From a virus, in IMG/VR virus record IMGVR_UViG_3300017742_000088, positions 1 through 27,638 of that record: a stretch of 27,638 nt of DNA, one strand, 5' to 3'. Shown one piece after another: positions 1-27,638 of this stretch. Position 1 is the stretch's first letter; every line of letters begins with the position of its first letter. A model generated the notes under the pieces. That model was given only the letters and a program-made list of their open reading frames with translations. It searched no databases and was not told where the DNA came from. The translations under genes were made by a program, and so were the position numbers.

Positions 1-15
1 ACATAAGGCGACGCC

Positions 16-1494
16 ATGCCGTTAATTCCGCTCAACATCCCAGCAGGCCAATACAGAAACGGCACTGAGTTTCAGTCTCAGGGGCGCTGGCGTGACGCAG
101 ACCTTGTTAGGTGGCACGAGGGGGCGTTGCGCCCAGTGGGCGGATGGCGTCAACGTGGCAGCGTGGACATTGACGGCGTTGCTCGTTCAATGGTTGCGTG
201 GGAAGACAATTCAAACAACAGGCGCATAGCTTTTGGTACGCACAACAAGCTGTACGCTATGGGTTCAGGGGATACGGTCAGCGACATTACTCCAGCCGGG
301 TTCACGTCTGGCAGAGTGGACGCCACGGCGTTTACTGGGTACGGCGCGAAAACCTTTGGCGGTGGTCTTTACGGGCTTCCGGTAGAGGATACCAACAACA
401 TCCTCAAAGCAACCACATGGTCGTTGGAAAATTGGGGTGAGTACCTTTTGGGATGCACAGCCGACGATGGCAAGATTTACCAGTGGCAGCTCGACAATTC
501 TACCCCAGCCGCCGTCTTGTCAAATGCGCCAGTAGACTGCTCCGCAATGATGGTAACGGAAGAGCGCTTTGTGTTTGCTCTGGGTGCTGGAGGAAACCCC
601 AGAAACGTCTCATGGTCAGACCGTGAAGACAACAACACATGGACACCCGCAGCCACAAACGAAGCTGGTGACATCGAAATACAAACAAACGGTGTAATAT
701 TAAAAGGTCTCCGCACACGCGGTCAGGCGTTGATACTTACCGACCAAGACGCTCACACAGCAACATATAGCGGCCCGCCATTTGTGTATGGTTTTCAAAG
801 AGTTGGAACATCATGCGGGTTGATTGCTGCAAACGCTGCCGCGTCAATAGATCAGGGCGTTATCTGGATGGGTCAGCGCTCGTTCTTCACTTACAGCGGC
901 GGCGCGGTTCAACCGCTGCAATGCGATGTCGCCGATTATGTATTCAGCGACATGAATAGCGACCAGAAGTCTAAAGTACACGCCGTGGTCAACAGCCGCT
1001 TCAACGAAATTTGGTGGTTTTACCCCAGCGGATCAAGCATCGAGTGCGATAGGTATGTCGCGTATGACTACGCAGAAAACGTATGGATGACAGGCACTAT
1101 TGACAGAACTGCCGGTGTGGATCGCGGCGTATTCCGCCAACCTCTTTGGATTTCTGCGGAAGGAATTCTATACGAGCAGGAAATAGGATTTAGTTACAGC
1201 GGAGTTTCGCCATTCGCAGAAACAGGGCCAATCTTGCTTGGAGCCGGGGATCAAGTGATGAGTGTGAAGGGTTTAATACCTGACGAAAAAACACTCGGGG
1301 ATGTCAGTGCTTCTTTCAAAACTCGCTTTTACCCAACTGGCGAGGAAAAGACGCACGGCCCTTACAGCATGGAAAACCCAACGAGCTTAAGATTTACGGG
1401 CCGACAGGTGAGAATGCGCGTCACGGGAGACGCCTCCTCAAGCTGGCGTGTCGGCATTATGCGGCTTGACGCGGTAGCTGGCGGTCGCAGATGA
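16..1494 (+). CDS. Tail/connector structural protein (podovirus type), 492 aa
   Basis: Predicted virion protein. The N-terminus has a short Pro/Gly motif (IPAGQYRNGTE) followed by RWRDADLVRWHEG, which I associate with conserved tail or head-tail connector proteins of podovirus-like marine phages. The rest is rich in beta strands, aromatics and glycine, as expected of a propeller-like P22 gp10-type protein; that fold is inferred. No signal peptide or membrane segment is seen. The start has a modest AAGG ribosome site, and a TAA at 4-6 may end the gene before the window. The stop overlaps the next start by 4 bases, so the tail genes are translationally coupled. Confidence 0.6.
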   Translation: MPLIPLNIPAGQYRNGTEFQSQGRWRDADLVRWHEGALRPVGGWRQRGSVDIDGVARSMVAWEDNSNNRRIAFGTHNKLYAMGSGDTVSDITPAGFTSGRVDATAFTGYGAKTFGGGLYGLPVEDTNNILKATTWSLENWGEYLLGCTADDGKIYQWQLDNSTPAAVLSNAPVDCSAMMVTEERFVFALGAGGNPRNVSWSDREDNNTWTPAATNEAGDIEIQTNGVILKGLRTRGQALILTDQDAHTATYSGPPFVYGFQRVGTSCGLIAANAAASIDQGVIWMGQRSFFTYSGGAVQPLQCDVADYVFSDMNSDQKSKVHAVVNSRFNEIWWFYPSGSSIECDRYVAYDYAENVWMTGTIDRTAGVDRGVFRQPLWISAEGILYEQEIGFSYSGVSPFAETGPILLGAGDQVMSVKGLIPDEKTLGDVSASFKTRFYPTGEEKTHGPYSMENPTSLRFTGRQVRMRVTGDASSSWRVGIMRLDAVAGGRR

Positions 1495-2141
1495 GCAGAA
1501 TTGTTCCACCCCTCGCGCCAGACATTCGGCAATGGGCTGAGAATTTGCGCATCTATCTTAGCCGCGCTTTAGACCAGATGAGCTTCAAGGAGACCTATTC
1601 GTCTGCATCCGAAAATGGCGTCTTGCTGTGGGATAACGTGAACGGCTATCCGGTGGTCAGCAAAAACGGAGAATGGCGTCAGGTTGTGCTGGAAGATGGC
1701 CAGTATGCTGGCGGCGTTACAACGGATCAGACTGCTGCGTCTACAAACACAGCGTACGCTTTGACGTACACATCAAGCATTGCTGATGGCATTACAAACG
1801 GCACACCAGCCTCGCGCTTGGTGTTTGAGGAAGCTGGACAGTACATGGTCAGCTTTTCGGCGCAGATTGCGTCCACGTCCAGCTCAACTGTAAACTTTTG
1901 GTTTTGGCCCCGCGTCAACGGCACAGACGTTGCTGGCTCAACCATGAAGAACGCATTGCATCAAAACGGCTCGGTTCTTGTTGTCAGCAGGTCAGCGATA
2001 TTTGAATTTGCGGCCGGAGATTACTTGGAGGCGATGTGGGCTGTTGACAGCACCAGCGGATTTCTGCACTCAACTGCGGCAACGGCGTTTGCACCCGCAG
2101 CGCCGTCCTCAACCATTGCGATAACGAGGCTGCACGGATGA
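1491..2141 (+). CDS. Beta-rich tail appendage-like protein, 216 aa
   Basis: Probable tail appendage or decoration protein. Residues 1-60 contain a helical adaptor-like part (PLAPDIRQWAENLRIYLSRAL) and a short strand-rich segment. The remaining 150 residues alternate Ser/Thr/Ala strands with aromatics (VNFWFWPRVNG, MWAVDST) and end in SSTIAITRL, typical of jelly-roll or C1q-like receptor-binding modules. It overlaps both neighbours by 4 bases in a tail operon. The fold is inferred from composition and context. Host receptor binding is possible but no specific binding site can be seen. Confidence 0.5.
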   Translation: MSRIVPPLAPDIRQWAENLRIYLSRALDQMSFKETYSSASENGVLLWDNVNGYPVVSKNGEWRQVVLEDGQYAGGVTTDQTAASTNTAYALTYTSSIADGITNGTPASRLVFEEAGQYMVSFSAQIASTSSSTVNFWFWPRVNGTDVAGSTMKNALHQNGSVLVVSRSAIFEFAAGDYLEAMWAVDSTSGFLHSTAATAFAPAAPSSTIAITRLHG

Positions 2142-2605
2142 CCAGTGAAAACGTCATAAAAGTCAGCTTCGAGCCGCAGCAAGATCCTATGGTGGAAATG
2201 TTCGCAGTTTTGCCAGAGAACCTTCCACCGGTGATTGACGACGCGCGACGCTTTATAGCGATGTCCACTGCGCGCCAGGACAATGTAAACGCCGACCACA
2301 TCGTCCAAGACCTATACGATGGCATGTCCCTGCTCTGGATGGTTTACGTCGACGGCACCCCAATGGCGTCCGTCGTTACCTGCATTCTGCACCACCCGCT
2401 GCGCCGCAATCTCAAGATCGAGTGGATGGGCGGAGAGGACATGCACCTCTGGGCCGGAGAGGCATTGGCCACTTTGACAAAAATAGCGAAAGAAGCTAAA
2501 ATGGACGCGATTGAGACTGACGGTCGCAAGGGGTTTGCAAAATACGCAGAGGCGGCTTCCTTCCGTGAAACGCGCAGGCATTATGAGATGGAGCTGAGCC
2601 AATGA
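2138..2605 (+). CDS. GNAT-like acyltransferase-fold protein, 155 aa
   Basis: Resembles the GNAT-like proteins often encoded among tail and ejection genes of marine podovirus-like phages. The strand VYVDGTPMASVVTCILHH, strand KIEWMGGED, helix HLWAGEALATLTKIAKEA and terminal SFRETRRHYEMEL follow GNAT topology. The usual acetyl-CoA loop (Q/R-x-x-G-x-G/A) is not clear; MGGEDMHLWAG lies where it should be. It may therefore be a structural or degenerate member rather than an active enzyme. It overlaps its neighbours by 4 bases at each end, so it is probably made with the virion proteins. Substrate unknown. Confidence 0.5.
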   Translation: MTSENVIKVSFEPQQDPMVEMFAVLPENLPPVIDDARRFIAMSTARQDNVNADHIVQDLYDGMSLLWMVYVDGTPMASVVTCILHHPLRRNLKIEWMGGEDMHLWAGEALATLTKIAKEAKMDAIETDGRKGFAKYAEAASFRETRRHYEMELSQ

Positions 2606-3963
2606 GTTCGACTAAGACGCAAGAAACCAAACTACCTCAGTGGCAGGAAGACTTCATCCGCCAGGAGATCCTCCCGCGCGGCATTGAAATCGCCGATACG
2701 GAATACACCCCATACGAAGGTGAGATGATCGCCGGCATGACGCCATTGGGAGAGCAAGCTCTGTCCGGGTTTGGGGGGCTGGACACCAGCGGCCGGGCAT
2801 ATAGCGAAGCAGCAGATGTGCAGCGTGGGTTGACGGGATTTAGCCCCCAAGCAATGCAATCGGCCCAACTGTCCCCGACGTCTACTATGGACGCCGCTCA
2901 AATGGGTGGCATAGAGCGGATGCGAGCAGCTCAGCTCCGCCCGGCGCAGACCATGCAGGGTGTCGGCGCGGTAGATGCTGCGCGGGCTCCTGGGCAAATT
3001 GACGTTGACACGCTGGCAGCAACAGACTTTGGCGCGTATATGTCGCCCTACACTCAAAACGTAATTAACCGCAGCCTCGAGACGCTTGGCGGCGCCCAGG
3101 AGCAGGCGCTAAATAAGCTGGGGGCGCAAGCGACCGCAGCACGCGCGTTTGGCGGATCACGCCAAGGAATTGCAGAGGCCGGAACCCGCGAGGCATACGG
3201 CAAGCAGGCGGCGGACCTTGTCGCCGGATTGCAGGAGAAGGCGTTCACGCAGGCGCTGGGCTCAGGCCAGTTCGACATTGGCAACGTGCAGCAGGCGCGC
3301 GCATTGCAGTCAGGTCAGCAGATGACCGCCGAAACACTTGGGCAGCAGGCTCGCGAGGCGGGTGCGGCCCGCGATCAGGCGGCACGCGCCGGCAACATGG
3401 CAGCAGCAAACCAGTTCTCAATTCAGCAGGCTCAGTTTGAGCAGGCGGCAGCCGCACAAAATGCGCAAGCCGCCAATGCGCGTGCAGCTCAGCAAGCGCA
3501 ACTTGAGCAGGCGGCACGCTCTGGCAATATGGCGGCTCTTAATCAGGCGGCATCCACACAAGCAGGTTTCGATCAGGCTGCCAACGCAGCCAACTACCAG
3601 GGGCAGTTCACCGGCGCCGGCATACAGTCCGCAGCTGCAAACGCAATGGGCTCCCTCGCGGGGCAGGGATTGCAATCGCAGCTCTCTGGCCTTGGCGCGC
3701 AAATGTCTGCCGGAGAGCAGGAACGCGCCCTGGAGCAGGCTCAGCTGCAAGCTGATTACGCAATGTTCCAGGAGCAGCAGGCGTATCCACTTTCGCAGCT
3801 TAACGCGGTTATGGCGGCGGGATCTGGCATTCCGGCGGGCCTCGGGACCGTTAGTACGCGCGATCCGTTTGGCGGGTTGGCGGCGGTTGGAAGCGTCTTG
3901 GGCGGAATAGGCGGAATGGGGCAGGGCGGATTTTTCCAAGGCGGCGGCTTTTTCCCGAAATAA
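2602..3963 (+). CDS. Ala/Gln-rich internal virion (ejection-like) protein, 453 aa
   Basis: Probably one of three proteins carried in the capsid and ejected with the DNA, equivalent in position to P22 gp7/gp20/gp16. The segment DFGAYMSPYTQNVINRSLETL followed by ATAARAFGGSRQG (about residues 142-195) is a pattern I recognise from marine podovirus internal proteins. Residues 220-380 are almost entirely Ala, Gln, Asn and Gly helix with an internal 44-residue repeat (QAARAGNMAAANQ, then QAARSGNMAALNQ). The C-terminus is Gly/Phe-rich. It overlaps the previous gene by 4 bases. Ejection is inferred from order and composition. Confidence 0.55.
   Translation: MSSTKTQETKLPQWQEDFIRQEILPRGIEIADTEYTPYEGEMIAGMTPLGEQALSGFGGLDTSGRAYSEAADVQRGLTGFSPQAMQSAQLSPTSTMDAAQMGGIERMRAAQLRPAQTMQGVGAVDAARAPGQIDVDTLAATDFGAYMSPYTQNVINRSLETLGGAQEQALNKLGAQATAARAFGGSRQGIAEAGTREAYGKQAADLVAGLQEKAFTQALGSGQFDIGNVQQARALQSGQQMTAETLGQQAREAGAARDQAARAGNMAAANQFSIQQAQFEQAAAAQNAQAANARAAQQAQLEQAARSGNMAALNQAASTQAGFDQAANAANYQGQFTGAGIQSAAANAMGSLAGQGLQSQLSGLGAQMSAGEQERALEQAQLQADYAMFQEQQAYPLSQLNAVMAAGSGIPAGLGTVSTRDPFGGLAAVGSVLGGIGGMGQGGFFQGGGFFPK
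3376..3546 (+). repeat. Degenerate 132-bp (44-codon) internal repeat
   Basis: Two in-frame copies of a motif reading QAAR[AS]GNMAA[AL]NQ start at 3376 and 3508, exactly 132 bases apart. The codons have diverged (for example GCCGGCAACATG against TCTGGCAATATG) while the peptide is kept, so this is an old duplication under protein-level selection rather than a recent slippage event. Confidence 0.75.
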
Positions 3964-3978
3964 GATTGGACGATAGAT

Positions 3979-5070
3979 ATGGAATACATACTTACTAAAG
4001 ATGACATCGCCAAGCTGGTGGCCGCGGGACTTCCGGGGGCTATGGAAGGCGAAATCGCCACGCCGGAAGACTTGCAAGCACTTGGTGTTACGCCCCAGGA
4101 CACTCCTAAAGCGCCAGCCATAACTGACGACAGAAGTCCCGGCGGCAACCTGGCAGTCGAGGCCATGCCGGCAGCTCCTGCCGTTACAGCAGCCGCGCCG
4201 TCCGCGAGCAACGCAAACATACTCCAGCAGCTACTGGCCCCGCAGGCCGCTCCAGCACCGCCGGCAGATCCATACGAAAACCTATCGAAAACTCAGCGCC
4301 GAATGTTGGCGTTTGCCGGTCTCTCAGACGCCGGGGCTGCTTTGCAGGGCCGCAAGGGCGGCAATGTAAGCGCCACCCTTGGCCGTTTCAACGAGCAGGC
4401 CGACATGCAGCGCAAGGCGACGGCGGCGCAGGCTCAGCGGCAGATGCTGCAAGGGGTTATGGCCGGCGGTGCAGGCACTGACCCGCAGGCTCGCATCCAG
4501 CAGCTTCTCAACATTGCGATGGTAAACCCCAGCATGGCGCCGGCGATTGCGTTGCAGGTCAAGCAGATCCAGGATCAAGTGAAGGCGGCCAGTGGCGAAG
4601 TCACCGAGGTGACTACAGCGCAAGGTCAGATAGATTTGATCCAGCAGATGAAAGACAAGGTCAACTATTTAACAACTGGCCCTATTGGAATGGTCGCGGC
4701 TCTCGCCCCATTTAGCGACGCCGCGGCTTTGCGAAATATGGGCGTGACGCTTGAGAGCAACTTGGCTTTCAGCACTCTAGTTCAGCTCAAGAAAGACGGC
4801 GGCACTCTTGGGGCTGTGTCAGAAAAAGAACTTGATCTGCTCAAGGCGGAAATTGCTAAATTTAACCCTGACATGAAGCCAGAGGATGTAATCAGGCAAC
4901 TTGAAACGGTTGATAAGGAGTATAGACGAATTATCCGGCGGGCTTTTGAAACGTCTCCAGACGCTGACAAACTTGCGGCTGCAATCGGCGGGCGCCCCGC
5001 TTGGTTGGATGCACCAGCCCCGAATGGAGCCAGGACTGATGCGGAACTAGACGCGACCTACGGGGGATAA
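3979..5070 (+). CDS. Internal virion / ejection-like protein, 363 aa
   Basis: Second member of the ejection-type cluster. Residues 1-110 are a Pro/Ala-rich, probably disordered arm. Residues 100-200 are Gln/Ala-rich helix. The C-terminal domain (about 215-325) contains TTGPIGMVAALAPFSDAAA and KKDGGTLGAVSEKELDLL, a helical module I associate with phage ejection and virion proteins that usually precedes a long helix such as PEDVIRQLETVDKEYRRII. No enzymatic motif or membrane segment is seen. A weak purine-rich ribosome site precedes the ATG, 15 bases after the previous stop. Confidence 0.5.
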   Translation: MEYILTKDDIAKLVAAGLPGAMEGEIATPEDLQALGVTPQDTPKAPAITDDRSPGGNLAVEAMPAAPAVTAAAPSASNANILQQLLAPQAAPAPPADPYENLSKTQRRMLAFAGLSDAGAALQGRKGGNVSATLGRFNEQADMQRKATAAQAQRQMLQGVMAGGAGTDPQARIQQLLNIAMVNPSMAPAIALQVKQIQDQVKAASGEVTEVTTAQGQIDLIQQMKDKVNYLTTGPIGMVAALAPFSDAAALRNMGVTLESNLAFSTLVQLKKDGGTLGAVSEKELDLLKAEIAKFNPDMKPEDVIRQLETVDKEYRRIIRRAFETSPDADKLAAAIGGRPAWLDAPAPNGARTDAELDATYGG

Positions 5071-5074
5071 CTAA

Positions 5075-7261
5075 GTGGCAGAAGCAAAAACATACGAGCA
5101 GCTCATGGAAATGACGCGGAAAGCTGATGCTGCCGGGGATAAAGATGCGGCTCAGAGGTTTTATAATCGCGCGCAGGCGGTGAAGGACACCAAGCCGGTG
5201 CCAGAAGGTCTTGAGGTAATCGCAGAATATGAGGGCGGAGGCCGCGTAACTCGCGACGCCGACGGCAATCTGTCATACCGTGACAGTGGCTATTCGGTAA
5301 GCGGTGACAATGCAAAAGTTAGAGAGATCATGGAGCGCAAGGGCGGCGCCGGCGCAGTAGTCAAGCGCGGTATAGCGCAAGACATTGCAGATCAAGCGGG
5401 CGCGGCGGGACGCGCTGCCAGCTTGATTAAAGGCGTGCCATTCCTTGGATCTTACGCTGATGAGCTTATCGGTATGTTTAGCCCAGAGGCTGCTCAGGCG
5501 ACAAGGATGTCTCAAGAGGCGCAGGAAATTCTAAGCCCAACGCGCACGGCCATTGAGCGCGGGGCGGTCGGCTTGGCTACGGCGGTGCCAATGGCCTTAG
5601 CCGCGCCAGCCATATCGCTTGCGCCGCTCGGAACGTCTATTGGGTCTCGAGTAGTGGCGGGAGGCTTGGCCGGCGCCGGCGGAGGGGCTCTGGAGGGCGC
5701 CATATACGGCGCCGGAGAGGGGCGGACCTTAGAAGAGAGAGGCGCTTCAGCAATGTCCGGCGGTCAAACCGGCGCGGCTTTCGGCGCAGGTCTTGGTGTT
5801 GCCGGACCGGCGTTGGGCGGGATTTTAGGCAGTGTCGCAGGTCGTCAAATCGCAGCCCCAGCGCAAGAAGTCGCTCGAGAAATAGGCGTTAAGGGCCAAG
5901 CGCTTGACTTGCTCAGTAAGGCGGCGCAAATGGATGCGCCTGTGGCGGGTCCAGCGATGGCGCGCGCCGGCCAATACGCGTCACTGGGGCAGATGGGTCC
6001 GGCGACCCAGAACCTGCTAGACTTGGCCGCGTCATCCACGAGTGAGGGCGCCGCGATTGCTAGAGCGAACATTGACGAGGTTGCCGGAGAAGCTGGCGAG
6101 CAAATGTCTCGCCTTCTGGACACTTCATTCGGCGGACCGCAGGCTGCACAGCAAGTCGAGGACGCCCTGATGGAGACGACTGCACCGCTACGCAAGGAGG
6201 TTTACGACAGGGCATACTCAAATATCATCGACTACTCAGACCCGGCGGCAAGTAAGCTAGAAGAGTTGATGAGCAGAGTTGACCGATCAGTCATTGAAAG
6301 TGCAGAGAGGATCATGCGCAGAGAGGGCCAGCCGTCGTCTCAAATATTCGCTGAGTTCGACGTGGCTGGAAATGTTGTTGGCTATAACACCTTGCCAGAC
6401 GTGCGTCAGATCGACTACATCACACGCGCTCTGCATAGCGTCAGCCCGACAGCGGCGCCAGAGGATAAGAACACGTCCCGCGCGCTGGCCTCGCAGATCC
6501 GTAAGGCATTGGACGAGCTGGTCCCTGACTACAAGGCTGCTCGTGGCGTAGCTGGAGACGTTATCAGCGTGCGCGACGCGCTGTCTATCGGCTCCGAGGC
6601 GTTGACCAGCAAGATGACGCGTTATGACGTCAAAAAAGCGTTGAGCGGCATGACGGAGCCAGAGCTGAACGCGGTGAGACAGGGCGTCCGCAGCCACATA
6701 GACGAAATCATGGCGAATGCGAAGGCGTCTCTGACAGATCCAAACCAAGATGCGCGTGAAATGGTGCGCCCGCTGAAGGACATGATGTCCCGTGCGGGGC
6801 GTGAGAAACTTGAAACGATACTTGGAGATCAGTCAAAAGAGTTCCTGCGCCAGATGGATGAGATATATTCTGTGGTCTCGATGCGGGCCGGAGTTGCTCA
6901 AAACTCTAAGACCGCAATCCGCGGCATGGCCCAAGAAGCGGCGCAGGATGTAATCCAGCCTAGTCTTGGACAGTTAGCCGGGGAGCGCGGTGTGGTCGCC
7001 GGTTCGCTAGAAGCGCTGCGGCGTCAAGCGACTGATACGCCATCTAAGCAGGAGGCGTTCCAAGCGCTAATGGGTGAGATCGCGCAGCCTCTGACACGCC
7101 AGAAAGACCTGACAACGCTTTTGCGTGAGATGTCTGGCTTGCAGCAAGCGGCCCCGCAACTTGAGCGAGGCCGTCGAGCATATGAGACCGGAAAAGCGGC
7201 CGGCACGTTTGGCGCAGTCACGCTGACACCAGCAATGCAGACCCTCTTGGGTCAGCGCTAA
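5075..7261 (+). CDS. Large ejection-like virion protein, 728 aa
   Basis: Third and largest of the putative ejection proteins. Residues 1-110 are a charged N-terminal domain. Residues 160-260 form a long Ala/Gly hydrophobic stretch (GLATAVPMALAAPAISLAPLG, then AGGLAGAGGGALEGAIYGAG) that could insert into or cross a membrane during DNA ejection, a common feature of P22 gp16-type proteins. The remaining 450 residues are amphipathic helix. The start is GTG with a good GGGGGA site 7 bases upstream. It ends 3 bases before the stop of a converging minus-strand gene and appears to close the structural operon. No peptidase or lytic motif was found. Confidence 0.55.
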   Translation: MAEAKTYEQLMEMTRKADAAGDKDAAQRFYNRAQAVKDTKPVPEGLEVIAEYEGGGRVTRDADGNLSYRDSGYSVSGDNAKVREIMERKGGAGAVVKRGIAQDIADQAGAAGRAASLIKGVPFLGSYADELIGMFSPEAAQATRMSQEAQEILSPTRTAIERGAVGLATAVPMALAAPAISLAPLGTSIGSRVVAGGLAGAGGGALEGAIYGAGEGRTLEERGASAMSGGQTGAAFGAGLGVAGPALGGILGSVAGRQIAAPAQEVAREIGVKGQALDLLSKAAQMDAPVAGPAMARAGQYASLGQMGPATQNLLDLAASSTSEGAAIARANIDEVAGEAGEQMSRLLDTSFGGPQAAQQVEDALMETTAPLRKEVYDRAYSNIIDYSDPAASKLEELMSRVDRSVIESAERIMRREGQPSSQIFAEFDVAGNVVGYNTLPDVRQIDYITRALHSVSPTAAPEDKNTSRALASQIRKALDELVPDYKAARGVAGDVISVRDALSIGSEALTSKMTRYDVKKALSGMTEPELNAVRQGVRSHIDEIMANAKASLTDPNQDAREMVRPLKDMMSRAGREKLETILGDQSKEFLRQMDEIYSVVSMRAGVAQNSKTAIRGMAQEAAQDVIQPSLGQLAGERGVVAGSLEALRRQATDTPSKQEAFQALMGEIAQPLTRQKDLTTLLREMSGLQQAAPQLERGRRAYETGKAAGTFGAVTLTPAMQTLLGQR

Positions 7262-7264
7262 ACG

Positions 7265-7465
7265 CTACTTCTTGGCAGCTTTTTTAGGCGCAGTCTTAGC
7301 GGGCTGCGCCTTCAGCGTGTCCGCCGCCAGCTGGTGCAGCTGAGCCGACTGATCCTGTATGATCGTGGCCGCCTGTTCGCAGAATTTGAACAGCGCCATG
7401 ATGTTTGTCACGCGGTGCGGATTGTTGAGATTGCGCACCAGTTCTTTCGTTTGGTCGTCGAGCAT
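7265..7465 (-). CDS. Small protein with Lys/Ala/Pro-rich tail, 66 aa
   Basis: Single minus-strand gene between two plus-strand operons. I chose the internal ATG at 7465 (MLDDQTKELVRN) because GGAGG lies 5 bases upstream; a longer GTG reading from 7486 lacks a ribosome site. The first 45 residues form a helix (MALFKFCEQAATIIQDQSAQLHQL would be one amphipathic face). The tail KAQPAKTAPKKAAKK is histone H1-like and could bind nucleic acid. The family is not recognised. A DNA-binding or head-associated role is possible but unproven. Confidence 0.65.
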   Translation of the reverse strand: MLDDQTKELVRNLNNPHRVTNIMALFKFCEQAATIIQDQSAQLHQLAADTLKAQPAKTAPKKAAKK

Positions 7466-7531
7466 GTGATCCTCCATGAATGTCACCCTGGCACCCTATA
7501 ACATTTTTTTCGCTTTGTGAACATTTTGTGC

Positions 7532-7577
7532 TTGCAAGGGGTATGTGTTACCCCTATGTTAACAATATAGACAGAAA
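7532..7577 (+). promoter_or_regulatory. Promoter P1 with operator-like palindrome and near-CtrA box
   Basis: TTGCAA (7532-7537) and TATGTT (7555-7560) are spaced by 17 bases. The spacer and element edges hold a perfect 7+7 inverted repeat, AGGGGTA-TGTGT-TACCCCT (7537-7555), which looks like a repressor operator. The -10 is followed by GTTAAC, two bases, then TATAGACAGAAA, a block repeated at the minus-strand promoter near 21930. TTAC-N7-TTAAC at 7548-7563 is one mismatch from the alphaproteobacterial CtrA box. Transcription would start near 7566-7568 and read the small-gene operon. Confidence 0.72.
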
Positions 7578-7592
7578 CAAAGGAACACGGAC

Positions 7593-7904
7593 ATGGAATA
7601 CGCAGCAGCAGTCGAAGCGATCAAAGCAACAAACCTAAACGCATCTCAGAAGCGCGCAGCGCTTCGCCTGATGGGCGCATCAAAAAACAATACGCAGTCC
7701 TCAATCGAGGGAGATGCACCAGAATACGAATTGCACATTGATGGTTCAGATCAAGGTTCACACGCCAGCTTCTGCTGCTTCGGGGGAGGCGTTTTATACG
7801 AAACCACCTTGTCTGTTGTTCTCGGCCCACGCGGCGGGAAAAAAGTTTTGCGCGCTGACAGGCGGTTCTCAGACAGTGGCAACGCAAGTAAATTTTATAT
7901 TTAA
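7593..7904 (+). CDS. Small early-operon protein of unknown function, 103 aa
   Basis: First gene behind promoter P1. The N-terminal third is helical (MEYAAAVEAIKATNLNASQKRAALRLMG). The remainder is probably beta-rich and has a Cys pair (FCCFGG) and a basic stretch (GPRGGKKVLRADRR). It has AAAGGA 9 bases upstream of the ATG, and the start context ACGGACATG is shared with the next gene. It begins with the same MEY tripeptide as the first gene of the twin promoter at 21895, but the bodies do not align by eye. No family is recognised. Position suggests an early host-interaction or regulatory protein. Confidence 0.65.
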   Translation: MEYAAAVEAIKATNLNASQKRAALRLMGASKNNTQSSIEGDAPEYELHIDGSDQGSHASFCCFGGGVLYETTLSVVLGPRGGKKVLRADRRFSDSGNASKFYI

Positions 7905-7911
7905 CTCAACC

Positions 7912-7927
7912 GGGGGCTTCGGCCCCC
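7912..7927 (+). promoter_or_regulatory. Intergenic hairpin with UUCG tetraloop
   Basis: GGGGGC-TTCG-GCCCCC is a perfect 6-bp stem closed by the very stable UUCG loop. It sits 7 bases after a stop codon and 20 bases before the next start. No U-run follows, so it is unlikely to be a full intrinsic terminator. An mRNA-stability or attenuating element is more likely. Confidence 0.75.
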
Positions 7928-7947
7928 ACCAACCGGGAGAAACGGAC

Positions 7948-8220
7948 ATGACACTGACATACAACAAAAACGGATTTGACATCAAAGCGACCGTAACTGG
8001 CACAGGTTATGACGCGGTTGCTGATGTAATGTATAAGCCATACGGTGAAGCCGAATATCTTGAGATCGGTCAGATCTACAAGACCACAACAATGGCCTGC
8101 GGCACAACGCGCGACGCAGCGACTTGGCATCACGTCAAGGCCTCCAGCCCCATGTATAAAAAAACTTGGTATGAGGCCGCCGCCGATCTTTACTGCGCCT
8201 TCCGCAAGGAGGCAGCGTAA
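7948..8220 (+). CDS. Small hypothetical protein, 90 aa
   Basis: The real start is the ATG at 7948, preceded by CGGGAGA with about 8 bases spacing. A longer reading of the frame from 7714 runs through the preceding gene and the hairpin and is rejected. The product is a small mixed alpha/beta protein (MTLTYNKNGFDIKATVTG, then YEAAADLYCAFRKEAA) with two Cys. No family recognised. Its last base is shared with the next start (TAATG), so the two genes are coupled. Confidence 0.65.
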   Translation: MTLTYNKNGFDIKATVTGTGYDAVADVMYKPYGEAEYLEIGQIYKTTTMACGTTRDAATWHHVKASSPMYKKTWYEAAADLYCAFRKEAA

Positions 8221-8366
8221 TGCCAACGAAACAAGACTGGGCGATCCTCGCCATCTGGACGTCGCTATGCGGGCTGTTGATCGCCTGCACGTTAACCGCT
8301 AATATTTCAGACGAAACAATGCGCCCGAAGGCGCGTCCAACACACTGGGAGACCACGCATGGCTAA
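8220..8366 (+). CDS. Small membrane or lipoprotein-like protein, 48 aa
   Basis: Short gene starting inside the previous stop (TAATG) and overlapping the next start by 8 bases. Residues 7-27 (WAILAIWTSLCGLLIACTLTA) form one membrane segment. LIAC at residues 20-23 fits a lipobox, so it could be a lipoprotein with a 26-residue mature tail containing two prolines, loosely like an outer-membrane spanin subunit. The preceding charge is low (one Lys), which weakens the signal-peptide reading. It may instead be a simple one-pass inner-membrane protein. Confidence 0.6.
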   Translation: MPTKQDWAILAIWTSLCGLLIACTLTANISDETMRPKARPTHWETTHG

Positions 8367-8652
8367 AGCATACTCACGCTCCGACATCCTCGACATGGCG
8401 AGCGAATGTATCACGAAAGATCGCGCCGCGACGCACGGCGACATGGAGGAAAACTTCTCGACGATTGCGGCGTACTGGAGCATCCACCTGGGGGTCGAAA
8501 TAACCGCCGCAGATTGCGCAATCATGTGCGCGCAGATAAAGCTCGCGCGCCTCAAGTCAAATGTCGCCCACGCCGACAACTGGGTGGATCTAGTCGGATA
8601 CGCCGCCTGCGGCGGTGAGCTGGCCGCTGAGCGCCCGGAGGGTTCGACATGA
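8359..8652 (+). CDS. DUF6378-like phage protein, 97 aa
   Basis: Resembles the phage family of unknown function annotated DUF6378. The core DRAATHGDMEENF, then CAIMCAQIKLARL and HADNWVDLVGYAACGG, is the pattern I recognise. The family is all-helical and is usually found in early or accessory gene blocks of tailed phages; its activity is not established. It overlaps its neighbours by 8 and 4 bases. No catalytic triad or membrane segment is visible. Confidence 0.65.
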   Translation: MAKAYSRSDILDMASECITKDRAATHGDMEENFSTIAAYWSIHLGVEITAADCAIMCAQIKLARLKSNVAHADNWVDLVGYAACGGELAAERPEGST

Positions 8653-8861
8653 GCGAAGAGTGGGCAGTCACCCTGCCGAGGCTGGTAGCGTGTCCTGAGT
8701 GCCACGGTGAGGGCACTATAGAGGAGGGGTACGCATACCCTCACAACGCCGGCCGCGACATCGGCGAAATCATCATGGAGACCGTATCGTGTCCAGAGTG
8801 TGGCGGAATGGGAGAGATCCCGCCTTATGAGGAAGAAGAGGAAGAGGAGGAAGACGAATGA
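8649..8861 (+). CDS. Small zinc-finger protein with Glu-rich tail, 70 aa
   Basis: Two CxxCxGxG motifs (CPECHGEG at residues 15-22 and CPECGGMG at 48-55) match the DnaJ-type zinc-binding repeat and probably bind one zinc together. The C-terminus is a run of about ten acidic residues (YEEEEEEEEDE), which could mimic nucleic acid or contact a basic partner. It overlaps both neighbours by 4 bases. Such small zinc proteins are common in phage early operons. No specific function can be assigned. Confidence 0.7.
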   Translation: MSEEWAVTLPRLVACPECHGEGTIEEGYAYPHNAGRDIGEIIMETVSCPECGGMGEIPPYEEEEEEEEDE

Positions 8862-9625
8862 AGTATGACCCGGAGGCGCTCACGCGTCACGTTCTTGACT
8901 GCGCCCAGCAGGGAATGTCTCAGGCGGATGTCGCAGACTTGTTGCGCGTATCCCGCTCAACAATCCACCGCATCTGCACCACTGCAAACATAAAACTTGA
9001 AAGGAAGCCCCGTGAATACGGACCAAACTCAAATCATTATAAGCCGTCTGGAGCGGATCAACAGCATCATGCTGTCGGAGCAGAAGACGGCGATGCGGCC
9101 AAACTTGAAGCAGCGTCTGGAAGAGCAACAGGCATTGCTAGACGCACTAAGGCGCGCGACCAACGTGATGCCGCAGAGCGCCTGAAGGCTAAGCTGGAGG
9201 GCGTCACAGATAAGCACGAGCGGTACGAGATCACATACGCCCACTGCATCTGGGAATATGAGCAAATGCAGTACCGGAACGGCAAACGTGACCCTCTGCC
9301 GTCCGGCCCGCGCAGGCCGCTTACAACCTCGCCGTCCATGCTGGTGGCCGCTGAGAAGATGAAGCAGCACAGCATCGAGCAAGGCAACCGCCTGTTTGCG
9401 CTGATCCCATACGACCAGCGTGTGACGGCCTCACAGGCGGCGGAGTTGCTGGGCGAGAGCGTGCCGCGCACGTCAAGTTACCTCAAGAAGATGTGGGAAG
9501 CGGATAAGATCTACCGCGTGCGCGACCTGGTCGAAGTGGAGGGCTGCACAAAGCGTCAGTGGCGCTGGGTATTTAGTAAGCAGCCAATCAAGGCGTTGAA
9601 TAACTTTTTCGAGGATGATGAGTGA
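8858..9625 (+). CDS. Two-HTH DNA-binding protein, 255 aa
   Basis: Probable DNA-binding regulator. An N-terminal helix-turn-helix (QADVADLLRVSRSTIHRIC, about residues 22-40) resembles resolvase/Hin-type HTHs. A second winged-helix-like segment lies near residues 188-222 (VTASQAAELLGESVPRTSSYL). Between them, residues 50-110 are an odd His/Gly/Ala/Arg-rich linker that looks disordered; a separate ORF with better protein character lies in another frame over exactly this stretch. The gene overlaps the zinc-finger gene by 4 bases and shares its last base with the next start. A frameshift-disrupted pair of genes is the main alternative. Confidence 0.6.
   Translation: MKYDPEALTRHVLDCAQQGMSQADVADLLRVSRSTIHRICTTANIKLERKPREYGPNSNHYKPSGADQQHHAVGAEDGDAAKLEAASGRATGIARRTKARDQRDAAERLKAKLEGVTDKHERYEITYAHCIWEYEQMQYRNGKRDPLPSGPRRPLTTSPSMLVAAEKMKQHSIEQGNRLFALIPYDQRVTASQAAELLGESVPRTSSYLKKMWEADKIYRVRDLVEVEGCTKRQWRWVFSKQPIKALNNFFEDDE
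9012..9185 (+). CDS. Possible nested (overprinted) small helical protein, 57 aa
   Basis: A GTG-start ORF lying wholly inside the two-HTH gene in another frame. AAAGGAAG lies 4-5 bases upstream. The product is strongly amphipathic helix (IIISRLERINSIMLSE, then LKQRLEEQQALLDALRRA) and looks like a small coiled coil, while the host frame over the same bases reads as low-quality linker. Either this is a genuine overlapping gene, or it marks an ancestral separate gene absorbed by read-through. The family is not recognised. Confidence 0.4.
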   Translation: MNTDQTQIIISRLERINSIMLSEQKTAMRPNLKQRLEEQQALLDALRRATNVMPQSA

Positions 9626-9735
9626 TGGGCGAGAAGGAACTGGAGCGCATGATAAACGCAGCAGGATTTATTGGGGCAGTCATTGGCTTTTTTAGCGGCG
9701 CTGTCCTGATGGCGCTGGCATTTACTATATTCTAG
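9625..9735 (+). CDS. One-pass membrane peptide, 36 aa
   Basis: Starts on the last base of the previous stop (TGATG overlap). After a charged N-terminus (MGEKELERM), residues 12-36 form one Gly/Ala/Phe-rich membrane helix (FIGAVIGFFSGAVLMALAF) that runs to the C-terminus. The GxxxxG-like spacing could support helix packing. It is the last gene of the early-type operon. An N-in inner-membrane location is inferred. No family recognised. Confidence 0.55.
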   Translation: MGEKELERMINAAGFIGAVIGFFSGAVLMALAFTIF

Positions 9736-9742
9736 TAATCGT

Positions 9743-9813
9743 GCGGGTGGTCGTGTGAATGATTGGCGCATTCGGAGCACGTTAACCAACAAACAATATG
9801 TTGAACCACCCGC
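9743..9813 (+). ncRNA. Candidate structured RNA: compact three-way junction
   Basis: Three perfectly nested helices can be drawn. Stem 1 is 9 bp (9743-9751 with 9805-9813, GCGGGTGGT/ACCACCCGC). Stem 2 abuts it: CGTG 9752-9755 with CACG 9778-9781, then GAATG 9757-9761 with CATTC 9769-9773, a 7-base loop and a 3-base bulge. Stem 3 is CAACA 9787-9791 with TGTTG 9799-9803 and another 7-base loop. One unpaired base separates stem 3 from stem 1. The fold lies just past the early operon and before a converging gene. It resembles a tRNA outline but has no T-loop or D-arm. Confidence 0.5.
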
Positions 9814-9830
9814 TCAAACTTTCTACTCAA

Positions 9831-9844
9831 GCCCACACATGGGC
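9831..9844 (-). terminator. Possible weak terminator hairpin of the minus operon
   Basis: GCCCA-CACA-TGGGC is a 5-bp stem with a 4-base loop, 8 bases beyond the stop of the last minus-strand gene. Only scattered Ts follow in the minus direction, so termination efficiency would be low. Confidence 0.35.
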
Positions 9845-9852
9845 GCCAGAGA

Positions 9853-10236
9853 TTATTTAAAGCTGCCCAAAGTTTTTTGCATCGACAGGCTTTCGTTTAG
9901 AAACTCTGCCTCAGATACATACGTTGTCGTCTTGAGGATCTCGTCTCCCCGGCGGAAAACAACAGCATCCAGATCCACCGCGACAAAGGCGTAAACGTCC
10001 GACCTTGGGCCGCTCCTCTTAGCTGTGTGAAATTTGTATCTTTGCTCTATCCCATGTGTCTTGCTGGCGCTTTTCACCTGCAATGTGAGCGTGCGTGTAT
10101 CTGTCTGTATATACGCGTCGTGGTCTCTGATCTGACATAATGTGCAGAGATAGCCAGCAAGCGAAAGACGGGCGAGCGCTAAATGCTCCCCGGCCCGTCC
10201 AACTGCCGCGCTGGCCTTTTGATCTTGGACCCGCAC
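9853..10236 (-). CDS. PD-(D/E)xK nuclease-like protein, 127 aa
   Basis: Last gene of the minus-strand operon. An N-terminal helix (AAVGRAGEHLALARLSLAGY) is followed by HDAYIQ and then LQVKSAS, which fits the D...(E/Q)xK active site of the PD-(D/E)xK fold, as in small Holliday-junction-resolvase-like and phage nucleases. Candidate metal ligands are E17, D40 and the Q-x-K near residue 53-55. Later strands (VYAFVAVDLDAVVFRRG) suit the same fold. The start is a GTG with no clear Shine-Dalgarno, and a 9-bp tandem repeat fills the upstream spacer. A DNA-processing role is inferred; target unknown. Confidence 0.5.
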   Translation of the reverse strand: MRVQDQKASAAVGRAGEHLALARLSLAGYLCTLCQIRDHDAYIQTDTRTLTLQVKSASKTHGIEQRYKFHTAKRSGPRSDVYAFVAVDLDAVVFRRGDEILKTTTYVSEAEFLNESLSMQKTLGSFK

Positions 10237-10253
10237 TTGGCTAACTTGGCTAA
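10236..10253. repeat. Perfect 2x9-bp tandem repeat
   Basis: CTTGGCTAA occurs twice head to tail, filling the spacer between the endolysin stop and the GTG of the nuclease-like gene on the minus strand. It could be a slippage product or a small binding site. Confidence 0.8.
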
Positions 10254-10254
10254 A

Positions 10255-10881
10255 CTAAGTCAACAGCCAGGTGTGGATTTTGCGCGTCTGGTTAATGCGA
10301 TCATCCAGGCCGTGATAGCCGCCATTCACCCTGCGCGTTATGCGCTTGATAACATCATCGCCAACACCGTCGTCCGCAATGGCAAATAGGCCGTTCTTCT
10401 GGAAGAACCATAAGGCCGTTTCAAACGCATACTCGTCAGCTAGTTTCGACGGATACTCAAGAACCTCCGGCAAATTCATGTCTGACGCAAATGCCTTGAC
10501 GTTTGACTTGCCGGTCAACTGCAAAAAGCCCTTTCCAGAAAACGCAAAGCCGTCGCCACTTGCCTCGTCGCCATTGCCCATGCGGCTGGAGTAGACCTTA
10601 TTTGCCAGTCCCTGCGGGTTCTTAGCATACGGCTCCGCGCTCTCAACTGTTGGGAAGCGCGACGGCCAGACGGCTTGAATGCGCTCAGGGGTTGAGTAGT
10701 ACAGCCCCTCCGTTGTGCGCTTAAAGCCGCCACTCTCGTGATGCGACTGGCCAAGTAAGTGAGCGCAGCGGTCAGGCGACAGGTCGTAATGCTTGGCGAT
10801 TGCTCTGGCCGTATTTGGGCCAAACGCGCCATCGGCTGAAACTCCAATTTTTGCTTGGAGCAACTTCATTGCTTCACTCAT
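10255..10881 (-). CDS. Endolysin: GH19 chitinase-like muramidase, 208 aa
   Basis: Peptidoglycan-degrading lysis enzyme. Residues 5-30 (KLLQAKIGVSADGAFGPNTARAI) resemble a short peptidoglycan-binding repeat. The GH19 catalytic domain follows, with HHESGGF (E49 as probable acid) and TTEGLYY (E58 as the second carboxylate), then FAFSGKGFLQLTGKSNV and ITRRVNGGYHGLDDR, all characteristic of the family. There is no signal peptide, so export to the wall would need the holin candidates upstream in the same operon. It overlaps the preceding small basic gene by 4 bases. The length fits phage GH19 endolysins. Confidence 0.88.
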   Translation of the reverse strand: MSEAMKLLQAKIGVSADGAFGPNTARAIAKHYDLSPDRCAHLLGQSHHESGGFKRTTEGLYYSTPERIQAVWPSRFPTVESAEPYAKNPQGLANKVYSSRMGNGDEASGDGFAFSGKGFLQLTGKSNVKAFASDMNLPEVLEYPSKLADEYAFETALWFFQKNGLFAIADDGVGDDVIKRITRRVNGGYHGLDDRINQTRKIHTWLLT

Positions 10882-11075
10882 TTTTTAGCCTTTTTCTTAG
10901 CTGGCTTCTTAGCCGTCTTGGCAGCCGCTTTAAATGCAGCGGCCGTCGGCGCTCCTTTGGAGCCGGGCTTACGCATTTTCTCTTTGCTTCCGGCTTTAAT
11001 GCGCGCTTGCTTATTGCGAATGCGGTCCCATAAGCCGGTTTTACTTTTGCTAGAAGACTTCGATTTGCCTGACAT
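10878..11075 (-). CDS. Small Lys/Ala-rich basic protein, 65 aa
   Basis: Highly basic, with an N-terminal Ser/Lys cluster, WDRIRNKQARIKAGSKEKMRKP in the middle, and a histone-H1-like tail (KTAKKPAKKKAKK). There are no Cys or membrane segments. It has a strong AAGGAG ribosome site 7 bases upstream and overlaps the endolysin start. Such proteins recur as hypothetical proteins in marine phages. Nucleic-acid or membrane binding is inferred only from charge. Confidence 0.65.
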   Translation of the reverse strand: MSGKSKSSSKSKTGLWDRIRNKQARIKAGSKEKMRKPGSKGAPTAAAFKAAAKTAKKPAKKKAKK

Positions 11076-11086
11076 CTTAGCACTCC

Positions 11087-11203
11087 TTACGCCATTTTGA
11101 TTTTAACGCCCATCTTCTTGCACGAGCCTGCGGCACGGCAGGCGGATTTTGTCTTGCAGGATGGGCACGGCTTAAAGCCAGATGATTTTTTACCGTATTT
11201 CAT
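11087..11203 (-). CDS. Tiny Cys/Lys-rich protein, 38 aa
   Basis: Starts 1 base after the upstream stop, with GAAGAGG 7 bases before the ATG. The sequence has four Cys in CPSCKTKSACRAAGSC spacing and ends in MGVKIKMA. The CxxC pair plus two more Cys could form a small zinc knuckle. Net charge is strongly positive. It lies between two other small basic proteins, which suggests a shared nucleic-acid-related role. No family recognised. Confidence 0.6.
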   Translation of the reverse strand: MKYGKKSSGFKPCPSCKTKSACRAAGSCKKMGVKIKMA

Positions 11204-11204
11204 G

Positions 11205-11465
11205 TTATGACCTCTTCGATTTGGTGCCGGAACATTTCCAGCGTTTGCGTGATAGATTGAGCGGGCTGTTAGGATCTTTCGCCGCCTTCGGAAACTTCTT
11301 CTTCTGCGCTGCGGATCGTGCGCAGTATGCGTCACCCTTTTTCGTGCCGGCCTTGACCCGTGGGCCGCCACCCTTCGCCTTACCCGCTTGACCGTAGCTA
11401 ACTTTGCGGCCGCTGGCGGTGACTTTGACGCGGGCTTTGCCTTTTGCTGGTGTAGCTCTACTCAT
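11205..11465 (-). CDS. DUF6321-like small basic protein, 86 aa
   Basis: Matches the pattern of a conserved phage family annotated DUF6321: GRKVSYGQAGKAKGGGP, then GDAYCARSAAQKK, then DPNSPLNLSRKRWKCSG. Its two Cys may be metal ligands or a disulfide. The function of the family is not established. I used the ATG at 11465 because TTGGAG lies 7 bases upstream; a longer reading of the frame lacks this. It overlaps the preceding export-like gene by 4 bases and is followed at once by the 38-aa gene. Confidence 0.65.
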   Translation of the reverse strand: MSRATPAKGKARVKVTASGRKVSYGQAGKAKGGGPRVKAGTKKGDAYCARSAAQKKKFPKAAKDPNSPLNLSRKRWKCSGTKSKRS

Positions 11466-11650
11466 GTGTTTTCTCCAACTTTGAAGCAATACGGTTTGAC
11501 TAAAAAGCCCTTGTCAGCTAGTTCCATTGCAAAGTTCATTACGTCGGCCTGACACTCGGCTTCGCTATACCATATATTATTTAAGTTTGCGATCACCGTG
11601 CAAGACTTCGCGTTTAGCGTCTGGCATATCAGGATGGCCGCAAGAAACAT
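11462..11650 (-). CDS. Small exported two-Cys protein, 62 aa (copy A)
   Basis: Begins with a hydrophobic signal-like segment (MFLAAILICQTLNA, cleavage possible after residue 14). The mature part has YSEAEC and PYCFKVGEN, with 19 residues between the two Cys. The 55-aa gene upstream in the same operon has the same layout (YSSEKEC ... LQCFRITGES), so they look like paralogues. The ATG follows directly on the holin stop, with GGAGG inside the holin end. A periplasmic role tied to lysis timing, perhaps by disulfide, is plausible but unproven. Confidence 0.6.
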   Translation of the reverse strand: MFLAAILICQTLNAKSCTVIANLNNIWYSEAECQADVMNFAMELADKGFLVKPYCFKVGENT

Positions 11651-12040
11651 TTACTTCTTGCCTCCGAAAAACTTAGTCGCTGATCTTGTCGCAAATGAAG
11701 CGCTCACGATAACTCCAAGAGTATATTGATAGTAGCTTGGCATCGTTTCGAGAGAGGCAAATCCGTCAGCCACAACCTGGCGCCCCCACTCTCCGCAAAA
11801 CGCGAGTATTAGCGGGATCGAAAATAATATTGTAAGCCACTCATCTTTAAGGGAGTTTTGAGTTCCCCGCGCCATGATCTTTTCCCAGTCCGCCTCCGAC
11901 GTTGCGGCGGACTTCATAACTGCCGCCTTGGCTTCAGCCTCGACTAACTTGAGGTTTGCGGTAGCTGCTTGCGCGCTGGCCTTGCCCTTCAGCCATCCGC
12001 CAGCAAGATCAGCGATTGGGCCTATCAGTGCTTGTATCAT
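11651..12040 (-). CDS. Putative holin, GTA three-TM-like type, 129 aa
   Basis: Likely inner-membrane pore former for lysis. Residues 1-20 (MIQALIGPIADLAGGWLKG) form one hydrophobic or amphipathic segment. A charged helical region follows (residues 25-65), then two membrane segments, DEWLTILFSIPLILAFCGEW and YYQYTLGVIVSASFA. This order resembles the three-TM holin-like family first named from alphaproteobacterial gene transfer agents (PF11351-type). It is close to the endolysin in the same operon and overlaps the smaller two-TM protein by 4 bases. Confidence 0.6.
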   Translation of the reverse strand: MIQALIGPIADLAGGWLKGKASAQAATANLKLVEAEAKAAVMKSAATSEADWEKIMARGTQNSLKDEWLTILFSIPLILAFCGEWGRQVVADGFASLETMPSYYQYTLGVIVSASFATRSATKFFGGKK

Positions 12041-12237
12041 TTCTCATGCCCCAGCCATACGGCGAATGCGCCCGTCATGGCTCCTGTGACAACACTCACC
12101 AAAGCTGACTGCTGCGTTGTTGGATCGCTTAACGTCATAAACCACTCAACTACGCGCCAAGCGGATATTGACATCATTATCATCATAAGTCGCGGCAGTA
12201 GCTTCCAAGCCAGCACGCGCTCCATTGCTATCGTCAT
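12037..12237 (-). CDS. Two-TM small membrane protein (second holin or antiholin), 66 aa
   Basis: Two membrane helices are seen: LLPRLMMIMMSISAWRVVEW (residues 13-32) and ALVSVVTGAMTGAFAVWLG (45-63), with a short Pro/Thr loop between. This suits a class II holin or a partner of the downstream three-TM protein. AGGAG lies 7 bases before the ATG. It overlaps its neighbours by 4 bases on both sides, so the pair is probably co-translated. Which of the two forms the hole cannot be told from sequence. Confidence 0.6.
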   Translation of the reverse strand: MTIAMERVLAWKLLPRLMMIMMSISAWRVVEWFMTLSDPTTQQSALVSVVTGAMTGAFAVWLGHEK

Positions 12238-12401
12238 TTGCTTTCTCCTGTGATCCTAAAGCATTGCAGATATTCGTTGGTCTTGGTTACTAAAACGGAC
12301 GCCTTGCGCAGCTCATCGGAGCATTCTTTCTCGCTGCTATACTGACCCACTTCAAAGTGTATGACCTGCCCGCTAAGTTGGAACCACAGTAATATCCACA
12401 T
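12234..12401 (-). CDS. Small exported two-Cys protein, 55 aa (copy B)
   Basis: The ATG follows directly on the upstream TAG and the stop overlaps the next ATG by 4 bases. The product starts with a hydrophobic, Trp-rich segment (MWILLWFQLSG) and continues with YSSEKEC, a helix, and LQCFRITGESK, with 20 residues between the two Cys. It aligns by eye with the 62-aa protein further down the operon. The N-terminus lacks early basic residues, so export may be inefficient or the segment may act as an anchor. Function unknown. Confidence 0.6.
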   Translation of the reverse strand: MWILLWFQLSGQVIHFEVGQYSSEKECSDELRKASVLVTKTNEYLQCFRITGESK

Positions 12402-12872
12402 CTACCATTTCCCGTGTTTGACGCCTAGGAAAAACAGAACAACAATCAACGCACCAAATCCAGCAAGCAAGAGCGCTGTGCCGACTGCCAAACTTATGCA
12501 CTTGTCAATAAACTCCTGCTTCTTATAGACCAGCTCCTGCTGACGTTTGCGTTGCTCGCCCTCAATTTTTACTATGGCTTTCCAGGCGCTGGGCCCGTAA
12601 TGCCACGAAATATGGCTGCGGAGATCCTCTCGGTATTCAGCCAATTTCTGCTTTTGCGACCATATCTCTAGGGCGTTAGCCTCATTGTCGCTGAACATCT
12701 TATACAGCGGCGGCTTCTGCGACTTCTTTTCCAGGAAATCCAGATCGGACGCGGCCTTAGCAAACTGCGAGACAGTTGCGGACATTTCATGGACACTTTT
12801 CCCAAAATCCACCGCCTTCTTGATGCCCTTATACGCTGCGGACGCGGCGGCTATGCAAGTGACCGGGTCCAT
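12402..12872 (-). CDS. Helical protein with C-terminal membrane anchor, 156 aa
   Basis: Residues 1-60 are Ala-rich helix (MDPVTCIAAASAAYKGIKKAV). A conserved-looking WHYGPSAWKAIV segment lies near residue 92, then a Lys/Glu/Gln coiled coil and a C-terminal membrane segment (LAVGTALLLAGFGALIVVLF). I have the impression that similar proteins recur in marine podovirus-like genomes without a known function. The coiled coil plus one anchor is loosely spanin-like, but the orientation (anchor at the C-terminus) argues against a classic Rz. A ribosome site (GGAG) precedes the ATG. Confidence 0.6.
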   Translation of the reverse strand: MDPVTCIAAASAAYKGIKKAVDFGKSVHEMSATVSQFAKAASDLDFLEKKSQKPPLYKMFSDNEANALEIWSQKQKLAEYREDLRSHISWHYGPSAWKAIVKIEGEQRKRQQELVYKKQEFIDKCISLAVGTALLLAGFGALIVVLFFLGVKHGKW

Positions 12873-12873
12873 A

Positions 12874-13107
12874 TCACCGCTCCATCAACCGATCAATTTT
12901 CTCTTCGAGACGGTCAAACTTATTCATAATCTGCGATAGAACCTCAGAGCTGTCTGACTTGGTGACATATTCTTTGGCCATTTCTTCGCGGGTGCGGTTG
13001 AGTAAGATGCGCAGGCGATCCAACTCTTCTCGCTGAGTTTTGAGCCACCAGCCAATGCCAGTGATGACAACTCCAAATAGTATATTCAAGATTGCGTCGA
13101 CTTCCAT
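12874..13107 (-). CDS. Membrane-anchored coiled-coil protein (Rz-like layout), 77 aa
   Basis: First gene of the minus operon. I chose the ATG at 13107 because GGAG lies 6 bases upstream; the longer reading from 13134 has no ribosome site. One N-terminal membrane helix (ILNILFGVVITGIGWWL) is followed by a long charged coiled coil (REELDRLRILLNRTREEM, FDRLEEKIDRLMER). This layout matches inner-membrane spanins, but similar small proteins also occur outside lysis cassettes. No nested lipoprotein was found within it. Confidence 0.6.
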   Translation of the reverse strand: MEVDAILNILFGVVITGIGWWLKTQREELDRLRILLNRTREEMAKEYVTKSDSSEVLSQIMNKFDRLEEKIDRLMER

Positions 13108-13229
13108 GGTTGGCTCCAAAAGGTTCCCGGCCATATTAACACGGCGACGGCAGAAAAGAAATATCTCGGCAACACCTTGACCCCTGCCCCCATTCTGTTA
13201 ACACTGCACAAACAAATGGAGGAACCACT
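13108..13229. promoter_or_regulatory. Divergent intergenic region, probable promoters
   Basis: The only gap between the minus lysis operon and the plus replication operon, so it must drive at least one of them unless transcription reads through. Plus strand: TTGACC at 13177-13182 is a good -35, with GTTAAC at 13197-13202 near the expected -10, but no well-spaced -10 hexamer. Minus strand: a TAATAT-like -10 lies about 28 bases before the first gene with no convincing -35. Exact starts cannot be fixed by eye. Confidence 0.45.
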
Positions 13230-13400
13230 GTGAAACATGAGTTAAAACAAATCGGGCCGCGCATCCGCGCCGATATAGCTGAGATGTTGAAAGAGCATTG
13301 CGCCAGCCAGCGCGTCAGCGCGTCGCTGACGATAGAGCGGCTGATCGTCGAGCATCTCAAGAAGGGTGGATATGTTGTCGAAGATTACAATCGGTATTGA
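13230..13400 (+). CDS. Ribbon-helix-helix-like small protein, 56 aa
   Basis: GTG start with a perfect GGAGG 7 bases upstream. The sequence (KQIGPRIRADIAEMLKEHC, then TIERLIVEHLKKGGY) has the strand-helix-helix pattern of Arc/MetJ-type DNA-binding proteins, which act as dimers or tetramers. It is first in the replication operon and could autoregulate the divergent intergenic region beside it. It overlaps the RuvC-like gene by 29 bases. An all-helical unrelated protein is the alternative. Confidence 0.6.
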   Translation: MKHELKQIGPRIRADIAEMLKEHCASQRVSASLTIERLIVEHLKKGGYVVEDYNRY

Positions 13401-13830
13401 TCCAGGCTACCGCACCGGGGGCGTTGCGCTTCTGGGTGACGGCTTCGCCGAGGTGCACGACTTGCCGGTCTACACCGAGGGCGGCGTCGACGTGATCGCG
13501 CTGCTCGACATCATCAACAGCGCCGGGCCGGTTGAACATATTTGGCTTGAAAAACAACAGGCTATGCCGAAGCAGGGTGTGGTGAGTGTGTTTAAGCTGG
13601 GGTTTGCATACGGACAAATCCTGACGACTGCCGCACTATCTGGCCACCCGTACAGCGAAGTGCGGCCGGCCAAGTGGAAGTCGAGCATGAACCTGCCGAA
13701 GGACAAGGACGCGGCGCGCCGGCAGGCCCAGCAATGGTATCCAGATCTGGCGCTGCGACTGAAGCGTAAGAAAGACGAACACCGTGCAGAAAGTCTGCTA
13801 GTGGCAACATTTGGGAGGGGGGAGAGATGA
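13372..13830 (+). CDS. RuvC-like Holliday junction resolvase, 152 aa
   Basis: Cleaves four-way or branched DNA, probably to clear replication and recombination intermediates before packaging. The RNase-H-type site is visible: IGIDPG with D10, HIWLEKQQ with E60, and a C-terminal KDEHRAESLL cluster with D135, E136, H137 and E140. The order matches RuvC, and the length is slightly shorter than the bacterial enzyme. I start at the ATG with GGTGG just upstream rather than the GTG two codons earlier. It lies in a replication/recombination operon and overlaps the next gene by 4 bases. Confidence 0.82.
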   Translation: MLSKITIGIDPGYRTGGVALLGDGFAEVHDLPVYTEGGVDVIALLDIINSAGPVEHIWLEKQQAMPKQGVVSVFKLGFAYGQILTTAALSGHPYSEVRPAKWKSSMNLPKDKDAARRQAQQWYPDLALRLKRKKDEHRAESLLVATFGRGER

Positions 13831-14066
13831 GTTACATTGTGGCCGTCATTAAAGACGGTAAAACGTGCATTGAGATTGATGGGATCTACTTCAAAACGGA
13901 GGGGCTCGACGATGTAGCGCAATACATGCTCTGGAAGCACGACCAGCATAGGGAGCGTGGGTATAAGGCGCTTGTTCTGGAAGTTAAGCAGACCTTTACA
14001 GAGGTGGGACGTAAAATCGAAGCAGATATTTTAACGGGTAAAAGTAACGGATATTTTGACGGGTAA
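13827..14066 (+). CDS. Hypothetical protein, 79 aa
   Basis: Small mixed alpha/beta protein (SYIVAVIKDGKTCIEIDG, then a helical LDDVAQYMLWKHDQH). It overlaps the RuvC-like gene by 4 bases. The last 13 codons run through an imperfect 19-bp direct repeat whose second copy supplies the stop codon, so the C-terminus may be a recent extension or truncation. No family or catalytic motif recognised. Confidence 0.6.
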   Translation: MSYIVAVIKDGKTCIEIDGIYFKTEGLDDVAQYMLWKHDQHRERGYKALVLEVKQTFTEVGRKIEADILTGKSNGYFDG

Positions 14067-14069
14067 AAG
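14026..14069. repeat. Imperfect direct repeat, 2x19 bp, period 25
   Basis: ATATTTT[A/G]ACGGGTAAAAG occurs at 14026-14044 and 14051-14069 with a single mismatch. The period is not a multiple of three, so the two copies are read in different frames. The second copy supplies the stop of the 79-aa gene and the sequence just before the exonuclease ATG. Confidence 0.85.
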
Positions 14070-14864
14070 ATGACTGTAAAACTTGATATGACAAACGAGG
14101 CGTATCACCTCGAGCCGTCGCTGAGCGCCAGCGGCGCTAAGAAGATCGCGCTGGGCTCGCCGGCCGAGTTCAAATACGGCGAGTTTAAGAGCAACCCTGC
14201 ATTCGACGTGGGCACGGCAACTCACACGCTGGTCTTCGAGCCGCAGAACGCGGAAAGCATCTGGTGCGGGCCAGAGACGCGCCGGGGGCTCGATTGGAAG
14301 CGCAAGAAGCTGGAGGCCGAGGAGGCTGGCGCCTTGCTCCTCACGGAGGGCGATTACCGCCTAGCCGCTGATATGGCGGAAGCCGTGCGGTCAAATCGTG
14401 CAGCCGCGGAGCTGCTCAGCGGCGACCTTGTGTGCGAGGCCAGTATATTCAGCAAAGATCCGTCGACCGGCGTCGAGATGCGGTGCCGCCCGGACGGTTG
14501 GCGCCGTGACATCGGCGCGCTGATAGATCTCAAGACGACTATTGCGTCAGACCCAGAGGGCTTTGCAAAGCAGTGCGCCAACCTGGGTTATCATATACAA
14601 GACCAATTCTACCGGCGCTGCATGGAGAATGCCGGGTTTGAGGTCGACCGCTTCGTATTCTTAGCGGTCTTAAAATCACGTCCACACCTAGTCGGCGTGT
14701 ACGAATTGGACTTTGCCAGCCTCGACGAGGGGAAGGCAGCAGTTCAGTACGCTCTCGAGAAATATCGCAAGGCGAGCGAGAGCAACGAATGGGGCTACGA
14801 TTTTGGGGACTTGAAAACGATCCAACTTCCGCGCTACTCATTTAAGTTCAGTCAGATTGACTGA
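14070..14864 (+). CDS. RecE-type PD-(D/E)xK exonuclease, 264 aa
   Basis: Resembles the C-terminal nuclease of exodeoxyribonuclease VIII (RecE), which degrades the 5' strand of duplex DNA for single-strand annealing. Motifs in order are GTATHTLVFEP (H52), EMRCRPDGW (D142), ALIDLKTT (D153 and K155 as the active-site pair) and YHIQDQFYR (Q177, Y181), matching the family. The usual RecT/ERF/Beta annealing partner is not recognised beside it; the next gene is an SSB-like protein. The ribosome site (GGGTAAAAG) is poor and lies in the direct repeat. In phages this class supports recombination-dependent replication. Confidence 0.78.
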   Translation: MTVKLDMTNEAYHLEPSLSASGAKKIALGSPAEFKYGEFKSNPAFDVGTATHTLVFEPQNAESIWCGPETRRGLDWKRKKLEAEEAGALLLTEGDYRLAADMAEAVRSNRAAAELLSGDLVCEASIFSKDPSTGVEMRCRPDGWRRDIGALIDLKTTIASDPEGFAKQCANLGYHIQDQFYRRCMENAGFEVDRFVFLAVLKSRPHLVGVYELDFASLDEGKAAVQYALEKYRKASESNEWGYDFGDLKTIQLPRYSFKFSQID

Positions 14865-14895
14865 GAAACGGCAACCATAGTCTAGGAGACAACAT

Positions 14896-15483
14896 ATGCC
14901 AATATCATTCGGATCAAGTTCAGAGGGTTCTGGGAATTCATTGTTTATACGGTCAAATCTGCCGCAAAATCGCTGGTGGGTGAAGACGGAAGCGGGCGAC
15001 GAGAACATCGACATGTCTCGCGGCTTCGCTGTGGACATCAAGGAAGTACAGTTCGGCTGGCTGCACATCGACATCGGCGTGCGCGACTGGCAGCCTTGGC
15101 CGTCACCGTCCGAGCAGATCCCACGCCCAAGCGAGGTCTACAAGCAGGGCTTCGAGGTGAAGTGCTGGCTGGTCGACGGTCGTGAGGCGTCGTTTAGCGG
15201 CAACTCTTACGGCCTCGGGCAGTTCATCGCCAAGCTGTACAACCAGGCGGAGCAGGCTCCCGAGTTCGCGACGCAGATCCCAATCGTGCAGGTCACGAGC
15301 TCAACGCCAATCGTGATCGGCAAGGGCACGTCATACGACGTAGGCTTCAACATCTCCAAGTGGATCAATCGCCCGGAGAATGGCGCAGCGCACCCGGCGG
15401 CAGCAGCGGCACCCGAGATGGCGCCAGCGCCTGCACCGGCACCTGCCGCAGCACCCGCAGCCGATAACAACTTCGGCTTCTAA
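14896..15483 (+). CDS. Putative single-stranded DNA-binding protein, 195 aa
   Basis: A beta-rich, Trp-rich core (residues 1-155, with NRWWVKTEAG, FGWLHIDIGVRDWQPW and KCWLVDG) suits an OB-like ssDNA-binding domain. A disordered Ala/Pro linker (APAPAPAPAAAPAAD) leads to a tip ending NNFGF. A flexible linker with an aromatic-ended tip is the SSB layout, although this tip is less acidic than the bacterial DDIPF form. Its place between a RecE-type exonuclease and the primase-helicase supports the call. An annealase with a similar tail cannot be excluded. Confidence 0.55.
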   Translation: MPISFGSSSEGSGNSLFIRSNLPQNRWWVKTEAGDENIDMSRGFAVDIKEVQFGWLHIDIGVRDWQPWPSPSEQIPRPSEVYKQGFEVKCWLVDGREASFSGNSYGLGQFIAKLYNQAEQAPEFATQIPIVQVTSSTPIVIGKGTSYDVGFNISKWINRPENGAAHPAAAAAPEMAPAPAPAPAAAPAADNNFGF

Positions 15484-15490
15484 GCAACAT

Positions 15491-15514
15491 GGCCGCCTGC
15501 CTCGGTGGGCGGCC
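15491..15514 (+). promoter_or_regulatory. Intergenic hairpin before the helicase gene
   Basis: GGCCGCC (15491-15497) and GGCGGCC (15508-15514) form a perfect 7-bp stem with a 10-base loop, 8 bases after the ssb-like stop. The helicase ribosome site (GGTGG) follows outside the stem. No U-run follows, so partial attenuation or mRNA processing is more likely than termination. Confidence 0.65.
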
Positions 15515-15533
15515 AAACTATAGGGTGGAAACT

Positions 15534-17729
15534 ATGAGCGAGAGATACTTCAGCAAAGTCGCGGAGAGCGCAGTGGCCGACGTGGCCGGTGCGATCAAGG
15601 GGAGCCGCAACGAGATTTTAAACAAGGCCGCATTTAGCATCGGCCGCCACGCGCACATGGCGCCGGCAAACCTGGACGCGGCTCTAATGGAGCTGCACAG
15701 CGCGGCCAAGAACATGGGCCTGCAAGACCACGAGATCAAGGCGACAATCGGCAGCGGCTTCAAGCGCGGCGGCGACAGCCCGAAGGAGCTCGAAAACTCC
15801 GACGCGCTGCCGTACACGCCGTCAGAGTTTGAGCGCCTCATGGCGCGCCTGGCCGCCAAGGAAGTGCTGGCGCGGGACGACGAGACCCGCGCGGACAAGA
15901 TGCGCAAGGCGCGCGAGATATGGGAGCGCGGCGTCACAATTTCGCGTGACAACGTCGACGCCGTGCGCCCGGCGCTTCTCTACCTCAACTCGAGGGGTCT
16001 GAGAGCCAGCACAGCCTCGCACTCGGCGCGGTTTAGCCCGAATATATACGACGGCCCCGCAATTATGTTTCCCGCGCTCAGTCCAGAGGGAGAAGTGTGC
16101 GGCGTGCAGAGCGTGCTGCTCACACCCGAGGGCCAGAAGAGAGAGCACAACGGCATCAGCAAATACAGCCGCGGCGTGATCGCCGGAAACGTCATGCGGA
16201 TCGGCAACGAGCACGAGGGCGGCGTCATCATCATGGCCGAGGGGCCAGAGGATGCGCTGAGCGTGTATCAGGCGGTCGGCGACGAGGCGACAGTCGTCTG
16301 CACGTTCGGCAAGGCCGGCATGTCCACATACACCGTGCCGCGTGCGTCCGACGTGACGATCTGCGCCGACCCGGATCTCGACGTTGACGCGGTGGCCGAC
16401 GTGCTGCGCGGCGACGGCAGCACCGACGTGCACGTCGTGCGGTTCGACATGCTGGGCGTCGAGGGTGTGAAGGACGCCAACGACTACATCCGCGAGGCGG
16501 GGGCGCAAAAGCTGCGTGAGGCATTGGCGATGGCCAAGCCGGTCGCGCAGGTGCAGGCCGAGATCGCGCAGTCCGAGCGCAGCTACCCGACGCCATACGA
16601 TCCCGTCGACCCGGCAAGCATACCGGCGCGGCGCTGGATATACGGCCAGCATTACATCCGATCAAACGTGTCTGTGCTGGCGTCAGCCGGGGGCGTGGGC
16701 AAGACGTCCATGCAGATCGTGGAGGCGCTGGCAATTTGCACTGGCCGTCCGCTGCTCGGTGAGCCCGTGCACGAGCCGTGCAACTGCTGGATCATAAATT
16801 TGGAAGATCCGTATGAAGAACTTCAGCGGCGTGTGGCCGCGGCTATGCTGCACTACAACGTCACGGCAGACGAAATCCGGGGCAAGCTGTTCCTCGATGC
16901 GGGCCGCGACATGAACATCATCTTCGCCAGACAGGACCGCGACGGCATCACCGTCGACGACGCGCTGGTCGACTACCTGACGGCCAAGATCACGGAGAAC
17001 AAGATCGGGCTGGTCAGCATCGACCCGTGGGTCGGGGCGACTGGCATTCAGGAGAACGATAACGTCGCAATGAACGCCGCCGTCGGGGCTGTGCGCTCCG
17101 TGTGCGACGAGACGGACTGTGCGGCGTCTCTCGTCCACCACATCCGCAAAGGCAACGGCGAGGAAGCCAGCGTCGACAGCATACGAGGCGCAGGCAGCCT
17201 GCTCGGCGCAGCAAGAGCGGCGCGCGTCATAAACCGCGTGTCGCAGGAGGACGCGCTCAAGCTGGGCGTGTCCGAGACCGAGGCGCTGGGCATATTCCGG
17301 GTGGACGACGGCAAGTCAAACATGGCGCCGCCGGCAGCGAAGGCAGTGTATCGGCGCATGGTCGGCGTGAAGTTGCCAAACGGAGAATACGTCGGGGTCG
17401 CGACCGAGTTCGCAATGCCCGACCTTTTCGACGGGGTGAGCGCCAAGGACGCGATGAAGGTGCAGCGTGACGTCGGGCAGGCAGCCCAGCGCGGAGAGTT
17501 TATGCGCCAGAACCCGCAGGCAAAGCAGTGGGTGGGCAACATCGTGGCGCTGCACCTCGAGCTGGACGTCGATAAGAAGCACGAGAAGGCCAAGGTCAAC
17601 GCAATCGTCAAGAAGTGGATCGAGACAGACGTGCTGCGCATCGAGCGCGAGAAGGATCTGCGCACCGGGCGTGACGTGCCGGTGGTGGTCGTGGGTGAGT
17701 GGATCACGGGCGAGGAGGCAGGCGCTTGA
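15534..17729 (+). CDS. Primase-helicase (Toprim + RecA-like ATPase), 731 aa
   Basis: Probable replicative primase/helicase. Residues 1-220 hold a helical and primase-like region. The Toprim domain follows, with MAEGPEDALS (E236) and CADPDLD (residues 279-283) as metal ligands. The C-terminal half is a RecA/RepA-type ATPase with Walker A ASAGGVGKTS (about 383-392), LEDPYEELQRR, and Walker B IGLVSIDPW (D497). No N-terminal zinc finger was seen, so priming activity is less sure than helicase activity. I chose the ATG with GGTGG upstream; an earlier in-frame ATG at 15489 lies in a hairpin. It is followed by the GTGTGG repeat region. Confidence 0.85.
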   Translation: MSERYFSKVAESAVADVAGAIKGSRNEILNKAAFSIGRHAHMAPANLDAALMELHSAAKNMGLQDHEIKATIGSGFKRGGDSPKELENSDALPYTPSEFERLMARLAAKEVLARDDETRADKMRKAREIWERGVTISRDNVDAVRPALLYLNSRGLRASTASHSARFSPNIYDGPAIMFPALSPEGEVCGVQSVLLTPEGQKREHNGISKYSRGVIAGNVMRIGNEHEGGVIIMAEGPEDALSVYQAVGDEATVVCTFGKAGMSTYTVPRASDVTICADPDLDVDAVADVLRGDGSTDVHVVRFDMLGVEGVKDANDYIREAGAQKLREALAMAKPVAQVQAEIAQSERSYPTPYDPVDPASIPARRWIYGQHYIRSNVSVLASAGGVGKTSMQIVEALAICTGRPLLGEPVHEPCNCWIINLEDPYEELQRRVAAAMLHYNVTADEIRGKLFLDAGRDMNIIFARQDRDGITVDDALVDYLTAKITENKIGLVSIDPWVGATGIQENDNVAMNAAVGAVRSVCDETDCAASLVHHIRKGNGEEASVDSIRGAGSLLGAARAARVINRVSQEDALKLGVSETEALGIFRVDDGKSNMAPPAAKAVYRRMVGVKLPNGEYVGVATEFAMPDLFDGVSAKDAMKVQRDVGQAAQRGEFMRQNPQAKQWVGNIVALHLELDVDKKHEKAKVNAIVKKWIETDVLRIEREKDLRTGRDVPVVVVGEWITGEEAGA

Positions 17730-17977
17730 CCGAATTCGATGACAAGGCGGCCATGGATCTCGAGGACGACGACCTCATCATGGCGGTCTACTGGTCAGAC
17801 ATATTCCGTGCCTGCGCCATCGAGTTTGAGCCTGACTTCATGCAGCCGCGAACCGTCGAGGAGCGGATGCGCGTGCAGGAAGTCATCGTGGCAACTATGC
17901 AATGCCTGGAGCACGCATTGGTGCGGCTCGACGACCAGATGGTGGAGGTGCGCAGTGGTGCAGAGCTGTTGCATTAA
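17726..17977 (+). CDS. Hypothetical acidic protein with TTG start, 83 aa
   Basis: Starts at a TTG that overlaps the helicase stop (TTGA), with GGAGG exactly 7 bases upstream. The N-terminal 20 residues are very acidic (DDKAAMDLEDDDLIM). The rest is helical (VQEVIVATMQCLEHALVRL). No family recognised. Coupling to the helicase gene suggests a replication accessory role, such as a loader or inhibitor, but nothing in the sequence proves it. The repeat region begins 3 bases after its stop. Confidence 0.6.
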   Translation: MTEFDDKAAMDLEDDDLIMAVYWSDIFRACAIEFEPDFMQPRTVEERMRVQEVIVATMQCLEHALVRLDDQMVEVRSGAELLH

Positions 17978-17980
17978 TGC

Positions 17981-18123
17981 CTCCACACCTTACACACATG
18001 GAGTGTGGGGAGGTGTGGAGAGTGTGGTAAATAAGGCCATTTCACCTCCCACACCACCACACGCTATTGTATAGCGTGGTGGTGTGGTGGTGTGGCGTGT
18101 GTGAGATTTTAGGTGTGGTTAAC
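17981..18123. repeat. GTGTGG repeat cluster with nested dyads: candidate replication origin
   Basis: Nine copies of GTGTGG or its complement lie in about 135 bases: plus at 18003, 18013, 18022, 18082, 18090 and 18113; minus at 17983, 18049 and 18057. AGGTGTGG recurs three times. Two large dyads are built from them: a 10-bp stem CTCCACACCT/AGGTGTGGAG (17981-17990, 18011-18020) with an inner 5-bp stem, and a 17-bp stem with a 2-base bulge and TGT loop (18049-18087). A short AT-rich stretch (TAAATAAG) lies between. The cluster sits 250 bases after the primase-helicase gene and ends in GTTAAC. Confidence 0.7.
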
Positions 18124-18148
18124 ATTAGGGACGAAGGGGAGTTATATC

Positions 18149-18754
18149 ATGGCAACTAAGGTGAGTGGCAAAGCGAAGCCGAAGTACACGAAGGCGCGGA
18201 AGGATAGGGGGACGTTTGAGACTGGCGTCCAGAGCAAGCCGATCTCACGTCAGGTCGATGGTCAGCTGGCTCCGCTGGATCGTAAGGCGCGGGAGAAGAC
18301 GCTCAAGTGGGGCGACAGTCTGCCGTCTCTCGTGAGCCCGGAGCTCGCTGGACGCTTCGAGGCGGCGTATGACGCGCTGCGGGTTAAGATCGAAGCGGAT
18401 GACGTGGTGGCGGTGCATCAGATCGCGACGCAGCTGATACGCGCCTGGGACGTGCTGGAAGCGGAGGCGGAGGCTAACGGGCGCCAGCCGGTGGGTCGGC
18501 ACGCGTACTGCATCGAGATCGCTTCCGGCAACATCGTGTGCATCGCGCTGCACGACGCGGTCGGCATAAGGCGTGAACATCCAGAGTGGTTGGTGTATGA
18601 TATGGTCGACGCAGCAATCGTGTTGGGGAATAACTTTAGCAGCGAGTTCATCGAGAAGACGCTGGCGCAGTTTCCCGAGGCAAAGGTGACGCGGTGCATC
18701 GGGCCAGCGAACAGCACGTTTGACGCTGAGCTAGGCGACGAGATACCGTTTTGA
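18149..18754 (+). CDS. Unknown protein with SSB-like acidic tip, 201 aa
   Basis: I chose the ATG at 18149 because GGGGAG lies 7 bases upstream; the longer frame runs into the repeat region. The N-terminus is Lys-rich and disordered (KVSGKAKPKYTKARKDRG). The middle is a helical/strand domain (YCIEIASGNIVCIALHDAVG, then WLVYDMVDAAIVLG). The C-terminus reads AELGDEIPF, very close to the D-D-I-P-F tip by which bacterial SSB recruits partners. The fold is not recognised. It may be an ssDNA-binding or replisome-recruited protein. It lies between the candidate origin and TerS. Confidence 0.6.
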   Translation: MATKVSGKAKPKYTKARKDRGTFETGVQSKPISRQVDGQLAPLDRKAREKTLKWGDSLPSLVSPELAGRFEAAYDALRVKIEADDVVAVHQIATQLIRAWDVLEAEAEANGRQPVGRHAYCIEIASGNIVCIALHDAVGIRREHPEWLVYDMVDAAIVLGNNFSSEFIEKTLAQFPEAKVTRCIGPANSTFDAELGDEIPF

Positions 18755-18769
18755 GCAGGAGAGTGTAAT

Positions 18770-19225
18770 ATGCGAACAATTGGTAAGGCGAAGCTGGCAG
18801 CGCTTGAGGCTGCCGGCGAGGACGAGATCTTCGGGATGATCGCAGCGGGTAAGAACGCGTCCGACGTGATCGCTCACTACGACGTGGGCTGGAACCTGTT
18901 TCACAAGTGGATCGCGTCCGGCGATGGCAGGTCTCAGCGCTACGACGAGGCCAAGCAGATGGCTGGTCACTACTATGCGTCGCAGGCGCAGAAGATTGCA
19001 GACGAGATACATCAACACGAGGCGAGCGTGAACAGCGCGAAGCTGGCGGTCGACGTGCTGAAGTGGAAGGCGGCGAAGGCGTCGCCTGAGTATGACACGA
19101 GGCAGCGTGACATCGCTGTCAACATTAGCGTGAACGACTTGCACGCGCAGGCTGCGCAGCTACTCAACAGCGTTGGCGGCGACGTCATCGAGGGCGAGGC
19201 AGTCGAGGTGGAGGATGACGATTGA
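18770..19225 (+). CDS. terS: Terminase small subunit (TerS), 151 aa
   Basis: Recognises the packaging site and loads TerL. The N-terminal HTH-like segment (GKNASDVIAHYDVGWNLFHKWI, about residues 27-48) is typical of TerS DNA-binding domains. A long central helical region (residues 60-100) suits the oligomerisation domain. The acidic C-terminus (EGEAVEVEDDD) may contact TerL. Size and position upstream of TerL agree. The gap to TerL is unusual at about 340 bases. The start follows a GGAG site. Confidence 0.75.
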   Translation: MRTIGKAKLAALEAAGEDEIFGMIAAGKNASDVIAHYDVGWNLFHKWIASGDGRSQRYDEAKQMAGHYYASQAQKIADEIHQHEASVNSAKLAVDVLKWKAAKASPEYDTRQRDIAVNISVNDLHAQAAQLLNSVGGDVIEGEAVEVEDDD

Positions 19226-19572
19226 GCGCGAAATCGCACATCGACGCAGCGTTGCAGGCGCGTGCGCGCGTGACACGATCTCGCCGATCAGTCAATATGT
19301 CGCCACATTTGGGTGCTTTCGGGCGTGCAAATGTGGCAGAAGTAAGGCATAAGCGGGGCAAAATAGCTAAGTCACTGAGTTGCAACGACAAAAGATTTAA
19401 CATAATGCGGATTATGCTTCTTTCGCCCGGTCCGACGCCGGATCGCTGCCGAGATCCGCGTCTTGACCCCCCCCCCTCTCAGATCTCGGGCGGGTGCAAA
19501 AGCTCATGTCCCCCACACGCACCCCGAGAAAAAAATTTCACACCACAACGCCACAGGAGTGTTAACACATGA
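19222..19572 (+). CDS. Doubtful ORF filling the TerS-TerL gap, 116 aa
   Basis: Starts at a TTG overlapping the terS stop (GGAGG 7 bases upstream) and ends 4 bases into terL, which would suit an operon gene. The content argues against coding: the second half is Pro/Arg/Cys/Ser-rich without a clear fold, it crosses a C10 tract, and the region is full of inverted repeats. The TTG signal lies inside Glu/Asp codons of terS that naturally give GGAGG. I keep it only as a possibility. Confidence 0.2.
   Translation: MSAKSHIDAALQARARVTRSRRSVNMSPHLGAFGRANVAEVRHKRGKIAKSLSCNDKRFNIMRIMLLSPGPTPDRCRDPRLDPPPSQISGGCKSSCPPHAPREKNFTPQRHRSVNT
19226..19568. promoter_or_regulatory. Structured TerS-TerL gap: candidate pac/cos region and late promoter
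   Basis: Several inverted repeats are packed here: GCCACATTTG/CAAATGTGGC (19302-19311, 19328-19337, perfect 10 bp), CATAAT-GCGG-ATTATG (19401-19416) and CCGAGATC/GATCTCGG (19449-19456, 19482-19489), the last flanking a C10 tract (19467-19476). CATAAT at 19401 is a good -10, with TTGCAA 15 bases upstream. AGGAG at 19555-19559 serves terL. The position next to TerS fits a packaging-recognition site, a structured late leader, or both. Confidence 0.45.
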
Positions 19573-20990
19573 ACGCCCCCAGCCCCCAAGATAACCCGTT
19601 TCTGAAGTTGATGCGCCGCTACCGCGACGACCCCGTGCGCTTCGCCCAGGAGGTCATTGGCATCGAGCCCGACGAGTGGCAGGTTGAGCTGTTGGATGCG
19701 ATTGCCGCCCCAGCGGTGCGCCGCGTATCCGTTCGGTCTGGCCACGGCGTCGGCAAGTCGACGGGCGTCGCCATGGCGGCCATCTGGCACGTCTTGATGC
19801 GGTATCCGAGCAAGACGGTGGTGACGGCGCCCACGTCCGCGCAGTTGTTTGACGCGTGCTTCGCGGAGATGAAGAACGTGGCCAAGCGCCTGAAGCCCCC
19901 GTTCAATAATTTGCTGGAGATCAAGTCCGATCGGATTGAGCTGAAGAGCGCGCCCGAGAGCACGTTTATTTCGTGCCGGACGTCGAGGTCGGAACAGCCG
20001 GAAGCCTTGGCTGGGGTTCACAGCGAGAACGTGCTCCTGCTGGCGGATGAGGCCAGCGGTATCCCGGAGGCCGTGTTTGAGGCTGCATCCGGCTCGATGT
20101 CGGGCCACAGCGCCACCACGGTGCTCACGGGAAACCCGACGCGGAACACTGGCTTCTTTTACGACACCCACACGCGCTTGCGGGATGACTGGTACACGAT
20201 GCACGTCTCCTGCGTCGACAGCCCGCGCGTGTCCGACGACTTCGTCACCGACATGCAGCGCAGATACGGTGAGGACAGCCCGGCGTACCACGTCAGGGTG
20301 CTCGGCAACTTCCCGCCGTCAGAGGAGGACACGGTGATCCCGGTGGCGTTGGTTGAGCACGCGTTTAACAACGAGGTGAAGGTTCACGAGGACACTGTGG
20401 GCGTCTGGGGCTTGGACGTGGCGCGTCAGGGGGATGACAGCAGCGTTCTGTGCAAGCGTCAGGGGCCGGTGGTGCATCCGCTGACTGTGTGGCGCAACTT
20501 GGACCTGATGCAGCTCTCCGGCGCTGTGAAGGCGGAATACGATGCGGCGCCGCCGTCTAAGCGGCCGATCGAGATCATTGTCGACAGCAACGGTTTTGGC
20601 GCCGGGGTGTTGGATCGTCTGCGGGAGCTCGGGTTGCCGGCGCGCGGCTTGAACGTGTCTGAGCGCGCCATGGCGAAGCAGACGTATTTGAACCTGCGCG
20701 CGGAGCTGTGGTTCAAGTGCAAGGCGTGGCTCGAGAATATGGATGTGTCGCTGCCGAAGGATGACGCGCTGTATTCGGAGCTGGTGGCGCCGCGTTACAT
20801 GTTTACGTCGTCTGGCAAGATCCAGGTTGAGAGCAAGGACAGCATGAAAAAGCGCGGCGTGCGATCTCCCGACCGCGCCGACGCGCTGTGCTTAGCTTTG
20901 GCCAACGACCACACGACGATGGCGTATGGTACGTCGGCCAGCGGCTCGTGGGGCAAGCCGCTGAAGCGTGGTATTCGCGGGGTGGTTTAG
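19569..20990 (+). CDS. terL: Terminase large subunit (TerL), 473 aa
   Basis: ATP-driven DNA-packaging motor and nuclease. The N-terminal ATPase shows Walker A SGHGVGKST (residues 57-65), Walker B VLLLADEA (155-162) with the catalytic Glu, and coupling motif LTGNPTR (186-192). The C-terminal RNase-H-like nuclease shows GLDVARQGDD (D283, D289-290), IIVDSNGFG (D339) and SPDRADAL (D435, D438). The length is typical. AGGAG lies 9 bases before the ATG. Its stop overlaps tail-to-tail with the stop of a minus-strand gene, so no terminator separates them. Confidence 0.92.
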   Translation: MNAPSPQDNPFLKLMRRYRDDPVRFAQEVIGIEPDEWQVELLDAIAAPAVRRVSVRSGHGVGKSTGVAMAAIWHVLMRYPSKTVVTAPTSAQLFDACFAEMKNVAKRLKPPFNNLLEIKSDRIELKSAPESTFISCRTSRSEQPEALAGVHSENVLLLADEASGIPEAVFEAASGSMSGHSATTVLTGNPTRNTGFFYDTHTRLRDDWYTMHVSCVDSPRVSDDFVTDMQRRYGEDSPAYHVRVLGNFPPSEEDTVIPVALVEHAFNNEVKVHEDTVGVWGLDVARQGDDSSVLCKRQGPVVHPLTVWRNLDLMQLSGAVKAEYDAAPPSKRPIEIIVDSNGFGAGVLDRLRELGLPARGLNVSERAMAKQTYLNLRAELWFKCKAWLENMDVSLPKDDALYSELVAPRYMFTSSGKIQVESKDSMKKRGVRSPDRADALCLALANDHTTMAYGTSASGSWGKPLKRGIRGVV

Positions 20991-21565
20991 GCGTTCTCGA
21001 CCTGATCGACCAGCATTTGGCCGTTCTCGACCCACTGCTCGAGCGTGAGGTCTTTGAGGCGCGGGTGGTCGACTTCGAGCTGGCCTAAGACTTCGTAGTC
21101 GTCGTATATGCCCCTCTTGAGGTATGAGAAGACGAAGCCGGCCGTGTGCTCCCCGTATAGCACGTCGCGGTGCTTTACGCGCTCCAGCACGAGGTTTGGG
21201 CACCCGATTGCGTCGATGATCGCTTCACGCGTGACGCGCTTTGGCTTTGGGATGTATTTTGCCTTCGCCACCTCCCACTCGTGTAGACTTACGTTCATCT
21301 CCCTCGCCTCGCGCGAAAACGGCGTCTCTGCCGGCGATATGATGCTGATGACGTCTGACAAGTCTCTGCGCAGCTCGCGCTCCTGCTTGACAAAGGCGGC
21401 TACGTTTCGCTTGGCGGCCTGCACTTCCGCGTAGTTGAGCTCCTGCGCCAGATGACGCGCCAGCTCCAGCGCCTCCGCCGACTTCTCGTCGGTGTCGGCG
21501 GTGATCGCGAGGTACAGGCCCAGCTCGACGGCTTCCTGCGTGTTTTGTGGTGTTTCGCTGTGCAT
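20987..21565 (-). CDS. Hypothetical protein, 192 aa
   Basis: Mostly helical and charged. Residues 10-75 form a Glu/Ala/Leu helix (EKSAEALELARHLAQELNYAEVQ). A middle basic part (KAKYIPKPKRVTREAIIDAIG) leads to a C-terminal acidic region (YDDYEVLGQLEVDHPRLKDL). No family recognised. It is the second gene behind the minus-strand twin promoter, with AAGGA 8 bases before its ATG and an intergenic hairpin upstream. It converges with TerL, with stops overlapping, so antisense interference with late transcription is possible. Confidence 0.65.
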   Translation of the reverse strand: MHSETPQNTQEAVELGLYLAITADTDEKSAEALELARHLAQELNYAEVQAAKRNVAAFVKQERELRRDLSDVISIISPAETPFSREAREMNVSLHEWEVAKAKYIPKPKRVTREAIIDAIGCPNLVLERVKHRDVLYGEHTAGFVFSYLKRGIYDDYEVLGQLEVDHPRLKDLTLEQWVENGQMLVDQVENA

Positions 21566-21604
21566 TTTATTGTTCCTTTTGCGCTCGGATTTTTTTCAAG
21601 TTTG

Positions 21605-21624
21605 CGGGGAGCCGGAGCTCCCCG
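21605..21624 (-). promoter_or_regulatory. Intergenic hairpin between the two minus-strand genes
   Basis: CGGGGAGC-CGGA-GCTCCCCG is a perfect 8-bp stem with a 4-base loop (UCCG in the transcript). It sits 7 bases after a stop codon on the minus strand. The following bases are A-rich rather than T-rich, so it is not a classical terminator. It matches the placement of the UUCG hairpin at 7912. Confidence 0.75.
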
Positions 21625-21631
21625 TGTTGCG

Positions 21632-21895
21632 TTATACCTTAGCCAGCATGGCTTTGGCGCCACGCTCTGCGGTTTTTGCGTTTGCGTAGGTGCGTGCGGC
21701 TGGGTAGTTGCACACGCGGCCGTGTTGGCTTCCGTCGTCGGCGACGATCATCACATAGAACGAGCTGCCGTTTGGCGTGATTTTAGCGGTGTAGCTGCCT
21801 TTTGTGATAGTTTGGCCGATTGGGCGGCGCACAGTTTCCTCGCGGAATGTGCCGTCACCCATGTAGATCGCTTTTGCTATTACTTGGTATTCCAT
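21632..21895 (-). CDS. Small protein behind the twin promoter, 87 aa
   Basis: First gene behind minus promoter P2. GGGAGA lies 9 bases upstream of the ATG. The product is a small, probably beta-rich domain (MEYQVIAKAIYMGDGTF, then GSSFYVMIVADDGSQHGR) with a helical C-terminus (ANAKTAERGAKAMLAK). No family recognised. It shares promoter, leader, the first MEY codons and a trailing stable hairpin with the 103-aa gene at 7593, suggesting the same expression programme. Confidence 0.65.
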   Translation of the reverse strand: MEYQVIAKAIYMGDGTFREETVRRPIGQTITKGSYTAKITPNGSSFYVMIVADDGSQHGRVCNYPAARTYANAKTAERGAKAMLAKV

Positions 21896-21912
21896 GATGT
21901 ATTCTCCCAGTT

Positions 21913-21958
21913 TTTCTGTCTATACAGTTAACCTAATGTTAACATCTACAGACTTCAA
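21913..21958 (-). promoter_or_regulatory. Promoter P2 with perfect CtrA-type box (twin of P1)
   Basis: On the minus strand, TTGAAG (21958-21953), 17 bases, then TAGGTT (21935-21930) copy the spacing of P1. GTTAAC, two bases and TATAGACAGAAA follow, 18 of 20 positions identical to P1. TTAA-CCTAATG-TTAAC (21928-21943) is an exact TTAA-N7-TTAAC match to the alphaproteobacterial CtrA box and overlaps the -10, so a bound regulator would block or position RNA polymerase. Confidence 0.75.
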
Positions 21959-22056
21959 CCCCCTAAATGCAAAAAACTGGCCTCCGGCAAACTTTTTTGT
22001 TATCCTGCGCCTGTTAGCGGCTTCCACCCTGTCGCTGAGAGCTTACTCCAGAGCTC

Positions 22057-22142
22057 ACCCCGCGGCTATATCCTCCCAGATGGCCGCGGGGTTACTTTGA
22101 AGCATTTTTACTGTATTATGGGGGGAACGGATAAAGAGGGCG
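22057..22142 (+). promoter_or_regulatory. Hairpin and possible late promoter before virion genes
   Basis: ACCCCGCGGC (22057-22066) and GCCGCGGGGT (22083-22092) form a perfect 10-bp stem with a 16-base loop; the downstream bases are T-rich (GCATTTTTACTG). TATTAT soon after is a fair -10, but no convincing -35 lies 16-18 bases before it. The structure could insulate the late operon from readthrough or lie in its leader. AGAGGG at 22135-22140 serves the next gene. The stretch 21959-22056 holds no other visible signal. Confidence 0.45.
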
Positions 22143-22149
22143 CGGCTTC

Positions 22150-22851
22150 ATGGGGATACTTGACGACTTGGCGATGGGTTTCGGCTTCAAGGAGAAGGAT
22201 CGCGACTACTACGACCGCACGGCTGGCACTATAAGCCGGAACCAAGGCTCCGACGCCGCCGACAGGTATCGCTCCAGCATTTCCGAGAGTTACGCCGCAG
22301 CGCCAAACTACGGCACGGCCATTGGCCCCTCTGTCAGCGACTTCCGTCAGGCCGCCAATCCCGGCCGCGACCCTTACACGAGCGGCGGACGCCTGCGCTC
22401 CGACTTCCAGCCTGGATCTCTAGCGCAGACATACCGCGACGCGAACCTGCCGCAGCCCGGCACATTCATGCACAAGTTGACTAATATGCCGACGCCCATG
22501 GGCGTGCTCGCGCGCATTATTAGCGGATACGACGCCCCGCCGCCGCAAGGCGAGCTGCGGTCGACATATAGGCCGCAGAAGCAGCAGACGCCGATCATCG
22601 AGCCTGTGGCGCCAATTACTACGCCCGCAGCGCCCGCGCGCCCCGAAATGAGCTCATTCGACTTTGCGCCAGAAAACGACAACGCCCAGTTTGTGCAGAC
22701 TGGCGACCCACGATACATGCCCGGCGGAGAGTTTGACGCGTTCATGGAGCAAGTCGGAAGCCTTCCAATTTTTAACAAGTACAGGGGCGACCCGCAGCGT
22801 ATGCGAGCAATTTTCGAGGAATACTTAAAGACGCAGGGAGGCAGTAACTAA
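22150..22851 (+). CDS. Pro/Gly-rich probable virion-associated protein, 233 aa
   Basis: First gene of the second late block. The N-terminus (MGILDDLAMGFGFKEKDRDYYDRT) is followed by about 150 disordered residues rich in Ser, Pro, Tyr and Arg, including TPIIEPVAPITTPAAPARPE. The C-terminus is a compact helical segment (FDAFMEQVGSLPIFNKYRG, then RMRAIFEEYLKTQ). No enzyme motif is seen. It shares one base pattern (TAATG overlap) with the lysozyme-like gene and probably acts with it in the particle. Function unrecognised. Confidence 0.6.
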   Translation: MGILDDLAMGFGFKEKDRDYYDRTAGTISRNQGSDAADRYRSSISESYAAAPNYGTAIGPSVSDFRQAANPGRDPYTSGGRLRSDFQPGSLAQTYRDANLPQPGTFMHKLTNMPTPMGVLARIISGYDAPPPQGELRSTYRPQKQQTPIIEPVAPITTPAAPARPEMSSFDFAPENDNAQFVQTGDPRYMPGGEFDAFMEQVGSLPIFNKYRGDPQRMRAIFEEYLKTQGGSN

Positions 22852-23393
22852 TGCCCGGAAGTGACTTCAGAAATCTAATGGCGCAGAGCGAGAGCAGCGG
22901 CAACTATGGCATCCTTACTGACGCTGGAGGCGGTGACATGGTTGCCGGCGCGTACCAGTTCGGCGACCCACGCTTAGAAGACTTTATGAAGGACACGGGC
23001 GAGAAGTTTACCCGCGAAGACTTCCTTGCCAGCCCAGAGCTACAAGAGCGCGTGATGAATTGGCACGAGCAGGACGTCGTCGACTACGCCATGGAGAATG
23101 GCTTGGATCGCTTCTTCGGCCAGGAGATCAAGGGCGTGCCGGTGGATATGTCGGCCGTCGTGGGCATGGCCCACCTCGGAGGCCGCAAGGGGATGCGCGA
23201 CTTCCTCGAGAGCGGCGGCGAAATCGACAAGAAAGACAAGTTTGGCACGTTCATTTCGGACTACGGCCGCAAGTTTTCCGGGCAGAGCATGTACAGCGAG
23301 ACGCCGCCCCGTCCGCGGATGCGTCCGCAGGGGTTGCTTCCGCCCGAGACGTCACCGCGGCCAATGGCCCGCCCAGCAGGTCTACTCGGCTAA
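22851..23393 (+). CDS. Lysozyme/transglycosylase-like virion peptidoglycan hydrolase, 180 aa
   Basis: Probably cleaves peptidoglycan locally during DNA entry. SESSGNYG (E14 as the catalytic candidate) and VAGAYQFGDPRLEDF (residues 32-46) match the Glu plus A/G-x-Y-Q-F/I signature of SLT-type lytic transglycosylases and goose-type lysozymes. Residues 150-180 are a Pro/Arg-rich tail (RPRMRPQGLLPPETSPRP). There is no signal peptide, and the gene lies with virion genes rather than in the lysis operon. It shares one base with each neighbour's start or stop. Confidence 0.7.
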   Translation: MPGSDFRNLMAQSESSGNYGILTDAGGGDMVAGAYQFGDPRLEDFMKDTGEKFTREDFLASPELQERVMNWHEQDVVDYAMENGLDRFFGQEIKGVPVDMSAVVGMAHLGGRKGMRDFLESGGEIDKKDKFGTFISDYGRKFSGQSMYSETPPRPRMRPQGLLPPETSPRPMARPAGLLG

Positions 23394-24721
23394 TGGCAGG
23401 CTACGAGCAATATATCCCTCCGGGCCTACGCGGCCCACTGAAAGACTTATTCGGCATGGCCCGCGTGACGGGCGAGGGCGGCGCCGGCATCCTGCGCGCA
23501 GTCCAGCAAGATCCGCTGGCAGTCAACCAGGCAATCGGCGAGAGTATGATCGGCGGCATCCGGTCCATGGCCACCGACCCAGTCGGCACCGTGCGCGGCG
23601 TGGTGAGCGACACCGCCGGCACCGTGCAGCGCGCTTTGACGAATACGGCGGTGGACTACCTGCCGGAAGGCGTCACGCTGGCCACCGCGACGCCGGATCA
23701 GATCGAGGCGGCCAACGACGCGCGCTACGCTGACCTTGCGTCAACCGCTGCGATGGCAGTTCCCGGAGCCAAGGCATTGAGGACAGGCGCAAAAGCGGCA
23801 GCGTCTTCTCTGGGCGGAAGATCTTTGGGAAATCAAGCTGCGTCTGCGTACATGATCGGTCAGAAGCTGGAGAATGTTGAGGGGTACAAAGGCGCCACTG
23901 GCAAGCCTAGTAAGGTTAAAATGCCTTCTGGTGAAAGCTACGACGCGCGCCCGGTGAGCCAAATTGAGGAGGCTGCAAAGTCTTACATGAAATCCCAGAA
24001 CATGGACGTCTCTGGATTTTCTGAGTATCCCGCCTTCAGCGAACAGCGCGCCAGGTTGATCGCTGCTGCTTACGATATGATGGAGCACAACCCCACCGGC
24101 CCTGCGGTCAAGAGGGCTTATGACGCCATGATTGAAGAGACAATGGGCCAGTATAGGGCGTTGAAGGACGCCGGGGTTGAGTTTAAGTTTTTGAAGGAAG
24201 GCATGGACGACCCTTACGCGGCATCTCCAGCCATGGGCTATCAGGACATTGTCGAAAACGGCAAGCTGTGGGTTTTCCCCACTGACTTCGGGTTCGGCAC
24301 AAACACATCATTTGATGCGGCTGAAAACCCCTTGCTCAAAAGCGTTGGTAAGGTCGGAGACAAGAGCGACGCCGTGGCCAACGACGCATTCAGAGCTGTG
24401 CACGATGCTTTCGGGCATTTTGGCTCCGGCAATCCGTTTTTTAGGCGTCAAGGCGAGGAGCGGGCTTTCCTGGAGCACTCTCGGATGTATTCACCTGACG
24501 CCATAGGCGCAATGACGTCTGAGACTAGGGGCCAGAACAGCTGGCTCAACTCTGGGCCGTTTGGAATGTCTAACAGAACCGCGAACACCTCTGACACCGT
24601 TTTTGCAGACCAAAAGTCTGGGCTTATGCCATCTTGGACTAGCGAGCCGGCCGGAATGCCGGGCCCAGATGAAACGCTATCACTTCTAAGGTATATTGAG
24701 AAACAAAAATGGCAAAAATAG
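23393..24721 (+). CDS. Virion-associated protein with conserved HDxFGH domain, 442 aa
   Basis: I start at the ATG overlapping the lysozyme stop; the longer open frame from 23060 is a shadow of that gene. Residues 1-150 are helical and Ala/Gly/Val-rich (like ejection proteins). The C-terminal 110 residues hold a dense motif set: NDAFRAVHDAFGHFGSGN (330-347), GEERAFLEHSRMYSP, and MTSETRGQNSWLNSGPFG (374-391). I recall this motif set from large phage polyproteins, but its activity is not known to me. The spaced His, Glu, Ser and Arg suggest an enzyme. It may be delivered with the DNA. Confidence 0.6.
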   Translation: MAGYEQYIPPGLRGPLKDLFGMARVTGEGGAGILRAVQQDPLAVNQAIGESMIGGIRSMATDPVGTVRGVVSDTAGTVQRALTNTAVDYLPEGVTLATATPDQIEAANDARYADLASTAAMAVPGAKALRTGAKAAASSLGGRSLGNQAASAYMIGQKLENVEGYKGATGKPSKVKMPSGESYDARPVSQIEEAAKSYMKSQNMDVSGFSEYPAFSEQRARLIAAAYDMMEHNPTGPAVKRAYDAMIEETMGQYRALKDAGVEFKFLKEGMDDPYAASPAMGYQDIVENGKLWVFPTDFGFGTNTSFDAAENPLLKSVGKVGDKSDAVANDAFRAVHDAFGHFGSGNPFFRRQGEERAFLEHSRMYSPDAIGAMTSETRGQNSWLNSGPFGMSNRTANTSDTVFADQKSGLMPSWTSEPAGMPGPDETLSLLRYIEKQKWQK

Positions 24722-24837
24722 CGGGTGGCTTGGGTCACAGGCCGACAGCAAATCTGGCAGACTTAGAAGACGAGTTGGAGCGTAAGGCGCAACAAGATGC
24801 GCGCGAGTTTGAGAAGGCGAAAAAAGATGGACTATGA
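24709..24837 (+). CDS. Small charged protein before the portal, 42 aa
   Basis: The ATG lies 13 bases inside the end of the previous gene and the stop lies 11 bases inside the portal gene. The N-terminus is Gly-rich (MAKIAGGLGHRP). The rest is one charged helix (LADLEDELERKAQQDAREFEKAKKD). I see no function. The tight overlaps on both sides support it as real and as a translational link to the portal. Confidence 0.55.
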   Translation: MAKIAGGLGHRPTANLADLEDELERKAQQDAREFEKAKKDGL

Positions 24838-26950
24838 GATAAACGAAATGGCTTCCGAGCTCGAGGCTGAACTGAACCCGGACGTTATGGAAGATCAGGA
24901 GCTGCAAGGCATTGTCGGCAAAGAGATCGACGACGCCATCGACTTCATCGACAACTGGGTCTCCCCGGTACGCGCCACGGCGACGCAATACTACCGCGGC
25001 GAGCCGTTTGGCGACGAGGAAGAGGGCCGCAGCCAAGTGGTGAGCATGGACGTACGGGATACCGTGCAGGCGATCATGCCGTCGCTGATGCGGATCTTCA
25101 ACGGCTCCGACCGCACGGTTGAATACGTCCCGCAGAACGCGGAGGACGTGCCGGCGGCGAAACAGGCCACCGAGTACGCGAATTTCATCATAAACCGCGA
25201 CAACCGCGGCTTCCTGGAGATGCACAGTGCCTTCATGGACGCACTGGTGCGCAAGGTCGGCATCCTCAAGTGCTACTGGGAAGACACGACCAGGTTTGAG
25301 ACGATTGAATACACCGGCGTCGACGACAACGCCCTGGCGGCTCTCATGGCCGACCCAGCCGCCGAAGTCGACATCACAGTGAGCACGCCAGTCGGCGAGC
25401 CGCAGATCGACCCCATGACAGGCCAGATCGTCCCGCCGCCCATGGCCCACGACCTGCGCGTCACCTACACGCACCCAGACGGCCGCGTGAAGCTGGAGGC
25501 GCTTCCGCCTGAGGAGTTCCTGATCTCGCGCGAAGCGAAATCCGTCGAGGAGGCTGACTACGTTGCGCACCGCCGCATCGTCACCGTGTCTGAGCTTGTA
25601 GCTATGGGCTACGACTACGACGAGGTCTACAACTTGTCGTCGACCAACGACGACATGGACACCAACGTCGAGCGCAACACGCGCAACCCTGCATTGTCCA
25701 ACGACATGAACGCCCGCAGCGACCCGGCCATGCGTAAGGTGCTATACGTCGAGAACTACATCCGAGTGGATTACGACGGCGACGGCATTGCCGAGCTGCG
25801 CAAGATCTGCACCGGCGGTGACGGCAACGTCATCCTGAACAATGAGCCCTGCGCGATGGCGCCATTCGCCACGCTCTGCCCAGATCCCGAGCCGCACGAC
25901 TTTTTCGGCATGAGCGTCGCCGACACCGTCATGGACATCCAGCGCATCAAGTCAGTCGTCATGCGCAACTCCCTGGACAGCCTAAGTCTCAGTATTCACC
26001 CAAGAATTGCTGTTGTCGAAGGTATGGTGAATATGGACGACGCCATGAACACAGAGATGGGTTCAATCGTCCGCCAGCGCGCCCCAGGCTCAGTCCAGCA
26101 GCTCACCGTGCCATTTGTTGGCCAGCAGGCGTTCCCGGTGCTGCAATACATGGACGAGGTCAAGGAGGCCCGCACGGGCATCTCCAAGGCGTCCATGGGC
26201 TTAGACGCCGGCGCCCTACAGTCAAGCACTGCGACAGCCGTGGCAGCCACTGTAAGCGCCGCACAGCAGCACATTGAGATGATTGCTAGGGTATTCGCTG
26301 AAACGGGCATTAAGCGCCTCTATGAGCTTGTCCTGCACAACATCACCACGCACCAAGACAAGGCGCGCATGATCCGCCTAAACAACGATTTCGTGGAAAT
26401 GGACCCCAGGGTCTGGAATGCGAACATGGACGTCTCTGTCAACGTAGCCCTGGGCCGCGGGACTGACACAGAGCGGATGATGATGCTGCGCCAGATCGGC
26501 GAGATGCAGAAGGAAGCCATGTCGACGATGGGGCCGCAGAACCCGCTGACCGACATCTCCAAGTTGAGCAACACGCTCAAGGAGATGACGTCGCTGGCCG
26601 GCTTCAAGGACACGTCGCAGTTCTGGAGCGATCCGGCGAAGTTCCAGCCGCCACCGCCAGACAACAAGCCCGACATCAACGAGCAGCTGATCCAAGTTCA
26701 GATCCAGCAGATCCAGTCGGATATGCAGAAGAAGGCGGCCGAGCTGCAATTGAAGCGCGAGCAGATGATTATGGAAGACGACCGCAAGCGCGACGAGCTC
26801 GAGGCCGACATCCGCGTCAAAGCCGAAGAGCTGAAGGCCAAGTACGGCACGCAGCTTGACGTCGCTCAAATCCGGGCTGACATGGCGATCAACCGCGAAG
26901 TGATGAAGGCCCAGGCTGACATAATCACGGAGGCGGCGCGTGAAGACTAA
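24827..26950 (+). CDS. Portal protein, P22-like, 707 aa
   Basis: Forms the dodecameric head vertex through which DNA passes. The N-terminal region (EIDDAIDFIDNWVSPVRATATQYYRG, then VSMDVRDTVQAIMPSLMRIF) and the core (DGDGIAELRKIC, then PFATLCPDPEPHDFFGMSVADTV) match the large portals of P22-like phages. The middle has TGISKASMGLDAGALQSSTATAV. The last 90 residues are a charged coiled coil (QIQSDMQKKAAELQLKREQM), suiting a helical barrel. Two starts are possible (24797 or 24827); AAGG precedes both, and I chose the shorter. Confidence 0.88.
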   Translation: MDYEINEMASELEAELNPDVMEDQELQGIVGKEIDDAIDFIDNWVSPVRATATQYYRGEPFGDEEEGRSQVVSMDVRDTVQAIMPSLMRIFNGSDRTVEYVPQNAEDVPAAKQATEYANFIINRDNRGFLEMHSAFMDALVRKVGILKCYWEDTTRFETIEYTGVDDNALAALMADPAAEVDITVSTPVGEPQIDPMTGQIVPPPMAHDLRVTYTHPDGRVKLEALPPEEFLISREAKSVEEADYVAHRRIVTVSELVAMGYDYDEVYNLSSTNDDMDTNVERNTRNPALSNDMNARSDPAMRKVLYVENYIRVDYDGDGIAELRKICTGGDGNVILNNEPCAMAPFATLCPDPEPHDFFGMSVADTVMDIQRIKSVVMRNSLDSLSLSIHPRIAVVEGMVNMDDAMNTEMGSIVRQRAPGSVQQLTVPFVGQQAFPVLQYMDEVKEARTGISKASMGLDAGALQSSTATAVAATVSAAQQHIEMIARVFAETGIKRLYELVLHNITTHQDKARMIRLNNDFVEMDPRVWNANMDVSVNVALGRGTDTERMMMLRQIGEMQKEAMSTMGPQNPLTDISKLSNTLKEMTSLAGFKDTSQFWSDPAKFQPPPPDNKPDINEQLIQVQIQQIQSDMQKKAAELQLKREQMIMEDDRKRDELEADIRVKAEELKAKYGTQLDVAQIRADMAINREVMKAQADIITEAARED

Positions 26951-27185
26951 GCAGCAGATCATCACAGACGGCAAGCAGGCAGAGCGCCTGCTCGCCGACA
27001 CGGATTTGCTTCGGTTTCTTGAGGAAGCCGAGGCGGATTGCTGGACGCAGTTCAAGGCAACTGGCCCCAGTGACACCGACGGCCGCGAGGCTGTTTACAT
27101 GAAGTTGCGCGGAATTGACATGGTTCGCCAGTCGCTGCGCAGCATGGTTGATAACGCTACTATTGAAATGAAGATGAAAAAGTAG
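26940..27185 (+). CDS. Small helical head-associated protein, 81 aa
   Basis: GTG start with GGAGG 6 bases upstream, overlapping the portal end by 11 bases. The sequence (QAERLLADTDLLRFLEEAEADCW, then YMKLRGIDMVRQSLRSMVD) is fully helical and charged. Similar short proteins often sit between portal and scaffold in podovirus-like genomes; their role is unknown to me. No motif of a protease or chaperone is seen. Confidence 0.65.
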   Translation: MKTKQQIITDGKQAERLLADTDLLRFLEEAEADCWTQFKATGPSDTDGREAVYMKLRGIDMVRQSLRSMVDNATIEMKMKK

Positions 27186-27204
27186 CATAATGGAGAAGTA
27201 AGAG

Positions 27205-27638
27205 ATGTCAGACAACAGCACCCCGCAAGGGACTGACCTGTACAGCGCTCAGAATGCAATCAGAAGTATGCTCGCGCCCCAAGAGGATAACGTGACGACA
27301 GATGATGCGCTTGAGGCAGAAGCCGCGCAAGTGGACGAAGCCGAAATGCCGGATGGCCAAGAGGAAGAGTATGAGGCGCAAGCTGACAACTCTCCCGTTG
27401 AGGGGTCTGAAAGCGATCTGGACGACGAAGACGACGATGACGGCGACCAATATGGATCTCTTGATTTGTCCACGACCATTGAGGTCGATGGCGAAGAGAT
27501 AACCATTGAGGAGCTGCGCAGCGGACACCTTCGGCAGAAAGACTACACGCGAAAAACTCAGGAGCTCGCCGAAAACCGAAAGGCTATGGAAGCGCAGTAT
27601 CAGGAGATTGAGCGTGAGCGTGCTGAATATGCGCAACT
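27205..27638 (+). CDS. Scaffold-like protein, N-terminal part (cut by window end)
   Basis: The first 144 residues are open to the window edge. The N-terminus is highly acidic (residues 38-82, with SESDLDDEDDDDGDQYG). It is followed by IEVDGEEITIEELRSGHLRQKDYTRKTQELAENR and a Glu/Arg coiled coil. This order, acidic arm then a GxxRQxDYTRKTQEL motif then coiled coil, is common in podovirus scaffolding proteins. The position after the portal agrees. The gene continues outside the window, and the coat gene is expected after it. Confidence 0.75.
   Translation, partial: MSDNSTPQGTDLYSAQNAIRSMLAPQEDNVTTDDALEAEAAQVDEAEMPDGQEEEYEAQADNSPVEGSESDLDDEDDDDGDQYGSLDLSTTIEVDGEEITIEELRSGHLRQKDYTRKTQELAENRKAMEAQYQEIERERAEYAQ

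Follow-up and report, generated by a model that had tools for sequence, protein, structure and literature searches.

The P4 alpha protein combines a TOPRIM primase, a helicase and a winged-helix origin-binding domain in one polypeptide; its short type-1 repeats lie on both strands, and crr immediately adjoins the 3' end of the alpha gene (PMC4234260). SaPI Rep is a self-loading initiator helicase; the short iterons that its C-terminal domain reads follow its gene immediately (PMC7581432). The locus described here, from an uncultivated marine phage, would operate in the manner of P4 alpha and SaPI Rep without belonging to either; it carries a RepA/DnaB-type helicase. As in P4 alpha, a TOPRIM domain (Toprim_3) resides in the same protein as the helicase and a predicted winged helix, and short repeats on both strands follow the gene. 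However, the helicase matches AAA_25 (RepA-like) and is not of the D5 type, whereas that of P4 alpha is D5_N/Pox_D5, and P4 has its functional ori apart from crr. The P4 alpha tail has no detectable sequence similarity to the primase-helicase tail, for which a winged-helix fold is predicted. SaPI Rep, SaPI5 Rep and SCCmec Cch2 likewise combine downstream iterons with a C-terminal reader, which in our case is indicated by covariation; here a small ORF lies between gene and iterons. Those proteins use DUF927 or D5-type helicases with an AEP primase, while the present protein contains neither type of helicase and joins TOPRIM to a RepA-type one.

Other systems share single traits with this locus. 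The pRN1 protein ORF904 is a primase-helicase with a C-terminal winged helix and a downstream stem-loop origin that keeps its shape while its sequence varies (PMC4234260), but it has an AEP primase and lacks iterons. The helicase described here is related to RSF1010 RepA, with a RepA-like RecA-fold ATPase domain, and the RSF1010 set also comprises an iteron-binding initiator and a primase (PMC4234260). In RSF1010 these functions are distributed over three separate proteins, RepA, RepB' and RepC, whereas here all three are joined in one polypeptide. The iterons of RSF1010 oriV are longer than those at the present site. In the Vibrio PLE RepA_N system the DNA-binding domain and the ori iterons covary and are swapped as a module (PMC8263062), as we observe here, although the initiator is unrelated, the iterons are about 30 bp long and the match holds at the level of domains rather than residues. 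For geminivirus Rep, iteron variation correlates with initiator residues and the origin is a stem-loop (PMC10653810), again resembling our locus, yet this is a rolling-circle Rep of ssDNA viruses and an unrelated protein.

The window, by which we mean the whole stretch of DNA analysed, is an entire 27.6-kb IMG/VR record. Its genes follow the order RuvC, RecE-like exonuclease, SSB-like gene, primase-helicase, repeat site, TerS, TerL and portal (coordinates around the site are collected in Table 1). The primase-helicase matches Toprim_3, DUF7146 and AAA_25 (PF13481, E=1.5e-37) in Pfam, and the PDB relative of its helicase is RSF1010 RepA (1g8y, E=2e-8). Translation probably begins at codon 16, an ATG at 15534 (MSERYF...), because conservation starts at M16. 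In four relatives (L008, L009, L011 and L014) the first 15 residues of the window ORF match ~270 bp further upstream than expected, which suggests an insertion and likewise a true start at codon 16.

Table 1. Features of the repeat site and neighbouring genes; positions refer to the window and residue numbers to the 746-aa ORF at 15489-17729.
Feature	Position	Strand	Remarks
Primase-helicase gene	15489..17729	+	746 aa as listed; TOPRIM primase, AAA_25 (RepA/DnaB-type) helicase, predicted C-terminal winged helix
C-terminal winged-helix domain	17430..17726	+	Residues 648-746; proposed to bind iterons
Codon Q677	17517..17519	+	Predicts first iteron base: Q, G; R, C
Codon D723, wing	17655..17657	+	With 726, separates A from G
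Codon T726, wing turn	17664..17666	+	Predicts fourth iteron base
Small acidic ORF	17726..17977	+	83 codons; separates helicase from iterons; conserved among near relatives
Dyad 1	17981..18020	.	Iterons 17983(-), 18003(+), 18013(+); 10 bp + 5 bp hairpin (17981-17990 with 18011-18020, plus inner 5 bp)
Iteron outside hairpins	18022..18027	+	Changes along with the other copies in relatives
AT-rich patch between dyads	about 18026..18043	.
Dyad 2	18049..18087	.	17-bp palindrome with iteron arms, TGT loop and 2-nt bulge; iterons in this region 18049(-), 18057(-), 18082(+); hairpin retained despite differing cores in relatives
Trailing iterons	18090..18118	+	Copies at 18090 and 18113; the last runs into TTAACA
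Downstream flanking gene	18150..18754	+	About 200 aa; conserved and marks the site; followed by the terminase genes

A sequence-only reading had proposed nine GTGTGG iterons in nested dyads as a candidate origin. All nine copies (GTGTGG/CCACAC) were confirmed within 17983-18118, six on the plus and three on the minus strand, compared with 13 scattered copies in the remaining 27.5 kb of the window. In 200 dinucleotide shuffles of the window the densest 143-bp stretch contained three copies, placing the cluster far above chance, and as ssDNA the segment folds 6.8 s.d. better than shuffled sequences. Both hairpins exist as that reading described them, apart from the 2-nt bulge in the second, which had gone unmentioned, and the AT-rich patch indeed lies between the dyads. 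The copy at 18057 probably belongs to the palindrome core, since CCACCC stands at this place in most relatives. The repeats had also been said to follow the primase-helicase operon at once, which is nearly right, the 83-codon ORF being what separates them from the primase-helicase. A cluster of short repeats beside an AT-rich stretch is the arrangement of an iteron origin. Cumulative GC skew, which had been suggested as a check, has no minimum at the cluster in the window or in two ~37.5 kb relatives; it follows gene direction and is therefore uninformative.

A search based on the helicase initially retrieved 43 loci, and the intergenic region was conserved in all those that include it. The full comparison covers 246 loci, a redundant set with 108 distinct helicases in 28 clusters at 95% identity and several loci sharing contigs, and more than 100 distinct relatives conserve the repeat region. 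Most regions contain 8 to 10 iterons, about three of them reversed. The general form of the iteron is [G/C]TG-N-GG, with all four bases occurring at N, and all copies within one genome change together. Every repeat in L027, paired or unpaired, reads GTGAGG, for example, while its near relative L045 retains GTGTGG, and in L033 the repeat is GTGCGG. Such coherent switching implies that something reads the repeat sequence. It also bears on the sequence-only reading, in which loss of the repeats from relatives was to count against an origin, as the repeats are not lost but switch. The palindrome core occurs as CGCTAT/ATAGCG, CCCTAT/ATAGGG, ACGTATATATACGT, TTGCATATATATATGCAA or CGCCTATATAAGGCG, with the hairpin kept as judged by folding. 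In a complete relative, G021 (37,760 bases with a 99-base terminal repeat), 10 of the 27 GTGTGG copies fall into one 300-bp bin, and this genome has no second iteron cluster. When pairs of genomes with switched iteron types are compared, divergence shows peaks at the iterons and in the last part of the helicase gene, which encodes the predicted winged helix.

A DNA search of 50,697 phage records gave no match, a protein search returned distant helicase-domain matches only, and a scan of genome contigs yielded a single true relative, located in a MAG contig, but did not reveal a host. The origin and initiator proposed here would belong to a large uncultivated marine phage group with no cultured relatives in the collections searched. 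One contig of this phage group (L301, CAKZOI010000056.1) was binned in an Opitutae MAG, reflecting either a host link or a binning artefact. Separately, L329 and L343 represent the same helicase region at both ends of one contig (IMGVR_UViG_3300046167_000283, 40,853 bases), which suggests a circularly permuted assembly with overlap.

Comparison of the helicase tail with the iterons revealed a rule, in which the wing motif [723]-x-R-[726] predicts base N. D..T (70 loci), D..A (18 loci) and S..H (14 loci plus L190, read by eye) occur with T, D or E..Q with A (62 loci), A..Q with G (4 loci), and S..D with C (76 loci). There were no exceptions in 245 loci, the 246th, L042, representing a different replicase lineage. 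Position 726 accounts for 97% of the entropy of the iteron base, compared with 59% for the next helicase column and at most 74% for the best column among SSB, exonuclease, RuvC, the downstream gene, TerS, TerL and the ribbon-helix-helix protein. When whole clusters were left out, position 726 predicted the base with an accuracy of 0.99 and the next column with 0.775; holding out entire 80%-identity clusters lowered the value for 726 to 0.89. Residue 677 predicts the first base in 107/107 distinct helicases (Gln with GTG in 63/63, Arg with CTG in 44/44), with a held-out accuracy of 1.0 and four matched switches. L154 and L172 form a natural pair and share the 29-residue tail WIDTNVLKVEEWPDKR[Q/A]GRDVQ except for a single Gln/Ala difference and have the iterons CTGAGG (Gln) and CTGTGG (Ala).

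Switches were counted on a helicase tree built without the last 90 residues, giving at least 10 changes of the iteron base and at least 9 of residue 726; there is one more base change because the A-to-G switch goes with residue 723. Independent pairs scored as T versus not-T were concordant in 6/6 cases (p=0.03). In a branch-by-branch (Fitch) analysis, 5 of 9 changes at residue 726 fell on iteron-changing branches (p=0.0007), but another column reached 6 of 11; this coincidence measure does not discriminate, given the ambiguity of deep ancestral states and the fact that one base can go with several residues. The rule was found post hoc, after inspecting the data, and one new clade served as the sole blind test. 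It was written down when the L301 tail, which predicts C, and the first 700 downstream bases, containing no iteron cluster, had been seen; the next stretch was retrieved at the same moment as the rule was recorded. As predicted, ten GTGCGG copies lie within 220 bp in each of L301 and its relatives L348, L349, L350 and L351, and all of these loci have Gln at 677 together with GTG only. Because these loci form one clade, they count as one independent success.

By comparison of sequences, coherent switching and its match to residues 723, 726 and 677 are established, and the phage's own primase-helicase almost certainly reads the repeats; as judged by covariation, the site has a dedicated initiator with cognate specificity. 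An AlphaFold2 model of the tail (pLDDT 86.5) comprises three helices followed by a beta hairpin and matches the winged helices of RecQ RQC (Z 7.8), DnaD and MarR at the level of a common fold. Searched by sequence against PDB and Pfam, the tail fell into no family, nor was sequence homology to known origin-binding domains found. In the model, residues 723 and 726 are located in the wing turn and residue 677 in the loop just before the second helix; pairing of Gln with A and of Asp with C would make sensible base contacts. We infer that the tail physically binds the iterons and that this binding starts replication.

Covariation tells which protein reads the sites, not the effect of reading them, and the late-side operon follows closely on the array. 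The iterons might accordingly be an operator, bound by the primase-helicase or one of its cleavage products to control the downstream terminase operon, the origin being elsewhere. We regard this as unlikely, since 9-10 sites, two dyads, an AT patch and a palindrome that preserves its hairpin go far beyond the needs of an operator, the reading protein is a helicase and primase, the complete relative is without another iteron cluster, and no promoter-like site overlaps the array. The primase-helicase may all the same use these sites as an operator. Late-side neighbours also bring packaging to mind, as pac sites are often near terS and the TerS gene here starts ~650 bp downstream of the repeats. 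Recognition of a pac site by the small terminase subunit is nevertheless very improbable: the TerS proteins of L027 (A type) and L045 (T type) are almost the same and share an identical helix-turn-helix, and the best TerS column accounts for 72% of the iteron entropy as against the 97% of position 726. TerS was rejected as the iteron reader, as site specificity does not follow it.

The strong hairpins on both strands could in principle belong to a transcription terminator, the main alternative named in the sequence-only reading, or to a structured RNA. There is little to recommend either, given that neither stem is followed by the T-run of an intrinsic terminator, no Rfam family was matched, unpaired iterons switch their base together with paired ones, and the switch tracks a protein; we consider the probability of this explanation to be minimal. 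Partition and repressor proteins, too, make use of such repeat arrays. That the array serves partition, or is bound by a host-encoded protein or by some other DNA-binding protein of the phage, is however scarcely to be expected. DnaA boxes (TTWTNCACA) are absent from the window, so that it does not have the signature of a DnaA-dependent origin either. The helix-turn-helix (HTH) protein of the phage was rejected as a reader, its identity being only 35% between genomes that share one iteron, while L024 and L027, whose iterons differ, have similar recognition helices in this protein. The ribbon-helix-helix protein was rejected because its strand is invariant while the iteron changes.

An iteron replication origin read by the C-terminal winged helix of the upstream primase-helicase is thus, in our judgement, highly probable. 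The origin reading is supported by covariation of the iterons with the DNA-binding tail of this protein and with nothing else nearby, by the presence of one cluster in the complete relative, and by conserved architecture. In the mechanism that we propose, the origin array would consist of 6-bp iterons [G/C]TG-N-GG on both strands around the AT-rich patch and the palindrome, with wing residues 723 and 726 setting base N and residue 677 the first base. Several primase-helicase subunits would bind the inverted and direct iterons, whereupon the AT patch and/or the palindrome would melt or be extruded. The hexameric RepA/DnaB-type helicase could then be loaded in a self-recruiting manner that needs no separate loader. 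Priming would fall to the fused TOPRIM domain, and a host polymerase would copy the DNA. No polymerase family was found in the ten large ORFs of G021, making the use of a host polymerase likely.

More tentatively, the residue-base rule may represent a compact natural code, in which two iteron bases are set by one or two residues of the wing together with a residue that precedes the second helix. This could allow an origin to be re-keyed in a few steps while the rest of the replisome is kept, possibly providing escape from interference by satellites or nucleases or from incompatibility with co-infecting relatives. The many natural initiator/origin pairs that differ by 1-2 residues and one base make the change of specificity directly testable, and the same rule could let origin compatibility be read from sequence.

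The L042 lineage has the same helicase domain with a different N-terminus and a different tail, and the iteron AGTGACGCA at the same place; its phage HTH protein is 77% identical to that of the window. The joint difference in replicase and iterons indicates a module in which the replicase and its origin are exchanged together. The N-terminus in L042 (4825-7146) and in L309-L345 is without TOPRIM, and an AEP-type primase is possible there.

Several minor observations concern neighbouring genes. An ORF at window positions 10255-10881 (-) is lysozyme/chitinase-like (endolysin) by eye and has no Pfam match at E 0.001. The HTH protein (8858-9625) combines a conserved C-terminus with a very variable middle, its identity ranging from 35 to 97% among otherwise similar phages, and the small ribbon-helix-helix protein upstream of RuvC (about 13200-13390) has an LKQIGPR strand that is nearly invariant in all relatives. 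Some relatives, but not others, carry a free-standing HNH-type endonuclease-like gene beside the origin, between the helicase and the small ORF, where it might have an origin-linked function in homing or interference. It was read directly in L027 (about 8240-8882) and L028 (2224-2835), and its presence in L017, L018, L020, L021, L022 and L036 is suggested by the length of an extra 600-650 bp at the same place.
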